From Heyndrickxia coagulans 36D1 (GTDB lineage: Bacteria > Bacillota > Bacilli > Bacillales > Bacillaceae_C): a stretch of DNA of 64,000 bases. The stretch lies in the NCBI RefSeq assembly GCF_000169195.2, contig NC_016023.1, positions 2,666,001 through 2,730,000 of the forward strand, written 5' to 3'. Of this stretch, positions 1 through 64,000 are shown one piece after another. The stretch's first letter is position 1. Each line of letters opens with the position of its first letter. The notes below the pieces were generated by a model. The model did no database searches. It was not told the origin of the DNA and worked only from the letters and a program-made list of their open reading frames with translations. Made by a program: the position numbers and the translations under genes.

Positions 1-458
1 CGGGCGCTACGGTTATGGAGGAAGTCGGGACGCGCGGTGCACAGACAGCAGCCAATATGATTAAGCCGGATATTTTCTTTGCCCTGGATGCTAGTCCCGC
101 CAATGATGCGTCCGGCGATAAAGAACAATTCGGGCAGCTTGGAAAAGGCGCATTGCTGCGGATTTACGACCGGACGATGGTGACACATAAAGGCATGCGC
201 GAGTTTGTTCTCGACACAGCCGAGAGCAATGATATCCGCTACCAGTATTTCGTAGCCCCGAATGGCGGGACAGATGCCGGCCGCGTTCATACTACCAATG
301 AAGGGATCCCGAGTGCTGTGATTGGGGTTTGCGCCCGCTATATCCATACGCATGCCGCGATCCTTCATGTCGATGACTATGCGGCAGCCAAGGCCTTGAT
401 CGTGAAATTGGTACAGGCCTGTGACCGTTCAACCGTTGATGCGATCCGCAGTAAATAA
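1..458 (+). CDS. ytoP: M42 family glutamyl aminopeptidase-like protein, C-terminal part (5' truncated)
   Basis: The window opens inside this gene, so the N-terminal half is missing. The reading frame is open from base 3. The fragment carries the EEVGTRGA motif of M42 metallo-aminopeptidases, which holds metal-binding and catalytic glutamates. It also has [10 protein letters not shown], a glycine/threonine stretch ([12 protein letters not shown]) and [19 protein letters not shown], which match the metal and substrate pocket of the family. These enzymes are cytosolic and trim N-terminal residues (often Glu/Asp) from peptides. The ytoP assignment rests on sequence type plus position just upstream of the ytpP-ytpQ-ytpR block. 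The stop is TAA at 456-458 with no clear terminator before the next gene, so co-transcription is possible. Confidence 0.9.
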
Positions 459-519
459 TAAAGAAATATTCGATTTTCCTGAGGCAAAAATGCCCGAAAT
501 ACAGAGGTGAAAGAATTTG

Positions 520-1044
520 ATGATTGCAATTGGTTCGACCAATCCGGCAAAAGTGTCGGCTGTCCGGAAAGCCTTTGAAGTGCTTGACGGGCAGAAAATG
601 GAATTTGTGGCTGCAGGTGTGCCATCCGGCGTAAAAGAACAGCCTTTTTCCGACGAAGAAACGCTGCAAGGGGCCATTAACCGCTCGAGGGCGGTCCTGG
701 CAGCAAAAAATGCGGATATTGGTATTGGTCTTGAAGGTGGCGTGGTGGAAACCCCGCATGGCTTGTTTCTCTGCAACTGGGGTGCAATTGTCGTGGAAGG
801 AGAAGAACCCTTCATCGCCGGCGGAGCAAGGATTCCGCTTCCGGAAGAAATCGCGGTTCGTTTGCGGGCAGGCGAAGAACTCGGACCTGTAATGGAAAAC
901 TATGCAAAAAAAGAAAACGTCCGCAAAAAAGAAGGCGCAATCGGTGTCTTCACCAATGAACTCGTCACGCGCGGCGACATGTTCACCCATATTACAAAGA
1001 TGCTTTTGGGACAGTTTCTGTATCAGAAAAGAGTTGAAAAATAA
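520..1044 (+). CDS. DUF84 family NTPase (inosine/xanthosine triphosphatase type, YjjX-like)
   Basis: A 174-residue cytosolic protein of the DUF84/YjjX family. Members hydrolyse non-canonical purine triphosphates (ITP, XTP) to keep them out of nucleic acids. Visible features are the N-terminal IGSTNPAKVSAVRKAF nucleotide-binding segment, a central GIGLEGGVVE motif, and a C-terminal KEGAIGVFTNELVTR segment. The sequence offers TTG at 517 and ATG at 520. ATG 520 is preferred because GAGGTGA at 504-510 lies nine bases upstream. It follows the M42 peptidase by 61 bases. The exact substrate cannot be read from sequence. Confidence 0.8.
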   Translation: MIAIGSTNPAKVSAVRKAFEVLDGQKMEFVAAGVPSGVKEQPFSDEETLQGAINRSRAVLAAKNADIGIGLEGGVVETPHGLFLCNWGAIVVEGEEPFIAGGARIPLPEEIAVRLRAGEELGPVMENYAKKENVRKKEGAIGVFTNELVTRGDMFTHITKMLLGQFLYQKRVEK

Positions 1045-1171
1045 GTAAATATTTCAATATCCAAAAGATATCTCAAGGCTTTTAAATTCAGTAACGAAAA
1101 TCTTTGCTGGTCAAGTACTGGCGATTTAAAATTGTAGAAGCGTGTTAATATGGAAGGGAGGAGGCATTGAA

Positions 1172-1765
1172 ATGAAAAAAGTTAGTTTGCTCGTATTGGT
1201 TGTTGTTCTGATTGTGATTGGTGGGTTCTTTATATTTCATCACAATCAAAGTCAAAACGTATCAAGTGATCGAAGTCATCCTGAAACAAACTCCTCCACG
1301 CAGCCTAAAGATAAAGCACAAAAAAGGGACACAAGTAAGAATGAAGCAGATAATTCAGCTTCCGGTTCAACCACAACGGGAAGTGATGATCAGAAAAGTT
1401 CTGCAGGTCAGGTAGAAGAAAACAGCTCCTCATCAGCATCAAACCAGTCTGACAATTCAAAATCAGACCAACCAACATCAGGAAATTCATCGGCATCGGA
1501 AAATACAACAAAGAATCATGAAGGAACATCGAACAAAGGCACAAGTTCCAATTCCAATACCGATAAGACCAATCAGGCTGTAAACCGGCCGAACGGCGCC
1601 TGGGTAACAACGTTCGAGAAAGAATTATATAAAGGTTATCACGTCACGCCCAGTCACTATAAGTATATTGGCAACGGTAATTGGGAAGTTTGGGTAAAAG
1701 AAGTGAATACCGGTGAATACCCCTATGTAACGGTGAATCAAAAGACAGGGGATTTTCATGGCTAA
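1172..1765 (+). CDS. N-terminally anchored Ser/Asn/Thr-rich protein with short C-terminal domain, function unknown
   Basis: A 197-residue protein. ATG 1172 is chosen over the upstream ATG 1142 because GGGAGGAGG (1155-1163) precedes it at ideal spacing. Residues ~1-24 form a Lys-led hydrophobic helix (membrane anchor or uncleaved signal). Residues ~25-140 are a low-complexity Ser/Asn/Thr/Lys linker typical of extracellular spacers. The last ~55 residues form a compact aromatic-rich module (KYIGNGNWEVWVKEVN, then TGEYPYVTVN and TGDFHG) that resembles the terminal strand pair of PepSY-like domains. I infer a surface protein that presents this small domain outside the membrane. No function is recognised. 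Confidence 0.75.
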   Translation: MKKVSLLVLVVVLIVIGGFFIFHHNQSQNVSSDRSHPETNSSTQPKDKAQKRDTSKNEADNSASGSTTTGSDDQKSSAGQVEENSSSSASNQSDNSKSDQPTSGNSSASENTTKNHEGTSNKGTSSNSNTDKTNQAVNRPNGAWVTTFEKELYKGYHVTPSHYKYIGNGNWEVWVKEVNTGEYPYVTVNQKTGDFHG

Positions 1766-1893
1766 TCGTTCCAGATGGCCTTATTGGTTAAGAGTCCTTC
1801 AAATTAAAACTATATTTCATTTCATCGGAATATTTAGAAGCATGGTTATAAAGTCAATGATTGAAGAATCAAGATGCAGCGTATCATTCATGG

Positions 1894-1974
1894 GAGTCCC
1901 CCCTTGGGTATCGATTAAGAGTCCGTTTTTGCTCTGAAGCTTTGGACACCCTATCATACCAGGGGGCTCTTTTT
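1894..1974 (+). terminator. Large structured hairpin ending in a T run
   Basis: GAG-T-CCCCC at 1894-1902 can pair with GGGGG-CTC at 1962-1969. An inner GGTAT (1907-1911) pairs with ATACC (1956-1960), and GTCC (1921-1924) pairs with GGAC (1944-1947). Five T residues follow at once. This is an intrinsic terminator with an unusually long, interrupted stem. It could end the transcript of the Ser/Asn-rich gene or act as an attenuator for what follows. The rest of the 1766-2145 gap shows no convincing gene. Confidence 0.45.
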
Positions 1975-2145
1975 GTGCAAACACCAAATTTCTTTGATTA
2001 CAGGAATGCTTATTATTGTTTAACTTCCCGCTACTGTGTGATTTGAGTCTTTTTAATGTTAAAAAAGATGTGGATATTAGAAGGAAAATGGGAATCTCTG
2101 GCGAATATGATGATTCGTATCCTACTTTAAAGAGGAGATTTAACT

Positions 2146-2331
2146 ATGGATTTATTAGTCTTTTTTAAAGTAATTACGGGGATTATTCTATTGGTTCTTA
2201 CAATCTTTATAATTAGAAAATTACAAAACAATCGAGTGGATGATTATGACAAATATGATAGTTTACTATTATTTTTACTCGTATTCGATTTAATAGTGTT
2301 GCCTATTTGGGGATATTTCTTATCTAAATAA
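2146..2331 (+). CDS. Small two-helix membrane protein, function unknown
   Basis: A 61-residue protein preceded by a good ribosome site (GAGGAGA at 2132-2138) eight bases before the ATG. Two hydrophobic helices (about residues 3-23 and 40-58) flank a short charged loop (LQNNRVDDYDKYDS). It is AT-rich like the following transporter and unlike the backbone, so both were probably acquired together. No family is recognised. Confidence 0.6.
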   Translation: MDLLVFFKVITGIILLVLTIFIIRKLQNNRVDDYDKYDSLLLFLLVFDLIVLPIWGYFLSK

Positions 2332-2416
2332 TTCATTCACTTCAACATTTAGCAGGACTAAAAATCCAGCAACATACGAGAATTTTCAAAGATAAGCTTT
2401 TAAGGAGGGCTATCTA

Positions 2417-3669
2417 TTGAATACTTCACCTTCGCTAGTTAAATCAAATAAAAATTTCTTATTATTTTGGTCAGGACAAACTGTTTCGATGTTTGGTTCT
2501 CAAGTTACAATTGTCGGACTACCTTTAACTGCAGTCTATTTATTAAAGGCTAATTCATTTGAAATGGGGTTATTCCAAGCCTGTGCAACCATTCCATTTT
2601 TTTTATTTAGTTTAATTGCCGGGGCTTGGATTGATCAAAGTAATAAACGTTCGATATTGCTCGTTACAAATTTATTAACTGGACTTTGTCTTTTAGTTAT
2701 TCCCATCTTTGCCTTTCTTAATGCCCTCAATTTTTACGTTTTTTACATCGTTGTTTTTTTATCTGCTACGTTTTCCATGATGTTTGAACTTGCCTATCTT
2801 TCTTTTGTTCCCATTATTGTTTCAAGGGAAGATTTGTACAGAGCAAATAGGAATTTAGAAGTTAGCCGTTCTTTATCCCAAATTTTTGGTCAAAGCATTG
2901 CAGGATTTTTAATCAATATTTTATCTGCTCCCATTTCTATCATGATCGATTCAATATCTTATTTTATTTCATTATTTTTTATGTGGAAAATAAAAATGAA
3001 TGAAAAGAGAGAGACAGTTACAGAAAACATAAATATATTTAAAAGAATTTTAAAGGGACTAAAAGTATTAATAAATAGCCGAATTCTTTTATCTATCTCC
3101 ATATCTACGGCTATTTTAAATTTTTGCAGAACTGCTTTTGAAACCATTTACATACTATACATAGTAAGGAATGTTGGAATGCACGCATCGCAAATTGGAT
3201 TAATCTATGGGTTAGGAAGTATTGGAGGGATAATAGGGGCTTACTTTTCTGAATTTATTTCAAAAAAGATGGGTATTGGGATATCGATCATTGGTGCTAC
3301 CGTTTTAATCGGAGTTGGGGGAATCATTGTTTTTACACCCTACTTTCACTCTAAAACCATCGCTTTAATCTTACTTACTTTAGGACAGATGCTATCCGGA
3401 TTTGGAAACATGCTCTATTTTGTAAGCCAGGTCAGTTTAAGACAGGCTATTACGCCATTAAAAATTTTAGGTAGCGTAAATGCAAGTAATCGGTTTATAA
3501 CAAGGGGAGCGATGCCACTGGGGGCGTCATTGGAGGCGTTCTTGGCTCGTATTTAGGTTTGAAAATGTCGTTATTTATTTTTGCAGCGGGATTTTTTCTT
3601 TCAACCGTAATATTATGTATCACCTCAATTTACAAGATAAGGAGTCTTAATATGAATCTAAACCTATAG
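2417..3669 (+). pseudogene. MFS transporter (efflux-type) interrupted by a frameshift near its 3' end
   Basis: A major facilitator protein with about eleven hydrophobic helices, a TTG start at 2417 and a strong AAGGAGGG site at 2402-2409. The N-terminal FWSGQTVSMFGSQVT segment and the layout resemble macrolide/multidrug exporters of the MFS. The first frame stops at 3556 in the middle of a helix. The expected continuation (IGGVLGSYLGLKMSLF, then ~30 hydrophobic residues) runs in a different frame from 3529 to the stop at 3669. The shift lies in GGGGGCGTC at about 3520-3528 and is best explained by one missing base. The AT-rich composition contrasts with the flanks. A sequencing error is the alternative to a real pseudogene. 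The truncated protein might keep partial function. Confidence 0.8.
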
Positions 3670-3902
3670 AAAATCTATTATTTAAATTCATAAAATTCAT
3701 TCGTCTCAACTCGATTGCTTGATTGGGGAGCCTGTTACCAAGGGATACATCGTCCTGCGGTTGCAAGGCCTTTTTTGATTTTAGGAAAAGTAAAAACGGG
3801 GCGGTTTGATGGTAAATACGCATCATCATCCTCTCCCCCCCTTTAGCCTTGTAAAAAAACTTGATTCCTGCTACGAAATGTAACAAATTTGTCACAGATT
3901 GA

Positions 3903-3911
3903 TGGTATAAT
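3903..3911 (+). promoter_or_regulatory. Extended -10 promoter candidate for rsbK
   Basis: TGG followed by perfect TATAAT at 3906-3911, about 100 bases before the kinase start. No good -35 lies at 16-18 bases, though TTGTCA occurs at 3889-3894 (too close). This fits an extended -10 promoter. The rest of the 3670-4012 gap shows nothing else I can support. Confidence 0.4.
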
Positions 3912-4012
3912 ATGTTGAAAAATCGGGAATAGAGTATAAGCTTCAATGGCTTTATCACTTGTCTTAGAAGTATCGATATATCCGGCAGATGGAAAAACAG
4001 GGGGAAGAAAGC

Positions 4013-6778
4013 ATGGGCTTTAAGAAAAAACAATATGCAGGGTTCGGCGTGATCCTCGCTTTTATGCTTGTTACGGCTGTGGTCATGCTCGTTTCCATGA
4101 ATCATATGAAAAAAAACATGTCTGAAATCGTGCAGGACCGCTATGTGAAAGTAAAAATGGCAACGGAGATCCAGCTGCTGTTTTCGCAGTCCGACCGGGA
4201 ACTTTTGGCCATTATTAATGATGAAAAAGCAAGCGGCACGGAAACCGCTATTCAAAATATTACGGATAACCGTGCAAAAATCGAATCAAGGCTGAACCAG
4301 CTAGACAATATATTAAACCATAACCAGGCAAAGGATATTTTGGCAAAGCTCCAAAATGAATTTGCTTCCTATACGGAAACGGAAGAAACGATTATCAATG
4401 ACGCCAGGCACAATAAAACGGTGCCGTCCGGAGTGATTTCCGACTATCAAACGAAACGGAGCCACTTAACGGGATATATTACCGATTTTAAAAATTTCCA
4501 GGAAAACTTAATGTCGAAAGCAATGAAAAATGCCAGCCAGCTGGAAAAAAACTTGCTGCAGATGATTGTGGTTTCTTCCGGGCTGATGATTGCCGTGATG
4601 CTGTTTATTGCTTACTGGATTGTATCGGGAACGGCGAAAAGCTTAAACAACATCTCCAAAGTAATGACGCATATCAATTACGATGACCTTACGTCACTGC
4701 CGCGGGTGGATGTGAAGACAGAGGATGAAATCGGGGAAATCGGTGCAGCTTTTAACCGGATGGCCGCATCGCTTGAGCAGGCAAGCCAGAAAGAAAAAAA
4801 TTATATTGAACAAATATCGGAAAGAAACTGGATGCAGACGACGCTTGCCGAAATGGCGACGATGTATCAGAATATCACCCATATCAACACGCTGGCGGAA
4901 CGGTTTATTCAAAAAGCCGTACCGGTTATGGCAGCCTCGATGGGTGCCTTTTATTTGAAAAGAGGAGAAAAAACAAAAGCCGAGTTTGTCAAAATTGCTG
5001 CTTATGCGGAAGACCGCGGGAATCCGGGCCGCGAAAAATTTTCATACGGGGAGGGGCTGGCCGGCCAGTGTGCGTTAGAAAAAGAGAGCCGGATCATTAC
5101 CGATGTTCCCGAAAATTATTCGCTAATTTCGACCGGTTTGGGTGAAGCGAAACCGCGCAGCATTCTGATTGCGCCTGTCATTTATGAAGAGGAAGTACTG
5201 GCGGTTTTGGAACTGGCAAGCCTGGAGGAGTTCACGCCGGCGCGGCTTGAGCTCATCAAGCAAATCAACCATACACTCGGGATGGCAATCAACAGTGTCC
5301 TGAGCAGAATGGAGGTTGAGCGGCTTTTGAAAGAATCGCAAATGATGACGGAAGAGTTGCAGGCCCAGTCGGAGGAGTTGCAATCGCAATCGGAAGAACT
5401 GCAAGCCCAGTCGGAGGAATTGCAGTCGCAGTCTGAAGAATTGCGCATGATCAATGAACAGCTTGAGGAACGGACGAAAGAAGCGGAAAAAAGAGCGCAG
5501 GAACTGGAAAAAACAAAGCATCAGTTGGAAGAAAAAGCAGAGCAGCTTATCCAGAGCTCGCAGTATAAATCTGAATTTCTTGCAAATATGTCGCATGAAC
5601 TGCGGACGCCGCTCAACAGCATTCTGCTTCTTTCCGAAATGCTGGCGGATGAATCGGAAGAGGGCAATCTGACCGAAGAACAAAAAGAATTCGCCCGTGT
5701 GATCCATTCATCCGGCAGTGACTTGCTCAATTTAATTAACGATATACTTGACTTGTCCAAAGTAGAAGCCGGCAAGATGGAAATTGTCATTGAAGAGACG
5801 AACACCCGTGAATTGCCAGTGTATGTCGGCAACCAGTTTGCTTATTTGGCAGAGCAAAAAGGACTTGAACTGAAGATTGATGTCGATGATAATGTGCCGG
5901 ATTTGATTTATACCGACCAACGGCGTTTCCAACAGATCGTGAAAAACCTGCTTTCAAATGCCGTCAAATTTACGGAAAATGGTTCGGTGACGTTCCGGAT
6001 GCGCAAAGTGAGCGCAGAAACAGCCGGAAAATACGTGAAAACGGAAGGCGCCGATTTTTGGCTGGAAGTGGCTGTGCAAGACACGGGGATCGGGATTCCG
6101 GAAAAGAAACAGGATCTCATTTTCGAAGCCTTCCAGCAAGGGGACGGTGCGACCGGCCGCAAATACGGCGGTACGGGACTCGGTTTGTCCATTTGCCGTG
6201 AGTTTGCCCGCTTGCTCGGCGGCACAATCTGTCTCGACAGCACTGTCGGAAAGGGCAGCACCTTCATTTTGTATATTCCAAGCTTGCCGAACGGGATGAC
6301 CGCTACGGAAGAAGTGCCAGCGTCGGAAAGCGAAGCAGCGCCGGCATTGCTGCATGAAGAAGATCAGCAGCAGGGCGAAGAAGAATCAGCCGATCAGGCG
6401 CTCCGAAATAAAACGGTGCTGATTTGTGACGATGACAACCGGAACATTTATGCACTGAAAAAGGCGCTGTCGAAAGAAGGCATGAAAGTGCTTGTGTCGC
6501 AAAACGGTTTCGAATGCCTGGATATGCTGGACCTTCACAAAGAGGTCGACATCGTCCTCATGGATATTATGATGCCGGGCATGGACGGTTATGAAACGAT
6601 GCAAAGAATTCGGAAGAACGATGCATTTGCGGATTTGCCCATTATCGCTCTGACAGCAAAAGCGATGAAAGGCGACCGGCAAAAGTGTCTGGATGCCGGC
6701 GCAACAGATTACATCAGCAAACCGCTGAAGATGGACCAGCTGTTATCTGTCATGCGGGTATGGCTGCCGCTAGAATAA
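4013..6778 (+). CDS. rsbK: Membrane hybrid sensor histidine kinase, RsbK-like (TM-sensor-TM-HAMP-GAF-coiled coil-HisKA-HATPase-REC)
   Basis: A 921-residue hybrid kinase. ATG 4013 is favoured over ATG 3989 because GGGGGAAG lies just before it. Domains in order: TM helix ~7-30; extracytoplasmic helical sensor ~31-180; TM ~182-205; HAMP ~206-260; GAF ~290-430; a coiled coil with four heptads LQ(A/S)QSEE (5357-5440); HisKA with NMSHELRTPLN (phospho-acceptor His about residue 528); HATPase with NLLSNAVKFTENG, DTGIGIP and GGTGLGLS; and a C-terminal receiver with LMDIMMPGMDG (Asp about residue 851) and KP near the end. This layout, with a CheR-type gene and a REC-PP2C gene next to it, matches RsbK, the stress sensor that drives sigma-B in the B. 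cereus group through RsbY. The signal sensed cannot be read from sequence. Confidence 0.85.
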   Translation: MGFKKKQYAGFGVILAFMLVTAVVMLVSMNHMKKNMSEIVQDRYVKVKMATEIQLLFSQSDRELLAIINDEKASGTETAIQNITDNRAKIESRLNQLDNILNHNQAKDILAKLQNEFASYTETEETIINDARHNKTVPSGVISDYQTKRSHLTGYITDFKNFQENLMSKAMKNASQLEKNLLQMIVVSSGLMIAVMLFIAYWIVSGTAKSLNNISKVMTHINYDDLTSLPRVDVKTEDEIGEIGAAFNRMAASLEQASQKEKNYIEQISERNWMQTTLAEMATMYQNITHINTLAERFIQKAVPVMAASMGAFYLKRGEKTKAEFVKIAAYAEDRGNPGREKFSYGEGLAGQCALEKESRIITDVPENYSLISTGLGEAKPRSILIAPVIYEEEVLAVLELASLEEFTPARLELIKQINHTLGMAINSVLSRMEVERLLKESQMMTEELQAQSEELQSQSEELQAQSEELQSQSEELRMINEQLEERTKEAEKRAQELEKTKHQLEEKAEQLIQSSQYKSEFLANMSHELRTPLNSILLLSEMLADESEEGNLTEEQKEFARVIHSSGSDLLNLINDILDLSKVEAGKMEIVIEETNTRELPVYVGNQFAYLAEQKGLELKIDVDDNVPDLIYTDQRRFQQIVKNLLSNAVKFTENGSVTFRMRKVSAETAGKYVKTEGADFWLEVAVQDTGIGIPEKKQDLIFEAFQQGDGATGRKYGGTGLGLSICREFARLLGGTICLDSTVGKGSTFILYIPSLPNGMTATEEVPASESEAAPALLHEEDQQQGEEESADQALRNKTVLICDDDNRNIYALKKALSKEGMKVLVSQNGFECLDMLDLHKEVDIVLMDIMMPGMDGYETMQRIRKNDAFADLPIIALTAKAMKGDRQKCLDAGATDYISKPLKMDQLLSVMRVWLPLE

Positions 6779-7066
6779 AGGCAGGCTGAGGGAAGGAAGC
6801 CCGTGAAAAAGCGGAGAGAGGGGTACGGGGTGAAGGAAGGCTGTACATTTTGCTTGCTTTCTTCACGCAGGGAAGTCCGAAAAAAATTCGTTACAGGAAT
6901 TTCTTTGTAAAAAAGGCCGCAAATTTAGCCCGCTATCTTCACATAGGCATGCTCCAAGTAAAGGAAGCACGGGAAATTTTGTTGCTTTTTAGCGGCCGTT
7001 GCGGAATGAATGCCATTTCCGCAATTTCAACAAGCCCAAACTTTAGAATGATGGAGTGCAAAAAGC

Positions 7067-7906
7067 GTGAAAAAAAACCAACTAACGGATGAGGACATCA
7101 GGAAGCTCGAACTGGATATGCTGCTATTTGCCATTTACCGGATATCTGGCTACGACTTCCGCCAGTATGCCCGTTCTTCCATTGAAAGGCGGGTTACGCA
7201 CCGGATGCGGCTCGAAAACCTGCCGAGCATCAGCGCGCTAATCGAAAGGGTGATCCATGAACCCGAATTCCTTGAAGTGCTGTTAAATGATTTGTCCATT
7301 CAAGTGACAGAAATGTTCCGGGATCCGGACTTTTTTGTCGCCTTTCGCGAAAAAGTCGTCCCGGAATTAAGGCAGTACCCGGAAATCCGGATCTGGCATG
7401 CAGGCTGCTCCTCGGGTGAAGAAGCCTATTCGATGGCCATTCTATTGGACGAAGAGGGGCTGCGCGAAAAAACGAGAATTTATGCAACCGATATGAATGA
7501 ACGAGTGTTGCGCCAGGCGGAAAGCGGCGCCTTTTCGCTTCATAAAATGCAGACGTATACGAAAAATTATTTCCAAGCAGGTGGGAAACGCGAATTTTCC
7601 TATTATTACACGGCCGATGCCCAGCATGCCTATTTCAATAAGAGCCTTGCGGAAAATATCGTATTTGCCCAGCACAATCTTGTCACGGACGGTTCGTTTA
7701 ATGAGTTCCATGCGATTATTTGCCGGAACGTTATGATCTATTTTGACCAAAACCTTCAGAAAAAAGTTTTGCGATTATTTGATGAAAGTTTAACGAACCG
7801 GGGATTTTTAGGGCTCGGCCATAAAGAAACCGTGCGGACGATTGATACGGAAGGAAAGTATGAGGTTTTTGACAGAGAAGAAAAAATTTACCGAAAAAAA
7901 GCATAA
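7067..7906 (+). CDS. rsbM: CheR-type SAM-dependent methyltransferase, RsbM-like
   Basis: A 279-residue protein with a GTG start at 7067 and a modest GGAG at 7053-7056. The N-terminal ~80 residues match the CheR helical domain. The C-terminal domain has the SAM site (WHAGCSSGEEAYSMAI, then IYATDMNE), VTEMFRDPDFF and IICRNVMIYF, all CheR hallmarks. No chemotaxis receptor, CheB or flagellar gene is nearby, so a chemotaxis role is unlikely. Beside a hybrid kinase with a long helical coiled coil, it fits RsbM, which methylates RsbK and dampens sigma-B signalling in B. cereus. It is separated from rsbK by 288 bases with no obvious terminator or coding potential. Confidence 0.82.
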   Translation: MKKNQLTDEDIRKLELDMLLFAIYRISGYDFRQYARSSIERRVTHRMRLENLPSISALIERVIHEPEFLEVLLNDLSIQVTEMFRDPDFFVAFREKVVPELRQYPEIRIWHAGCSSGEEAYSMAILLDEEGLREKTRIYATDMNERVLRQAESGAFSLHKMQTYTKNYFQAGGKREFSYYYTADAQHAYFNKSLAENIVFAQHNLVTDGSFNEFHAIICRNVMIYFDQNLQKKVLRLFDESLTNRGFLGLGHKETVRTIDTEGKYEVFDREEKIYRKKA

Positions 7907-7918
7907 CCATTTAAAAAA

Positions 7919-7948
7919 CGGCGAGACACTGCGATCTCGCCGTTTTTT
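7919..7948. terminator. Bidirectional terminator between convergent rsbM and rsbY
   Basis: CGGCGAGA (7919-7926), an eight-base loop and TCTCGCCG (7935-7942), then six T residues. A run of A residues precedes the stem, so it can also end transcripts from the opposite strand. Confidence 0.85.
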
Positions 7949-7999
7949 ACTGTATTTTCACCGGACAACCCCTATATCCCGCTTAGTAAGCCCTAGCAC

Positions 8000-9139
8000 T
8001 TATTTTGCCTGCACGAGCACAACACACATATCATCCGGCTGTTGTTCCTGCAGTTCTTTGGCAAGGACGGTATCCAAGGGGGAAGCGGCCTTTTCCGGAG
8101 ACCAGGTGGATGAAGCGAGCTGCTGCAGGATTTTCAAGCCGTCGTGGCTGTCCGAATCGAGTGCTTCCATTACGCCATCTGTAAATAAAAGGAGTTGCAG
8201 GCTCTCATGGTAACGGAGCACCTGCTTTTCCACTTTCAATTGCGGGAAGAAGCCGACAGCACATCCGCCTTCCGAAAGCGACACGACTTCCTTTTCATCC
8301 ACGAGGGCAAAAGCGGGCGGGTGGCCGGCATTCACATATTCGATCGTTTTGCTGGCACAGTCGAGCACAAGGTAGATGGCTGTAAAATAATCCTGCAACC
8401 CGCCATTTTTATTCAGGTAAAGCATCAGTTCGTTTAATTTCTGCATCACCGTTTCAGGGTCTGCCTTGCTTTGCATTAAATCCCTTAATTTGGAAGAAAT
8501 AAACATGCAGACGAGCGATGCCGAAATCCCGTGCCCCATCACATCGAGCAGCATGAGGCTGTAACGGTGATCATCCATTTTATACCAGTAATAAAGATCA
8601 CCGGCCAGTTGATGAGCCGGTTTGTACGAAGATGTAATGGAAAGACAGTTTTCTTTTATCGGTTCGCTCAAAAGTGTGCGCTGAACCTGCATTGCAAGAT
8701 CGAGCTCGTCTTTTAAATGCCTTTCCTGTTCCGCATGCCATTCTTTCTCTTCTTTCAGGCGCAGTGCTACTTTAAGGCGGGCGATCAGCTCGACTTTGTT
8801 GATCGGCTTAGTAATATAATCGATTCCCCCGGCGTTCAGTGCTTCCGCCAGCTTCCGGGCATCATCAAGCGCAGTCAGGAAAATGACGGGAATATCACGA
8901 AAAAGCTGTGACTGCTGCAGCATCCGGCACGCTTCAATACCATCGATTTCGGGCATCATAATATCCATCAAAATGCAGTCGGCAGGCGGTTTTGGCGCGT
9001 GTTCCTCATTTAGATGCAAATAAGCGAATAATCCTTTAGCCGAAGTGAAAGATACATACTGATCATATCCGGCATTTTTTAAAGTTTTTTCTATGACAAA
9101 TAAATTTACTTTATGGTCATCTACAATTAAAATGGTCAT
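8000..9139 (-). CDS. rsbY: Response regulator with PP2C/SpoIIE-type phosphatase output, RsbY-like
   Basis: A 379-residue cytosolic protein. The N-terminal receiver (~1-120) has DD at 7-8, the phospho-acceptor Asp59 in LMDIMMP, and KP in YITKPINK. A helical linker follows (~125-160). The C-terminal PP2C/SpoIIE domain (~175-378) shows LAGDLYYWY, MLLDVMGHGISASLV, YVNAGHPPAF and LLLFTDGVMEA, the metal-binding motifs of RsbU/RsbP phosphatases. In B. cereus, RsbY is phosphorylated by RsbK and then dephosphorylates the anti-anti-sigma factor RsbV, which frees sigma-B. It is convergent with rsbM and has its own promoter. The rsbV-rsbW-sigB genes are not in this window. Confidence 0.85.
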   Translation of the reverse strand: MTILIVDDHKVNLFVIEKTLKNAGYDQYVSFTSAKGLFAYLHLNEEHAPKPPADCILMDIMMPEIDGIEACRMLQQSQLFRDIPVIFLTALDDARKLAEALNAGGIDYITKPINKVELIARLKVALRLKEEKEWHAEQERHLKDELDLAMQVQRTLLSEPIKENCLSITSSYKPAHQLAGDLYYWYKMDDHRYSLMLLDVMGHGISASLVCMFISSKLRDLMQSKADPETVMQKLNELMLYLNKNGGLQDYFTAIYLVLDCASKTIEYVNAGHPPAFALVDEKEVVSLSEGGCAVGFFPQLKVEKQVLRYHESLQLLLFTDGVMEALDSDSHDGLKILQQLASSTWSPEKAASPLDTVLAKELQEQQPDDMCVVLVQAK

Positions 9140-9191
9140 GAAGTCTACCCCTTATGTAAAAAGTCCATTTCCCGCAAACTGCTTAATTTTC

Positions 9192-9220
9192 ATTATACCG
9201 GGAAAGCCGGGTGATGAAAA
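9192..9220 (-). promoter_or_regulatory. Sigma-A-type promoter for rsbY
   Basis: On the minus strand TTTTCA (9215-9220), a 17-base spacer and a perfect TATAAT (9192-9197), about 50 bases before the rsbY ATG. No sigma-B-like element is seen here. Confidence 0.55.
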
Positions 9221-9243
9221 ATGAAACAGCTCTGCCGTTACGG

Positions 9244-9249
9244 TATAAT
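9244..9249 (+). promoter_or_regulatory. -10 element candidate for ytpP
   Basis: A perfect TATAAT lies 34 bases before the ytpP ATG. The -35 region is poor (ATGAAA at 17 bases). It is divergent from the rsbY promoter. Confidence 0.35.
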
Positions 9250-9282
9250 AAAAAGAAGACACAGAAACTGGAGGGTTTAACC

Positions 9283-9597
9283 ATGCAGGAATTGCAATCA
9301 ATGGAAGATTTTAAAAACTTGAAAGAAAACGGGACACATATTTTTTTGTTCTCAGCGGACTGGTGCCCGGACTGCCGCTTCTTAGACCCGTTTATGCCGG
9401 AAATTGAAAAAGAATACAGCGATTATACTTTTGTCCATGTTGACCGCGATAAATTTTTGGATTTATGTGCGGATCTTGATGTATACGGGATCCCGAGTTT
9501 TGTCGCATTCCGGGACGGCAAGGAAATCGGCCGTTTCGTCAGCAAAGACCGGAAAACAAAAGAAGAAGTCGAAAAATTTATCGAAAGCCTTGCCTGA
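9283..9597 (+). CDS. ytpP: Thioredoxin-like protein YtpP
   Basis: A 104-residue thioredoxin-fold protein. The start is ATG 9283, with GGAGGG at 9270-9275; upstream in-frame codons would run through the promoter. The redox motif WCPDC (after FLFSADWCPDCRF) and the cis-proline segment YGIPSF are present. It probably acts as a cytosolic dithiol oxidoreductase. The length and the location directly upstream of ytpQ and ytpR match B. subtilis YtpP. Its specific partner is unknown. Confidence 0.88.
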   Translation: MQELQSMEDFKNLKENGTHIFLFSADWCPDCRFLDPFMPEIEKEYSDYTFVHVDRDKFLDLCADLDVYGIPSFVAFRDGKEIGRFVSKDRKTKEEVEKFIESLA

Positions 9598-9678
9598 ATC
9601 ATAGATGATCAAGCCGCATTGAACGCGGCACCATCCGAATGCATACGCATATTTTCAGGAAAGACAAAAAGCAGGCCG

Positions 9679-9709
9679 AAATCCCCCTCTTTGCGGACGG
9701 GGGATTTTT
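9679..9709 (+). terminator. Intrinsic terminator after ytpP
   Basis: AAATCCCCC (9679-9687), an 11-base loop and GGGGGATTTTT (9699-9709). It lies only 36 bases before the ytpQ start, so ytpQ depends on read-through or on a promoter within ytpP. Confidence 0.8.
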
Positions 9710-9745
9710 CCTAAGCTGGGGGATAAAGGAGGTGCCAACCGGAAA

Positions 9746-10540
9746 ATGGATACGAAACAATTAAGACGGGAGCTGGAAAAAAGGCTGGAGAAAAAAGGAC
9801 GGATTTTTTCCTATGACCGTGAAAAAGATGTACTTCGGGTCGAAAATGAAGACACACACCAGGGACTCAATATTTCCCTGCCGGAGATTGCCGCCAAATG
9901 GGCTACCCAAAAAGAAGAAGCGATTAAAGAAGTTGTCTATTATGCGGAAGCAGCGCTCGGTGTAATGGGGAAAAACCATTCGCTTAATGGCCGGGAAAAA
10001 AGTATTTTTCCTGTGATCCGGTCCACTTCTTTTCCAGAAGAAGCTCCAGGAGGCATCCCGTTTTTAACCGATGCGCACACGGCCGAGACGCGCATTTATT
10101 ACGCGCTTGATCTGGGGAATACGTACCGGTTGATCGATCTTCAAATGCTGGAGCGGGAAGAGTGGAGCCCGGAACAAATTCGGGAAACGGCGCGGTTTAA
10201 TTTACGGTCGCTTTCCACGAAAATGAAAAAAGACACTGTCGCAGGGAATGATTTTTATTTCTTGAACACGAATGATGGCTATGATGCAAGCCGGATTTTA
10301 AATGAAAAGTTTTTGCAGGAAATGTCCGAGAAAACGGAAGGGGAAATGGTTCTTGCTGTTCCCCATCAGGATGTTTTAATTATAGGTGACATCCGCAATG
10401 AAACAGGTTATGATATAATCGCGCAAATGGCGATGAATTTTTTTGCAAACGGCCATGTGCCGATTACTGCCCTCTCATTTTTATATCAGGACGGCGAATT
10501 GGAGCCGGTCTTTATTTTGGGCAAAAACCGGAAGTCTTGA
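9746..10540 (+). CDS. ytpQ: DUF1444 family protein YtpQ
   Basis: A 264-residue soluble protein of the DUF1444 family, near the family length. The ribosome site AAAGGAGGTG is at 9725-9733. No catalytic motif stands out and the family has no firm function. The sequence is rich in charged residues, with a central segment ([13 protein letters not shown]) and a C-terminal block ([19 protein letters not shown]) typical of YtpQ homologues. It precedes ytpR by 18 bases and is probably co-transcribed with it. Confidence 0.85.
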
Positions 10541-10558
10541 AAGGAGTACGTTTCGTTT

Positions 10559-11164
10559 ATGAATGTTTTTTACAACCGCGAAGGCATCGGCGATACATTG
10601 ATTGTTATGATCAAAGACGCGGAGCATGCCGCTTATGAAAAGAGAGGCACGGTTGCCCGCATTTATGATGAAAAGACAAAAGAAACAGCCGGGTTCAATA
10701 TTTTTGAAGCATCCCGGTACGGCGCGTTTGAAGGAAGCGGCCCCGTGAAACTGACGGAAGCTTTACTCGACAAGCTGAACGGAATACTCGCCGAAAACGG
10801 GTTCGATGAAAAACTGGACGCCGACTTGTCCCCGAAATTCGTTGTCGGGTATGTAAAAGAAAAGGAAAAGCACCCGGATTCTGATCATTTAAGCATCTGC
10901 CAGGTTGACACCGGTGCTGAGACATTGCAAATTGTCTGCGGCGCGCCGAATGTGGAAGCCGGGCAAAAAGTTGTGGTTGCAAAAACAGGCGCTGTTATGC
11001 CGAACGGGATGATCATCAAAGATGCCGTGCTGCGCGGCGTGGCTTCAAGCGGCATGATCTGCTCGGCGCGTGAACTCGGGCTCCCGAATGCACCGCAGAA
11101 AAAAGGCATCCTTGTGCTGGACGGGCAATACGAAGTCGGAAGCGAATTTCCGCTGCCGGAATAA
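10559..11164 (+). CDS. ytpR: tRNA-binding (OB-fold) domain protein YtpR
   Basis: A 201-residue protein. About residues 1-85 form the DUF4479-like N-terminal domain. Residues ~90-200 form a tRNA-binding OB fold like that at the N-terminus of the PheRS beta chain ([46 protein letters not shown]). It is a free-standing PheT-like paralogue thought to bind RNA or tRNA; the exact role is unknown. The start ATG 10559 has AAGGAG at 10541-10546. A strong terminator follows. Confidence 0.88.
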
Positions 11165-11184
11165 AAAGCCGGATGCCAAAAAAA

Positions 11185-11215
11185 GGGCTGCATCACGCGG
11201 GATGCGGCCCTTTTT
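11185..11215 (+). terminator. Intrinsic terminator after ytpR
   Basis: GGGCTGCATC (11185-11194) pairs with GATGCGGCCC (11201-11210), followed by TTTTT. An A run before the stem means it can also serve the convergent lipoprotein gene. Confidence 0.85.
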
Positions 11216-11218
11216 CGC

Positions 11219-11857
11219 TTATCTTGATCCGTTCGGAAAGACACGCTGAATGATATCGTTAAACTGGTTAAAAAATCCTGAAATCGGGCGGCCGTTTCGG
11301 ATGTCATTGACGTAATCACTCATCTGGTCAAAGAAATCCGGATTTTCGGAAATGTACACATCATTGATCGATGGATCGGTTTGCTTGACAACTTTCGAAA
11401 TTTTGTTTTTCAGTTTTTTGTCAAGTTTGTCGTTGTTTTGGTTCCTTTCCAGTAAGACAGCCACATAAGCATTGTCATTCGTGGCGATGACACGCGCTTG
11501 TGCTACCTCTTTTAAATTCTCAATGCTGCGCGCAATACGGTTGGCCACCCGGACGTTATTGTTGTTATTATTGTTGTTGTTGCCGTTGCCGTTATTGTTC
11601 GTCAAATTGGCGTTGTTGATCCCTTGTGTACCCCGTGTATTATTTGTCAAATCAGCGCCATTATTGCCGTTTGTTCTTCCTGTATTGTAACGGACATTAT
11701 TGTAACGCACATCATTATTGTCGGCTGTGTCGTTATAGCGTACAGGCCGTGCATTGTTGCGGTTGCCATTATTGTCGCCAGCACCGTTATTGTTTCCGCA
11801 TCCCATCAACAGCCCGGATGCAAGCCCGATGCCGAGCAATGCTTTTGCGATCTTCAA
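11219..11857 (-). CDS. YhcN/YlaJ family sporulation lipoprotein with Asn-rich repeat region
   Basis: A 212-residue lipoprotein with a TTG start at 11857 and GGAGGG just upstream. The signal peptide ends in a lipobox (LLMGC, Cys about residue 20). Residues ~21-105 are dominated by Asn, Gly and Arg with repeats such as VRYNN/VRYNT and a nine-Asn tract. From about residue 105 the conserved YhcN/YlaJ domain follows (VANRIARSIENLKEVAQARVI, then YVAVLL). Relatives are made in the forespore and found in the inner spore membrane, where they affect germination. It is convergent with ytpR. Confidence 0.85.
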   Translation of the reverse strand: MKIAKALLGIGLASGLLMGCGNNNGAGDNNGNRNNARPVRYNDTADNNDVRYNNVRYNTGRTNGNNGADLTNNTRGTQGINNANLTNNNGNGNNNNNNNNNVRVANRIARSIENLKEVAQARVIATNDNAYVAVLLERNQNNDKLDKKLKNKISKVVKQTDPSINDVYISENPDFFDQMSDYVNDIRNGRPISGFFNQFNDIIQRVFPNGSR

Positions 11858-12031
11858 TCCATTCCCTCCTTCAAAAAAATAGTATCACTCATAATGTGCC
11901 TAACCCCGATTTTTTTATGCCGGCATGCCTGTGTTAAAAAATCCCTCGAAAAACATGTGTTTCCTTTGTATAATGGAAGGTGAGAAGAATTTTTGAAAGG
12001 CTCTTCGGACGCATGAGCAAAGGAAAGAGTG

Positions 12032-15000
12032 ATGAATTTGAGCTGGATTAAAAAAATGGCAAAATATTTTAAGGATGAAAACGTGCACGAAGAGGCCCCG
12101 GAACAACCCGGGCTTTACCAGGCACGCCCGGACAAAATAGATACTCGTGTGGCTTATCATTATCCGAAAAAACAGTTTCGTTTTCCTGTAATTCCGGATC
12201 AGGAAGGGGCGCGCCGGAAGACGGCTGAAAAACCGGAAAAGCAGCGGCCACGGGCAAAAAAACATCGTCCCGAGCCACAGTCTGAACGGAGCGAAAAAGT
12301 GCAAAAAGGCCATCCTTTCCGGCCGACGGATATCCCGTCCCCGGTCTTTGGATTTAAACGGCCGACAAATGATTCTGCGCAGGAAGAAACAACAGTGTTG
12401 GAATACGAGCTGGAAGATCATTACAAAAAGGATATCCGTCTCTTGGATATGGCGAAACTGCAGCAATTGCTTGATTTTGCAGAAAATCCGGGCACGGACG
12501 GCGAACGGAACCCGGTAGAACCGGAACACGGCATCCAAATGGCGGATCAATGGTTCGAAGAGGAACAAACTGATTTACCGGCAGATCAAGCCGGGCGCAC
12601 AACAGCGGATCAGGCGGAAAAAGGCGAACCTGTCCAAACGGAAACAGGGCGCGGCGAAGATTCACCAGGTGCGGCAGATGAAGCCACAGGAACGCCGGAA
12701 TCCGAAGCAGCATACAGGCTGGGGAGAACCGGCACAATTCCGTCTGATGAATCGGAACAGCTGACAGCGGAAATGCCGGAATCCGGCCCGGCAAGTGTGC
12801 TGCCAAAAGAGGATGCGGCGGCCGTTTCTCCGGAAGCAAGTACGGCGGACCTTGCAAATGAACCGGAAACCCCTTCGTCGTATGCTTCGGAAAAAACCGA
12901 CGCCATCCAGGTAAACGAACCAGAACAGCAAAACGCAGGAACACTGGGATCCGACCCGGCAAGTGACCCGGCAAAATCGGAAGAGACTCCGGCATCCGCT
13001 TTGGAGAACATGGAGCCAGAACAACATAGCATGGGCACGCCGGAATCTTTAGCAGCAGGCATGCTGGAGAAATCCGGCATAAGCCTGGCAGATGAGCCGG
13101 AAACAGAGAAAGCTACTTCGGCAAGTGAACCGGAAAAAGCCGAAACCGATCCGGCAAACGAACCGGAAAAAGGGAATGCCACGGCCATTTCTCCGGAAGA
13201 ACCCGGCACAAACCCGGCAGATGAATCGGAACAGCTAAAAGCGAAAACGCCGGGATCCGATTCGGCAAGTGTGCTGCCAAAAGAGGATGCAGCGGCTGTT
13301 TCTCCGGAAGCAAGTACGGCGGCCATTGCAAGTGAACCGGAAAAAGCTTCCTCGTCATATGCTTCGGAAAAAACCGAAGCCATCCTGGTAAATGAACCAG
13401 ACCAGCAAAACGCAGGAACACTGGGATTCAATCCGGCAAGTGAATTGTCAAAAGAGGATGCCGCCGTTTCTCAAGAGGCAAGCATGGCGGACCTTGCAAA
13501 TGAGCCGGGAACCCCTTCGGCATATGCTTCGGAAAAAACCGAAAAAAATGCAGGAAATGAACCGGAACAGCGGCATACGGAGATGGCGGGCACTTCTCCG
13601 TCATCCGGCGAAGCAACAAAAACGGAAAGACGCCCGCGAAAGCATCTGCCGTTTAACGTGCTGATGCTGAAACAGGACCGCCGGAGGATCACAGAAAAGA
13701 AAGAGGCCCCGGGTCCCCGGCCGGAACAAGAAAATCCGGCCGAAAACAGCGGTGAAAAACCGTTTTCTTTCCCGTCGCTTTCGTTGCTGGAGCCGCCGGT
13801 GAAGCAGACCCGGGATGAGGAGTGGATCAAAGAACAAAGCTATACGCTGGATGAGGCACTTGAAAATTTCAATGTCCGCGCGAAAGTGGTAAACGCAAGC
13901 CAGGGGCCTTCCGTCACCCGGTTTGAAGTCCAGCCTGAACCGGGCGTAAAAGTCAATAAAATCACCAATCTGAACGACGACTTAAAATTAAGCCTCGCTG
14001 CGAAAGATATCAGGATCGAAGCGCCGATTCCGGGCAAGCATACGGTCGGCATTGAAATCCCGAACTTGAAAAGCCGCCCTGTCCGTTTGCGTGAGATCAT
14101 CGGTGATCCCGTATTTCAAAACAGCAAATCTCCGTTGACGGTTGCGATGGGCCTGGATATTTCGGGGAAACCGGTTGTAACCGACCTGCAAAAAATGCCG
14201 CACGGGCTGATTGCAGGCGCCACCGGATCGGGAAAAAGCGTCTGTATCAATTCGGTGCTTGTTTCGCTCCTGTATAAAGCGGCGCCGCAGGATTTGAAAC
14301 TGCTCCTGATCGACCCGAAAATGGTGGAGCTTGCGCCATATAATCAAATTCCGCATCTCGTCAGCCCTGTCATTACAGATGTCAAAATGGCAACAGCGGC
14401 ATTAAAGTGGGCGGTTGAAGAAATGGAAAGGCGTTATGAATTGTTTGCCCATGAAAGTGTGCGCGATATTCACCGTTATAATGAAATGGCCGTCCGTACC
14501 CGCAGGTTTTCCGAAAAGCTGCCGTATATTGTCATTGTCATCGATGAGCTCGCTGATTTAATGATGACCTCACCGGGGGATGTCGAAGATGCCATCTGCC
14601 GGATTGCACAAAAAGCGCGCGCCTGCGGGATTCACCTGATTCTGGCGACACAGCGGCCGAGCGTGGATGTCATTACCGGCTTAATCAAGGCCAATATCCC
14701 GACGCGCATTGCTTTTTCCGTCTCTTCACAGGTCGATTCGCGCACCATTATTGATATGAGTGGGGCGGAAAAACTGCTAGGCAAAGGGGACATGCTGTTT
14801 TTGGAAAACGGCACTTCCAAACCGGTCCGGCTGCAGGGCACTTTTGTGAGCGACCGTGAAATCGACGATGTTGTGTCATCTGTAAGGGAAACTGCAGAGC
14901 CGGAATATTTGTTCCAGCCTGAAGAATTGCTGAGACAAACGGAAACGGGCGAAGAAGAAGACGAGCTTTTTCCCGACGCCTGCGAATTTGTCATTCACCA

Positions 15001-15184
15001 GGGCGGGGCGTCCACGTCACTTTTGCAGCGCAATTTTCGGATCGGCTATAACCGGGCCGCCCGTCTGATTGATATGATGGAGCAGCAGGGGATTATTTCC
15101 GGGGCGAAAGGAAGCAAGCCGCGGGATGTTTTAATAACGAAAAGCGAATTTATGCAAATGCAGGAAGCGGAAAGCAGAGAGTGA
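12032..15184 (+). CDS. sftA: DNA translocase SftA (FtsK/SpoIIIE family) with a long repeated linker
   Basis: A 1050-residue soluble FtsK-family motor. No transmembrane helix is present, which separates SftA from SpoIIIE. After a ~45-residue N-terminal segment comes a very long Glu/Ala/Pro/Ser linker (about residues 60-560) containing internal repeats. The core has the alpha/beta motor (about 590-950) with Walker A GATGSGKS near residue 729, Walker B IVIVIDELAD near 835, and ATQRPSVDVITGLIKANIPTRI. A C-terminal gamma winged helix (~980-1045, LLQRNFRIGYNRAARLIDMM) reads polar DNA motifs. SftA clears chromosome DNA from the closing septum. ATG 12032 is preferred to GTG 12029. The protein is longer than the ~950 residues of B. 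subtilis SftA, mainly from linker expansion. Confidence 0.9.
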   Translation: MNLSWIKKMAKYFKDENVHEEAPEQPGLYQARPDKIDTRVAYHYPKKQFRFPVIPDQEGARRKTAEKPEKQRPRAKKHRPEPQSERSEKVQKGHPFRPTDIPSPVFGFKRPTNDSAQEETTVLEYELEDHYKKDIRLLDMAKLQQLLDFAENPGTDGERNPVEPEHGIQMADQWFEEEQTDLPADQAGRTTADQAEKGEPVQTETGRGEDSPGAADEATGTPESEAAYRLGRTGTIPSDESEQLTAEMPESGPASVLPKEDAAAVSPEASTADLANEPETPSSYASEKTDAIQVNEPEQQNAGTLGSDPASDPAKSEETPASALENMEPEQHSMGTPESLAAGMLEKSGISLADEPETEKATSASEPEKAETDPANEPEKGNATAISPEEPGTNPADESEQLKAKTPGSDSASVLPKEDAAAVSPEASTAAIASEPEKASSSYASEKTEAILVNEPDQQNAGTLGFNPASELSKEDAAVSQEASMADLANEPGTPSAYASEKTEKNAGNEPEQRHTEMAGTSPSSGEATKTERRPRKHLPFNVLMLKQDRRRITEKKEAPGPRPEQENPAENSGEKPFSFPSLSLLEPPVKQTRDEEWIKEQSYTLDEALENFNVRAKVVNASQGPSVTRFEVQPEPGVKVNKITNLNDDLKLSLAAKDIRIEAPIPGKHTVGIEIPNLKSRPVRLREIIGDPVFQNSKSPLTVAMGLDISGKPVVTDLQKMPHGLIAGATGSGKSVCINSVLVSLLYKAAPQDLKLLLIDPKMVELAPYNQIPHLVSPVITDVKMATAALKWAVEEMERRYELFAHESVRDIHRYNEMAVRTRRFSEKLPYIVIVIDELADLMMTSPGDVEDAICRIAQKARACGIHLILATQRPSVDVITGLIKANIPTRIAFSVSSQVDSRTIIDMSGAEKLLGKGDMLFLENGTSKPVRLQGTFVSDREIDDVVSSVRETAEPEYLFQPEELLRQTETGEEEDELFPDACEFVIHQGGASTSLLQRNFRIGYNRAARLIDMMEQQGIISGAKGSKPRDVLITKSEFMQMQEAESRE
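12746..13541 (+). repeat. Internal in-frame repeats in the sftA linker
   Basis: A ~220-base unit at 12746-12965 recurs at 13220-13439, exactly 474 bases (158 codons) later, with long near-identical stretches (for example around 12791 and 13265). A partial third copy lies at 13454-13541. All keep the reading frame, so the linker grew by duplication. Confidence 0.85.
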
Positions 15185-15306
15185 TCGTTTTTCCTTATAG
15201 CCGGCAGCTGTTTTGGCAAGGATAGAGGAAAAAGGGCATGCGGAATGCGGATGTGCGCTGCCCTTTCCGGCTTCCGGCGGGCTGCGGGCAAAATTCCGTT
15301 TTTTCA

Positions 15307-15335
15307 TGTTCACGGCTGCCTGGAAATGATATAAT
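15307..15335 (+). promoter_or_regulatory. Extended -10 promoter candidate for murC
   Basis: TGTTCA (15307-15312), a 17-base spacer, then TGA directly before perfect TATAAT (15330-15335). A ~130-base leader precedes the murC ATG. Confidence 0.5.
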
Positions 15336-15474
15336 GATGGAGTATGAATTTTTTATGATGGGCATGAAGGCAGCCGTATAAAGCCTGTATAGCTGCTATG
15401 GAAACATGCCTTATCGCACATGGCGGGTTTTTATCATATACTGCATACATATAGACAGTGTTGGAGGTTCTATT

Positions 15475-16788
15475 ATGACTGTATACCATTTCGTAGGGAT
15501 TAAAGGATCGGGCATGAGCGCACTGGCACAGATCCTGCATGACATCGGATACGAAGTGCAGGGGTCTGACGTGGAAAAGCGCTTTTTTACCCAGCAGGCA
15601 TTAGAAGATGCTGGCATTAAGATCCTGCCTTTCAACCGGGAAAATATTCACCCCGGCCTGACGGTGATTGCCGGCAATGCTTTTCCCGATACGCACGAAG
15701 AAATTGATGAAGCGATGAAACGCGGTATTCCTGTGATCCGTTACCATAAATTTCTCGGTGAGTTTTTGAAAAATTTTACGAGCGTTGCTGTAACAGGCGC
15801 GCACGGTAAAACATCGACTACCGGGCTGCTTGCCCATGTCATGCATGAGATCAAGCCCACTTCCTATTTGATCGGGGACGGAACGGGAAAAGGGGTTCCG
15901 GGAGCGGAATATTTTGTATTTGAGGCGTGTGAATACCGGCGCCACTTTCTTTCCTACCATCCGGATTATGCGATTATGACCAATATTGACTTCGACCATC
16001 CGGATTATTATGCGAACATTGACGATGTCTTTTCCGCCTTTCAAGAAATGGCACTGCAAGTCAAAAAAGGCATCATCGCTTACGGGGACGACGAGCAGCT
16101 GCAAAAAATCCAGGCGAAAGTGCCGGTTGTTTTTTATGGCTTTGAAGAAGGCAACGATTTTCAGGCAAGAAATATTGTGACGGAGCCGCAAGGAACGAAA
16201 TTCGATGTGGTGGTCCGCAATAATTTTTATGGGACGTTCGAAATTCCCTCTTTCGGGAACCACAACGTGCTGAATGCGCTTGGGGTCATCGCCCTCTGCC
16301 AATACGAAGGCATCGAAAAAGAAGCGGTTGAAACGCATTTAAAAACATTTCACGGGGTCAAACGCCGCTTTACGGAAAAAGAAATCGGCACGCAAATCAT
16401 CATTGATGACTATGCCCACCATCCGACTGAGATCAAGGCAACCATTGATGCCGCGCGGAAAAAATATCCGGAAAGAGAGCTTGTCGCCGTATTCCAGCCG
16501 CATACTTTTAGCCGCACGCAGGCATTTCTTACAGAGTTTGCGGAAAGCTTAAACCTTGCAGACCGGGTTTTTCTGTGCGATATTTTTGGCTCGGCGCGCG
16601 AACACCACGGGAAGCTTTCTATTTACGATTTGCAGGAAAAAGTCAGCGGATCTCAAATTATCAAGGAAGAGGACATGTCCCCGCTTCTTGGCATTGAAAA
16701 CAGTGTCATTCTCTTTATGGGTGCCGGGGACATCCAAAAGTACCAAAAGGCATACGAAGCATTGCTGCAAAAGCATGTAAGCCGGTAA
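15475..16788 (+). CDS. murC: UDP-N-acetylmuramate--L-alanine ligase
   Basis: A 437-residue Mur ligase that adds L-Ala to UDP-MurNAc, the first peptide step of peptidoglycan synthesis, using ATP in the cytosol. Start ATG 15475 has TTGGAGG just upstream. The N-terminal Rossmann-like domain has [13 protein letters not shown]. The central domain has the ATP loop [22 protein letters not shown] and [10 protein letters not shown]. The C-terminal domain has [20 protein letters not shown] and [10 protein letters not shown]. The length agrees with the family (B. subtilis 432). It follows sftA by 290 bases and has its own promoter and terminator. Confidence 0.96.
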
Positions 16789-16794
16789 GGCAAA

Positions 16795-16832
16795 GGCATT
16801 GTCCGAAAAACAGGCGGGCAATGTCTTTTTTT
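16795..16832 (+). terminator. Intrinsic terminator after murC
   Basis: GGCATTGTCCG (16795-16805) pairs (with G-U pairs) with CGGGCAATGTC (16815-16825), followed by seven T residues. Confidence 0.8.
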
Positions 16833-16933
16833 GTTATAAGATTTGTCAAGCAGAAAATGTTTCCATTTTTGTTGGCACAAGGCGGCCGTTATGCGAAAAT
16901 AAGGATGGTACCCGCAAAGATTTCAACCCCATA

Positions 16934-16958
16934 GTTTAAGGAAGGCGATTTGGGGTAA
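16934..16958 (+). promoter_or_regulatory. Sigma-B-type promoter for ytxGH
   Basis: GTTTAA at 16934-16939, a 13-base spacer and GGGTAA at 16953-16958. The general-stress sigma-B consensus is GTTTAA-N12-14-GGGTAT, so 11 of 12 key bases match at allowed spacing. It lies ~30 bases before the ytxG ATG. In B. subtilis ytxGH(J) belongs to the sigma-B regulon, which supports the call. Confidence 0.85.
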
Positions 16959-16988
16959 TTTTATTGTACATGGAGGTGGTAACGAAAG

Positions 16989-17519
16989 ATGAAAATCATC
17001 CTGTATTTAAGCGTGGCGCTGATTGCTGTTGCATTCCTTATTCTGGTCATCGCCCTGACGAAGACATTGAAATCATTAAGCAAAACATTGGACAACTTGT
17101 CGGATACGGTAAAGGGCCTTGAAGGGCAGATGCACGGCATTACAGAGGAATCAACAAAATTACTGGAAAAAACGAATGTGTTGGTTGAAGACATCGAGCA
17201 TAAATCGGAAAGGCTGAACAGTGTCGTCTATGCCGTGGAAGATATCGGTGTTTCCGCCCAGCAACTGAGTCAGGCGCTGCGTAAAGTCACAACATCGATT
17301 GCTTCGGCCGTCAGCAAAAGGCAGGACAAAATTGCACAGGCCGTGCAATGGGGCGCTGCGCTGAAGGAAATAAAAGATAGATGGTCGGGTAAAAAAGGTA
17401 CAGGCACAGGCACGAATGAAACCCATCCTGTCCATGCCAAAGACCCTGTCCCGAAACACCTTCTTGAAGAACCGGTCCGCAATGATGAAAGGCTGCTCCA
17501 ACGGGTAAGAAATTCATAA
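16989..17519 (+). CDS. ytxG: DUF948 general stress protein YtxG
   Basis: A 176-residue protein with an N-terminal TM helix (~1-22), then a long amphipathic helical region ([20 protein letters not shown] and onward) typical of DUF948, and a polar C-terminal tail with several Pro, His and charged residues. It is probably membrane-anchored with a coiled-coil cytosolic part. GGAGGTGG precedes the ATG. It is followed by ytxH after 18 bases, and both follow a sigma-B-type promoter. The molecular function is unknown. The tail makes it somewhat longer than the B. subtilis protein. Confidence 0.85.
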
Positions 17520-17537
17520 ACTTAAGGAGGAATTTAC

Positions 17538-17915
17538 ATGTCTGAAGAACAAATGTCCACGAAAGATTTTTTGACTGGTGCAATTGTCGGTGGTGTTGTC
17601 GGTGCTGCAGTAGCGCTTATGCTGGCGCCGAAATCGGGGAAAGAACTTCGGGAAGACTTAAGCGGCCAGGTGGAAACCATTAAAGGAAAAACAGACGGCT
17701 GGCGCGAATTTGCGACCGAAAAAGGGACCCAGCTCGCTTCGCAGGCTGCTGAAAAAACAAAACAAGTCCGCGATTTTGCCGTGCAGAAAGGCAGCCAGCT
17801 GAAAGACAGCGCCGTTCAGACCGCGCAGCAGGCAAAAGATAAAGCACAAACGGATATGGAAAATGTGAATCAACAAAGTTCAAATTCAGGCAGTTCCTCA
17901 TCGGTCGGTGAGTAA
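17538..17915 (+). CDS. ytxH: YtxH family general stress protein
   Basis: A 125-residue protein with the YtxH signature: a glycine-rich hydrophobic segment (GAIVGGVVGAAVALMLAP) followed by KSGKELREDL. The rest is helical and LEA-like, with alternating Gln, Lys, Ala and Asp repeats (SQAAEKTKQVRDFAVQKGSQ), and a Ser/Asn tail. It probably associates with the membrane under stress. Co-transcribed with ytxG from the sigma-B promoter. B. subtilis has ytxJ next; here a terminator follows instead and no ytxJ is present. Confidence 0.88.
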   Translation: MSEEQMSTKDFLTGAIVGGVVGAAVALMLAPKSGKELREDLSGQVETIKGKTDGWREFATEKGTQLASQAAEKTKQVRDFAVQKGSQLKDSAVQTAQQAKDKAQTDMENVNQQSSNSGSSSSVGE

Positions 17916-17920
17916 GCGCA

Positions 17921-17950
17921 AAAAAAAGCGGCATATCAGCCGCTTTTTTT
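17921..17950. terminator. Terminator after ytxH
   Basis: Seven A residues, GCGGC (17928-17932), a six-base loop, GCCGC (17939-17943) and seven T residues; symmetrical, so active in both directions. Confidence 0.85.
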
Positions 17951-18211
17951 GTGCTTTTCAGACAGGAAAACAGAACAAGAAGGATGATACGCGCCAAACG
18001 ACAGCCGCTCTTTGTGCGTTTTTTTTCAGATGGAGCGGTATAATATGAATTGAAGTTTTTCACGACATAATCAATTACGATCAGGATGGACATGGCGACT
18101 GGCAAAACGAAAAGAAAGAGGGAACGTTTTTCCGAGAAAAACATATAAAACTATAACAGGACGGGTATTGCTTTAGCACATAAAAGCGTTTATCCGATAA
18201 AGAATTTTTTC

Positions 18212-18240
18212 GTGACTTTTTAAAAAGAATCGATTATAAT
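18212..18240 (+). promoter_or_regulatory. Sigma-A promoter for aroA
   Basis: GTGACT (18212-18217), a 17-base spacer and perfect TATAAT (18235-18240), ~90 bases before the aroA start. The rest of the 17951-18326 gap is AT-rich, with another isolated TATAAT at 18039-18044 but no gene I can support. Confidence 0.6.
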
Positions 18241-18255
18241 AAGTGCTAATCACTT
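18241..18255 (+). promoter_or_regulatory. Operator-like inverted repeat at the aroA transcription start
   Basis: AAGTG-CTAAT-CACTT directly abuts the -10 element, so it would cover the start point. It extends to ATAAGTG/CACTTGT with one G-T pair. The placement is typical of a repressor operator, or of a 5' stabilising hairpin in the mRNA. Confidence 0.45.
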
Positions 18256-18326
18256 GTAAGCTTCTATGGTAATAGACGCCGGCAACAAAATGAGATAAGG
18301 ATATTGACAGAGAGGATGAGAGGTTC

Positions 18327-19403
18327 GTGGGGAACAGAGAGCTTGAACAATTGCGGAAAGAAGTTGAAGAAGTAAACTTAAAGCTGCTGGAGCTGATCAA
18401 CAAGCGGGGTGAGCTCGTCCAGGAAATCGGGAAACTGAAAGAAGCTCAGGGTGTAAACCGCTATGATCCAGTTCGGGAACGTGAAATGCTGAATGCCATT
18501 AAAGAACATCACGATGGCCCGTTTGAAATGTCTACCATTGAACATTTATTTAAAGAGATCTTTAAAGCGGCCCTTGAACTGCAGGAAGATGACCATCGGA
18601 AAGCATTGCTCGTTTCGCGGAAGAAACAGCCAGAAAATACAATTGTTGATATTAAAGGCGAAAAAGTGGGCGACGGCAACCCGTATTTTGTATTCGGCCC
18701 GTGTTCGGTTGAATCGTACGACCAGGTTGCGGCTGTTGCGGCATCCGTAAAAGCGAAGGGGCTGAAACTGCTTCGCGGCGGCGCTTACAAACCGCGCACC
18801 TCTCCGTATGATTTTCAGGGGCTTGGACTTGAAGGCCTGAAAATTTTAAAACAGATTGCCGATGAATATGATCTCGCTGTTATCAGTGAAATCGTGACAC
18901 CTGCTGATCTCGAAAAAGCGGTCGATTACCTCGATGTCATCCAAATCGGCGCGCGCAATATGCAGAATTTCGAGCTGTTGAAAGCGGCAGGTTCCATCCA
19001 AAAGCCGATTCTCTTAAAACGCGGACTCGCGGCAACGATTGAAGAATTTATGAATGCCGCTGAATATATTATGTCAAGAGGAAACGGACAGATTATACTT
19101 TGCGAACGGGGCATCCGGACGTACGAACGGGCGACCCGCAATACGCTCGATATTACGTCGGTGCCGATTTTAAAACAGGAAACGCATTTGCCAGTATTTG
19201 TGGATGTGACCCATTCGACAGGGAGAAGGGATTTGCTCCTTCCAGCTGCCAAAGCGGCGTTTGCGATCGGAGCGGACGGTGTCATGGCGGAAGTGCACCC
19301 GGATCCGGCAGTCGCACTTTCGGACGCAGCTCAGCAAATGGATTTGAAACAGTTCGATGCATTTTATCAGGAAATCCAATCCGCTTTGCCGGCGAAAATA
19401 TAA
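18327..19403 (+). CDS. aroA: Bifunctional 3-deoxy-7-phosphoheptulonate synthase / chorismate mutase
   Basis: A 358-residue fusion enzyme of aromatic amino acid synthesis. Residues ~1-90 are an AroQ-type chorismate mutase domain ([18 protein letters not shown], then [12 protein letters not shown]), which in this fusion also senses chorismate/prephenate for feedback control. Residues ~100-355 are the DAHP synthase ([71 protein letters not shown]), which joins PEP and erythrose 4-phosphate. The GTG start at 18327 and the length agree with B. subtilis AroA (also called AroG). A promoter with an operator-like repeat and a terminator bracket it as a single transcription unit. Confidence 0.96.
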
Positions 19404-19417
19404 GGATCAGCATCCGG

Positions 19418-19443
19418 CCTTCTGCCTTGCAGAAGGTTTTTCT
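19418..19443 (+). terminator. Intrinsic terminator after aroA
   Basis: CCTTCTGC, loop CTT, GCAGAAGG (19429-19436), then a T run. Confidence 0.85.
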
Positions 19444-19544
19444 TTGTGGGGGATTTTTCCGGCCGTGTGGTGGCGTCGTCCTGTCATTTTTAAACGCAAG
19501 AACATCGAATGGCGGATAAACTAGGGATTGTTGAATAAGCGAAA

Positions 19545-19684
19545 TTCCTTCACGTAGACGGTCTCTAGGTAAAGGAATGCCATCGTTTTTCGCGCCTTCT
19601 TAACATAGACGGGTTCTAAGTGAAGGAATGCCTTCATATTAGCTTGCTTTCTTAACGTAGACGCGCTCTAAGTAAAGGAATCCA
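19545..19684 (+). repeat. Three ~37-bp direct repeats spaced 51-52 bp, upstream of ccpA
   Basis: Copies at 19545-19581, 19596-19632 and 19648-19684 share the pattern TTCTTAACGTAGACG, then CTCTAAGTAAAGGAAT, with a few changes each. Each copy starts with TTCCTT or CTTCTT and ends near AAGGAA, so it can fold into an imperfect hairpin. Spacers differ in sequence but have nearly equal length. There is no coding potential here and too few units for a CRISPR. The remaining bases from 19444 to 19875 show no supported gene. Confidence 0.75.
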
Positions 19685-19875
19685 TCCAAAGTTCAGGCAG
19701 CCACGGCTAAGGAAGCGGGCAATATTCCAGCAAAAGCTCAAATTGGCCAAAATTCCGCTGTCATGTTGCTACATACGGCACGAAAGAAGCGGCGCCAACG
19801 TCCAGACGTCGTCTTTACCCCTAAAATTCTTTGTGAAGAATGTGGCAATTTTGTGTCAAACCTTGCAGGAAGTTT

Positions 19876-19903
19876 TTGCCTGGCTTATCATATATGGTAT
19901 AAT
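19876..19903 (+). promoter_or_regulatory. Promoter for ccpA
   Basis: TTGCCT (19876-19881), a 16-base spacer, and TGG just before a perfect TATAAT (19898-19903), which makes an extended -10. The leader to the ccpA ATG is ~150 bases. Confidence 0.65.
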
Positions 19904-20061
19904 GAGAAGTCTAATGAACTGATAAAAGTGTCGAACGTGATCGTGTTTGGGCATTTTTTTGTACGATACACCAGAGGAAAAAGCCTTACATTTCTATGTT
20001 TAAGACAGGCTGAATGGTGAAAACTATGAACAGGACTTGTATATTGGAGAGTGATTGAAAG

Positions 20062-21060
20062 ATGAACATTACGATTTATGATGTTGCCCGTGAAGCCAAC
20101 GTTTCCATGGCAACGGTGTCGCGGGTTGTTAACGGAAACCCGAATGTGAAACCGACAACAAGGAAGAAAGTGCTCGAAGTGATCGACCGGCTCGGCTATC
20201 GCCCGAATGCGGTTGCACGCGGCCTCGCCAGCAAAAAGACGACAACCGTAGGCGTCATTATCCCGGATGTGTCGAATATGCTGTATGCGGAACTTGCCCG
20301 CGGGATTGAAGATATCGCAACGATGTACAAATACAATATTATTCTAAGCAATTCCGACCAGAATAAGGAAAAGGAACTGCGCCTTTTGAACACGATGCTC
20401 GGCAAACAAGTGGACGGCATTGTGTTTATGAGCGGGAATATTACGGAAGAGCATATTGAGGAATTTGAAAAATCTTCTGTTCCGATCGTACTCGCCGGGT
20501 CGATTGAACCTACGGGAAAAATTCCGTCCGTTAATATCGATTATAAAAAAGCGACAATTGAAGTGATCAGCGAATTTGTCAAAAAGGGACATAAGGAAAT
20601 TGCATTGGTAATCGGGCCGCTGCATGATGCGGTCAACCGCGAATTGCGCCTGGAAGGATACAAAGAAGCGCTCCGTAATGCGGGCATCGAATTCAATGAG
20701 GATTATGTTCTGGAAGGGGACTATACATATGATTCCGGCATAGAAGCATGGCAACGGCTTCAGGAATTGGACAAGACCCCTACGGCCGTGTTTGTCGGAA
20801 ACGATGAAATGGCACTCGGCGTAATCCACGGCGCCCTTGATGCCGGTGTTAACATTCCGGAACAGCTGGAAGTCGTTTCTTCCGATAATACGCGTCTCGC
20901 TGAAATGGTGCGCCCGCAGCTGACTTCCGTTGTCCAGCCGTTGTATGATATCGGTGCTGTTTCAATGCGGCTTTTGACGAAATACATGAACAAAGAAACC
21001 GTAACGGAAAACCAGGTCATCCTGCCGCACCGTGTGGAATACCGGAATTCGACAAAATAA
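20062..21060 (+). CDS. ccpA: Catabolite control protein A (LacI family)
   Basis: A 332-residue LacI/GalR regulator. Residues 1-22 form the helix-turn-helix ([20 protein letters not shown]), followed by the hinge helix ([14 protein letters not shown]) that inserts into the cre minor groove. The periplasmic-binding-like core (~60-330) has the CcpA-specific segments [18 protein letters not shown] and [14 protein letters not shown], and [19 protein letters not shown]. It binds HPr-Ser46-P and then represses or activates carbon genes at cre sites. In B. subtilis acsA, the acu genes and ackA (all in this window) are under CcpA. GGAGAG precedes the ATG. The order aroA-ccpA-acuC is conserved. Confidence 0.97.
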
Positions 21061-21118
21061 AAAAGCAGCATGGGCGTAAACGGTAACGCTCACCATTGAA
21101 ACGAATAGAATGAATAAG

Positions 21119-21157
21119 GCCGGTGCTGCCAGAATGATCTGGCAGGGCCGGCTTTTT
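21119..21157 (+). terminator. Intrinsic terminator after ccpA
   Basis: GCCGGTGCTGCCAG (21119-21132) pairs with CTGGCAGGGCCGGC (21139-21152), loop AATGAT, then TTTTT. It touches the stop codon of the convergent acuC gene. Confidence 0.88.
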
Positions 21158-22310
21158 ATTTTGTCTGTTTAATGAATTGCAGCAACCGGTTCAGCACAAG
21201 CCGGTTTTTTTCTTCAATTTCCGGTTTGCGCGGGATCGGGCGGTATAAACCTACCGGGTCGTCCCATCTTTCAGGCAGGGGGTAGGGGGAGATTTTTTGC
21301 CATTTTTCAAGCCATGCAGTAGGGATCTCTCCGCTTCCGCCTTCCCTTTCCGCCATTTCCAGCCAAATGAGCGACCAGGCCCGCGGCACGACCCGCCAAA
21401 TGTCATAGCCGCCCCCGCCAGTTGCAATCCACCGGCCTTCACAATATTCGTGCGCCATTTTGTGGGCCAGTTTCGGAATTTCGCGGTAAATGTTCATCGT
21501 CGCGGACAAATGGGTGAGCGGGTCATAATAATGGGCATCCGCCCCGTTTTGCGTGACCAGTACATCCGGCTTGAAGTATGCTGCGATTTCTTCCAATGCT
21601 TTTGCATAACATTCCAGCCATGATTCGTCTTCTGTAAACGCATCCAAAGGAATATTGAAAGAATAGCCATATCCTTTTCCCGTTCCCCATTCGTTAACAT
21701 TGCCGGTGCCAGGGAAAAGGTAACGGCCCGTTTCGTGGATGGAAAACGTACAAACATTTTCATCATCGTAAAAAGCCCACTGCACGCCGTCACCGTGGTG
21801 GGCATCCGTGTCCACATAAAGAACGCGCGCGCCGTATTGTTTGCGCAAATATTTAATGGCAATTGCCGTATCGTTGTAGATGCAAAATCCGGAAGCTTTG
21901 CCGCGGAATCCGTGATGCAGCCCGCCGCCAAGGTGCAGAGCATGCCGCGCCCTCCCCGACATCACTTCTTCGGCTGCCTGCAATGTACCGCCGGCGATTA
22001 AAGCGCTCGCTTCGTGCATATTCGGGAAAACAGGGGTGTCTTCTGTCCCGAGCCCGTAATTCTCTGCTTTGACCGGATCAAGTTTTCCATGCCCGGCCAG
22101 TTTTACGGCTTCCACATATGACGGGTCATGGATGAGCAACAGTTCCTCATCAGTAGCTTTCCGTGGTTTGACAATATCCTCCCCACTCAAAGCCCCGATC
22201 GCTTCGAGCAGTTCTTTAACCAATTGGAGCCGCATCTGGTTAAACGGGTGGTCATCGCGGAAACGATAAGCCAGCAAATCGGTGGAATAGACGAAAACAG
22301 CATCTTTCAT
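21156..22310 (-). CDS. acuC: Acetoin utilisation protein AcuC, class I/II HDAC-like protein deacetylase
   Basis: A 384-residue member of the arginase/histone deacetylase superfamily. Zinc and catalytic motifs are visible: HHGFRGKASGFCIYND, VDTDAHHGDGVQWAFY, SIHETGRYLFPGTG, QNGADAHYYDPLTHL and TGGGGYDI. In B. subtilis AcuC removes the acetyl group that AcuA places on acetyl-CoA synthetase and so switches the enzyme on. Its ATG overlaps the acuB stop by four bases (ATGA), showing a translationally coupled acuABC operon. Confidence 0.96.
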   Translation of the reverse strand: MKDAVFVYSTDLLAYRFRDDHPFNQMRLQLVKELLEAIGALSGEDIVKPRKATDEELLLIHDPSYVEAVKLAGHGKLDPVKAENYGLGTEDTPVFPNMHEASALIAGGTLQAAEEVMSGRARHALHLGGGLHHGFRGKASGFCIYNDTAIAIKYLRKQYGARVLYVDTDAHHGDGVQWAFYDDENVCTFSIHETGRYLFPGTGNVNEWGTGKGYGYSFNIPLDAFTEDESWLECYAKALEEIAAYFKPDVLVTQNGADAHYYDPLTHLSATMNIYREIPKLAHKMAHEYCEGRWIATGGGGYDIWRVVPRAWSLIWLEMAEREGGSGEIPTAWLEKWQKISPYPLPERWDDPVGLYRPIPRKPEIEEKNRLVLNRLLQFIKQTK

Positions 22311-22954
22311 CGCGGCATCCCCGGCATATTTGGCCAGAGTACTTCATAGCCGGCCTCCTTCAAATGCGTAATGAGGGACACCGGGTTCATCGTGCTGACC
22401 CGGAACACGAGCACACGGTTTTCCTCATTTTTACGGTCGGGGTAAATCAGCACACTTAAAATATTCAGATGATGTTCGTATATGATTTCGGTAATATCGC
22501 GCAGGATGCCGGTCCGGTTGCGTGCGCGGATTTCAATCTGCGAACTCGGATGCCCTGCGCCGGTCAGATCGACAAAAGTCTGAAGCAGATCGGTCCCTGT
22601 CACAATCCCGGCCAGCTGCCCGTTTTCAAGAATCGGCAGGCAGCCGATCCGGTTGTCATTCATGAGCGCGGCAATGTCTTCGATAAAGTCGAGCGGATGC
22701 CCTGTCAAAAGGTCCGTTTTCATAATTTTTTCAAGCGGCAGCGAAAGTTTTTCCAGCTGCTCGCCCGGGAAAAACGGATTGGGCGCCACTTCCTTGATGT
22801 CACGTTCAGTGACGACCCCGCACAGTTTGCCGTTTTGGTCGAGCAGCGGGATATGGCGGATCTGTTCCTTCTGCATCAATTTTAGCGCGTCCTGTACGGT
22901 ATGCCGGGGCGACAGCGTCTTGACGTCTTTTTGCATGATTTCTTCCACAATCAT
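22307..22954 (-). CDS. acuB: CBS-ACT domain protein AcuB
   Basis: A 215-residue cytosolic protein with two CBS repeats (about 1-60 and 78-135: MIVEEIMQKDVKTLSP, IRHIPLLDQNGKLCGVVTERD; RIGCLPILENGQLAG) and a C-terminal ACT-like domain (~140-215, EIRARNRTGILRDITEIIYE). The CBS pair probably binds an adenine nucleotide. It belongs to the acetoin/acetate operon, but its exact role in controlling acetylation of AcsA is not settled. It lies 27 bases after acuA and overlaps acuC. Confidence 0.94.
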   Translation of the reverse strand: MIVEEIMQKDVKTLSPRHTVQDALKLMQKEQIRHIPLLDQNGKLCGVVTERDIKEVAPNPFFPGEQLEKLSLPLEKIMKTDLLTGHPLDFIEDIAALMNDNRIGCLPILENGQLAGIVTGTDLLQTFVDLTGAGHPSSQIEIRARNRTGILRDITEIIYEHHLNILSVLIYPDRKNEENRVLVFRVSTMNPVSLITHLKEAGYEVLWPNMPGMPR

Positions 22955-22981
22955 CTTTACCCATCCCCTTTTGCCGAAGTT

Positions 22982-23614
22982 TTAGTACATATACCGGTTT
23001 TTAAAGCGGATCCGGTCAAATTTTTCAACCGATTCCTGATCGACTCTTTTCCCGATCCGCACCATTAGGCAGTTTGCCGGATGCGAGCAAATTTCGGGAT
23101 CGTCCGTGGCGAACCATTTCAAGCCGCCTGCTGCCATCATTTTTTCCATCATCTTCCGGTATTCCCACACGTTCAGGCCGGTTCCTTTCATATCCCAGTG
23201 CCAGTAATATTCGGTCGTGATAATAATATAATCTTCCATCGCGTCGTCCATCATGGAGACTTTCAGCAAATGCTTGCCGACAGCGCATCCCCGGTATTCC
23301 GGAATGACTTCGATTGCGCCGAGTTCGAGAAGATTGTCCATATGGCCCTCTGACCAGCGTTCGAGCGGGTCCGGGAAAAGAAACGTGACATAGCCGACGA
23401 TTGTATTGCCGCTGCGTGCCAGAATGATCCTCCCCTCCGGCAGGTCGGCAATTTCAATCAGGGCAGCATGCTGTTTCGGCGCGGGGCGGAAAGCTTTTAA
23501 GTCTTCATGGAATTCCATTTCCGCAAGCCTTTTCCCGGGAACCGGCCCTTCAATCACAAGCGGCCCTGCTTTTGTAGGCAATTCGATAGCATAATATGTT
23601 TTCTTATGTTCCAT
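22982..23614 (-). CDS. acuA: Acetyl-CoA synthetase acetyltransferase AcuA (GNAT)
   Basis: A 210-residue protein lysine acetyltransferase. The start at 23614 gives exactly the B. subtilis length and has GGATGGTGG upstream; the earlier in-frame start has no such support. The GNAT core lies about residues 60-160 (IILARSGNTIVGYVTFL, LGAIEVIPEYRGCAVGKHLL). AcuA acetylates and inactivates AcsA on a C-terminal lysine, and the gene for that target is divergently transcribed next door. First gene of the acuABC operon. Confidence 0.95.
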   Translation of the reverse strand: MEHKKTYYAIELPTKAGPLVIEGPVPGKRLAEMEFHEDLKAFRPAPKQHAALIEIADLPEGRIILARSGNTIVGYVTFLFPDPLERWSEGHMDNLLELGAIEVIPEYRGCAVGKHLLKVSMMDDAMEDYIIITTEYYWHWDMKGTGLNVWEYRKMMEKMMAAGGLKWFATDDPEICSHPANCLMVRIGKRVDQESVEKFDRIRFKNRYMY

Positions 23615-23650
23615 TTTTCCACCATCCCTTGAACAAATCAAAGAAAAAAC

Positions 23651-23679
23651 AGTATGATGAATGACCGTTCATTTCACAA
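23651..23679 (-). promoter_or_regulatory. Promoter for acuABC with an inverted repeat in its spacer
   Basis: On the minus strand TTGTGA (23674-23679), a 17-base spacer and CATACT (23651-23656). The spacer holds the inverted repeat AATGA-ACGG-TCATT, an operator-like position where a bound repressor would block polymerase. Confidence 0.45.
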
Positions 23680-23726
23680 TTTCATCATCTCATGTTTACA
23701 GAACAAAAACAATATGGAAAAAGGGA

Positions 23727-23747
23727 AATTCCGGAATTGTTCACAAT
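23727..23747. promoter_or_regulatory. Two adjoining palindromes between acuA and acsA
   Basis: AATTCCGGAATT (23727-23738) is a perfect 12-bp palindrome. It overlaps ATTGT-TC-ACAAT (23736-23747). They sit midway between the two divergent promoters, upstream of the acsA -35. They do not match a cre site. Confidence 0.4.
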
Positions 23748-23775
23748 GGTGGCATTTGCGGAAAGAAGTTTTAAA

Positions 23776-23804
23776 TTGTGAATAAAACAGTTTTCATATA
23801 TAAT
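23776..23804 (+). promoter_or_regulatory. Sigma-A promoter for acsA
   Basis: TTGTGA (23776-23781), a 17-base spacer and perfect TATAAT (23799-23804), 33 bases before the acsA ATG. It rules out the longer reading frame that begins at 23778. Confidence 0.7.
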
Positions 23805-23837
23805 AAATGTGTGAATCTAAACAAAGGGGGACCTTAC

Positions 23838-25556
23838 ATGCAACTGGAAGCGTTACCAACCGTACAAGGGGATTTCAATCTGAAAAACTATGAAGAAACC
23901 CGCAAAACGTTCAGCTGGAAAGACGCCGAGAAAAATTTCTCATGGTATGAAACAGGGCGTGTCAACCTGGCGTATGAAGCCATTGACAAACATGCGGAAA
24001 GCTCCCGCAAAAATAAAGTAGCGCTCATGTACTTAAGTGATTCACGCAACGAGAAATATACTTACTATGAAATGAAAAGGCTGACAAACAAGGCGGCAAA
24101 TGTTTTAAAAGAAAAAGCGGGCGTCCAAAAAGGTGACCGCGTTTTCATCTTTATGCCGCGCTCGCCGGAACTGTATTTTGCCATGCTTGGCGCCATCAAG
24201 CTCGGCGCCATTGTCGGCCCGCTGTTTGAAGCGTTTATGGAAGGGGCTGTAAAAGACCGCCTTGAAGACAGTGAAGCGAAAGTGCTTGTGACAACCCCTG
24301 ACCTTGTCGGGCGTGTCCCGGCCGGCCAGCTTCCGGCATTGGAAACCATCTTTGTTGTCGGGGAAAATGTCAAAGAAGAAGGAAAGTACAAAGACTACCT
24401 GAAATATTTTAACGAAGCTTCCGATAAACTGGAAATCGAATGGGTTGACCGGGAAGACGGGCTGATCCTCCACTATACGTCCGGTTCAACCGGAAAGCCA
24501 AAAGGCGTCCTCCATGTCCATAATGCCATGATCCAGCATTACCAGACGGGAAAATGGGTGCTTGATTTAAAAGAAGATGATATTTACTGGTGCACGGCAG
24601 ACCCGGGATGGGTAACGGGAACTTCTTACGGCGTGTTTGCGCCATGGTTAAACGGCGCAACAAACGTCGTTGTCGGCGGCCGCTTCAGCCCGGCAGCGTG
24701 GTACAGAACGATTGAACGGTTCGGCGTCACCGTTTGGTACAGCGCCCCGACTTCGTTCCGGATGCTGATGGGGGCCGGCAATGAAATCATTAACCAATAT
24801 GACCTCTCGACATTGCGCCATATTTTAAGTGTCGGTGAACCGCTGAATCCGGAAGTGATCCGCTGGGGCAATGAAGTATTCGGGCTCCGCATCCATGATA
24901 CATGGTGGATGACGGAAACCGGCGCACAGCTGATCTGCAACTATCCTTGCATGGATATCAAACCGGGATCGATGGGGAAACCGCTCCCTGGCATTGAAGC
25001 GGCCATTGTTGATGACCAGGGAAATCCGCTTCCGCCGAACCGGATGGGCAATCTCGCCATTAAAAAAGGCTGGCCTTCCATGATGCGTGCCATCTGGAAC
25101 AACCCGCAAAAATATGAATCTTACTTTTTCCCGAACGGCTGGTACGTTTCCGGTGACTCGGCTTATATGGACGAGGACGGCTATTTCTGGTTCCAGGGCC
25201 GCGTGGACGATGTCATCATGACGTCCGGCGAAAGGGTCGGGCCGTTTGAAGTGGAAAGCAAACTGATCGAACATCCGGCCGTTGCGGAAGCCGGCGTCAT
25301 CGGCAAGCCGGATCCGGTCCGCGGCGAAATTATTAAAGCCTTTATCGCTTTAAGGGATGGATACGAACCGTCAGATGAGCTGAAGGAAGAAATCCGCCAA
25401 TTTGTGAAAAAAGGGTTGGCCGCCCATGCCGCGCCGCGGGAAATCGAGTTTTGCGAAAAACTGCCGAAAACCCGGAGCGGGAAAATCATGCGCCGCGTCC
25501 TGAAAGCCTGGGAACTGGACCTGCCGACCGGCGACCTTTCGACAATGGAAGATTGA
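23838..25556 (+). CDS. acsA: Acetyl-coenzyme A synthetase
   Basis: A 572-residue AMP-forming enzyme that turns acetate, ATP and CoA into acetyl-CoA. ATG 23838 follows AAAGGGGG and gives the same length as B. subtilis AcsA. Adenylation motifs: YTSGSTGKPKGV, DPGWVTGTSYGVFAPW, VWYSAPTSFRMLM, HDTWWMTETGAQL, YVSGDSAYMDEDGYFWF and the C-terminal TRSGKIMRR. Its lysine is residue 549, the site acetylated by AcuA and cleared by AcuC in B. subtilis. Divergent from acuABC. It is followed by a terminator, then by the molybdenum island rather than directly by tyrS. Confidence 0.97.
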   Translation: MQLEALPTVQGDFNLKNYEETRKTFSWKDAEKNFSWYETGRVNLAYEAIDKHAESSRKNKVALMYLSDSRNEKYTYYEMKRLTNKAANVLKEKAGVQKGDRVFIFMPRSPELYFAMLGAIKLGAIVGPLFEAFMEGAVKDRLEDSEAKVLVTTPDLVGRVPAGQLPALETIFVVGENVKEEGKYKDYLKYFNEASDKLEIEWVDREDGLILHYTSGSTGKPKGVLHVHNAMIQHYQTGKWVLDLKEDDIYWCTADPGWVTGTSYGVFAPWLNGATNVVVGGRFSPAAWYRTIERFGVTVWYSAPTSFRMLMGAGNEIINQYDLSTLRHILSVGEPLNPEVIRWGNEVFGLRIHDTWWMTETGAQLICNYPCMDIKPGSMGKPLPGIEAAIVDDQGNPLPPNRMGNLAIKKGWPSMMRAIWNNPQKYESYFFPNGWYVSGDSAYMDEDGYFWFQGRVDDVIMTSGERVGPFEVESKLIEHPAVAEAGVIGKPDPVRGEIIKAFIALRDGYEPSDELKEEIRQFVKKGLAAHAAPREIEFCEKLPKTRSGKIMRRVLKAWELDLPTGDLSTMED

Positions 25557-25562
25557 GTAAGC

Positions 25563-25593
25563 AACCGGACAGCTTTAGTGCTGCCCGGTTTTT
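25563..25593 (+). terminator. Intrinsic terminator after acsA
   Basis: AACCGGACAGC pairs with GCTGCCCGGTT across a six-base loop and is followed by a T run. Confidence 0.85.
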
Positions 25594-25721
25594 CTATCTA
25601 AAGGTTTCAGTGATACGGAACAGTGGAAAAATCCCCAGGTAAGTGAAAAAATTGAGAAAGAAAAAATATTCCGCTATCATAAAAACATATCCTTTTATAA
25701 AAGTTAAGGTTGGTGTTCAAT

Positions 25722-26510
25722 ATGAAAAGGTTCGGTATGACGTTGCTTTGCCTTTTCCTGCTTGCGGGCTGTTCCGCACAAGGGAGTGCATCCGGCTCAG
25801 CCAAGAAGCAATCGAAACAAACAGAAATCAATGTGGCGGCAGCTTCAGATTTGACAAAATCTTTCCGGCAAATCAGCAAACAGTTTGAAAAACAGACCGG
25901 CATCAAGGTGAAACTTGTTTTTGCCGCATCCGGCGAGCTGGAGCAGCAAATTGAAAACGGCGCGCCGTATGATGTGTTTGCGGCGGCGAACGCGGATTAC
26001 GTCAACCAGCTGGCGGATAAAAACATGCTCGTTCCTGGCACAAAAACCGTCTACGCATACGGGAAAATCGGGATTGCCGCCAAACAGGGCAGCCATCTTT
26101 CCATCCGCAGCCTTAAAGATTTAACCCGCCCTGAGGTGAAAAAAATTGCCATTGCCAACCCGGAAACAGCGCCATACGGATTGGCGGCAAAACAAGCGCT
26201 TCAAAAAGCGGGGATTTGGGATGAAGTGAAATCAAAATTGGTTTACGCCAAAAATATTTCAGATACTCTCACATACGTAAAATCGGGAAATACAGAAGCC
26301 GGCATCGTTTCTCTTTCTCTTGCGCAAGGTGAAAAGCTGGCTATTGCCAGCATTTCAAGCAGCCTGTACAATCCGCTGAAACAGACGGCAGCGGTTGTGA
26401 AAAGCTCGAAAAAGCAGGAAATCGCGAAGAAATTTGTGCATTATTTAGCCGGCAGGGAAGCGCAAAATACGATGAAAAAATACGGCTATGCAGTGTCTGC
26501 GGGGCAGTAA
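25722..26510 (+). CDS. modA: Molybdate ABC transporter substrate-binding lipoprotein
   Basis: A 262-residue extracytoplasmic binding protein. ATG 25722 begins a lipoprotein signal (MKRFGMTLLCLFLLAGC) with lipobox LAGC, so it is anchored on the outer face of the membrane. ModA motifs follow: NVAAASDLTKSFRQISKQFE, FAASGELEQQIENGAPYDVF, IANPETAPYGLAAKQAL and VKSGNTEAGIVSLS. It captures molybdate (perhaps tungstate) for ModBC. First gene of modABC; four bases separate it from modB. No classic Moco riboswitch could be recognised upstream. Confidence 0.94.
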   Translation: MKRFGMTLLCLFLLAGCSAQGSASGSAKKQSKQTEINVAAASDLTKSFRQISKQFEKQTGIKVKLVFAASGELEQQIENGAPYDVFAAANADYVNQLADKNMLVPGTKTVYAYGKIGIAAKQGSHLSIRSLKDLTRPEVKKIAIANPETAPYGLAAKQALQKAGIWDEVKSKLVYAKNISDTLTYVKSGNTEAGIVSLSLAQGEKLAIASISSSLYNPLKQTAAVVKSSKKQEIAKKFVHYLAGREAQNTMKKYGYAVSAGQ

Positions 26511-26513
26511 CAA

Positions 26514-27233
26514 GTGGGACAGATCGATTTATTTCCCATTTATCTGTCTTTTAAAGTAGCATTGCTTTCAACCGTTTTTTCCCTTATCCCCGGACTGTTG
26601 GCAGCCTATCTATTAAGCCGGTCGGAGGGAAAAGCGGCGGATGTGGCAGACGCTTTGCTGACGCTTCCGATTGTGCTGCCGCCGACCGTGCTCGGCTACT
26701 ATCTACTCGTCATTCTCGGAAGGCAAAGTGTGCTCGGCCGGTTTCTTGAACAACAATTCGGCGTGACGATTGTGTTTACGCAGACAGGAGCGGTCATTGC
26801 GGCAATGTGCGTCTCCATTCCATTTTTCATCCAGTCGGCGCGCACGGCTTTTGCCGGTATTGATGAATCGCTCCTTCATGCTGCACGCCTTTTGGGGCGA
26901 ACGGAATGGAATATCTTTTTTTCCGTCATGATCCCTTTGTCGTGGCGGGGGCTCACAAGTGGCGTCATGCTCGCATTTGCGCGCGCCCTTGGCGATTTCG
27001 GGGCAACATTAATGGTGGCCGGCAGTATTCCGGGAAAAACAGAAACGATGTCCATTGCCATTTACAATTGCCTGATGAACGGGGACGAACGGACGGCAGG
27101 GCTCCTCGTTGCGATCATGACGTTTTTATCGCTGGCCGTCCTGTACGGCATTAAGCGGATGGAAAAAAAGATGGGGAGGGGTGGCAGTAGGCATGCTTCG
27201 CGTAAACATCAAAAAAACATTTCCGGAATTTGA
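26514..27233 (+). CDS. modB: Molybdate ABC transporter permease
   Basis: A 239-residue membrane protein with about five to six helices and a GTG start at 26514. The conserved permease motifs ADALLTLPIVLPPTVLGYYL and the EAA-type loop (AARLLGRTEWNIFFSVMIPL, then RALGDFGATLMVAG) contact the ModC ATPase. The Lys/Arg/Gly-rich C-terminal tail is encoded where the gene overlaps modC by 41 bases, which suggests translational coupling. Confidence 0.94.
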   Translation: MGQIDLFPIYLSFKVALLSTVFSLIPGLLAAYLLSRSEGKAADVADALLTLPIVLPPTVLGYYLLVILGRQSVLGRFLEQQFGVTIVFTQTGAVIAAMCVSIPFFIQSARTAFAGIDESLLHAARLLGRTEWNIFFSVMIPLSWRGLTSGVMLAFARALGDFGATLMVAGSIPGKTETMSIAIYNCLMNGDERTAGLLVAIMTFLSLAVLYGIKRMEKKMGRGGSRHASRKHQKNISGI

Positions 27234-27909
27234 GCTGGATATCGCGTTTGAGGCGGGTCCCGGCGTCACCGGCATTTTAGGACCGTCCGGAAGCGGCAAA
27301 AGCCTGACGCTGGAGTGCATTGCCGGGATCGACAAGCCCGATGAAGGAAAGATTGAACTAAACGGCCGGATATTATTTGATAAAGAAAAGCATATGGATA
27401 TCAAGACGCGGCACCGCCATACGGGGTATATGTTCCAGCATTACGCCCTTTTTCCGCATTTAACGGTAAAACAAAATCTTGCATTTGGTTTAAAAGGGCG
27501 GCCAAAAAAGGAAATAGAAGAGAAGACGGCTGCTTTTCTGAAAAAAATCAAAATGGAAGGTTTTGAAAACCGCTACCCTGCTGAACTGTCCGGTGGGCAA
27601 AAGCAGCGGGTGGCACTTGCGAGGACGCTTATCACCGAGCCTTCCTGCCTGCTTTTGGATGAACCTTTTTCCGCATTGGACCCGGACACGAAGGAACTTG
27701 TGATGGAAGAATTTTTATCGTTTCTTCACGATCATTTTCACGGGGTCGTTTTACTGGTTACCCACAATATGGCAGAGGCTGATCTGCTTTGTGACAATGT
27801 CATTTTGTACAGAAATGGGAAAGTATTACAGCAGGACCCGAAAAAAGAGGTGCTGAAACACGCCGTCGCCCGGCAAGATGCCCGGAACCCTGCAGCTATC
27901 AGAATATGA
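27193..27909 (+). CDS. modC: Molybdate ABC transporter ATP-binding protein (short form)
   Basis: A ~238-residue ABC ATPase. ATG 27193 lies 12 bases after GGGGAGGGG; GTG 27181 is an alternative. Motifs: Walker A GPSGSGKS, Q-loop in GYMFQHYALFPHL, signature LSGGQKQRVALAR, Walker B CLLLDEPFSALD, and H-loop LLVTHNMAEA. The protein ends soon after the ATPase fold and lacks the ~110-residue TOBE/Mop-like molybdate-binding domain of longer ModC proteins, so transport may lack direct molybdate trans-inhibition. Powers ModAB import. Confidence 0.92.
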   Translation: MLRVNIKKTFPEFELDIAFEAGPGVTGILGPSGSGKSLTLECIAGIDKPDEGKIELNGRILFDKEKHMDIKTRHRHTGYMFQHYALFPHLTVKQNLAFGLKGRPKKEIEEKTAAFLKKIKMEGFENRYPAELSGGQKQRVALARTLITEPSCLLLDEPFSALDPDTKELVMEEFLSFLHDHFHGVVLLVTHNMAEADLLCDNVILYRNGKVLQQDPKKEVLKHAVARQDARNPAAIRI

Positions 27910-28100
27910 AAGCCGGGGATCGAAGAAAGAGGTGTGCCACCCGGCAGATGCCCGGGTTCACGATGTATGACAAACCATGAACAGTGCGTGTGCCTCACAA
28001 TTGGTAGTGGAACTTTGGCGTTAAGAATGGCAGCCGGGCGCCTGCAAACATTTGGTAAATGTCCATTTCTAACAGGAAAACAGAATTTAAAACGGAGATG

Positions 28101-29111
28101 ATGGAGAACATGCTGACCGATATGCTGAACCGGCCGCTTTTGGATTTGCGAATTTCGGTAACGGACCGCTGCAATTTCCGTTGCACGTACTGCATGCCTG
28201 CCGATAACGGCCAGAAATATTGTTTTATGAACCGGTCCGAACTCATGACATTTGAAGAAATCACGCGCCTTGCGAGACTTTTTGTATCCCTTGGCGTCCG
28301 GAAAATCCGGCTGACGGGCGGGGAGCCTTTGCTGCGGAAAGACATCGATCAGCTTGTGGCCATGCTCCATCAAATCGACGGCCTTGAAGATTTATCGGTG
28401 ACAACGAACGGCTTTCTGTTGAAAAGATATGCCGCACCGTTAAAAAAGGCCGGCCTTTCGCGCATCAATGTCAGCCTGGATGCCCTCGATCCGGAAATCT
28501 TTCCAGCCATCAACGGCGTTGGGGCAAAACCGGCAAGAATTTTGGAAGGGATAGAGGAAGCCATCCGCCAGGGCATCAAAGTCAAAGTGAATATGGTGGT
28601 CAAAAAAGGGATGAACGATTCGCAAATTTTACCGATGGCCGCCTATTTCAAGGAAAAAGGGATTTCCCTCCGTTTTATCGAATTTATGGATGTCGGCTCC
28701 CTGAACGGATGGAAGCTGGATGAAGTCGTGACCAGCAAAGAAATTCTCAACATGATTTCAAAAGAAATGCCGCTTGAACCGTTGAAAGAAAATTATTACG
28801 GGGAAGTTGCCAAACGGTACCGTTACAAAGGGACAGATACGGAAGTCGGCTTCATTTCATCCGTATCCCAGCCTTTTTGCGGCGACTGTACACGCTTGCG
28901 GCTGTCGGCAGACGGGAAAATATACACCTGTCTGTTTGCCGCACAAGGCACGGACCTGCTTGGGGCAATAAGAGAAGGCGCAAGCGATGAAATGCTGGCT
29001 GCCCGCATTGCAGGCGTATGGCAAAACCGGGTGGACCGCTATTCACAAGAACGGGGGAAAAACCCGACGATGAAAGGAAAACGAATCGAAATGTCGTATA
29101 TTGGAGGGTAA
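28101..29111 (+). CDS. moaA: GTP 3',8-cyclase MoaA (radical SAM)
   Basis: A ~336-residue radical-SAM enzyme for the first step of molybdenum cofactor synthesis, GTP to 3',8-cyclo-GTP. The N-terminal cluster motif is CNFRCTYCMP; the C-terminal cluster ligands are in QPFCGDCTRLRLSADGKIYTCLF; the C-terminus ends in the double glycine YIGG that MoaA needs. The start is uncertain: ATG codons at 28059, 28098, 28101 and 28110 are in frame, and GGAG at 28094-28097 best serves 28101 or 28110. It is preceded by ~190 bases after modC with hairpins but no clear terminator. Confidence 0.94.
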   Translation: MENMLTDMLNRPLLDLRISVTDRCNFRCTYCMPADNGQKYCFMNRSELMTFEEITRLARLFVSLGVRKIRLTGGEPLLRKDIDQLVAMLHQIDGLEDLSVTTNGFLLKRYAAPLKKAGLSRINVSLDALDPEIFPAINGVGAKPARILEGIEEAIRQGIKVKVNMVVKKGMNDSQILPMAAYFKEKGISLRFIEFMDVGSLNGWKLDEVVTSKEILNMISKEMPLEPLKENYYGEVAKRYRYKGTDTEVGFISSVSQPFCGDCTRLRLSADGKIYTCLFAAQGTDLLGAIREGASDEMLAARIAGVWQNRVDRYSQERGKNPTMKGKRIEMSYIGG

Positions 29112-29115
29112 AGGG

Positions 29116-29616
29116 TTGAGCACGAAAGAACATAAACAACTGGCCGATATTCCGGTGCTGTGCAAAGTGATCACCGTTTCCGATACCCGGACGGAAGAAA
29201 CAGATAAAAGCGGCAGGCTAATCATAGATTTGTTAAAACAGGAAGGGACGGAAGCGGCGGAATACAGCATCGTAAAAGACGAAGCGGAACAAATCAGACA
29301 GGCGGTTTTACAGACGAAAGGAACCATCAATGCCATTTTGCTGAACGGCGGCACCGGCTTTACGAAACGGGATGTGACGGTTGAAACGGTCCGGCCGCTC
29401 CTCGATAAAGAAATGCCAGGTTTTGGCGAGCTGTTCCGCTATTTAAGTTATGAAGAAATCGGAAGCGCCTCGATGCTCAGCAAAGCGCTTGCCGGCACAA
29501 TCGGGAAAAAAGCCGTATTTTCGATGCCGGGCTCCAGCAACGCCGTGTCCCTCGCCATGAAAAAACTCATTTTGCCGGAATTAAAGCATATCGTCTGGGA
29601 GCTCAACCGGCAATGA
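29116..29616 (+). CDS. moaB: Molybdopterin adenylyltransferase-type protein MoaB
   Basis: A 166-residue MogA/MoaB-fold protein that adenylates molybdopterin before molybdenum insertion. A TTG start at 29116 follows GGAGGGTAAAGGG, four bases after the moaA stop. Motifs: VITVSDTRTEETDKSGRLI, LLNGGTGFTKRDVTVETVRP and FSMPGSSNAV. The stop overlaps the mobA ATG (ATGA). MoaB probably replaces MogA, which is absent here. Confidence 0.92.
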   Translation: MSTKEHKQLADIPVLCKVITVSDTRTEETDKSGRLIIDLLKQEGTEAAEYSIVKDEAEQIRQAVLQTKGTINAILLNGGTGFTKRDVTVETVRPLLDKEMPGFGELFRYLSYEEIGSASMLSKALAGTIGKKAVFSMPGSSNAVSLAMKKLILPELKHIVWELNRQ

Positions 29617-30287
29617 ATACAGCCGGAATTGTGCTGGCCGGCGGGAAGTCGAGCCGGTTCGGCGGCGAAAAATCGCTTGCGAAAATCGGTGGCAAAGCCA
29701 TGGTCGCACGCAGCGTGGATGCGCTCGCCGGAACTGACGCGATCGTTGTGGTGGCGCGGCCCGAGCTTGCGGAAAAAATCCCGCGCAACCGGCCGATTGC
29801 GGTGATTTGTGATCTCCCCCGATACCGGGGAAAAGGTCCGCTCGCCGGCATTTATTCGGCGATGATGGCAGTGGACGCCCGGTGGTACGCTGTGTTGCCG
29901 TGCGATACGCCGTGGATCGGAAAAAGAACGGTTGCCCGGCTGCTTCAAGAACGCGATCCGGCATATGACGCCATCGTGGCCCGGACAGAGGGGAGAATTC
30001 AGCCACTCGTTGCCGTTTTTCACAACAGCGTGAAAGAAAAAATAAGGGAGCAGCTGGAAACAGACCGCCTCAGCATGCGGGCACTTTTTGCACGCTGCCG
30101 CCTGAAATGTATCGATTTTGCGCAGGAAATGGTGTTTGCCAATATCAATACAAAAGAAGATTATATTTTACAACAAAAAGAAGCCGGTGATGTTGATGAG
30201 AAAACCAATCAAAGTGGCGGAGGCCATCCGCAAAGTGATGGCCCATCCGCTTACAGGCGAAAAGGAGCTTGTGCCGATTCAGACTAG
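29613..30287 (+). CDS. mobA: Molybdenum cofactor guanylyltransferase MobA
   Basis: A 224-residue nucleotidyltransferase that joins GMP to Mo-cofactor to make the bis-MGD form needed by formate dehydrogenases. The GTP loop is GIVLAGGKSSRFGGEKSL; metal and substrate segments are CDLPRYRGKGPLAGIYSA and VLPCDTPW. Family members end near residue 190-200. Here the frame runs on for ~32 residues that overlap the start of moeA by 98 bases, so this tail is probably non-conserved. The gene overlaps moaB by four bases. Confidence 0.9.
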   Translation: MNTAGIVLAGGKSSRFGGEKSLAKIGGKAMVARSVDALAGTDAIVVVARPELAEKIPRNRPIAVICDLPRYRGKGPLAGIYSAMMAVDARWYAVLPCDTPWIGKRTVARLLQERDPAYDAIVARTEGRIQPLVAVFHNSVKEKIREQLETDRLSMRALFARCRLKCIDFAQEMVFANINTKEDYILQQKEAGDVDEKTNQSGGGHPQSDGPSAYRRKGACADSD

Positions 30288-31488
30288 TTTTAACCGAGTG
30301 CTTTCCGAAGATTTGGCTGCAACCCATGACGTGCCGTGGTTTAAACGGTCGCCATATGACGGGTATGCGATTTTTTCCGGATCTACGCTTGAAGCGGGCG
30401 CGGATCACCCTGTTCTCCTTGAAGTGGTCGCCACAATCGGGGCAGGTTTTACATGGGATGAAGGGATAAAGCCGAATCAAGCCGTGAAAATCATGACTGG
30501 CGCCGCTATCCCGGACGGGGCGGATGCCGTGATTATGGTGGAACTCACAAAAGAAGTAGTGCAAAATGGGAAAACATTTGTGCAGATAAAACGGAAAGTC
30601 CGGCCCGGTGAGAACATTGTCGGCATTGGCGAAGATATGAAAAAAGGCGAAGTGCTTGTCCCGAAAGGCACGATCGTTAATCCGGGCGTAATGGCGACCC
30701 TTGCAACTTTCGGGATGACAGAAGTACCGGTCACAAAAAAACCGAAAGCTGCTGTGATTGCGACGGGATCCGAACTGCTTGAAGTCGGTGAACCGCTCGA
30801 AAAAGGGAAAATCCGTAACAGCAATGCCTATATGCTCTGGGGGCAAATCATCCGCGCCGGGGGCGAACCGGTTTTTTACCGGCTTGTGAAAGATGATTTC
30901 GAGGAAACATATGAAGCGGTCAGGCAGGCGGTGAAGGAAGCGGATATCGTCATGACAACGGGCGGTGTTTCAGTCGGCGATTTTGACTATATTCCGAAAG
31001 TCTACGAAAAGCTGGGGGCAACGCTTTTATTCAATAAAGTGGCGATGCGCCCCGGCAGCGTGACATCGGCAGCCGAACTGGACGGGAAAATTCTTTTCGG
31101 CCTCTCCGGCAATCCGTCCGCCTGCTATGTCGGTTTTGAACTGTTTGTCCGCCCGTACTTAAAAACGATGCTTGGCGAACGAAATGTTTATTTGAAAAAA
31201 ACGCAGGCCTTACTTGGGGAGGATTTCCCGAAACCAAACCCGTTTACCCGGTTTGTCCGCGCCAAACTTTCTTATCAGGAAGGCCTGCTGCACGCGCTTC
31301 CGGTAAGAAGGGACAAATCGAATATTGTTTCCTCTTTAATAGAGGCGGATGCTTTGATTGTGCTGCCGGGCGGGTCCCGCGGCTTTACAAAAGGGACGAT
31401 GGTCGATGTGCTGATGCTGGAAGACGGGGAAGGGGCGCCGCTGTGGGATGAAAATATTACAGATCGCAGGCCGCAAAGACAGCGGTAA
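30190..31488 (+). CDS. moeA: Molybdopterin molybdenumtransferase MoeA
   Basis: A 432-residue enzyme that inserts molybdate into adenylated molybdopterin. Starts at ATG 30190 or 30196 (MRKPIKVAEAIRKV), inside the 3' end of mobA, with a weak ribosome site (AAGAAG), so coupling to mobA translation is likely. MoeA motifs: VPWFKRSPYDGYAI, IMTGAAIPDGADAVI, KPKAAVIATGSEL, TTGGVSVGDFDYI, KVAMRPGSV and FGLSGNPSA. It overlaps mobB by 41 bases. Confidence 0.95.
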   Translation: MLMRKPIKVAEAIRKVMAHPLTGEKELVPIQTSFNRVLSEDLAATHDVPWFKRSPYDGYAIFSGSTLEAGADHPVLLEVVATIGAGFTWDEGIKPNQAVKIMTGAAIPDGADAVIMVELTKEVVQNGKTFVQIKRKVRPGENIVGIGEDMKKGEVLVPKGTIVNPGVMATLATFGMTEVPVTKKPKAAVIATGSELLEVGEPLEKGKIRNSNAYMLWGQIIRAGGEPVFYRLVKDDFEETYEAVRQAVKEADIVMTTGGVSVGDFDYIPKVYEKLGATLLFNKVAMRPGSVTSAAELDGKILFGLSGNPSACYVGFELFVRPYLKTMLGERNVYLKKTQALLGEDFPKPNPFTRFVRAKLSYQEGLLHALPVRRDKSNIVSSLIEADALIVLPGGSRGFTKGTMVDVLMLEDGEGAPLWDENITDRRPQRQR

Positions 31489-31930
31489 AACCGCCCTTGC
31501 CGAACTTTGGACACGGGTGTTGGCGGATAACGGATACCGGGTCGGCACACTAAAACACCACGGCCATGGCGGGAAGCCGTTGCTCGCCCCCGGCAAAGAT
31601 TCCACGCGGCACTTTGAAGCGGGCGCCCAGGCAGCCGGGGTGGAAGGGGACGGCTTGTTTGTTCTCGCTGTGCATGTCGATCAAGGACTCGCACTGGAGC
31701 AGCTCATCGGCTGGTACGAGACATTGCCGCTTGATTTGCTGCTGATTGAAGGCTACAAATACGCGCCCTATCCGAAAGTGGTCTGCCTCCGTGATGAACA
31801 AGACAGGGATTTGCTCAGCCTGCCGAATGTGCGGGCCGCCTTCAGCCTGAATCCGGCGTTATCCGGCTGCATAAAACTTTTTGACCGGAAAAGCTGCATT
31901 GAATGGGTTGAAGCGTTTTTAAAGGAGTGA
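31448..31930 (+). CDS. mobB: Molybdopterin-guanine dinucleotide biosynthesis adapter MobB
   Basis: A 160-residue P-loop GTP-binding protein. The P-loop is AGRKDSGKTALAE, followed by GTLKHHGHGG and DLLLIEGYKYAPYPKVV, the family signature. It helps MobA in bis-MGD formation. The ATG lies inside moeA; only four bases separate it from moaE. Confidence 0.92.
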   Translation: MKILQIAGRKDSGKTALAELWTRVLADNGYRVGTLKHHGHGGKPLLAPGKDSTRHFEAGAQAAGVEGDGLFVLAVHVDQGLALEQLIGWYETLPLDLLLIEGYKYAPYPKVVCLRDEQDRDLLSLPNVRAAFSLNPALSGCIKLFDRKSCIEWVEAFLKE

Positions 31931-31934
31931 AAGT

Positions 31935-32387
31935 ATGTTTGAAATTGTAAAAGAACCGGTGGATGTTTCCAAACTGATCCAGGCTGTTGCCGACCGGAAT
32001 GCGGGCGCTATTGTCACTTTTATCGGCACTGTCCGGGAAATGACAAAAGGAAAGAAAACATTGTATCTGGAATATGAAGCATACGAACCAATGGCCCGGA
32101 AAAAATTGGAACAAATCGGTGCCGAAATCCGGCAGCAGTTCCCGGCAGCCAAAACGGCCATCGTGCACCGGATCGGACGCCTCGACATCTCCGACATTGC
32201 GGTTGCGATTGCGGTTTCCGCCCCGCACCGAGATGAGGCCTACCGGGCAAACCGGTACGCAATTGAAAGAATCAAAGAAATGGTGCCGATCTGGAAAAAA
32301 GAACATTGGGAAAACGGCGAAATGTGGGTTGGCAACCAAAAGGAAACGGTTTTTTACGAATCAGGGGCACCGGAGGCGTTTGAATGA
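31935..32387 (+). CDS. moaE: Molybdopterin synthase catalytic subunit MoaE
   Basis: A 150-residue large subunit of MPT synthase. It uses thiocarboxylated MoaD to put two sulfurs into cyclic pyranopterin monophosphate. Motifs: GAIVTFIGTVREMTKGKK, YLEYEAYEPMARKKLEQI, VHRIGRLDISDIAVAIAVSA and the catalytic lysines in VPIWKKEHWENGE. AAGGAGTG precedes the ATG. The stop overlaps the moaD start. Confidence 0.95.
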   Translation: MFEIVKEPVDVSKLIQAVADRNAGAIVTFIGTVREMTKGKKTLYLEYEAYEPMARKKLEQIGAEIRQQFPAAKTAIVHRIGRLDISDIAVAIAVSAPHRDEAYRANRYAIERIKEMVPIWKKEHWENGEMWVGNQKETVFYESGAPEAFE

Positions 32388-32617
32388 TGATTAAAGTATT
32401 GTTATTTGCTCATTTAAAAGAACAGGCTGGCCGTTCTGAAATGGAAATCAATGGCGAAAATATGACGGTCGGCGAACTGCGCGAGACGCTTGCGGAAAAA
32501 GGGATTTTGCAGCAGGACGCGGTGATGGTGGCCGTGAACGAAGAATTTGCCCGCGATGAGGAAATGGTCCATAGCGGCGATACCGTTGCCCTCATTCCGC
32601 CGGTCAGCGGAGGTTGA
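32384..32617 (+). CDS. moaD: Molybdopterin synthase sulfur carrier subunit MoaD
   Basis: A 77-residue ubiquitin-like protein ending in PPVSGG. The terminal Gly-Gly is adenylated by MoeB and then thiocarboxylated. Starts with ATG at 32384 or 32387, overlapping moaE. It is followed three bases later by moaC. Confidence 0.94.
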   Translation: MMIKVLLFAHLKEQAGRSEMEINGENMTVGELRETLAEKGILQQDAVMVAVNEEFARDEEMVHSGDTVALIPPVSGG

Positions 32618-32620
32618 AAA

Positions 32621-33109
32621 ATGGGAAACTTGACGCATATGAACGAACAGGGCCGCGCCAAAATGGTCGATGTAACGGCAAAACCGGAAACCTCCAGGAC
32701 GGCGCGTGCAAAAAGCAGTGTGCTCGTTTCAAAGGAAGTCTATGAACAGATTACAAACTTTAAAATCAAAAAAGGGGACGTGCTTGCCGTCGCGCAGGTG
32801 GCCGGCATTATGGGCGCGAAAAAAACGGCGGATGTCATTCCGATGTGCCACCCGTTGCCTCTGACAGGCGTTGACATTTCGTTCAGCTGGCAAAAACGGG
32901 AAGACGGGTATCGCCTTGACATCGAAACAACGGCCAAAACGAAAGGGCAAACGGGCGTGGAAATGGAAGCTTTGACAGCGGCGTCCGTATGTGCGCTGAC
33001 CGTCTATGATATGTGCAAGGCACTGGACAAAGGCATGGTCATCGGGCCGACCTATCTGATCGAAAAAACAGGCGGAAAAAGCGGGCATTTTATCAGGCAG
33101 GAGGAATGA
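32621..33109 (+). CDS. moaC: Cyclic pyranopterin monophosphate synthase MoaC
   Basis: A 162-residue enzyme that converts the MoaA product to cPMP. Motifs: [40 protein letters not shown] and [20 protein letters not shown]-type sequence (here [20 protein letters not shown]). GCGGAGG precedes the ATG. The stop lies next to the moeB ribosome site. Confidence 0.96.
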
Positions 33110-33111
33110 GC

Positions 33112-34113
33112 ATGGAACGGTATTCCCGGCAAATACTGTTTGCCCCGATCGGTGAAAACGGACAGCAAAACATTTCAAAAGGCCATGTGCTCATAATTGG
33201 CGCCGGCGCGCTCGGCTCCGCTGTTGCGGAAAGCTTGGCGCGGGCGGGGGTCGGAAAAATCACGATGGTGGACCGCGACTATGTCGATGAAACGAATTTG
33301 CAGCGGCAAAATTTGTACTGCGAAGAAGATGCGCGCAACCATTTGCCAAAAGCGATCGCTGCAAAAAACCGGCTTAAAGCCATCAACAGCACCATCCGTA
33401 TCGAGGCGCATGTGATCGATGCATTTGATCCGAAATTGCTTTCTATTTTGGAAGAAGGCGTTGATGTGATCATTGACGGGACCGATAATTTTGAGACGCG
33501 CTTTTATGTGAATGACCTGGCGCAAAAATACCGGATCCCGTGGATTTACGGCTCCTGCGTCGGCAGCTGTGGTGTTTCGTTTCCGATCATTCCCGGCGAA
33601 ACGCCTTGCCTCCGCTGCCTGATTGGCCATCTCCCCGCTTACCACGCGACGTGCGATACAGCAGGCATTATCGCGCCGGCTGTGCAAATGACTGCGGCTT
33701 ACGAGACAACGGAAGCTTTAAAACTGCTTTCCGGGGAAAAGCCGCGCGATTCCGTTGCCGTTTTTGATATTTGGCAAGGCGAACATCATTTCATCAAAGC
33801 AGGAAAAATGAAAAATAAGGACTGTCCGTCATGCGGGGGGCATCCGGTCTATCCGGCCCTACAATCCCAATCATCGGCTGATGTGCTATGCGGGCGGGAT
33901 ACAGTACAAATCCGTCATCCGGGCGCGTTCGAGCTTGAAAACATGGCGCGGGAGATGAAAGCGGGCGGTGCTGCCGTAGAGTATAACGGCTACTTAATGA
34001 TCACCGCGCTTGAAGGCCACCGGACGGTTTTATTTCCGGACGGCAGGATGCTCATTCACGGTACGAAAGATAAGAGAGAGGCCCGTTCGCTCTACCAAAA
34101 ATATTTTCAATGA
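33112..34113 (+). CDS. moeB: MoaD/ThiS adenylyltransferase (MoeB/ThiF family)
   Basis: A 333-residue E1-like enzyme that activates the MoaD C-terminus. ATG 33112 has GGAGG seven bases upstream. The ATP-binding core (~1-245) shows LIIGAGALGSAVAESLARAG, DRDYVDETNLQRQNLY, DGTDNFETRFYVND and the structural Cys pairs TPCLRCL and DCPSCGG. About 80 C-terminal residues resemble a degenerate rhodanese-like domain without an evident active-site Cys loop. Last gene of the moa operon, followed by a terminator. Confidence 0.93.
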   Translation: MERYSRQILFAPIGENGQQNISKGHVLIIGAGALGSAVAESLARAGVGKITMVDRDYVDETNLQRQNLYCEEDARNHLPKAIAAKNRLKAINSTIRIEAHVIDAFDPKLLSILEEGVDVIIDGTDNFETRFYVNDLAQKYRIPWIYGSCVGSCGVSFPIIPGETPCLRCLIGHLPAYHATCDTAGIIAPAVQMTAAYETTEALKLLSGEKPRDSVAVFDIWQGEHHFIKAGKMKNKDCPSCGGHPVYPALQSQSSADVLCGRDTVQIRHPGAFELENMAREMKAGGAAVEYNGYLMITALEGHRTVLFPDGRMLIHGTKDKREARSLYQKYFQ

Positions 34114-34117
34114 AAAA

Positions 34118-34145
34118 GGAAGCACGCATTTCCGTGCTTCCTTTT
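34118..34145. terminator. Bidirectional terminator between moeB and the formate dehydrogenase operon
   Basis: GGAAGCACG (34118-34126) pairs with CGTGCTTCC (34133-34141), flanked by A and T runs on either side, and lies between converging genes. Confidence 0.85.
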
Positions 34146-34154
34146 CGAATGGCG

Positions 34155-34682
34155 TTAAATATTTGCCAATGTTTCATTATCCACGTCTTCTTTTTTCGGC
34201 ACCGGTTCCTGGAGCGCCTTTCCCATGCCCTTCAAAAAGGAAATGGCGAAACCGACTGCCCGGTTGACGTCCGGGTCGCTCAACGATTTCAGCAGCCCGA
34301 ACAATGTCACTTTTTCCTCCGAGCCAATGAATTGTTTGCCTTCATCAAAGCCTGATGCTACACCGTTCATCAAGTGGATAATAAGGTCGTGGTCGGCTTT
34401 CATAAAGACGCCGGCCGTGCCGAGCAGCATGTTGATCAGGTTAACGACCTGTTCCCGGGATAATTGCTCAAGGACGATTTTTAAAATATCATTTTTTGCG
34501 AGAATCATTGCATTTGCGGCTTCCAGTGCGCCGGTATCATTGAAATCATCGATCAGCCGGATCAAATTTTCAAACGCCTCTTTATGATCGGCAACCAGTT
34601 TTTCCAATTCCTCGAGCTTTTGCCGGGTGACTTCTTCTTCCGTCGGCTGCTGTCTTGCAATCTCTGTGATCGGAGCGGCCAT
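34155..34682 (-). CDS. yrhD: DUF1641 protein associated with formate dehydrogenase (YrhD/YjgD-like)
   Basis: A 175-residue soluble helical protein of the DUF1641 family. The signature includes LIRLIDDFNDTGALEAANAM, VNLINMLLGTAGVFMKADHD and SLSDPDVNRAVGFAISFLKG. In Bacillus, family members lie directly after a formate dehydrogenase alpha gene, as here (16 bases after fdhF), and probably act as an accessory or small subunit. The symbol could equally be yjgD, because B. subtilis has two such pairs. Confidence 0.88.
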   Translation of the reverse strand: MAAPITEIARQQPTEEEVTRQKLEELEKLVADHKEAFENLIRLIDDFNDTGALEAANAMILAKNDILKIVLEQLSREQVVNLINMLLGTAGVFMKADHDLIIHLMNGVASGFDEGKQFIGSEEKVTLFGLLKSLSDPDVNRAVGFAISFLKGMGKALQEPVPKKEDVDNETLANI

Positions 34683-34698
34683 CCTTTTTCCCCCTCTC

Positions 34699-37641
34699 TT
34701 AGTGTACGTCTGTTAATGGTTGATAGCCTTCGCGCTGCCATTTGCGTTCGACTTCCACGCCGCGTGTAGGATTGCGTTTCTTATCGCGGTGGTTTGATTT
34801 CGGCAGTGGTGACTCCCCACCTTTTCGGATCAGTTCCATCTTCACTTTCGTTTGTTTAAACGCCGGTGTGCTTTGCCGTTTATCGTAAATCGGCCCGGTT
34901 AAGAAGTTGATCGCCGATTCTTTTTCCGTCGAGTGCATCGGTAAGTATAGTTCTTTGCCCTGCACGCGATCTGTGACCAGCACATGCAGTTGCAGCGAGC
35001 CGAACGGGGAAGTGACGCGGACAAGGTCTCCGGTGTCGAGATTGCGTTCTTTTGCAAGCTCCGGCGACACTTCAACGAATACGCCCGGGACTTTTGATTC
35101 GATGCCTTCCGATTTATTGGTCAGATTGCCTTCGTGGAACTGTTCCAGCATCCGGCCGTTATTAATATGCAAATCGTATTGTTCCGGAAATTCGGCCGGT
35201 TTTACCCAGTCTGTCAGGGCAAACCGCGCTTTGCCGTCCGGGAACGGGAAGCCGTCCTTGTAAAGAAGCGGGGTATTGGCACCATCGAGGCTTCCCCAAA
35301 GGAAACTGTTCCAGCCTTCCAATTTGTCGTAGTCTGCCTGTGCAAACAGCGGGGTCAGGCTGGCCATTTCGGCAAATATTTCGCCCGGGTGGCTGTAATT
35401 CCAGTCTGCGCCGAGTCGTTTTGCCACTTCCTGGATAATCCACCAGTCCGGTTTGGATTCGCCCAAAGCCGGGAGCGCCTGGTATAGCCGTTGCACACGG
35501 CGTTCCGTGTTTGTAAAGGTGCCTTCTTTTTCAAGCGACGGGGCTGCAGGCAAAATAACATCCGCATATTGGGCCGTTTTTGAGAAAAAGACATCCTGGA
35601 CGACAAGAAAGTCAAGATTGGAAAGTTCCTCGCTTACATGGTTGGCGTCGGAGTCGACAAGCGCCATGTCTTCGCCGATGATATACATCGCTTTTAACTG
35701 CCCGGCTGCAATCGCATGCAGCATTTCAATATTGTTCAGTCCCGGTTTGTTGCTGATTTTGACGCCGTACGCTTTTTCAAATTTTTCGCGTGCCGCATCA
35801 TCCTCCACATGCTGGTAGCCCGGCAGCCATCCCGGCAGCGTGCCCATATCGCATGCGCCTTGCACGTTGTTATGCCCGCGCAGTGGATAAGCGCCTGTAC
35901 CCGGACGTGTATAGTTTCCGGTTGCAAGAAGCAGATTGGAAATAGCAGCGGACGTATCGGAACCACCTGTATTTTGCGTGACGCCCATGCCCCAGAGGAT
36001 ACATGTTCCGTCTGCCTGATGGATCATTTCGGCGATTTGGATCAGCGTTTCCTTCGGGATTCCGGTCATCTTTTCAGCGTAGTCGAGCGTGTATTTTTCA
36101 AGCGTTTCTTTAAATTCATCAAAAAAGTTCACTTTTTCCGCAATGAAGTTTTCATCATGCCAGCCTTGGTCGATGATATATTTCGTCACCGCCATCAGCC
36201 ATACCTGGTCTGTGCCCTGGTTCGGATGGATAAAAAGATCAGCGCGCTCTGCCATTTCGTTTTTGCGCATATCGGCAACAATCAGTTTCTGGCCGTGCAG
36301 TTTATGGGCCCGTTTGATGCGAGTTGCAAGGACCGGGTGGGCTTCCGCCGGGTTCGCGCCGACAATTATGACAAGACCGGCTGAGGCAATATCTTTAATC
36401 GTGCCGCTGTCGCCGCCCATGCCAACGGTTCTGAGCAGGCCGTCCGTTGCTGGCGACTGGCAATAGCGCGAACAGTTGTCGACATTGTTGGTTTCAAATA
36501 CCTGGCGCGCCAGCTTTTGCATTAAATAGTTTTCTTCATTGGTGACTTTTGAAGAAGAAATAAAACCGACCGCATCTTTTCCGTATTGCGAATGGATTTC
36601 TTTCAGCCGGCTTGCCACCACGCTGAGCGCTTCATCCCATGATGTTTCTACAAATTTACCGTCTTTGCGGACAAGCGGTTTTGTCAGCCGTTTATCGGAA
36701 TTGACAAAATCCCAGCCGAATTTTCCTTTGATGCAAGTGGAGATGGCGTTTACCGGGCCTTCATGCTTCGGTTCGATTTTTAAAATTTTCCGGCCCTTTG
36801 TCCATACTTCAAATGTGCAGCCGACACCGCAGAAGGTGCAAACGGTTTTCGTTTTTTTCGTGCGCTGTTCGCGCATCGAAGCTTCGATTTCGGATATGGC
36901 AAAAATGCTGCCGTAACCCGGTTCGACTTTTTTCACAAGATCAATCATCGGGTCGAGCAGATCCTCTTCAAGCCCGGTTAAATAGCCTGCCTCGCCGAGC
37001 ATCGATTTTTCCATCAGTGCATTGCAAGGGCAGACGGTGACGCAATGCCCGCAGGAAACGCATGACGATTCGTTGATCGGAACGCCGTTATCCCAAATGA
37101 CGCGCGGGCGTTCTGCTTCCCAGTCAATGGAAAGCGTTTCGTTCACCTGCAGATTTTGGCAGGCTTCCACGCATCTCCCGCATGCGATGCACTGGTTCGG
37201 GTCGTACCGGTAAAACGGGTTGGAATAGTCGACCCCGCTTGCGTCCGTTTTTGGCGTGAACGGATATTTCTGATGTTCGATGCCCATTTTTTCCGTTGTA
37301 TTGTGGACGATGCAGTTGCCGTTGTTATTGTCGCACACCGTACAGTATAAAAGGTGGTTGGCGAGAATCCTGTCCATCGCTTCATGCCGGGCTGCTTCCG
37401 ACCGGTCATCGCTGAGGCGGACCACCATGCCGTCTTCCGCGACCGTCGAACAGGTGCGCATCAATTCCCCGTTCACTTCCGCAATACAAGTGTCACAAGT
37501 TTGGATTGGATCTACTTCCGGGTAATAGCAAATTTGTGGATGAAAAATATCATTCCGGTTGATCACATCGATGATTTTCTCACCGGGGCGGGCTTCATAA
37601 TCCCGGCCATCAATCGTGATGTGAATCGATTTGGTTTCCAT
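34699..37641 (-). CDS. fdhF: Formate dehydrogenase alpha subunit, cysteine type (YrhE/YjgC-like)
   Basis: A 980-residue molybdenum or tungsten enzyme oxidising formate to CO2. N-terminal 2Fe-2S domain with Cys 38, 49, 52 and 64; a His-Cys cluster segment (LLYCTVCDNNNGNC); two 4Fe-4S ferredoxin motifs (CIACGRCVEACQ, CVSCGHCVTVCPCNA); the Mo-domain 4Fe-4S site (CTFCGVGC); the active site CSRYCQSPAT with Cys in place of selenocysteine; and a C-terminal bis-MGD-binding domain (LVRVTSPFGSLQLHVL). No twin-arginine signal, so cytosolic. Electrons would go to NAD or a quinone through partners not visible here. AAGGAGGAAAAG precedes the ATG. Divergent from fdhD. Confidence 0.93.
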   Translation of the reverse strand: METKSIHITIDGRDYEARPGEKIIDVINRNDIFHPQICYYPEVDPIQTCDTCIAEVNGELMRTCSTVAEDGMVVRLSDDRSEAARHEAMDRILANHLLYCTVCDNNNGNCIVHNTTEKMGIEHQKYPFTPKTDASGVDYSNPFYRYDPNQCIACGRCVEACQNLQVNETLSIDWEAERPRVIWDNGVPINESSCVSCGHCVTVCPCNALMEKSMLGEAGYLTGLEEDLLDPMIDLVKKVEPGYGSIFAISEIEASMREQRTKKTKTVCTFCGVGCTFEVWTKGRKILKIEPKHEGPVNAISTCIKGKFGWDFVNSDKRLTKPLVRKDGKFVETSWDEALSVVASRLKEIHSQYGKDAVGFISSSKVTNEENYLMQKLARQVFETNNVDNCSRYCQSPATDGLLRTVGMGGDSGTIKDIASAGLVIIVGANPAEAHPVLATRIKRAHKLHGQKLIVADMRKNEMAERADLFIHPNQGTDQVWLMAVTKYIIDQGWHDENFIAEKVNFFDEFKETLEKYTLDYAEKMTGIPKETLIQIAEMIHQADGTCILWGMGVTQNTGGSDTSAAISNLLLATGNYTRPGTGAYPLRGHNNVQGACDMGTLPGWLPGYQHVEDDAAREKFEKAYGVKISNKPGLNNIEMLHAIAAGQLKAMYIIGEDMALVDSDANHVSEELSNLDFLVVQDVFFSKTAQYADVILPAAPSLEKEGTFTNTERRVQRLYQALPALGESKPDWWIIQEVAKRLGADWNYSHPGEIFAEMASLTPLFAQADYDKLEGWNSFLWGSLDGANTPLLYKDGFPFPDGKARFALTDWVKPAEFPEQYDLHINNGRMLEQFHEGNLTNKSEGIESKVPGVFVEVSPELAKERNLDTGDLVRVTSPFGSLQLHVLVTDRVQGKELYLPMHSTEKESAINFLTGPIYDKRQSTPAFKQTKVKMELIRKGGESPLPKSNHRDKKRNPTRGVEVERKWQREGYQPLTDVH

Positions 37642-37883
37642 TTCTTTTCCTCCTTTTGCAAACAGTGAAGGCAGGCCTTCAGAAAAGAATACAAAAAACC
37701 GGCAACTCTGTTACTTATACCAAACCTTTGCAAAAATAAAACTATCATTCTCTTTTTTTATTCTAGCATCTGATGCAAAAATGAACAAACCATCAGAGTG
37801 TTTTGCCTATTTGAGCGGGCGGCTTTTGTTTTTAATCTGATTCCTTTAAAATAAAACATTATAGACAGGGGGCTGTTGAACCC

Positions 37884-38693
37884 ATGAAAAATGTGGACAC
37901 GCAGAGGGAAATTCTCCGTTTCAAGAACGGGAGGCTCGAACGGGCGCTGGATACAGTCGCAACGGAATTCCCGGTGACATTAAAAGTGAATGGGCAGGAA
38001 TGGGTGACGATGGTGTGCACACCTGAATATATCGAGGACATGGCGGTCGGTTATCTTGTGTCGGAAAGGGTTGTCCGGCGCTATGAAGATATCCGCGACA
38101 TCTGGACGGATGAAAAAGGAGGATTCGTCCATGTCCGGACCGATCATCTTAATCCTTATTACGAACAGCTGCAAAATAAACGTTATATCACCTCCTGCTG
38201 TGGAATGAGCAGGCAGGCGTTTGTTTTTGTCAATGATGCTCTGGCGGCGAAAAAAATGGACGGTGTGCACGTCCGGATTACAGTTGATGATTGTTTCCGG
38301 CTGATGGAAGCATTGCAGGAGAATGCCGAAGTGTTTAAAAAAACAGGGGGCGTCCATAATGCTGCGCTGTGCGATGCCGGCGGGATCCTTGTCAGCCGGA
38401 TGGATATCGGCCGCCATAACGCGCTTGATAAAATTTACGGATATTGTTTGAAAAATCAGGTTTCCACAAAAGGGAAAATCCTTGCATTCAGCGGGCGCAT
38501 TTCCTCGGAAATTTTATTGAAGACAGCCAAAATCGGCTGCGAGGTGATTTTATCGAAATCGGCACCCACCACACTCGCCCTGGAATCCGCCGAAGAACTC
38601 GGCATTACCACGATCGGCTTTATCCGCGGCGGGTCGATGAATATTTACACCTGCCCGGAACGGATTGCCGGTGTTGCCGCCCATGCCCGGTGA
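37884..38693 (+). CDS. fdhD: Formate dehydrogenase sulfurtransferase FdhD
   Basis: A 269-residue protein that passes sulfur from a cysteine desulfurase to the Mo-bis-MGD cofactor, without which formate dehydrogenase is inactive. The redox motif SCCGMS and the segments GGVHNAALCD, DIGRHNALDKIYGY and SGRISSEILLKTAKIG fit the family. GGGGG precedes the ATG. It is divergent from fdhF across a 242-base intergenic region that holds both promoters, though neither reads clearly. Confidence 0.94.
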   Translation: MKNVDTQREILRFKNGRLERALDTVATEFPVTLKVNGQEWVTMVCTPEYIEDMAVGYLVSERVVRRYEDIRDIWTDEKGGFVHVRTDHLNPYYEQLQNKRYITSCCGMSRQAFVFVNDALAAKKMDGVHVRITVDDCFRLMEALQENAEVFKKTGGVHNAALCDAGGILVSRMDIGRHNALDKIYGYCLKNQVSTKGKILAFSGRISSEILLKTAKIGCEVILSKSAPTTLALESAEELGITTIGFIRGGSMNIYTCPERIAGVAAHAR

Positions 38694-38864
38694 TTGCCGG
38701 GTGTATACGATCGGAAAGGCACGGTTTGGGTTGGAAGAAAACGGGAAGACACGCTGGAAGGCGTGCTTCGGGACGGAACAGGGCCTTTGCCGGATGAGGA
38801 AAGGTTAAAATGGGCATTACCGGATTTGAAGAAAGCGCTGGTGCAGCCTGCTTGGCAAGGTTGA
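38694..38864 (+). CDS. Possible small ORF in frame after fdhD, function unknown
   Basis: Directly after the fdhD TGA, the same frame stays open for 56 codons to 38864. It starts with TTG, has protein-like composition (GVYDRKGTVWVGRKRED, then GPLPDEERLKWALPDLKKAL) and ends over the tyrS -35 element. No ribosome site precedes the TTG. It may be a small gene with a missed start, a remnant of a longer gene, or the product of stop read-through. I recognise no family. Confidence 0.3.
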   Translation: MPGVYDRKGTVWVGRKREDTLEGVLRDGTGPLPDEERLKWALPDLKKALVQPAWQG

Positions 38865-38889
38865 CATTTCAAAATGTATATGGTAAAAA
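38861..38889 (+). promoter_or_regulatory. Promoter for the tyrS T-box transcript
   Basis: Perfect TTGACA (38861-38866), a 17-base spacer, TGG and TAAAAA (38884-38889). It lies directly before the T-box leader. Confidence 0.7.
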
Positions 38890-38896
38890 TAACTTA

Positions 38897-39127
38897 CAAT
38901 TTGATGAATGAAGCGTCGAAAGGATCAAGTAGCTTCCTGTTGCTGCATACAAGAGAGCCGGTGGTTGGTGCGAACCGGTACAGGCAGGCGGCGAATTACA
39001 CCCCGGAGCTTTTGCCGGATACGGCAGACGGCCCCCAGCCGTTATCCAAATGAGTGGAGAAGCAATTCTCAAGTTGGGTGGTAACGCGATACAATCGTCC
39101 CTTCGTTTTGACGGAGGGGCGTTTTTA
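38897..39127 (+). promoter_or_regulatory. Tyrosine T-box riboswitch with terminator
   Basis: The leader before tyrS carries T-box hallmarks in order: an AGAGAG element (38953-38958), a GGTTGGTGCGAACC terminal hairpin, a specifier-loop GAATTAC with Tyr codon TAC at 38998-39000, the T-box bulge TGGTAACGCG (39079-39088; canonical is TGGNACCGCG), and a terminator CGTCCCTTCG / CGGAGGGGCG followed by TTTTT (39096-39126). The T after TGG pairs with the A discriminator of tRNA-Tyr. Uncharged tRNA-Tyr would bind and let transcription proceed into tyrS. Confidence 0.92.
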
Positions 39128-39248
39128 TTGTTTACAGGAAAAAGAAGGCAGCATACAGGTTTCATGATCCCATCATCGTTAAGTAGGGCACTTGGAACCT
39201 GAAAGATGCCGGCACCAGAGGCTACATAAAAAAGGAGTGGGATTTTAA

Positions 39249-40508
<1,260 letters not shown>

Positions 40509-40515
40509 GGATAAA

Positions 40516-40557
40516 GGGATGCACAATGGAGATGCCTAAAATGTGCATCCCTTTTTT
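40516..40557 (+). terminator. Intrinsic terminator after tyrS
   Basis: GGGATGCACA (40516-40525) pairs with TGTGCATCCC (40542-40551), then six T residues. Confidence 0.88.
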
Positions 40558-40607
40558 ATGGTTCCAATTGCGACTTGCCTTTCTCTTTTCGTTTTTCCCG
40601 CCGGAAG

Positions 40608-41981
40608 TCAGCTCCCAATTCCAAATTTTTTCAACTTCTGATACAAGGTGACCCTTGAAATGCCCAGTTCTTTTGCTGCGGCGGATTTGTTCCCGCCTGC
40701 TTTGCGCAATGCTTTTTCAATGAGCTGTTTTTCCATATTTTCTTTTTCCACAGGCAAAGTGCCGCTTTCCGGGATGGCACTTCCGGACGGTTGGGTTTCA
40801 TTTCCCTGGAAAAAGCGGAGAAGGGAGGCGCGGTCAATAAACGGCTTTTCTGATAGGATCACCATCCGTTCCATTAAATTCCGGAGCTCCCGGACATTCC
40901 CTGGCCAATGATACGCTTGCAGGAAAGAAAGGGCATCAGGGGCGAGTTCCGGTTCAGGCATCTTGTACTGGACGGCAAATTGTTTCAGAAAGTAGCGGGC
41001 GAGGACAGGAATATCGTCTGTGCGCACCCTTAATGGCGGCATCGTAATTTGAATAACATTTAACCGGTAATAAAGGTCCGACCTGAATGTCTTTTCTTTC
41101 ATCATTTTTTCAATGTCTTGGTTGGTGGCGGCAATAAAACGGACATTGATTTTCCTGCCCGAAGCGTCGCCAATGCGGTAAATCACTTTTTCCTGCAGCA
41201 CGCGCAGCAGCTTCACCTGCATATCTAGCGGCAGTTCGCCGATTTCGTCCAAAAACAGCGTACCCCCGTCCGCTTCTTCAATTTTTCCCGCTTTTCCTTT
41301 TTTCTCCGCACCCGTAAACGTGCCTGGTTCATAGCCGAATAATTCGCTTTCAAACAGGGCGGAAGGGATCGAGCCGCAGTTCACCGGAATAAAAGGGCCG
41401 TTTTTCCGCGCGCTTGCTTCATGGATGGCGCGCGCGCATATTTCTTTCCCGGTGCCGGACTCGCCGAGAATAAGCGTGACGGCATCCGTTTTCGCCGCTT
41501 TCGCCGCAATTTGGATCGTATCCCGGAGCGCGCGGCTTTTCCCCTTTAATTTGGAAAAAGGCGTTTCTTCATAGCTTGTGTACATTTTTTGGCGCAGTTC
41601 ATTCAGTTCTATGGAAGTGGAGACGAGATTGTCGTTCAGCCTAACAATCTGGGTGATATCGCGTTCCACGGATACCGCGCCGATCAGCCTGCCGCGGTTG
41701 TCAAAAATGGGCCGCGCATTGACGACGACATGCTTGTCGGGGCGGGGCCGATGATATTGGTCGGTAATACGGGCTTTTGTCCGCAGCACTTTGAGCACCA
41801 TTAAATCATCATCGCGAAAAAAATCGGTAATTTTTTTGGTTAAGATCATTTCTTTTGGAATATTGTAGGTCCGGACGGCGGCATCATTCCAATAAATGAC
41901 TTCCTTTTTTTCGTTTACGATCGTAATCGCATCATTTTCCGCCGATAATACCGCCTGCAAATAAGACAGTTCATTTGCCAT
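40608..41981 (-). CDS. rocR: Sigma-54-dependent activator, RocR-like (PAS-AAA-Fis HTH)
   Basis: A 457-residue enhancer-binding protein. The start at 41981 has GGGGAGGAAG upstream and gives the RocR length; the longer frame to 42113 crosses the regulatory region. The N-terminal PAS domain (~10-125: AITIVNEKKEVIYWND, GAVSVERDITQIV) would sense a metabolite. The AAA core has Walker A GESGTGKE, the sigma-54 loop GTFTGA (usual form GAFTGA) and Walker B GGTLFLDEIGE. The C-terminal Fis-type HTH is KSAAAKELGISRVTLYQKL. It is divergent from a P5C dehydrogenase/proline dehydrogenase pair with a -24/-12 promoter, so it probably turns on proline/arginine breakdown. Confidence 0.85.
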   Translation of the reverse strand: MANELSYLQAVLSAENDAITIVNEKKEVIYWNDAAVRTYNIPKEMILTKKITDFFRDDDLMVLKVLRTKARITDQYHRPRPDKHVVVNARPIFDNRGRLIGAVSVERDITQIVRLNDNLVSTSIELNELRQKMYTSYEETPFSKLKGKSRALRDTIQIAAKAAKTDAVTLILGESGTGKEICARAIHEASARKNGPFIPVNCGSIPSALFESELFGYEPGTFTGAEKKGKAGKIEEADGGTLFLDEIGELPLDMQVKLLRVLQEKVIYRIGDASGRKINVRFIAATNQDIEKMMKEKTFRSDLYYRLNVIQITMPPLRVRTDDIPVLARYFLKQFAVQYKMPEPELAPDALSFLQAYHWPGNVRELRNLMERMVILSEKPFIDRASLLRFFQGNETQPSGSAIPESGTLPVEKENMEKQLIEKALRKAGGNKSAAAKELGISRVTLYQKLKKFGIGS

Positions 41982-42012
41982 TTCCGTCTTCCTCCCCTTT
42001 GTCGTGTAAAGG

Positions 42013-42054
42013 TATTGTACATTCGATTTACAATTGTGTAAATATATTGTACAT
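42013..42054 (+). promoter_or_regulatory. Candidate upstream activating sites for the RocR-like activator
   Basis: Two identical TATTGTACAT elements at 42013-42022 and 42045-42054 flank a palindrome TTTACA-ATTG-TGTAAA at 42027-42042. The set lies 55-95 bases upstream of the -24 element, the usual place for an enhancer-binding protein, and also next to the activator's own start. Confidence 0.6.
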
Positions 42055-42107
42055 AGAAAACGGTTTATTTTTTTGCGGATATAGGGAAACAGGGATGTTC
42101 CGGAAGT

Positions 42108-42123
42108 TGGCATGATTCTTGCA
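42108..42123 (+). promoter_or_regulatory. Sigma-54 (SigL) -24/-12 promoter for rocA-putB
   Basis: TGGCATGATTCTTGCA: GG at 42109-42110 and GC at 42121-42122 are ten bases apart, as sigma-54 requires, against the consensus TGGCAC-N5-TTGCW. It lies ~40 bases before the TTG start. Confidence 0.88.
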
Positions 42124-42162
42124 TGGTATTAAGCCAGAACGAGGATGAAGGAGGTTTTTTCA

Positions 42163-43710
42163 TTGGTCTTGCCTTTTAAACATGAACCATTAACGGATTT
42201 TAACCAGCCTGAAAACGTACAGGCGTTTCAAGCGGCACTTGAAAAAGTGCGTGCGGAACTCGGGAAGGAGTACCCGCTTGTAATAAACGGAGAACGGATT
42301 TTTACAGAGGATAAGCTCGTATCCGTCAATCCTGCGAATAAAGAACAGGTTGTCGGGAAAGTTTCGAAAGCATCGAAAGAACTGGTTGACAAAGCTTTCG
42401 AAGGCGCCAATGAGGCATTTCGCAGCTGGCGGAAAATGGCACCCGAAGCGCGGGCGAATGTGCTGTTCAAAGCCGCTGCGATTGCGCGCCGCCGCAAACA
42501 TGAGCTGTCGGCGTGGCTTGTGTTTGATGCCGGCAAGCCGTGGAGCCAGGCGGACGGGGATACGGCGGAAGGAATCGACTTTTTGGAATACTACGGCCGC
42601 CAGATGCTTGAGCTTGCAAAGGGGCAGGAAATGGAACAGCGTGAAAATGAGCACAACACTTATTTTTATCAGCCGATGGGGCCGGGGGTGACCATTCCGC
42701 CGTGGAATTTTGCTTTCGCCATTGTTTGCGGCACGACGGTTGCCCCGCTTGTTGCCGGGAACCCGGTTCTGCTGAAGCCTTCGGAAAGCACGCCTGTTAT
42801 TGCATACAAACTCGTTGAAATTTTGGAAGAAGCGGGGGTTCCGAAAGGCGTGCTCCAGTTTGTGCCGGGCGATCCGGCAGAAATCGGCGATTACCTGGTG
42901 GATCATCCGTCTGCCCATTGGATTAACTTTACGGGTTCCAAAGCAACGGGCCTGCGCATTTATGAACGGGCTGCGAAAGTGCAGAAGGACCAGCACTTTT
43001 TAAAACGGGTCGTTGCTGAAATGGGCGGCAAAGATACGATTATTGTCGATAAAGAAGCGGATCTCGATCTCGCCGCAGATGCGATTGTCCAGTCGGCATT
43101 CGGTTTTTCCGGCCAGAAATGTTCAGCCTGCTCGCGGGCAGTCGTACATGAAGACGTATATGAAGAAGTGCTCGAAAAGGCGATCGCCCTTGCGAAAAAC
43201 GTAACCGTCGGCGACCCGTCCGAAGAAAATGTGTACATGGGTGCTGTCATTAACGAAAAGCAGTTTAACAAGATTAAAAGTTATATAGAAATCGGCAAAG
43301 AAGAGGGCAAACTCGTCTTTGGCGGGGAAACGGATGGCGAAAAAGGATTTTTCGTTTACCCGGCGATTTTTAAAGATGTAAATCCAAAGGCACGGATCAT
43401 GCAGGAAGAAATTTTCGGGCCGGTTGTCGCTTTTGCGAAAGGAAAAGATTTTGACGAACTGCTTGAAATTGCCAATAATACGGAATACGGGCTGACAGGC
43501 GCCGTCATTTCGAAAAACAGGGAGCATTTGGAACGCGCCCGGTACGAATTCCATGTCGGCAACCTGTATTTTAACCGGGGATGCACGGCGGCCGTTGTCG
43601 GTTACCAGCCGTTCGGCGGTTTTAAAATGTCCGGTACCGATTCGAAAGCGGGCGGCCCGGATTATTTGAAGCTGTTTATGGAAGCAAAGTCTGTATCGGA
43701 AATGTTTTAA
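42163..43710 (+). CDS. rocA: 1-pyrroline-5-carboxylate dehydrogenase (RocA/PutC type)
   Basis: A 515-residue NAD-dependent enzyme oxidising glutamate semialdehyde/P5C to glutamate. The TTG start at 42163 follows AAGGAGG and gives the exact RocA length; ATG 42145 would place the ribosome site inside the gene. Aldehyde dehydrogenase motifs: [48 protein letters not shown], the catalytic Cys in [21 protein letters not shown] and [15 protein letters not shown]. It shares a sigma-54 promoter with the proline dehydrogenase that makes its substrate, so putC would be an equally fair name. Confidence 0.94.
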
Positions 43711-43726
43711 CGGGAGGAAAGGCGAT

Positions 43727-44722
43727 ATGGCAAATTTGACGAGGGATTTTTTCATCGGCCTTTCAAACAGCAGGTTTTTAAATAAAAGTGCACAAAAATG
43801 GGGTTTCCGGTTCGGTGCTGAAAAATTTGTGGCGGGGACGGATATTGATTCCGTCACCCGGACCATCCGGGAAATGAATGCCCGTGGAATCAGCTGTACC
43901 GTTGACAATCTGGGCGAATTCGTATCTGAAAAAGCGGAAGCGGAGTCGGCGAAACAGCGCATTCTGCAAATGCTGGACAGGATTCATGAGGAGAACCTGG
44001 ATTGCCATATCTCGGTGAAACTGACCCAGCTCGGGCTTGATATTGACCGTGCGTTCTGCCTGCAAAATATGGAAGACATTTTGACGCGTGCAGCAGCATA
44101 CGGGATTTTTATCAATATTGACATGGAAGATTATACCCATTTTCATGCTACAATAGAGGTGTTGAAAACCCTGCTTGAAACGTACCAAAATGTCGGGACA
44201 GTCATCCAGGCGTATTTGCGCAACGCCGAAGCGGTTATGGATGAACTGAAGGATGTCCGGCTCAGGATTGTAAAGGGCGCTTACAAAGAAAGCGAGACAG
44301 CCGCTTTTCAGTCAAAAGCGGAAATTGACCGGAACTATGTAAAGCTTGTAAAAAAACGGCTGCTCGGCGAGGCATATACGTCCATTGCCACCCATGACCA
44401 CCACATCATTCGCGAACTGGAAGCATTTATTGAAGAAAACCAAATCCCGCACAGCCGGTTTGAGTTTCAGATGCTGTACGGATTTCGCCAGGAGATGCAG
44501 TATGAACTGGCGAAAAAATACCATTTCACGACGTACATGCCGTTCGGAAATGACTGGTTCGGCTATTATATGCGGCGCCTTGCCGAACGCCCACAAAATT
44601 TGAACCTGATTGTAAAGGATGCACTGTATACAAAAGACAACAAATTGAAAAAAGAACCGCTTCTCACCGCCGCCCTGACAGCCTCGCTTTTCATGCTGTG
44701 GAGACGCAAAAGGAAGAAATAA
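43727..44722 (+). CDS. putB: Proline dehydrogenase (PutB/FadM type)
   Basis: A 331-residue FAD-dependent monofunctional proline dehydrogenase, oxidising proline to P5C. Barrel motifs: SCTVDNLGEFV, CHISVKLTQLGLDID, FINIDMEDYTH, RIVKGAYKESETAAF, ATHDHHIIRELEAF, FEFQMLYGFRQEM and the C-terminal YYMRRLAERPQN. It lies 16 bases after rocA in one operon, with GGGAGG before the ATG. A Lys/Arg C-terminal tail (WRRKRKK) may help membrane contact. Ended by a terminator. Confidence 0.93.
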   Translation: MANLTRDFFIGLSNSRFLNKSAQKWGFRFGAEKFVAGTDIDSVTRTIREMNARGISCTVDNLGEFVSEKAEAESAKQRILQMLDRIHEENLDCHISVKLTQLGLDIDRAFCLQNMEDILTRAAAYGIFINIDMEDYTHFHATIEVLKTLLETYQNVGTVIQAYLRNAEAVMDELKDVRLRIVKGAYKESETAAFQSKAEIDRNYVKLVKKRLLGEAYTSIATHDHHIIRELEAFIEENQIPHSRFEFQMLYGFRQEMQYELAKKYHFTTYMPFGNDWFGYYMRRLAERPQNLNLIVKDALYTKDNKLKKEPLLTAALTASLFMLWRRKRKK

Positions 44723-44728
44723 GAAAAA

Positions 44729-44766
44729 GGCCGCTCCGCAAAGCAACCATTCCCAGAGCGGCCTTT
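44729..44766 (+). terminator. Intrinsic terminator after putB
   Basis: GGCCGCTC (44729-44736) pairs with GAGCGGCC (44755-44762) and is followed by TTTT; an A run precedes it. Downstream, CATGCC/GGCATG near 44799-44817 forms a second hairpin without a T run. Confidence 0.75.
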
Positions 44767-44922
44767 TCTATCTCATCCCGTTGATCTGCATTTCTGCCAT
44801 GCCCAACCCGGCATGGGCAAGCGATCAGTAAATTGTGCCGCAACGGTGGAAACCAATGGCACGGACGCCTCTTTGTTTATTTTCCCGCACGGTTAAGGAC
44901 TTTCCAGTTTGGAACAACCCAA

Positions 44923-45360
44923 TTATGCAGATTGGACTTCTTTCGGTTCAATTTTTGTAATCGAAAACATGTTCATTGCTTCCATTACATCACGTATACG
45001 TTCAATCGTAGCGCCATAGTATTCATTTCTTTCATCCCTTGATACTTGAGACGGGGCCACTCCCAGTTTCTCTGTCAATTCGGCTTGGGACATGCCAATA
45101 TATATTCTGTATGCAATTAAAGTTCTGCCGATGTTCCGTAAATTAATGACAGTGTCGAACTCTCCCCGCTTGATTCTTTCATAATAGTCCACTTCTTCTT
45201 TGAGTTGTTCGTGAAAAGATATATAAGGTTGGATGGCGAGATCAATTTGTTCTTGGGTGAGCCCCATATCTTTAAAACTCAACTTTTCTGACTCAATAAA
45301 TTCCCTGTCTTGTTTTAGCTTTTCTACAGCCTCTTTATAAGCACGCTCAGTTTTAATCAT
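44923..45360 (-). CDS. XRE-family helix-turn-helix regulator
   Basis: A 145-residue protein with ATG at 45360 and GAGGGG upstream. Residues ~1-70 are charged and helical (MIKTERAYKEAVEKLKQDRE). Residues ~78-135 form an XRE HTH (GRTLIAYRIYIGMSQAELTE, then KLGVAPSQVSRDERNEYYG). The helical front with C-terminal HTH is seen in HigA-type antitoxins and stand-alone regulators, but no toxin gene lies next to it. The composition is less GC-rich than the backbone. Confidence 0.75.
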   Translation of the reverse strand: MIKTERAYKEAVEKLKQDREFIESEKLSFKDMGLTQEQIDLAIQPYISFHEQLKEEVDYYERIKRGEFDTVINLRNIGRTLIAYRIYIGMSQAELTEKLGVAPSQVSRDERNEYYGATIERIRDVMEAMNMFSITKIEPKEVQSA

Positions 45361-45908
45361 TGAATGACCCCTCACTTAAATTTAGCTCTGCTCCTTTTTG
45401 GTATATTATTTTTGAAACAAGTTTGTTTTAACTCACTTTACAATTTTCACGATTCCTTTTGGCTCAAAAGTATTATTAATCTATATGTTAACTTCACATT
45501 AATGTTATATTTAATTTATCTCAAGATCCCTGTGAGATCAACTAAAGCGTTAAAACATTTGATTTTTTGTAATCATTATGCCCCCGATGTATTGCTAATG
45601 ATTGGTGCAGACTTATCCGTGGATTTTCTCGCTCGTGACTGGAAGTCAGGGCCTTATCACGGTTAGACAAACCGGAAAGATTGCCTGAAAAAGAGGAGTG
45701 AGGATTAAACGCACCTGCCCGTATGCTGTAACGAAGGCGAAAAAATATCGATGGTCATTTTTCCATCCTTTTGACCGTCCCGCTATTTGTCGAATAAATG
45801 ATGTGGACTTTTGGGGATTTTTTTCTATACAATGGATTTGAATATTGAAAAAAGAATCATAAAGCCCGCCGCGGGTATTCCGAAAATGAAAGATGAGGGG
45901 CAATGACC
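45361..45908. other. Intergenic stretch without a supported gene
   Basis: The first ~200 bases are AT-rich, with the probable promoter of the XRE gene. The rest has mixed composition. A short open frame at 45364-45666 lacks a ribosome site and looks non-coding. The region may hold remnants of lost genes; nothing specific can be named. Confidence 0.4.
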
Positions 45909-46685
45909 ATGACACGGCCAATTTTTAGACATGCTTGTTCAATTTTTGTGATGCTTCCCATTTTATTAAACGGTTGTTCAGCAAGTCATACCGGTAACCA
46001 GGTGAAGCATGAAATACAGCCAAACCACACCAAGGCCAAGGAGAATAGCCAAGCGGCGTCCCTTAGTCTTGACCAAATGAGGATGACTGAGGCACCAAAA
46101 GACGAACAGCAAACACCGCTCGATACCGTTACCCATGTGGTTAAATGGAAGTTTTCAGATGAAAAAGATGTTGTTCCTTCTAAGAAGAATATATTATGGG
46201 AAACCCATTTGGGAAGCGAAGCGGTCGTAGCAACCAAAGTACCAAAACTTAAAGATTCAAGATTGAATCTGTTTGCCCTGTCCTTTCATGACGGTAAGTG
46301 GGGAATAAAAAACGTGACAGATGCCCCTATTGATCGTTTGGAAGATCATGTTAAAGGTTTAACGCTTCCTATGCAAAAATATGCTGTAATCACCTCGGAT
46401 TTTGATGGAAAATCGATATGGAACATCACAGACGGGAAAAGAACAGTCATGATTGCACTGTATCCCCAATTTTCCTTTTCCATGCGTGAAGGAACGAAAA
46501 CTATTCCGTTTAAGGGCGATGAGGCTTTTGTAAATACTCGATCGAAAACGCAATCCTTGTTTTATTATTTTGACCAGGAAAAACTGATTTGGATCTATGG
46601 TGATTTGTCTGAAAGCGAAATCATAAAATTGGCTAATTCACTGCCAAGTGCTGGATCTCCCAGTTTTCCCGAAGCATCATCATAA
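45909..46685 (+). CDS. Predicted lipoprotein, function unknown
   Basis: A 258-residue protein. ATG 45909 is spaced well from GAGGGG; ATG 45903 is the alternative. The signal peptide ends in lipobox LLNGC. The mature chain begins with a polar linker (~25-65) and continues into a mixed alpha/beta domain (VVKWKFSDEKDVVPSKKNIL, LEDHVKGLTLPMQKYAVITSDF) rich in aromatic residues. It ends in a Pro/Ser tail. No family is recognised. It is probably anchored outside the membrane and transcribed alone. Confidence 0.7.
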   Translation: MTRPIFRHACSIFVMLPILLNGCSASHTGNQVKHEIQPNHTKAKENSQAASLSLDQMRMTEAPKDEQQTPLDTVTHVVKWKFSDEKDVVPSKKNILWETHLGSEAVVATKVPKLKDSRLNLFALSFHDGKWGIKNVTDAPIDRLEDHVKGLTLPMQKYAVITSDFDGKSIWNITDGKRTVMIALYPQFSFSMREGTKTIPFKGDEAFVNTRSKTQSLFYYFDQEKLIWIYGDLSESEIIKLANSLPSAGSPSFPEASS

Positions 46686-46845
46686 ACCAAAACCAGATGC
46701 TCCAAACCGGGAATGCCATCCGGGAAAATGGGATGCAGTGGTTTTTTTATGATCCTCGATTAACAGGGGGGGCTTGGAAGTCTGGGGGCCATATCTTTCT
46801 GTTGGCTAATTTTTCACCTGTTTATAAATTTGTGTCTCAGAATAT

Positions 46846-46881
46846 AAAAAAACCCCGGAACCAGAGCGGTTTCGGGGGTTT
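46846..46881 (-). terminator. Terminator of rpsD
   Basis: On the minus strand AAACCCCCGAAACC, a short loop and GGTTCCGGGGTTT, followed by more T residues. It begins right after the rpsD stop. Confidence 0.85.
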
Positions 46882-46886
46882 ACATA

Positions 46887-47489
46887 TTACCTGGAATAGA
46901 ACTCAACGATTAACGATTCGTTAATTTCAGCCGGCAGTTCCGAGCGTTCAGGGAGGCGGCTGTAAGTCCCTTCAAGCTTGTCTGCATCAAAAGAAAGGTA
47001 ATCCGGCACAAAAGTTGTCGTTTCGATCGCTTCTTTGATGACATCCAAGTTGCGGGATTTTTCGCGCACGCCGATCGTTTGCCCCGGTTCTACACGGTAA
47101 GACGGGATATCGACGCGTTTGCCGTCAACAAGAATATGCCCATGGTTTACGAGCTGGCGTGCTTGGCGGCGTGTGCGAGCCAAACCGAGACGGTAAACAA
47201 GGTTATCAAGGCGTGATTCCAAAAGAACCATGAAATTTTCACCGTGTTTCCCTTGCATTTTGCCAGCTTTCAGGAAAGTGTTGTGGAATTGGCGTTCATT
47301 TAAGCCGTACATATGGCGAAGCTTTTGTTTTTCCTGTAATTGCAAGCCATATTCAGACAATTTTCTGCGCTGATTCGGGCCGTGCTGTCCAGGTGCATAA
47401 GGACGCTTCTCCAATTCTTTTCCGGTACCGCTTAAAGAAATCCCGAGACGGCGGGACAATTTCCAGCTTGGACCTGTATAACGAGCCAT
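46887..47489 (-). CDS. rpsD: 30S ribosomal protein S4
   Basis: A 200-residue primary 16S-binding ribosomal protein that also represses its own synthesis by binding its leader mRNA. It has the N-terminal segment [19 protein letters not shown] and [20 protein letters not shown], then the S4 RNA-binding domain ([40 protein letters not shown]). Like the B. subtilis form it lacks the N-terminal zinc cysteines. AAAGGAGGAG precedes the ATG. It is a monocistronic unit with a strong promoter and terminator. Confidence 0.98.
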
Positions 47490-47683
47490 GAAAGACTCCT
47501 CCTTTGTTTTTATTTTGTTGTAAAATAAAAACAGATATCATGGACACTTCTTCATGCGTATTTTGTTTTCATGTACCATCGCCCCAGCAGCAGAGGGTTA
47601 CACGATACACCTTGCATTCAGGCAAGGAACAAAATACAAACACAAAGCCGTCCAATAAGGCTGCATTATTTTACACAACGTTG
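47490..47683 (-). promoter_or_regulatory. Structured rpsD leader (S4-binding autoregulatory RNA)
   Basis: The ~190-base leader has a perfect ten-base closing helix between 47628-47637 and 47558-47567 (GTATTTTGTT with AACAAAATAC in the transcript). It encloses a hairpin CCTTGC-CTGAAT-GCAAGG (47610-47627) and a G/C-rich internal part. Bacillales rpsD leaders bind S4 and block expression when S4 is in excess. The fold and position fit that element; I have not tested it with a covariance model. Confidence 0.75.
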
Positions 47684-47712
47684 ATTATATGTTTTCAAAG
47701 ATAAAAAGTCAA
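47684..47712 (-). promoter_or_regulatory. Strong sigma-A promoter for rpsD
   Basis: On the minus strand TTGACT (47707-47712), a 17-base spacer and perfect TATAAT (47684-47689). The rest of the gap to dgcP (47713-47988) is AT-rich with no supported gene. Confidence 0.8.
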
Positions 47713-47988
47713 CAACAAATGCAAATTGGTCTGTGTTGCGACAAAAAATTTTCACATTCCGTTCGCGCGGCTTCATAACAGGCCTTAAGACACAATATAT
47801 ACAGTATATCGGTTAGGCAGACTGTACATTTATAGTTCTTTTGCATTATAATGGTATTAATTTGACCGGTTTTTAACATTTTTACGTCTCCCGTGCAGTT
47901 TTTTGTTTTAATATTCTTCATTTTCAAGGCTCGCGCTTTTTATGCGTTTTTCGCTTTTATACGGAAACAGGGTCAGGGTGATTAGGAA

Positions 47989-49857
47989 ATGGAAAAGAAA
48001 GAAAATCATTTAATCCTATATTATAAGTCCCGTTTACTGGATTTAATGAATCTTGAGACAGCAAGTAGCCTGGATGACTGGGTGGCGGTCGTGGCAGAAG
48101 TGCTCAGCGCTGATCATATCGTGTATTATAAGCCGGATAGCGAAAACACAAAGTTTTACAAAATATGCGGCTTTTATAATCCTTTCCGGCATGACGTCGA
48201 ACTTGTCGTGCCTTCCGGAAAAATTAAAGCTTTAAAAACAGCCTCCCAGGTTGTCACAAATGGGAAACTGCAAAAGGATCCTTATTTAAAACAGTTTAAC
48301 ATTGCCTTTTTTATTCCGGAAAAAAACATGGAGGATGGCTGCCTGCTTCTTTCCATTCCAAACAGGATGTTCGGGGAGCTGTCTGACGCGGATTTGCAGG
48401 CGTTTGTCAGGGAAAGCCGGAACTTCCTGCAGCTGAAGTATGAGTTGTCTGTTGTTGAAGCCGACAGAAAGCGTTACATCGAATTATTCCAAGTGACCGG
48501 AAAATTCCATTCTTCCATGGATACGGATACGATCCTTGCAGAAATCATTTACACGCTGAAAAGGCTGTATCCGGTTTTTGAATACACCTTAATGCTGTCG
48601 GACGATTATCACCACAATCTTGATTTGCCGATCAAATCGCTGCAATATGATGCAGTCGACGAAATGGCGCTCGAATCATATGTAAACGGCCAGGTCCATC
48701 TTGCCACGGTATGGCGGACAAACGAAACGATGCTTTATGCGCCGCTAAGGGGAAAGCAAGGCGTGTACGGCGTGCTGCAGGTCATCACTTTTGCAAACTA
48801 TGAATTTAACCGCAGCGATCTGGAATTTATCAGCCTGCTCGCCAATACGGCGGGAAGTGCGCTTGAAAACGCCAAGCTGTACCAGCAGTCGATGCAGTCC
48901 ATTGAAGAACTCCGCCTGATCAATTCGGTTTCCCGCCAGTTAAATAAAAGCGCGAATTTAAAAGAAACCGTCGATTTTTTAATGGAGCAGATCTCCAGTT
49001 CATTTAATACCCAGGCAATCGGGTTCGTGATGATGGAGAATGGAAAAATGGACCTGCTTGAAGGCAGCAGCCCCATTTTTGAAGAAAAGGAAGGCATCCG
49101 GTATCTTGATTTTGCAAACCGTTCTTTTGCTGATACGAAAGAATCCCTGTTTATCAGCAACTTAAACCAGCGTTTTCCCGGCAGAAACTATCGCTTTTCT
49201 TCGCTGATGGCTGTCCCGATTATCCAGGAAGATGATTTAAAGGGGTTCTGCCTTGTTCTTCATGAAGCGCCTTACCATTTTTCTTTTGACAGGTTCAAAC
49301 TTTTTCAGTCGCTTATTTATCAATCGGGCATGGCCTTAACCAACTCCATGCTTCGCGAGCGGCTTGAAAAAATGGTGATCACCGACCATCTTACCCAGCT
49401 GTTTGCCAAAAATTACTTGAACAGCCGGATGGAAACTTCTATCGGTGAAGATGAGCAGGGCACGCTGATTTTGCTCGATATTGACGACTTTAAAAAAGTC
49501 AATGACACATACGGCCATCAAGTCGGGGATGAAATTTTGATCCAGGTTGCAAAGCTGATCAAAGAAAACATTCGTTCAACCGATATCGGAGCAAGATGGG
49601 GCGGAGAGGAGATGGCGATTTATCTTCCCGGCGTGCCGCTTCAAACAGGGGTGCAGGTCGCCAAAAGGGTGCTTGCGGCTGTTGAGAAAAATACAAATCC
49701 TCCGGTTACCATTTCGTGCGGGGTGTCGTACTGGAATAAAGAGATGAATGAAACGGTGGAATCGCTTTTTAACAGGGCAGACGCCGGATTGTATCATGCG
49801 AAAAGCCTCGGAAAAAACCAGGTGGTCATCAGCGATATGGAAATGAAAGCCAATTAA
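47989..49857 (+). CDS. dgcP: GAF-GGDEF diguanylate cyclase (DgcP/YtrP-like)
   Basis: A 622-residue soluble protein. Residues ~1-150 hold a first GAF-like sensor, ~165-295 a second, ~310-450 a third GAF domain, and ~460-620 the GGDEF cyclase. The active loop is GGEEM (a GG(D/E)EF variant), substrate-site residues lie in LLDIDDFKKVNDTYGHQVGD, and RSTD five residues before GGEEM matches the RxxD inhibitory site for c-di-GMP. It should make c-di-GMP in response to small ligands bound by the GAF domains. Its position between rpsD and ytsP matches B. subtilis ytrP/dgcP. Confidence 0.9.
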   Translation: MEKKENHLILYYKSRLLDLMNLETASSLDDWVAVVAEVLSADHIVYYKPDSENTKFYKICGFYNPFRHDVELVVPSGKIKALKTASQVVTNGKLQKDPYLKQFNIAFFIPEKNMEDGCLLLSIPNRMFGELSDADLQAFVRESRNFLQLKYELSVVEADRKRYIELFQVTGKFHSSMDTDTILAEIIYTLKRLYPVFEYTLMLSDDYHHNLDLPIKSLQYDAVDEMALESYVNGQVHLATVWRTNETMLYAPLRGKQGVYGVLQVITFANYEFNRSDLEFISLLANTAGSALENAKLYQQSMQSIEELRLINSVSRQLNKSANLKETVDFLMEQISSSFNTQAIGFVMMENGKMDLLEGSSPIFEEKEGIRYLDFANRSFADTKESLFISNLNQRFPGRNYRFSSLMAVPIIQEDDLKGFCLVLHEAPYHFSFDRFKLFQSLIYQSGMALTNSMLRERLEKMVITDHLTQLFAKNYLNSRMETSIGEDEQGTLILLDIDDFKKVNDTYGHQVGDEILIQVAKLIKENIRSTDIGARWGGEEMAIYLPGVPLQTGVQVAKRVLAAVEKNTNPPVTISCGVSYWNKEMNETVESLFNRADAGLYHAKSLGKNQVVISDMEMKAN

Positions 49858-49901
49858 GGGCGCACTGCAGCTGATTGCTTTTGTACAGCCGCCTTAAAAA
49901 A

Positions 49902-49937
49902 CCCCCATTGCCTGATCCGGCAATGGGGGCATTTTTT
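49902..49937 (+). terminator. Intrinsic terminator after dgcP
   Basis: CCCCCATTGCC (49902-49912) and GGCAATGGGGG (49919-49929), then CA and a T run. An A run on the other side suggests it works both ways. Confidence 0.85.
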
Positions 49938-50062
49938 ATCCATTCGGTTATGGTTTTAATATCTGCTTCAGGCCGCTTAATCCTTGCTGCCTGCCAAGTT
50001 CGTCCGGCCTTTGGGACTCGGCATGCTTTTATCTCCTTATTTATCAACCTGCGAAACCGGCC

Positions 50063-50542
50063 TTACAGCACTTTTTCCAGCGCTGCGGCAAAAGCTGCCA
50101 GTCCCGCTTCATCTTCTGCATCAAATCGATTTTTTTCCGGGCTGTCGATATCCAAAACGCCGATCACTTCACCGTTTTTCATCAGCGGGACGACAATTTC
50201 GGATTGGGAAGCGGCGTCACAGGCAATATGGCCCGAAAACTGCTGCACATCGGCGACCCGGAGCACCCGTTTTTCTTTCCAGGCTGTCCCGCACACCCCT
50301 TTTCCATACGGAAGCCGTACACAAGCTGGCAAACCTTGGAACGGCCCGAGGACGAGTTCATCCCCGCTTGCGAAATAAAACCCGACCCAGTTCACCCGGT
50401 CAAGAAACTGGTTTAACAGCGCTGCAGCATTGCTTAAATTGGCAATTTTATCCGGTTCGTCTTCTGTGAGCGCGATCAGCTGTTTTACGACAAGATCATA
50501 CTTTTCTTTCTTCGTTCCCTGGGGATTTTCTGCATGAAACAT
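50063..50542 (-). CDS. ytsP: Free methionine-(R)-sulfoxide reductase, GAF fold (YtsP-like)
   Basis: A 159-residue single-GAF enzyme that reduces free Met-R-sulfoxide. Cys74, Cys84 and Cys108 match the three conserved cysteines (LPACVRLPYGKGVCGTAW, then GHIACDA), with NWVGFYF and LGPFQG lining the pocket. The start at 50542 gives the family length; a longer open frame upstream has no support. Divergent from refZ, the same arrangement as ytsP-yttP in B. subtilis. Confidence 0.9.
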   Translation of the reverse strand: MFHAENPQGTKKEKYDLVVKQLIALTEDEPDKIANLSNAAALLNQFLDRVNWVGFYFASGDELVLGPFQGLPACVRLPYGKGVCGTAWKEKRVLRVADVQQFSGHIACDAASQSEIVVPLMKNGEVIGVLDIDSPEKNRFDAEDEAGLAAFAAALEKVL

Positions 50543-50704
50543 CGCCATCATCCTTACATCAGCAAATTTTTTAAAAACGGGGCGGGATTTTGTCGGAAAG
50601 TTTTTAAAGGAACCCCGGCCCGGCATATGGAATAGTACGGAATAGAATATTTTTAACACAAAAGGGGAAGCCCGGCAAGCAAAAAAGAGGAAAGGGTGGA
50701 ACAA

Positions 50705-51343
50705 ATGGACGGAAACAGCAGTGAAACAAAAGAAAAAATATTTAATACGGCGATTGCTTTATTTCATACGAAGGGCTATAAAGGAACAACAATCAGGGCG
50801 ATTGCGGCTTCCGCAAAAGTCAATTCGGCCAATATTTCCTATTACTTTAAAGGCAAACAGGGGCTATTGGAAGCGTGTTTTATCCGCTTTTTTGAACCGT
50901 ATATTGCCTGCCTTGAAGAAGAAGTGCAAAATCTTTCGGAGGATGGATTAAAACGGGCGGCCTTCCGCATCCTGCACTTTCAAAGCGAAAACCACCTGCT
51001 GTCCAGATTTGTATGGCGGGAAGTCACCATTGATTCGCAAATTGTCCGCGAAATTTTGTCCACTTACTTCATGAAAGAGCGTTATTTATTAAAAAAGCTC
51101 GTCAAAGCCTGGTGCGGTCCCGGAATCCAGGCGGGCAAACTGAACTTTCTCATGATCCAGCTGAAAAGCATGCTGTCGATGCCGTATTTAAACAGCCAGT
51201 ATATCCGCGAAGTATGGGGCATGCAGCCGGAAGAGCCGTATTTTGCCGAAAAATACGGCAAATCGGTTGCCGAATGGCTGGACAGCATCCGGCAAAACGC
51301 GGGGGCGCAGCCGGAACCGCTGCTGCTTGAAACCGCTTTTTAA
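50705..51343 (+). CDS. refZ: TetR-family regulator RefZ (YttP)
   Basis: A 212-residue TetR protein. The N-terminal HTH is in TTIRAIAASAKVNSANISYY, followed by FKGKQGLLEACFIRFFEPY. The C-terminal ~140 residues form the helical ligand/dimer domain. In B. subtilis RefZ is made at the onset of sporulation, binds sites near the origin and inhibits FtsZ, helping to place the polar septum. The call rests on similarity plus the conserved ytsP-refZ-ezrA order. ATG 50705 is favoured over GTG 50696 because GAAAGGGTGG lies upstream. Confidence 0.83.
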   Translation: MDGNSSETKEKIFNTAIALFHTKGYKGTTIRAIAASAKVNSANISYYFKGKQGLLEACFIRFFEPYIACLEEEVQNLSEDGLKRAAFRILHFQSENHLLSRFVWREVTIDSQIVREILSTYFMKERYLLKKLVKAWCGPGIQAGKLNFLMIQLKSMLSMPYLNSQYIREVWGMQPEEPYFAEKYGKSVAEWLDSIRQNAGAQPEPLLLETAF

Positions 51344-51635
51344 TGGCCGGAGCGGGCTGGCTGTTTTTAAAATGCCGGCAGCTTTCCGAAAAAGCCCGCC
51401 GACGTGCAAAAAATAAGCGCCGGCTTTTTTTATTGTGGGTACGGAAAAAACCTTCCCCAAAATGAATCGAAAAATCTCGAATTTCATAGTCAAATATTGT
51501 CATTACATGGTATCATAGAATAAAAATAAACATACATGCCTGTGGGTATCGGGAAGGATTGTTCCGGTATTCATACATACATAATGAGCGGATATTAAGG
51601 TTTGATTTGTGGACGAACGGGAGGCTTTCAAGTTT

Positions 51636-53336
51636 ATGATGTATGGCATCATTGGCGCTATTCTTTTATTGCTGGTTTTATTGACTTGCGGTTTTTTTAT
51701 CAGGAGGCAGTTTTACAAAGAGATTGACAAGCTTGAAGCATGGAAAATTGAAATCATGAACCGGCCTGTCACCGATGAGCTGGGAAAAGTCAAACGGCTC
51801 AATATGGGCGGGGAGGCGGAAAGTTTATTTGAAGGCTGGCGCAAAGACTGGGAGGACCTTTTAAACGAGGAACTGCCGGCAGTGGAAGATAAGCTCTTTG
51901 AAATCGAGGAGCACACTGACAAATACCGTTTCAAAAAGGCGAAGGCCGTACAGGCGGAAGCAGAGGCGATTCTTCAAACTGCGGAACAAAAAATAAAAGA
52001 TATACTGGACGGCGTCAATGAACTGATGGATGCCGAGAAAGAATCCCGGAAAGAAGTGGAAGAACTCGGGAAAATCTTCAAAGACTTGAAGAAACAGCTT
52101 CTGACACGGCGCCATACATTCGGAAAAGCCATTAAAAGCCTCGACCTGAGAGTGGACAGCCTGGCGGAGAAATTTGTCCGTTACCATGAATTGACGGAAG
52201 CCGGGAACTATTTGGAGGCAAAGAAATTAGCCGATGAACTGAAAACTGAAACAGAAACATTGCAGGAGGATGCCGGAAAAATTCCGGATTTGCTGGCGGA
52301 AACGGAATCGCTTTTGCCGATGCAGTTTGCTGAATTGAAAGAGGGCTACAAAGAAATGGCTGCACAAGGCTTTGCGCTCGATCACCTGCAGTTTGATGAA
52401 GAAATGAAGGAGCTTACAGAAAAGCTATCGGCTTACCGGAAACAACTTGAACAGGCTGACACAGCGGATGTCGAGGAAGGCATCCGGGAAATCAAGGAAA
52501 GAATAGAAACGATTTACGATGTTTTAGAAAAAGAAGCGTACGCAAAAAACTATGTGCTCAAGCATTTCCGCGAAGTGAAGGATATGCTGGATGAAGTACG
52601 GGAAGAAAACAAGCGCCTCACAACAGAAACAGAATCCGTGCAAAAGACATACCAGCTGCATGAGGAAAACATGGCCGTTCCTGCTGAACTCGATAAACAG
52701 TTGGAGAAACTGGCCGCGCGTTTGGCGGTCCTTGAAGTAAAAATTCCCGAAAACGAAACGATTTATACCGTGTTAAGCGAACAGCTCAAAGAAATGGAAG
52801 GGCAGATTGAAAAACTGCAGGATGACCAGAAGACGTTTAACGAATTTCTGCAGAACCTGCGGAAGGAAGAAATGGAGGCACGCGCGAAGATCGCGGGATT
52901 GAAGCGGAAAATCCAGGATATGCGCCGCCTTGTCGAAAGAAGCAATATCCCCGGGCTGCCGGACTCGTACCGCAGCCTGTATGAAGCGGCCTGGAACGCG
53001 ATTCGTGATACTGCCGACAGCCTCCATGCCACGCCGCTAAACATGGAGAGGGTCAACCACCATCTGCTGGAGGCGGAACAGGCAGTCGGAAACTTTGAAA
53101 AAAGCACGAAAGCTTTATTGGAAAATGTTCAGCTTGCTGAAAAAGTGATTCAATACGGCAACCGTTACCGTGCTAAATATAAGAAAGTGGCGGACGGGCT
53201 GGAGCGCGCAGAAGTAGCTTTCCGGCGCTATGATTATGAGAAGGCGCTTGAAGAAGCCGCAACGACAGTGGAGGCGGTTGAGCCTGGTGCATTGAAAAAA
53301 ATTGAAAAAATGCTGGAAACGGAAGAATTACTTTAA
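51636..53336 (+). CDS. ezrA: Septation ring formation regulator EzrA
   Basis: A 566-residue protein near the family length (~562). ATG 51636 follows CGGGAGG (51618-51624); GTG 51609 is a poorer choice. One N-terminal TM helix (~2-25) is followed by an almost entirely helical cytosolic part with spectrin-like coiled coils (EIDKLEAWKIEIMNRPVTDE, then GKVKRLNMGGEAESLFEGWR) and a conserved C-terminal patch ending in LETEELL. EzrA binds FtsZ and limits Z-ring formation to midcell, and links division to wall synthesis. It is followed by a terminator. Confidence 0.95.
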   Translation: MMYGIIGAILLLLVLLTCGFFIRRQFYKEIDKLEAWKIEIMNRPVTDELGKVKRLNMGGEAESLFEGWRKDWEDLLNEELPAVEDKLFEIEEHTDKYRFKKAKAVQAEAEAILQTAEQKIKDILDGVNELMDAEKESRKEVEELGKIFKDLKKQLLTRRHTFGKAIKSLDLRVDSLAEKFVRYHELTEAGNYLEAKKLADELKTETETLQEDAGKIPDLLAETESLLPMQFAELKEGYKEMAAQGFALDHLQFDEEMKELTEKLSAYRKQLEQADTADVEEGIREIKERIETIYDVLEKEAYAKNYVLKHFREVKDMLDEVREENKRLTTETESVQKTYQLHEENMAVPAELDKQLEKLAARLAVLEVKIPENETIYTVLSEQLKEMEGQIEKLQDDQKTFNEFLQNLRKEEMEARAKIAGLKRKIQDMRRLVERSNIPGLPDSYRSLYEAAWNAIRDTADSLHATPLNMERVNHHLLEAEQAVGNFEKSTKALLENVQLAEKVIQYGNRYRAKYKKVADGLERAEVAFRRYDYEKALEEAATTVEAVEPGALKKIEKMLETEELL

Positions 53337-53352
53337 AGCAAACGGAAAAAAT

Positions 53353-53374
53353 ACGGAGCGCTCCCCGTTTTTTT
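53353..53374 (+). terminator. Intrinsic terminator after ezrA
   Basis: ACGGAG, loop CGCT, CCCCGT with one mismatch, then seven T residues; an outer CAAACG/CGTTTG pair extends it. Confidence 0.65.
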
Positions 53375-53702
53375 CGTTTGCTTTTTTCCATGCCTTTCAG
53401 CCGGACGCACGCATTCGTTTTGACGCCGGGTTCTTTAGCCTGGTAAACAGGTACGGGTGAAGACCTTTGAGCCTTAAGCGACGCATTTCTGCCTGAACGG
53501 GTTAACCACGCACGGGCGGAAGGCGCAGGACCATTACCACCCCATTTTGAAGATTAAAGCCGGTGCCGCAAAAAAGCGGCAGGGAGACCGGAATGGGTGT
53601 TGCATAACGGGAGTATATCGGTTGTAGGTTCGGTATCCGGCATGGTATATTAAGCAATGATGCAGGTTTGGATCCAATTTTATGCCAACAGAGGGTGTTC
53701 AA
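53375..53702. other. Long non-coding stretch before nifZ
   Basis: About 330 bases with balanced composition and no plausible reading frame on either strand. Several short complementary segments are visible (for example CCTG/CAGG near 53440, and GCCG...CGGC near 53560-53582). It is not a TPP riboswitch: the conserved CTGAGA and GATCTGGATAATGCC-like segments are missing. It could be a long leader or an unannotated RNA. Confidence 0.35.
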
Positions 53703-54857
53703 ATGATTTACTTTGACAACAGTGCCACAACGAAGCCTTATCCGGAAGTGCTGGATGCTTTTGTGAAAACATCGGAAAACTATTTTGCAAATCCCTCTTC
53801 CCTGCACAGCCTCGGCGCGCGTACAGAGAAACTTCTCACGCAGGCAAGACGGCAAATTGCAGGTATTCTCGGCGCAGACGAGAACGAAATTTTTTTCACA
53901 TCCGGCGGCACGGAAGGCAATAATCTGGCCATTAAAGGGACAGCCCTCGCATACCGTTCAAGGGGGCGCCATATCATTACGACGGCTGTTGAACACGCAT
54001 CTGTTTTTGAAACGTGCCGGCAGCTGGAAGAATGGGGCTTTCGCGTCACGTATTTGCCGGTTGACAAGAGCGGAAGGATCAAACTGGACGATTTAAAACA
54101 GGCCATCACGGATGAAACGATTCTTGTTTCCGTGATGCATGTGAATAACGAAGTCGGAACAGTGCAGCCGGTGGAAGAAATCGGACAGCTTCTGAAACAT
54201 TACCCGAAAATCCTGTTCCATACAGACGATGTCCAGGGCTGCGGAAAAGTCCCGCTTTCCCTGCGTGAGGCCGGCATCGATCTTTGCACGGTTTCCGCGC
54301 ATAAATGCCATGGCTTAAAGGGAACCGGGATATTATATAAACGGGCAAATCTCCGCCTGTCGCCGCTTTTAACCGGCGGGCACCAGGAGAGCGGCTTGCG
54401 CAGCGGCACCGAAAATACAGGCGGAATCGTTGCAGCCGGCAAAGCGCTCCGCCTGATCCATGAAAAATTTGAAGCAGGGGCGGCAGAAAGAACGGCCCGT
54501 ATCCGGGATGCCCTGATCGAAAAACTTCAGGAGATGCCTGCTGTAACCGTCCATACCAATCCGGCTGTTTCAGCACCGCACATCCTGAATTTTTCCGTCC
54601 GCGGCATCCGCGGTGAAGTGCTCGTGCACGCGCTTGAAGAGGAAGGCATTTATATTTCAACAACAAGCGCCTGTTCTTCTAAAACGCGGGAACTGAGCCG
54701 CACGCTTCTTGCCATGGGGGTTTCCGAAGACGAAGCCGAATGGGCGGTGCGTGTGAGCCTTTCTTATGAAAATACAATGGAAGAAGCGGAACGTTTTATC
54801 CGCATATTAAGGCAAACAATCACAAATTTACAACAAGTGTTGGGGAGAAATCAATGA
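53703..54857 (+). CDS. nifZ: Cysteine desulfurase (NifZ/IscS family)
   Basis: A 384-residue PLP enzyme that takes sulfur from cysteine. ATG 53703 follows GAGGGTG. Motifs: IYFDNSATTKPYPEV, FTSGGTEGNNLAIKGT, MHVNNEVGTVQP, the PLP lysine in VSAHKCHGLKGTGIL, and the catalytic Cys in STTSACSSKTRE. The stop overlaps the thiI ATG (ATGA). The pair matches B. subtilis nifZ-thiI, where the desulfurase supplies sulfur for 4-thiouridine in tRNA. Confidence 0.95.
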   Translation: MIYFDNSATTKPYPEVLDAFVKTSENYFANPSSLHSLGARTEKLLTQARRQIAGILGADENEIFFTSGGTEGNNLAIKGTALAYRSRGRHIITTAVEHASVFETCRQLEEWGFRVTYLPVDKSGRIKLDDLKQAITDETILVSVMHVNNEVGTVQPVEEIGQLLKHYPKILFHTDDVQGCGKVPLSLREAGIDLCTVSAHKCHGLKGTGILYKRANLRLSPLLTGGHQESGLRSGTENTGGIVAAGKALRLIHEKFEAGAAERTARIRDALIEKLQEMPAVTVHTNPAVSAPHILNFSVRGIRGEVLVHALEEEGIYISTTSACSSKTRELSRTLLAMGVSEDEAEWAVRVSLSYENTMEEAERFIRILRQTITNLQQVLGRNQ

Positions 54858-56062
54858 ACTATGACCGCATTTTAATCCGTTACGGGGAACTTTCGACAAA
54901 AGGGCATAACCGCCAGTTTTTTATCCGCCATTTAAAAGACAATGTCAAAAAAGCGCTCAGGCCTTTTCCCGGCATTGAAGTCCAGGCACTGTACGACCGC
55001 ATGTACGTGCTTTTACATGGCGCAGATGGCGGGCAAGTCATCGACATTTTAAAATCGATCTTCGGGATTCAGTCGTTCAGCCCGGCCGTCCGCACCCGGA
55101 AACAGCTCGAAGACATCGAGCAGGCGGGGCTCGAACTCGTCCGGCAAAATTTTGCGAAAGGCAAAACCTTCAAAGTGTCAGCCCGCCGCGGCGATAAAAC
55201 ATTTGAATACAATTCGAATGATTTGAACCATCTCGTCGGCGGCTATATTTTAAAGCAACTGGACGGCATTCAAGTCAATGTAAAACAGCCGGATATCGAG
55301 CTGCTTGTGGATGTCCGGAAAAACGGCGTTTATTTGTCCACTGAAGTGATAAAAGGATCCGGCGGGCTTCCGGTCGGTGCATCCGGCAAAGCGATGCTCA
55401 TGCTTTCGGGTGGTATTGACAGCCCAGTTGCAGGATACCTCGCGATGAAACGCGGCGTGAAAGTGGAAGCGGTCCATTTCCACAGCCCGCCGTTTACAAG
55501 CCCGCGTGCAAAGCAAAAAGCGCTTGACCTTGCGCAAAAAATTTCCGCCTACAGCGGCTCCATGAAAGTGCATATTGTCCCCTTTACAAAAATCCAGGAA
55601 ACGATCCATAAAGGGGTTCCGGAAGGCTATTCGATGACCGTGCAGAGAAGGGTGATGCTTGAGATTACCGACCGGCTCCGTAAAATTCATAACGGGCTTG
55701 CGATTGTAACCGGCGAAAGCCTCGGCCAGGTTGCCAGCCAGACGCTCGACAGCATGGTTGCAATCAATGACGTCACAACGACACCGGTGTTGCGGCCGCT
55801 TGTTTCGATGGATAAGCTGGACATTATTGATATTGCCCAAAAAATCGGCACATACGATATCTCAAGCCTTCCGTATGAAGACTGCTGCACGATTTTCACG
55901 CCACCTTCGCCGAAAACACGGCCGAAACTCGAGCTTGCGCGTCTTTACGAAAGCCGCCTCGAACTGGAACCATTGATTGAAGAAGCGGTGCAAAATACGG
56001 AGGACGTCTTTATTACACCAAATGAAACGGCGCAGGAAGAAGATTTTTCTGAGCTGTTATAA
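54854..56062 (+). CDS. thiI: tRNA 4-thiouridine synthase ThiI
   Basis: A 402-residue enzyme that puts sulfur into U8 of tRNA. Domain order: N-terminal ferredoxin-like part, THUMP (~60-165), PP-loop adenylation domain with MLSGGIDSPVAGYLAMKRG, then VTGESLGQVASQTLDSM and the conserved YEDCCTIFTPPSP. There is no C-terminal rhodanese domain, the normal short Bacillus form that works with a dedicated desulfurase, here nifZ, to which it is translationally coupled. Confidence 0.96.
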   Translation: MNYDRILIRYGELSTKGHNRQFFIRHLKDNVKKALRPFPGIEVQALYDRMYVLLHGADGGQVIDILKSIFGIQSFSPAVRTRKQLEDIEQAGLELVRQNFAKGKTFKVSARRGDKTFEYNSNDLNHLVGGYILKQLDGIQVNVKQPDIELLVDVRKNGVYLSTEVIKGSGGLPVGASGKAMLMLSGGIDSPVAGYLAMKRGVKVEAVHFHSPPFTSPRAKQKALDLAQKISAYSGSMKVHIVPFTKIQETIHKGVPEGYSMTVQRRVMLEITDRLRKIHNGLAIVTGESLGQVASQTLDSMVAINDVTTTPVLRPLVSMDKLDIIDIAQKIGTYDISSLPYEDCCTIFTPPSPKTRPKLELARLYESRLELEPLIEEAVQNTEDVFITPNETAQEEDFSELL

Positions 56063-56150
56063 AATCCAGTAACTGGCAGCACCGCCAATAAACTTACAAC
56101 ATGATGCCATGTGTTTATGCGCAATCTATACTCACAAGGAGGTGAGACAC

Positions 56151-56354
56151 ATGGCACAAAGCAACAACAGCAACCAATTGCTTGTAAGCGGTGCTGAACA
56201 AGCACTGGACCAAATGAAATACGAAATCGCTCAGGAATTTGGCGTAAACCTTGGTGCTGATACGACTTCCCGCGCAAACGGGTCTGTCGGCGGCGAAATC
56301 ACGAAACGCCTTGTTTCGATGGCTGAACAACAATTAGGCGGTACTTCCCGATAA
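56151..56354 (+). CDS. sspA: Small acid-soluble spore protein, alpha/beta type
   Basis: A 67-residue SASP with AAGGAGGTGAG before the ATG. It has the two family signatures: [15 protein letters not shown], containing the germination protease site, and [19 protein letters not shown]. It coats DNA in the forespore and protects it from UV and heat. Position after thiI agrees with B. subtilis sspA. A forespore sigma-G promoter is expected; CAATCTA at 56122-56128 is a weak -10 match without a convincing -35. Confidence 0.95.
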
Positions 56355-56373
56355 CTGAATGAAGAATGGATAA

Positions 56374-56411
56374 AGAAGCGGGCCTGAATCGGGTCCGCTT
56401 CTACTTGTTTT
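56374..56411 (+). terminator. Intrinsic terminator after sspA
   Basis: AGAAGCGGGCC and GGGTCCGCTTCT fold around TGAATC, followed by a T-rich stretch. Confidence 0.75.
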
Positions 56412-56487
56412 TGTCGTAAATTTGTATCATATTTTTTTAATATCAGGTATAATAGTGAGGTACTAAAAAATTCTGGAGGCGATTCGC

Positions 56488-58062
56488 TTGCGTCGTAGTG
56501 ACCTGATTGCGCCACAAACATACAATATAGCCGAAGAAATTGAGAAATATGCCCGGGACCCGCACAAAGTTGCGCTGATTTGGGAAGACAAAGAAGGCAT
56601 GCACAGAGAAGTCACATATAAAGAATTAATTGAAAATGCAAACCGGACCGGCCATGTCTTTTTGGAAAGCGGGCTGAAAAAGGGAGATACCATACTTGTC
56701 ATGGTTCCGCGTATTGTAGAAGCATACGAAGTGTATCTCGCTGCAATGAAATGCGGCATCGTTCTTTTGCCAGCCTCGGAAATGCTGCGGACAAAAGACC
56801 TCGACTACCGGATCGAAGCAGGGGATGTAAAAGGCGTTGTCGCCCATTATTCATGCACCGAACAGTTTAAAGAAGTCCGCGGCATTGATCATTTGAAAAA
56901 ATTCGTGATCGGAGAACCGGAACAGGGATGGGCGTTTCTGGATGAAAAGAAAAAAGCAGCCCCTTGTGAACTGGAAATCGCCAAAACGTCAAAAGATGAT
57001 ATCGCCATTTTGTCTTACACTTCCGGGACAACCGGCAATCCAAAAGGCGTCATCCATACGCACAGCTGGGGATACGCCCATTTGCGCACGGCTGCCCCGA
57101 ACTGGCTTGGCATTCAGAAAGGCGACCGCGTTTGGGCGACGGCCGCACCGGGATGGCAAAAATGGGTGTGGAGTCCGTTCCTTTCCGTGCTCGGTTCAGG
57201 CGCAATCGGGTTTGTTTACAACGGCCGTTTTGACCCTGAAAAATATTTGTCCCTTTTGGATGAATATGAAATCAATGTGCTCTGCTGCACACCGACTGAA
57301 TACCGTTTAATGGCAAAAGTCGATGATTTGTCCCAGTATCATCTGAAAAGCTTAAGGAGCGCGGTCTCAGCCGGAGAACCGCTGAACCGCGAAGTCATCG
57401 ATGTTTTCCAAAACCATTTCGGCATCACGATCCGTGACGGTTACGGACAGACGGAAAGCACGCTGCTCGTCGGTTATTCCCTTGATACGCCGTTGCGCCC
57501 GGGTTCAATGGGCAAACCGTTCCCCGGGAATGAAGTCGAAATCGTAAATGATGACGGGAAGCCGTGCAAACTGGGCGAAACTGGCGATATTGCCGTCCAT
57601 AGAGACACGCCTGCGCTTTTTAAAGGCTATTATAAAGAGCCGGAGCGTACGGCCAAGCAATACCGCGGCGATTACTTCATAACAGGGGACAGGGCAAGAA
57701 AAGACGAGGACGGTTATTTCTGGTTTGAAGGCAGGCGGGATGATATCATTATTTCTTCCGGCTATACGATCGGGCCGTTTGAAGTCGAAGATGCCCTTGT
57801 CAAGCATCCGTATGTGAAAGAATGTGCCGTTGTCGCAAGCCCGCACGAAATCCGCGGCAGCATTGTGAAAGCTTTTGTCGTTTTAAAAGACGGCATCAGC
57901 GAGAATTTGCCGGGGCTTGTAAAAGAACTGCAAAACCATGTGAAACAACTGACCGCGCCGTACAAATATCCGCGTGCAATTGAATTTATCAAGGAATTGC
58001 CAAAAACGGCCTCCGGCAAAATTCGCCGTGTCGAGCTCAGGCAGCAGGAATGGAATAGATAA
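56488..58062 (+). CDS. ytcI: Acyl-CoA synthetase YtcI (AMP-forming, acetyl-CoA synthetase-like)
   Basis: A 524-residue ANL-superfamily ligase with a TTG start at 56488 and CTGGAGGCG upstream. Motifs: SYTSGTTGNPKGVIHTH, AAPGWQKWVWSPFLSVLGSG, RDGYGQTESTLLVG, FITGDRARKDEDGYFWFEGR and the C-terminal PKTASGKIRRVELR catalytic Lys. It activates a carboxylic acid through an acyl-AMP; the substrate is probably a short or medium chain acid but cannot be fixed from sequence. A perfect TATAAT at 56448-56453 may be its -10. Confidence 0.88.
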   Translation: MRRSDLIAPQTYNIAEEIEKYARDPHKVALIWEDKEGMHREVTYKELIENANRTGHVFLESGLKKGDTILVMVPRIVEAYEVYLAAMKCGIVLLPASEMLRTKDLDYRIEAGDVKGVVAHYSCTEQFKEVRGIDHLKKFVIGEPEQGWAFLDEKKKAAPCELEIAKTSKDDIAILSYTSGTTGNPKGVIHTHSWGYAHLRTAAPNWLGIQKGDRVWATAAPGWQKWVWSPFLSVLGSGAIGFVYNGRFDPEKYLSLLDEYEINVLCCTPTEYRLMAKVDDLSQYHLKSLRSAVSAGEPLNREVIDVFQNHFGITIRDGYGQTESTLLVGYSLDTPLRPGSMGKPFPGNEVEIVNDDGKPCKLGETGDIAVHRDTPALFKGYYKEPERTAKQYRGDYFITGDRARKDEDGYFWFEGRRDDIIISSGYTIGPFEVEDALVKHPYVKECAVVASPHEIRGSIVKAFVVLKDGISENLPGLVKELQNHVKQLTAPYKYPRAIEFIKELPKTASGKIRRVELRQQEWNR

Positions 58063-58072
58063 GAAACAAAAA

Positions 58073-58108
58073 GCCGGGCATTTTTTTCAAAAAAATGCCC
58101 GGCTTTTT
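58073..58108. terminator. Intrinsic terminator after ytcI
   Basis: GCCGGGCATTTTTTT, a single C, AAAAAAATGCCCGGC, then TTTTT. It is very symmetrical. Confidence 0.88.
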
Positions 58109-58177
58109 GTTTTAATGTCCCGGATCTTCAAGTAGAATAAAAGAAAAACCAAAAAAGTGGAAGGATGAAATGTTGGC

Positions 58178-59194
58178 ATGAACAAAAAAAGATGGGGAGC
58201 GCTTGCTTTGGCAGGCGGGCTGTTCGTCGTTTCCATTATTGTGAACTTGGCGAGCATGGCGGCATCAACCAACTTTTCCAAAATCTTTAAAGAGACCGTG
58301 GAAGCTGGGGAAGGGGATGTTTCCGAAAATGTATTGCAGGATGGGAATGAGTCAAAGAAAATCGTCGTGCTGAATGTGAACGGGACGATTCAGGATACCG
58401 GCACGACACCATCACTGCTTGACACCGGTGAATATAACCACCAAAGTTTTTTGGAAGAACTGGATCAGGCGAAAAAAGACAGCGATGTAAAAGGGATCAT
58501 TTTACATATTAATTCACCGGGCGGCGGGGTGGCCGAGTCGGCAGAAATCCATCACCATCTGATGGAAATTAAAAAAGATACGAAGAAGAAAATTTATGTG
58601 TCCATGGGGCCGACTTGCGCATCCGGCGCTTATTATATTTCAACGCCGGCCAATAAAATATTCGCAAGTCCGGAAACATTGACCGGATCGCTCGGGGTGA
58701 TCATGGAAAGCGTGAATTACGGGAAGCTTGCCAAAAAATACGGCATTGATTTTCCGGTCATCAAAAGCGGGGAGTATAAAGACATTATGAGCCCTTACCG
58801 GGACATGACGAAGAGCGAAAAAGAAATGCTGCAGAAAATGGTGAACAATTCGTATAACGGTTTTGTCAAAGTCATCTCTGAAGGGCGCCACATTCCGAAA
58901 GAACAGGTGCGCAAAATTGCGGACGGGCGTGTATACGACGGCAAGCAGGCGCTGGATTTGCATCTGATTGACAAATACGGTTACCTGGATGACACCATTG
59001 CGGCGATGAAAAAAGATCTTCATCTCGGAAAAGCACAGGTTGTGGAATACGAATCAAGTGGCGGGCTGGATTCGCTGTTTTCCGCTTCAGCGCAAAAAAT
59101 GCTCGGCAAAGAAGCAGAAGCCTCGGGGCTTGCACGTTTATTGTCGCAATCGAACGCACCGCGCCTGATGTACCTGTATTCCGGGGCTGAATAA
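58178..59194 (+). CDS. sppA: Signal peptide peptidase SppA
   Basis: A 338-residue membrane-anchored serine protease. An N-terminal TM helix (~8-28) puts the catalytic domain outside. Ser149 in CASGAYY and Lys201 in SGEYKDI form the Ser-Lys dyad, matching Ser147/Lys199 of B. subtilis Spp[12 protein letters not shown] supplies the oxyanion region. It degrades leftover signal peptides and affects antibacterial-peptide resistance. yteJ follows 13 bases later. Confidence 0.95.
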
Positions 59195-59207
59195 GGGGGG
59201 AACTGGA

Positions 59208-59732
59208 GTGAATTCAAACGAAAACCAAATGCCTGAAACGGTGAACCCCGGGCCGGAACAAAAGTACGGGGAGTTGTCAGGGGCCCGTTATGCCGGGTTC
59301 TGGATGCGGTTTTGGGCCTATTTGCTTGATCTGCTTGTTGTGGCAAGTGTGAAGTGGCTGGTTATCCATCCTATTTTCCGGCTTTCCGGCCTGTCTCTCA
59401 CAGAAGAAAAAATTTATGCACCGATTACGGTGGCATCGGCCGTTGTATTTTACGGGTACTTTGTCCTGATGACGAAATTTTTCGGCCAGACGCTTGGAAA
59501 AATGGTATTTGGCCTCAGGGTTGTGCCAGTGGATCATCCCGGGCCGCTGAAATGGAGCACCGTTTTATTCCGGGAATGGATCGTCCGTTATGTTTGCGTC
59601 ACCATTTCGGCCATCTATATTGTCGTTGCATTTACGCCGAAAAAACAAGGGGTGCACGATTTGTTTGCCGATACGGTCGTCATTCATGAACGTTCCCAGG
59701 AACCGGTCTATCCTTATTATGAACCTGCTTAA
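59208..59732 (+). CDS. yteJ: RDD family membrane protein YteJ
   Basis: A 174-residue protein with a GTG start at 59208 behind AAGGGGGG. The RDD domain has ARYAGFWMRFWAYLLDLLVV, GQTLGKMVFGLRVV and KQGVHDLFADTVVI, with about three TM helices. In B. subtilis yteJ lies after sppA, and the two act together, YteJ being linked to SppA inhibition and lantibiotic resistance. The stop lies inside a terminator hairpin. Confidence 0.9.
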   Translation: MNSNENQMPETVNPGPEQKYGELSGARYAGFWMRFWAYLLDLLVVASVKWLVIHPIFRLSGLSLTEEKIYAPITVASAVVFYGYFVLMTKFFGQTLGKMVFGLRVVPVDHPGPLKWSTVLFREWIVRYVCVTISAIYIVVAFTPKKQGVHDLFADTVVIHERSQEPVYPYYEPA

Positions 59733-59750
59733 AGGCAGGTTTATTTTTTT
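59721..59750 (+). terminator. Intrinsic terminator overlapping the yteJ stop
   Basis: AACCTGC (59721-59727), loop TTAAAG, GCAGGTT (59734-59740), then a T-rich run. Confidence 0.8.
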
Positions 59751-59786
59751 GCCCTGTTGGCGATAATGATGGCAAAAAGGCTGATG

Positions 59787-60458
59787 ATGGAAATGATATG
59801 GTGGCTGTCCGCGTTTTTCGGCATTGCCGCAATCGCTGCGATTCTTTGGTTCTCTTCCCTGTCCGTCTTTATTGAATACGGGCACCGCCGGGATGATGAT
59901 AAAATTTTTATCCAAATCAGGGTTTGGGGCATCATCCGCTATACCGTGAAAATCCCGGCAGTGAAAGTGGACCGAAAAAAACCCGGTGTCGTATATGAAA
60001 AAGAGACAAAGCATACAGAGCATGAAAGGAACATTACGCCGGATGTGCTCGAACAGCGGATTGAAGATGTGAAACAAATTGCGGAGCGCGTCATCGGTTT
60101 AAAGGCGATTGTAGGCAAGTTCATCCGCAGTGTCCAGTTGAGAAAATTCGAATGGCATACAGCAATCGGGCTGCATGACGCCGCGTGGACGGGAATTGCC
60201 GCCGGAAGTATTTGGGCGGTAAAAGGGGGAATACTAAGCCTCATAACCACAAATCTGCGGGTAAAAACGGATCCTGTCCTCTCTGTTACACCCTTTTTCC
60301 AAAATCCGGTTTCTGAAACGCAGTTAAAATGTATGGTGAAAATCCAGATTGGGAAAGCTATACTGGCCGCATTTAAAGTGTTGAAATACTGGCGGGGAGG
60401 AAAAGCGGAAATCGCGCTTAAACCGGTTTCCGAATCAGAAAACGGCCGGCATGCTTAA
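59787..60458 (+). CDS. ytfI: DUF2953 protein YtfI
   Basis: A ~223-residue protein with an N-terminal TM helix and a beta-rich domain (SVFIEYGHRRDDDKIFIQIR, FEWHTAIGLHDAAWTGIAAG, VTPFFQNPVSETQLKCMVKI) of the DUF2953 family. Several ATG codons are in frame (59766, 59784, 59787, 59793); AAAAAGG at 59774-59780 best serves 59787. It is coupled to ytfJ downstream (35 bases) as in B. subtilis, where the pair is expressed in the forespore and YtfI is reported to accompany YtfJ. Function unknown. Confidence 0.82.
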   Translation: MEMIWWLSAFFGIAAIAAILWFSSLSVFIEYGHRRDDDKIFIQIRVWGIIRYTVKIPAVKVDRKKPGVVYEKETKHTEHERNITPDVLEQRIEDVKQIAERVIGLKAIVGKFIRSVQLRKFEWHTAIGLHDAAWTGIAAGSIWAVKGGILSLITTNLRVKTDPVLSVTPFFQNPVSETQLKCMVKIQIGKAILAAFKVLKYWRGGKAEIALKPVSESENGRHA

Positions 60459-60493
60459 ATCCCGGCAGAAACGAATGACAGGAGGAAACAACA

Positions 60494-60958
60494 ATGGGTT
60501 CACATCCGATTGAAGGCCTGATGACGGCCGCAATGGAAAATTTAAAAGAAATGATTGACGTAAATACGATTATCGGGGATCCGGTGGAAACGCCGGATGG
60601 AAGCGTCATTTTAACCGTATCCAAAGTCGGTTTTGGGTTTGCGGCAGGCGGAAGCCAATTTAACGGGCCATCCGGATCCGGCGGCAGCGGTGAATCCCGT
60701 CCGGCAGAGCTGCCTTTCGGGGGCGGCAGCGGCGGCGGTGTCTCGATTATGCCGATTGCCTTTTTGGTTGTTGGCGCACAAGGCGTGAAAATGCTGCACC
60801 TGGACCAAAACACACATTTGATTGAAAAAATTATGGATGTCGCGCCGGGCGTTGTCGAAAAAATCCAGGGCATGCTGAAACAAAACGGCCAAAATGCAGG
60901 CGGCCAAAATGGCGGGCAACAGCCGGCCAACCAGCAAAAACAGGATCTTGATTTTTAA
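60494..60958 (+). CDS. ytfJ: GerW family sporulation protein YtfJ
   Basis: A 154-residue protein with ACAGGAGG before the ATG. The GerW/YtfJ domain has HPIEGLMTAAMENLKEMIDV, IIGDPVETPDGSVILTVSKV, a glycine-rich loop, and VSIMPIAFLVVGAQGVKML. The C-terminal tail is Gln/Asn/Gly-rich. Relatives are spore proteins needed for normal germination of some nutrient pathways. Confidence 0.93.
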   Translation: MGSHPIEGLMTAAMENLKEMIDVNTIIGDPVETPDGSVILTVSKVGFGFAAGGSQFNGPSGSGGSGESRPAELPFGGGSGGGVSIMPIAFLVVGAQGVKMLHLDQNTHLIEKIMDVAPGVVEKIQGMLKQNGQNAGGQNGGQQPANQQKQDLDF

Positions 60959-60959
60959 C

Positions 60960-60983
60960 AACCCGCATGATTCGCGGGTTTTA
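60960..60983 (+). terminator. Intrinsic terminator after ytfJ
   Basis: AACCCGC, loop ATGATTC, GCGGGTT (60974-60980), then a short T run. Confidence 0.7.
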
Positions 60984-60985
60984 AA

Positions 60986-61015
60986 TTGGAAATTTTTTTC
61001 GTTGTCCATTATGAT
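60986..61015 (+). promoter_or_regulatory. Promoter candidate for tpx
   Basis: TTGGAA (60986-60991), an 18-base spacer and TATGAT (61010-61015), ~65 bases before the tpx ATG. Confidence 0.55.
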
Positions 61016-61079
61016 AGGGTATGAGCACAGTTGAAAAACGGGGGATTGAAAGCCCCGGTAAAAATAAGGAGGGTATCTC

Positions 61080-61583
61080 ATGGCTTCGGTTACATTTAAA
61101 GGAAATCCAGTCACATTGGAAGGGACAGAAGTGAAAGTCGGCGATAAGGCACCGGACTTTACGGTTCTGGATAATGATTTGAATGAGGTGACATTTTCGG
61201 ATACAAAAGGCGGCGTCCGCATCTTCAGCGTTGTTCCGTCGATTGATACCGGTGTTTGTGATGCACAGACGCGCCGTTTTAACGAAGAAGCGGCAAAACT
61301 CGGGAAAGAAGTCAACGTTTATACTTTTTCCTGTGACCTGCCTTTTGCGCAAAAAAGATGGTGTGCGGCGTCCGGGCTTGACCATGTAAAAGTGTTGTCC
61401 GACCACCGCGACTTGTCTTTCGGCAAAGCTTACGGGGTTGTGATGAAAGAACTTCGCCTGCTTGCCCGTGCCGTATTTGTCGTAGATTCCAATGATACGG
61501 TTACATATGTGGAATATGTAAGCGAAGGCACCAACCATCCTGACTACGAAAAAGCATTGCAAGCTGCAAAAGATGCAGAGTAA
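61080..61583 (+). CDS. tpx: Thiol peroxidase
   Basis: A 167-residue atypical 2-Cys peroxiredoxin. The peroxidatic Cys60 is in PSIDTGVCD and the resolving Cys95 in PFAQKRWC. It reduces hydrogen peroxide and organic peroxides with electrons from thioredoxin in the cytosol. AAGGAGGG precedes the ATG. It has its own promoter and terminator. Confidence 0.96.
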
Positions 61584-61630
61584 AACAGGTATTCGCGTCA
61601 AGAAAAGCGAAGAGCACTTGCTATACTGCG

Positions 61631-61662
61631 ATAAAATCCCCGATCTCCATCGGGGATTTTAT
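61631..61662. terminator. Intrinsic terminator after tpx
   Basis: AAAATCCCCGAT, loop CTCC, ATCGGGGATTTT; symmetrical with a short T run. Confidence 0.75.
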
Positions 61663-61692
61663 ATGGAAGAAGAATACGAAGGAGGAGCATGA

Positions 61693-62694
61693 ATGTCGGA
61701 CTCTCCTGTTGAAACCCTTTTTAACGTTTTAAACGAATCCGCACACATTTTGGAAAACCGCCTCTCTGTTCCGTACCTGGAAGCTGTGGCGATGACCGGG
61801 GAAAACTTATTCAGCGGAAGCATCCGCCAAAATGGGATCGGTGCGCATGATGAAAACCGCCTTGAAAACCTATACGGAACGGTCCGCCTCGAGGATTTTA
61901 CCCGCGAGCAGATCCGGAAAGCCTACCAGCTCGCCATTCTGAAGGGGATGAAAGCAAACGTCCAGGCAAACCATCAAATGACACCGGATTCGATCGGTCT
62001 ATTGATGAGCTATTTTATCGGCAAGTTTACAGAAGATACCAGTGCGTTTTCAATTTTGGACCCTGCGGTGGGCACCGGCAATTTGCTTGCGACCATTTTG
62101 AACCAGCTCAGTGGGAAAAACATCACCGCTTACGGCGTGGATATCGATGATGTGCTGATCCGGCTCGCATACACGGGGGCAAACCTTCTGCACCATGAAA
62201 TCGAACTGTTTACGCAGGATGCCCTGTCCCAATTGTTCATTGACCCTGTCGATGTTGTTGTTTGCGATTTGCCAGTCGGGTACTATCCGAATGATGCGGG
62301 CGCCGCGGATTACAAGCTGAAGGCAGATGAAGGGCATTCGTACGCCCATCATTTGTTTATCGAGCAAAGCCTGAGAGCGGCGCGCCCGGGCGGATTTTTG
62401 TTTTTTCTCATCCCAAACGGATTATTTGAAACAAAAGAAGCTCCGAAACTTCGCCAGTTTTTAAAAGAAGAAGCGGATATCCAGGCGATTTTGCAATTGC
62501 CGATGACCATCTTCAAAAACGAACAGGCTGCCAAAAGCATTTTTGTCATCCGCAAGAAAGCGGAAGGCGTAAAAGCACCGGAACAAGTGCTGCTGGCGTC
62601 GCTCCCGTCCCTGTCTAACGAGGGGGCGCTAAGGCAGCTGATGGCAAAGATTGACGCCTGGTGCAAAGAAAATATCCAAAGCGGCAAAATTTGA
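61693..62694 (+). CDS. ytxK: Class I SAM-dependent methyltransferase YtxK (N6-adenine methylase-like)
   Basis: A 333-residue protein with a helical N-terminal part (~1-85) and an adenine-methylase-like Rossmann domain. The SAM site is LDPAVGTGNLLATIL, then YGVDIDDVLIRLAYTGANL. The catalytic motif IV reads DLPVGYYP in place of the usual NPPY/DPPY, which may mean a different target or lost DNA activity. GAAGGAGGAG precedes the ATG. It lies directly before ackA, as in B. subtilis. No restriction partner is nearby. Confidence 0.9.
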   Translation: MSDSPVETLFNVLNESAHILENRLSVPYLEAVAMTGENLFSGSIRQNGIGAHDENRLENLYGTVRLEDFTREQIRKAYQLAILKGMKANVQANHQMTPDSIGLLMSYFIGKFTEDTSAFSILDPAVGTGNLLATILNQLSGKNITAYGVDIDDVLIRLAYTGANLLHHEIELFTQDALSQLFIDPVDVVVCDLPVGYYPNDAGAADYKLKADEGHSYAHHLFIEQSLRAARPGGFLFFLIPNGLFETKEAPKLRQFLKEEADIQAILQLPMTIFKNEQAAKSIFVIRKKAEGVKAPEQVLLASLPSLSNEGALRQLMAKIDAWCKENIQSGKI

Positions 62695-62706
62695 CGAATT
62701 GGGAAA

Positions 62707-62760
62707 AATGGGGGCTGGAAAGCAGGAAATTGCGTTCCGGCCCCCATTTGTTTGTTTTTT
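62707..62760 (+). terminator. Intrinsic terminator after ytxK
   Basis: ATGGGGGCTGGAA and TTCCGGCCCCCAT fold around a 15-base loop, then a T-rich run. Confidence 0.75.
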
Positions 62761-62903
62761 TATGGTATCATTTTATATGTTCCCGGGAGACGGAACCAAA
62801 AACCGGTTGAAAAAAGTCGGATAGAATGGCAAAATGAGAAAATGAGATCACTATTTTAAAAAAATAAAAGGGTTCATTTGATTTTGCGAAGGGAAGACGA
62901 GCA

Positions 62904-64000
62904 ATGGCAAAAATTATGGCAATTAATGCGGGGAGCTCCTCCTTAAAATTTCAATTATTTGAGATGCCGAATGAAAGCGTTATAACGAAAGGCCTGATTG
63001 AACGGATCGGGTTAAACGATGCCTTGTTTTCCATTACGGTAAACGGGGACAGGGTGAAGGAAATTACCGATATTCCGAACCATGAAATTGCTGTACAGTT
63101 TTTATTAAAAAAATTAACGGAAACCGGCATTATCCGGTCTTTGGATGAAATAGAAGGCGTGGGCCACCGGGTTGTGCACGGCGGCGAAATTTTCAATGAT
63201 TCTGCTGTCGTCAATGACCAGGTGCTCGCGCAAATTGAAGATTTGGCGGAACTCGCGCCGCTTCATAACCGGGCGAACGCAACGGGGATCCGGGCGTTCC
63301 GTGCCGTGCTGCCGGATGTGGTTCAAGTGGCCGTGTTTGATACCGCTTTCCACCAAACGATGCCGGAAAGTGCTTTCTTATACAGCCTCCCCTATGCATA
63401 CTACGAAAAATACCGGATCCGCAAATACGGGTTTCATGGCACTTCCCATAAATATGTGGCGATGCGTGCCGCTGAGCTGCTCGGCAGGCCAATTGAACAG
63501 CTGCGCCTGATTTCATGCCATTTGGGCAACGGGGCAAGCATTGCGGCGATCCAGGGCGGCCGGTCAATCGATACGTCCATGGGCTTTACGCCATTGGCCG
63601 GCGTGACGATGGGCACGCGCTCCGGCAATATCGACCCCGCACTGATCCCGTTTATTATGGAGAAGACAGGCAAAACGGCAGAAGAAGTGCTCGAAGTGTT
63701 AAACAAAGAATCCGGGCTTCTCGGCATTTCGGGCGTTTCCAGCGATTTGCGCGATATCCAGGTAGCGGCGGAACTCGAGCGGAACAAGCGGGCTGAACTG
63801 GCGCTTGACATTTTTGCAAGCCGCATCCATAAATACATCGGGTCGTATGCGGCGAAAATGGCCGGCGTCGATGCGATTATTTTCACGGCTGGCATCGGGG
63901 AAAACAGCGATGCCATCCGCGCAAGAATTTTAACGGGACTGGAATTTATGGGCATTTACTGGGACCCGACTTTGAACCAGATCCGCGGGACGGAAGCGTT
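62904..64000 (+). CDS. ackA: Acetate kinase, N-terminal ~92 percent (3' truncated by window end)
   Basis: 365 codons of acetate kinase are present; the family length is ~395-400, so ~30 codons lie beyond the window. GAAGGGAAG precedes ATG 62904. ASKHA motifs: [73 protein letters not shown] and FTAGIGENS. It makes ATP from acetyl phosphate during overflow metabolism. A weak promoter-like TTGAAA at 62807-62812 with CAAAAT at 62830 is upstream. I see no clear cre site, although ackA is CcpA-activated in B. subtilis. Confidence 0.96.

Follow-up and report, generated by a model that had tools for sequence, protein, structure and literature searches.

A predicted RsbK-RsbM-RsbY input to sigma-B alongside a complete stressosome operon in Heyndrickxia coagulans 36D1

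Three adjoining genes of Heyndrickxia coagulans 36D1, encoding a hybrid kinase (K), a methyltransferase (M) and a phosphatase (Y), were read as an RsbK-RsbM-RsbY input to sigma-B that would act in parallel with the cell's complete stressosome pathway (probability roughly 0.85). The reading was based on domain sets, catalytic residues, clade membership, gene order, co-occurrence with RsbW and the second input in the genome, and on a relative (G041) that has K-M-Y and has retained rsbV-rsbW-sigB, headed by a sigma-B-like promoter, but not rsbRSTU. Two relatives in the genus each retain one input, so that the locus shows how the switch can be exchanged through loss of either input.

The dual presence in B. 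coagulans is already published: RsbKYM was predicted in 2023, together with a complete stressosome with rsbU and rsbX (PMC9847131). The module is described there as hitherto known as B. cereus group-specific, and RsbKYM in B. coagulans as previously undescribed. The passages of that paper on RsbKYM in B. coagulans do not describe the locus, its gene order, a phylogeny or any losses among relatives, and a literature search found no published account of reciprocal loss of the two inputs within this genus.

Locus and gene products

Coordinates refer to the window, the whole stretch of 64,000 nt that was analysed (NC_016023.1, positions 2,666,001 to 2,730,000; Table 1). Hybrid kinase, lone-standing CheR-type methyltransferase and REC-PP2C phosphatase were confirmed to lie side by side where the initial annotation had placed them, with all three ORFs intact. 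They were considered more than chance ORFs because identity to counterparts in three genus-mates was 66-98% and dN/dS against the nearest genus-mate was 0.05-0.14. The site is bordered by ytoP/DUF84 on one side and ytpP-ytpQ-ytpR on the other, with an MFS gene and an AT-rich stretch (GC 0.30-0.33 at 2.0-3.5 kb) between DUF84 and the kinase in 36D1. Terminator-like patterns were found at 14 sites in the region, versus a mean of 8.2 in shuffles.

Table 1. Features at and around the locus, in window coordinates
Feature	Position	Strand	Description
DUF84 (PRK03114-type) gene	517..1044	+	Left flank of site; domain matches and comparison with relatives
TATAAT-like box and GGGAAT element	3905..3930	+	Upstream of rsbK; weak, suggestive (23/200 shuffles score as high)
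rsbK-like gene	4013..6778	+	Membrane hybrid histidine kinase; 4HB_MCP_1, HAMP, GAF, S-helix (SEELQ heptads), HisKA, HATPase_c, REC
21-bp tandem repeat	5349..5444	+	Encodes SEELQ heptads of kinase S-helix
rsbM-like gene	7067..7906	+	CheR-family methyltransferase; CheR_N and CheR domains
Terminator-like hairpin	7912..7949	+	Between convergent rsbM and rsbY; pattern scan
rsbY-like gene	8000..9139	-	Response regulator with PP2C phosphatase domain; REC and SpoIIE/PP2C
ytpP gene	9283..9597	+	Thioredoxin-like, right flank; ORF listed from 9211, start 9283 is our reading

The kinase ORF spans 3989-6778, and the start common to relatives lies at 4013 (921 aa). All its domains in Table 1 except the S-helix were Pfam matches above cut-off. 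The SEELQ segment is presumed to be the methylation segment, by analogy with B. cereus RsbK (PMC4574943). The H-box His and REC Asp (536 and 859 numbered from 3989; 528 and 851 from 4013) were kept in 29/29 clade kinases, 36D1 included, and in 14/14 others aligned (L099 omitted). Among 26 kinases scanned for sensor domains, 16 carried 4HB_MCP_1 and nine CHASE3; CHASE3 is shared by kinases of sigB clusters and by others without such linkage (L092 and L061, for example).

The methyltransferase is dedicated, kinase-adjacent and set apart from chemotaxis CheR. The 36D1 genome has two CheR-family matches, this one and another ~0.5 Mb off at 3168 kb. Its matches below E=1e-70 shared 44-76% identity, the next (fusion proteins) started at ~E=1e-41, and those of canonical CheR length began at ~1e-33. 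The phosphatase gene converges on rsbM from the opposite strand, an arrangement seen in 25 of the 29 clade loci with Y (36D1 and cases with intervening genes counted). Its catalytic residues were intact, and a PDB sequence search returned REC and PP2C relatives (top match, a probable two-component response regulator, E=3.6e-24). No NCBIfam model listed for K, M or Y (best 25 for K and Y) reached its curated cut-off.

A sigma-B promoter before K or Y of 36D1 was judged unconvincing, the best scores being equalled in 23 (K) and 44 (Y) of 200 shuffles. GGGWAT stands at an aligned place upstream of rsbK in four of five genus members, and one of these five genomes alone (G272) gave a good sigma-B match before K (1/200 shuffles). 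Before rsbV, each of the five genomes had a good match (0 to 16 of 200 shuffles).

Clade membership and co-occurrence

K and M were placed in supported clades (SH-aLRT 100; 98/98) alongside homologues encoded within sigB clusters (Neobacillus cucumis L094, N. citreus L204 and Paenibacillus L095, L098 and L138), and K did not join unrelated hybrid kinases. The two clades have 30 and 33 rows. Along with the domains, this placement supports the identity of the module proposed in the initial annotation. The K tree held 51 of 55 extracted kinases (L051, L052, L088 and L106 were left out after failed or short extraction); no tree includes a B. cereus protein, and the 80 named records obtained contained no entry from that species. 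In one genome (G168), rsbY itself lies within rsbV-rsbW-sigB-rsbY (L067). The clade contains linked and unlinked loci, and linkage to sigB was treated as a variable, non-defining feature. The proposition that every Y-bearing locus falls within the K clade was dropped: in five Paenibacillus-type loci (L101, L102, L106, L108 and L111) the M near a Y-like PP2C falls outside the M clade, and the four of them placed in the K tree (L101, L102, L108 and L111, whose kinases are longer) fall outside the K clade as well.

Co-occurrence was counted in 249 genomes (29 Y-positive, 220 Y-negative). RsbW was present in 29/29 Y-positive versus 179/220 Y-negative genomes (Fisher p=0.006; the genomes are phylogenetically non-independent). 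RsbM alone was rejected as a marker of a sigma-B module, RsbW being found in 26/33 M-positive Y-negative genomes versus 153/187 of the rest (p=0.64). Relatives of M that are ~50% identical occur on plasmids of Agrobacterium, Sphingomonas and Deinococcus, and M-type relatives occur in Nostoc, Pseudomonas and Bacteroidota genomes; RsbM-type methyltransferases extend far beyond sigma-B.

An alternative reading, in which K-M-Y is an intact signalling module but its Y serves a different anti-anti-sigma factor or a target unrelated to sigma factors, and the module is therefore no sigma-B input, is unlikely. The module does lie ~1.03 Mb from sigB, outside its cluster, M-type methyltransferases serve many systems, and further STAS proteins are present in the genome. 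However, the module has no STAS or anti-sigma gene as a neighbour, clade homologues sit in sigB clusters, Y never occurred without RsbW among the 29 Y-positive genomes, and G041 has no other input at its sigB locus yet keeps both rsbV-rsbW-sigB and K-M-Y.

Stressosome operon and losses within the genus

The genome search for rsbV-rsbW-sigB and rsbRST found both, ~1.03 Mb from the module on the same chromosome, within a complete rsbRSTUVW-sigB-rsbX operon between ndoA and tex. Both arms, K-M-Y and stressosome, are under purifying selection. Other SpoIIE-type PP2C matches in 36D1 were RsbU, RsbX, a SpoIIE-like gene (recognised by its neighbours) and a PrpC-like gene; RsbP was not seen among them. 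Seven STAS matches comprised one RsbV and SpoIIAA-, RsbR- and RsbS-like frames (assigned by length and place). The initial annotation had set the RsbK type against the stressosome type as an either/or, which did not hold: 36D1 has both, and so have 27 of the 29 Y-positive genomes. Mutual exclusion was rejected, since RsbT (E<1e-40; search scope without Cytobacillus massiliigabonensis and N. citreus) was found in 27/29 Y-positive versus 163/179 Y-negative RsbW-positive genomes (p=1).

Of five genomes compared within the genus, three have both inputs, G041 only K-M-Y and G111 only the stressosome. In G041, a draft of ~60 contigs rated 99% complete, alr-ndoA-rsbV-rsbW-sigB-tex is continuous on one contig, without rsbR, S, T, U or X, and rsbV retains its sigma-B-like promoter. 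No genome-wide RsbT match at E<=1e-15, no STAS frame of 270-350 aa and no RsbX-like enzyme among four PP2C matches were found there. G041 encodes another RsbU-like PP2C, whose operon includes separate STAS genes, so RsbY is not the sole candidate in this genome, and its description as the only RsbU-type phosphatase was dropped. The statement that no RsbR-like sequence is left was also dropped because of a 520-aa protein (L224) whose N-terminus resembles a kinase and whose C-terminal part is RsbR-like (25% identity). G111 has a full stressosome operon, and its K-M-Y site holds only a broken 5' piece of rsbK.

The species tree (made without tex and ytpR, which were not found in the outgroup stretches) indicates that both inputs are ancestral in the genus. 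Horizontal acquisition into the ytoP-ytpP interval within the genus, which would make the module non-ancestral, is improbable. Two family members (G139, G239) lack an insert at the site, the 18-19 kb around K-M-Y of G139 and G249 contain no ytp gene, and full-length K occurs in 6/34 family genomes; yet within the genus the branching of the K and Y trees matches the species order, with which the M tree is not in conflict, the right flank is common to the deepest branch (G041), and the rsbK remnant of G111 lies at the same site. Arrival before the genus radiated is possible. It is highly improbable that G041 still has its stressosome genes, in an assembly gap or elsewhere in the genome: the assembly is a draft, rsbS-T-U-X of N. 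cucumis lie apart from sigB (L220) and L224 is partly RsbR-like, but the unbroken contig, the empty RsbT, STAS and RsbX searches and the 99% completeness oppose it.

With the two inputs taken as ancestral, G041 and G111 may well be opposite outcomes from one dual-input ancestor. The initial annotation had considered the locus useful for tracing exchange of sigma-B inputs; this stood in the form of reciprocal loss from a dual-input ancestor and failed as replacement at one site. The odds appear about even that dual input is usual in Bacillaceae with the module, that B. cereus-like single-input species arose through repeated loss of rsbR-S-T-U, and that the inputs are interchangeable and neither is essential. 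The deletions of rsbR-S-T-U (and rsbX) could, with similar likelihood, reach down to the sigma-B promoter before rsbV. Such loss would be survivable because K-M-Y already feeds RsbV, and the converse loss also occurs, which would make the inputs interchangeable and neither essential.

Proposed mechanism and relation to known systems

A signal would be sensed by the membrane kinase via its N-terminal four-helix domain and GAF, and K would autophosphorylate at His536 (numbered from 3989). By analogy with B. cereus, from which phosphotransfer, methylation and action on RsbV are carried over, phosphate would pass from K to the REC domain of Y and switch on its PP2C domain, Y would dephosphorylate RsbV, and RsbM would damp K by methylating Glu in the SEELQ helix. 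RsbV would then pair with RsbW and sigma-B would be freed. One RsbV would be the target of both RsbU, which receives its input from RsbRST, and RsbY, which receives it from K.

The B. cereus module has the same three protein types, with the kinase and methyltransferase genes in an operon, a HAMP-GAF-S-helix-HK-REC kinase and a REC-PP2C partner (PMC4574943; PMC9912610). The 36D1 module is unlinked to sigB, whereas the B. cereus module lies inside the sigB cluster; it also differs in that rsbY converges on rsbM, the sensor domain matches 4HB_MCP_1 instead of CHASE3, and the genome has a complete stressosome input as well. With RsbRST-RsbU of B. subtilis it shares convergence on RsbV through a PP2C phosphatase, but RsbY has an N-terminal REC and is presumably kinase-driven rather than RsbT-driven.

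The B. subtilis stressosome and the two-component input of B. cereus are treated as alternatives in accounts of sigma-B. In five genomes of this one genus all three states occur (both inputs or either alone), and the site and a remnant can still be recognised. The genus offers a natural strain set for testing whether the two inputs duplicate each other or respond to different stresses, and a concrete route by which a general stress response may be rewired, through a dual-input ancestor and subsequent loss, with RsbV-RsbW-sigB unmoved.

Module genes and phosphatases of the window's genome

The module reported in the initial annotation, comprising a hybrid kinase, a CheR-type methyltransferase and a REC-PP2C phosphatase (rsbK-, rsbM- and rsbY-like; hereafter K, M and Y), was confirmed in the window (G000:C1:2666001-2730000; GC 47.8%; genome G000, a single contig of 3.55 Mb). 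It is a member of the known RsbK-RsbM-RsbY kind, located outside the sigB cluster. The M and Y genes are convergent and separated by a terminator-like hairpin.

Features of the module site and nearby sequence (window coordinates)
Feature	Position	Strand	Remarks
AT-rich stretch with MFS transporter gene	2001-3556		GC 0.30-0.33 (window 0.48); between DUF84 and rsbK
Match to rsbK remnant of G111	3998-4356		68% over 366 aligned positions, E=7e-33
Hybrid kinase (K)	4013-6778	+	921 aa; ORF opens at 3989
Tandem repeat, 21 bp	5349-5444		encodes SEELQ heptads of the K signalling helix
CheR-family methyltransferase (M)	7067-7906	+	279 aa
REC-PP2C protein (Y)	8000-9139	-	379 aa
Long ORF	12029-15184		1051 aa; N-terminal region repetitive, degenerate
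Tandem repeat within long ORF	13087-13176		

K carries 4HB_MCP_1, HAMP, GAF, HisKA, HATPase_c and REC domains. Phospho-His 536 and phospho-Asp 859 (numbered from the 3989 start) were present in 29/29 aligned clade kinases. By eye, the acidic positions of the Y REC and PP2C domains align with those of Y relatives, and those of PP2C also with RsbU and RsbX. One extra SEELQ heptad was found in 9 of the 29 kinases, including the four genus members, compared with the other 20. The DNA repeat encoding the heptads varies in copy number among relatives, which could tune the methylation range. Sensor domains also vary (4HB_MCP_1 in 16/26 kinases, CHASE3 in 9/26). Seven of 10 singly scanned kinases had CHASE3, found in sigB clusters or genome G168 (L094, L204, L077, L095, L098) or unlinked (L092, L061). 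CHASE3 is also the sensor described for B. cereus RsbK in the accessible part of PMC4574943, whereas the window kinase has 4HB_MCP_1. The product of the 1051-aa ORF appears FtsK/SpoIIIE-like by eye.

SpoIIE-type PP2C matches in G000 numbered five: RsbU, RsbY, RsbX, an 844-aa frame in a spoIIE-like setting and a PrpC-like gene adjoining a kinase gene (the last two judged from sequence and neighbours rather than a curated model). RsbP was not seen among the five. With RsbU and RsbY both present, two phosphatases could therefore act on one RsbV.

Phylogeny and gene order of the family

The M tree (59 proteins) placed the window M inside a clade of 33 rows (98/98), and the K tree (51 proteins) placed the window K inside a clade of 30 rows (SH-aLRT 100), comprising the loci of the M clade minus three without usable K. 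In Neobacillus cucumis and N. citreus, which belong to this clade, rsbK-rsbM come after rsbV-rsbW-sigB-rsbY; at its Paenibacillus loci L095, L098 and L138, rsbV-, rsbW- and sigma-like genes adjoin K-M. Y lay within the fetched stretch at 29/33 clade loci, downstream of M on the opposite strand at 25 of them. No Y was found in the stretches fetched for L077, L098, L099 and L121; G168 (L077) has its Y elsewhere, in rsbV-rsbW-sigB-rsbY (L067). The picture is not clean, since a Y-like PP2C also occurs at Paenibacillus-type loci outside the clades (L101, L102, L108 and L111, and for the M clade L106); rsbV-, rsbW- and sigma-like genes are close to 4/5 of these. The matches listed (80 records) included none from B. 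cereus, whose cluster order is given in the accessible part of PMC9912610 as rsbV-rsbW-sigB-bc1005-rsbY-rsbM-rsbK-bc1009.

Loci L079-L091, L100 and L103, with an RsbK-like kinase and an RsbM-type methyltransferase, no strong Y and mostly a short REC-like match adjoining M, are a sister set of putative M-regulated kinases. L080 has a REC-PP2C match (27% identical) upstream.

Loss of either input in relatives

The family search covered 34 genomes, including five of the window's genus, related by seven concatenated proteins as ((((G000,G273),G111),G272),G041) with all nodes at 100. This order was reproduced by the K and Y trees, with no conflict from the M tree. K-M-Y is followed by ytpP-ytpQ-ytpR in G000, G273, G272 and G041. 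The left flank of DUF84 and ytoP is common to G000, G041 and G111; it was not seen in the stretches covered for G273 and G272. At the G111 site, only ~345 bp matching the rsbK start remain between ytoP-DUF84 and ytpP-ytpQ-ytpR, with matches split over two frames and stops present; no RsbM-type or RsbY match was found in G111, which retains a complete rsbRSTUVW-sigB-rsbX operon. At the G041 and G111 sites the AT-rich MFS stretch was not found; it looks like a later insertion.

In G041, the sigB locus reads alr-ndoA-rsbV-rsbW-sigB-tex on one contig, lacking rsbR, rsbS, rsbT, rsbU and rsbX. Searches of the whole genome found neither an RsbT match at E<=1e-15 nor a STAS frame as long as RsbR (270-350 aa), and none of its PP2C matches was an RsbX. 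G041 does have a 520-aa protein (L224, 1238-2800) whose N-terminus resembles a histidine kinase and whose C-terminal part is RsbR-like (25% identity). It also has an RsbU-like PP2C (28%), encoded in another operon alongside two STAS genes. A sigma-B-like promoter is kept before G041 rsbV (GTTTTG-N14-GGGTAG at -68; score equalled in 16/200 shuffles, G041 alone); in the remaining four members of the genus its position is -68 or -69. Outgroups G139, G239 and G249 carry the full stressosome operon. Given this distribution and the outgroup operons, the genus ancestor most likely carried both inputs, with later loss of the stressosome in G041 and of K-M-Y in G111.

K-M-Y with a sigB locus lacking the stressosome was also found in G168, Cytobacillus massiliigabonensis (L199, L093) and N. 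citreus (L204), the latter two called from their STAS sets and sigB loci only. A sigB locus without these genes need not mean a genome without them: N. cucumis carries stand-alone rsbS-rsbT-rsbU-rsbX and then an RsbR-like gene (L220, 6357-10140), a relocated stressosome away from its rsbV-rsbW-sigB-rsbY-rsbK-rsbM cluster.

Further arrangements were seen. Similar operons in G041 (L219, 925-4471) and G168 (L221, 7131-10677) are another partner-switch unit; each encodes a STAS protein, an RsbU-like PP2C (276-279 aa), a protein of 675-690 aa and a further STAS protein. C. massiliigabonensis has two rsbV-rsbW-sigB sets (L199, L200), one of which occupies the ndoA-tex site and lacks rsbRSTU and rsbX. 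The Lysinibacillus fusiformis sigB locus (L198, 5451-9225) reads ndoA-rsbT-rsbU-rsbV-rsbW-sigB, with no rsbR or rsbS match from ndoA to rsbT.

Co-occurrence, proposed mechanism and selection

The order was surveyed in 249 genomes, with G000 counted in each tally. RsbM-type methyltransferases were found in 62 (E<1e-70), strong RsbY in 29 (E<1e-110), RsbW in 208 (E<=1e-25) and strong RsbT in 190 (E<1e-40). With p values only indicative because genomes are non-independent samples, RsbW was present in 29/29 Y-positive versus 179/220 remaining genomes (Fisher p=0.006), M without Y showed no link to RsbW (26/33 versus 153/187; p=0.64), and RsbT occurred in 27/29 RsbW-positive genomes with Y versus 163/179 without (p=1). 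RsbY without RsbW was not found in any of the 249; the M family is far wider than sigma-B. RsbT being equally common with and without Y, the two inputs are not mutually exclusive.

Such modules in Gram-positive bacteria are reportedly the subject of de Been et al. 2011 (Microbiology 157:3-12). In its accessible part, PMC9847131 covers 125 Bacillales genomes and places RsbKYM in B. cereus, Paenibacillus and B. coagulans; B. coagulans also appears in its separate list of species whose stressosome is complete. The dual state in B. coagulans is therefore already in print. An open-access literature search found no account of order-wide co-occurrence of the two inputs or of reciprocal loss.

The analysis established which genes are present and in what order, together with residues, phylogeny and losses; biochemical steps were taken from the accessible parts of B. 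cereus papers (PMC4574943, PMC9912610, PMC7522486). By that analogy, the window module most likely works like B. cereus RsbK-RsbM-RsbY: stress would cause K to autophosphorylate, phosphate would pass to the Y REC domain and switch on its PP2C, and RsbV would be dephosphorylated, releasing sigma-B. Methylation of the K signalling helix by M would hold K off.

Between G000 and G273, dN/dS was 0.08 for K, 0.05 for M and 0.14 for Y, and 0.06-0.17 from rsbR to rsbX. The initial contrast of two exclusive systems is corrected: G000 has both inputs, each has been lost in relatives, and both arms are maintained where both occur.
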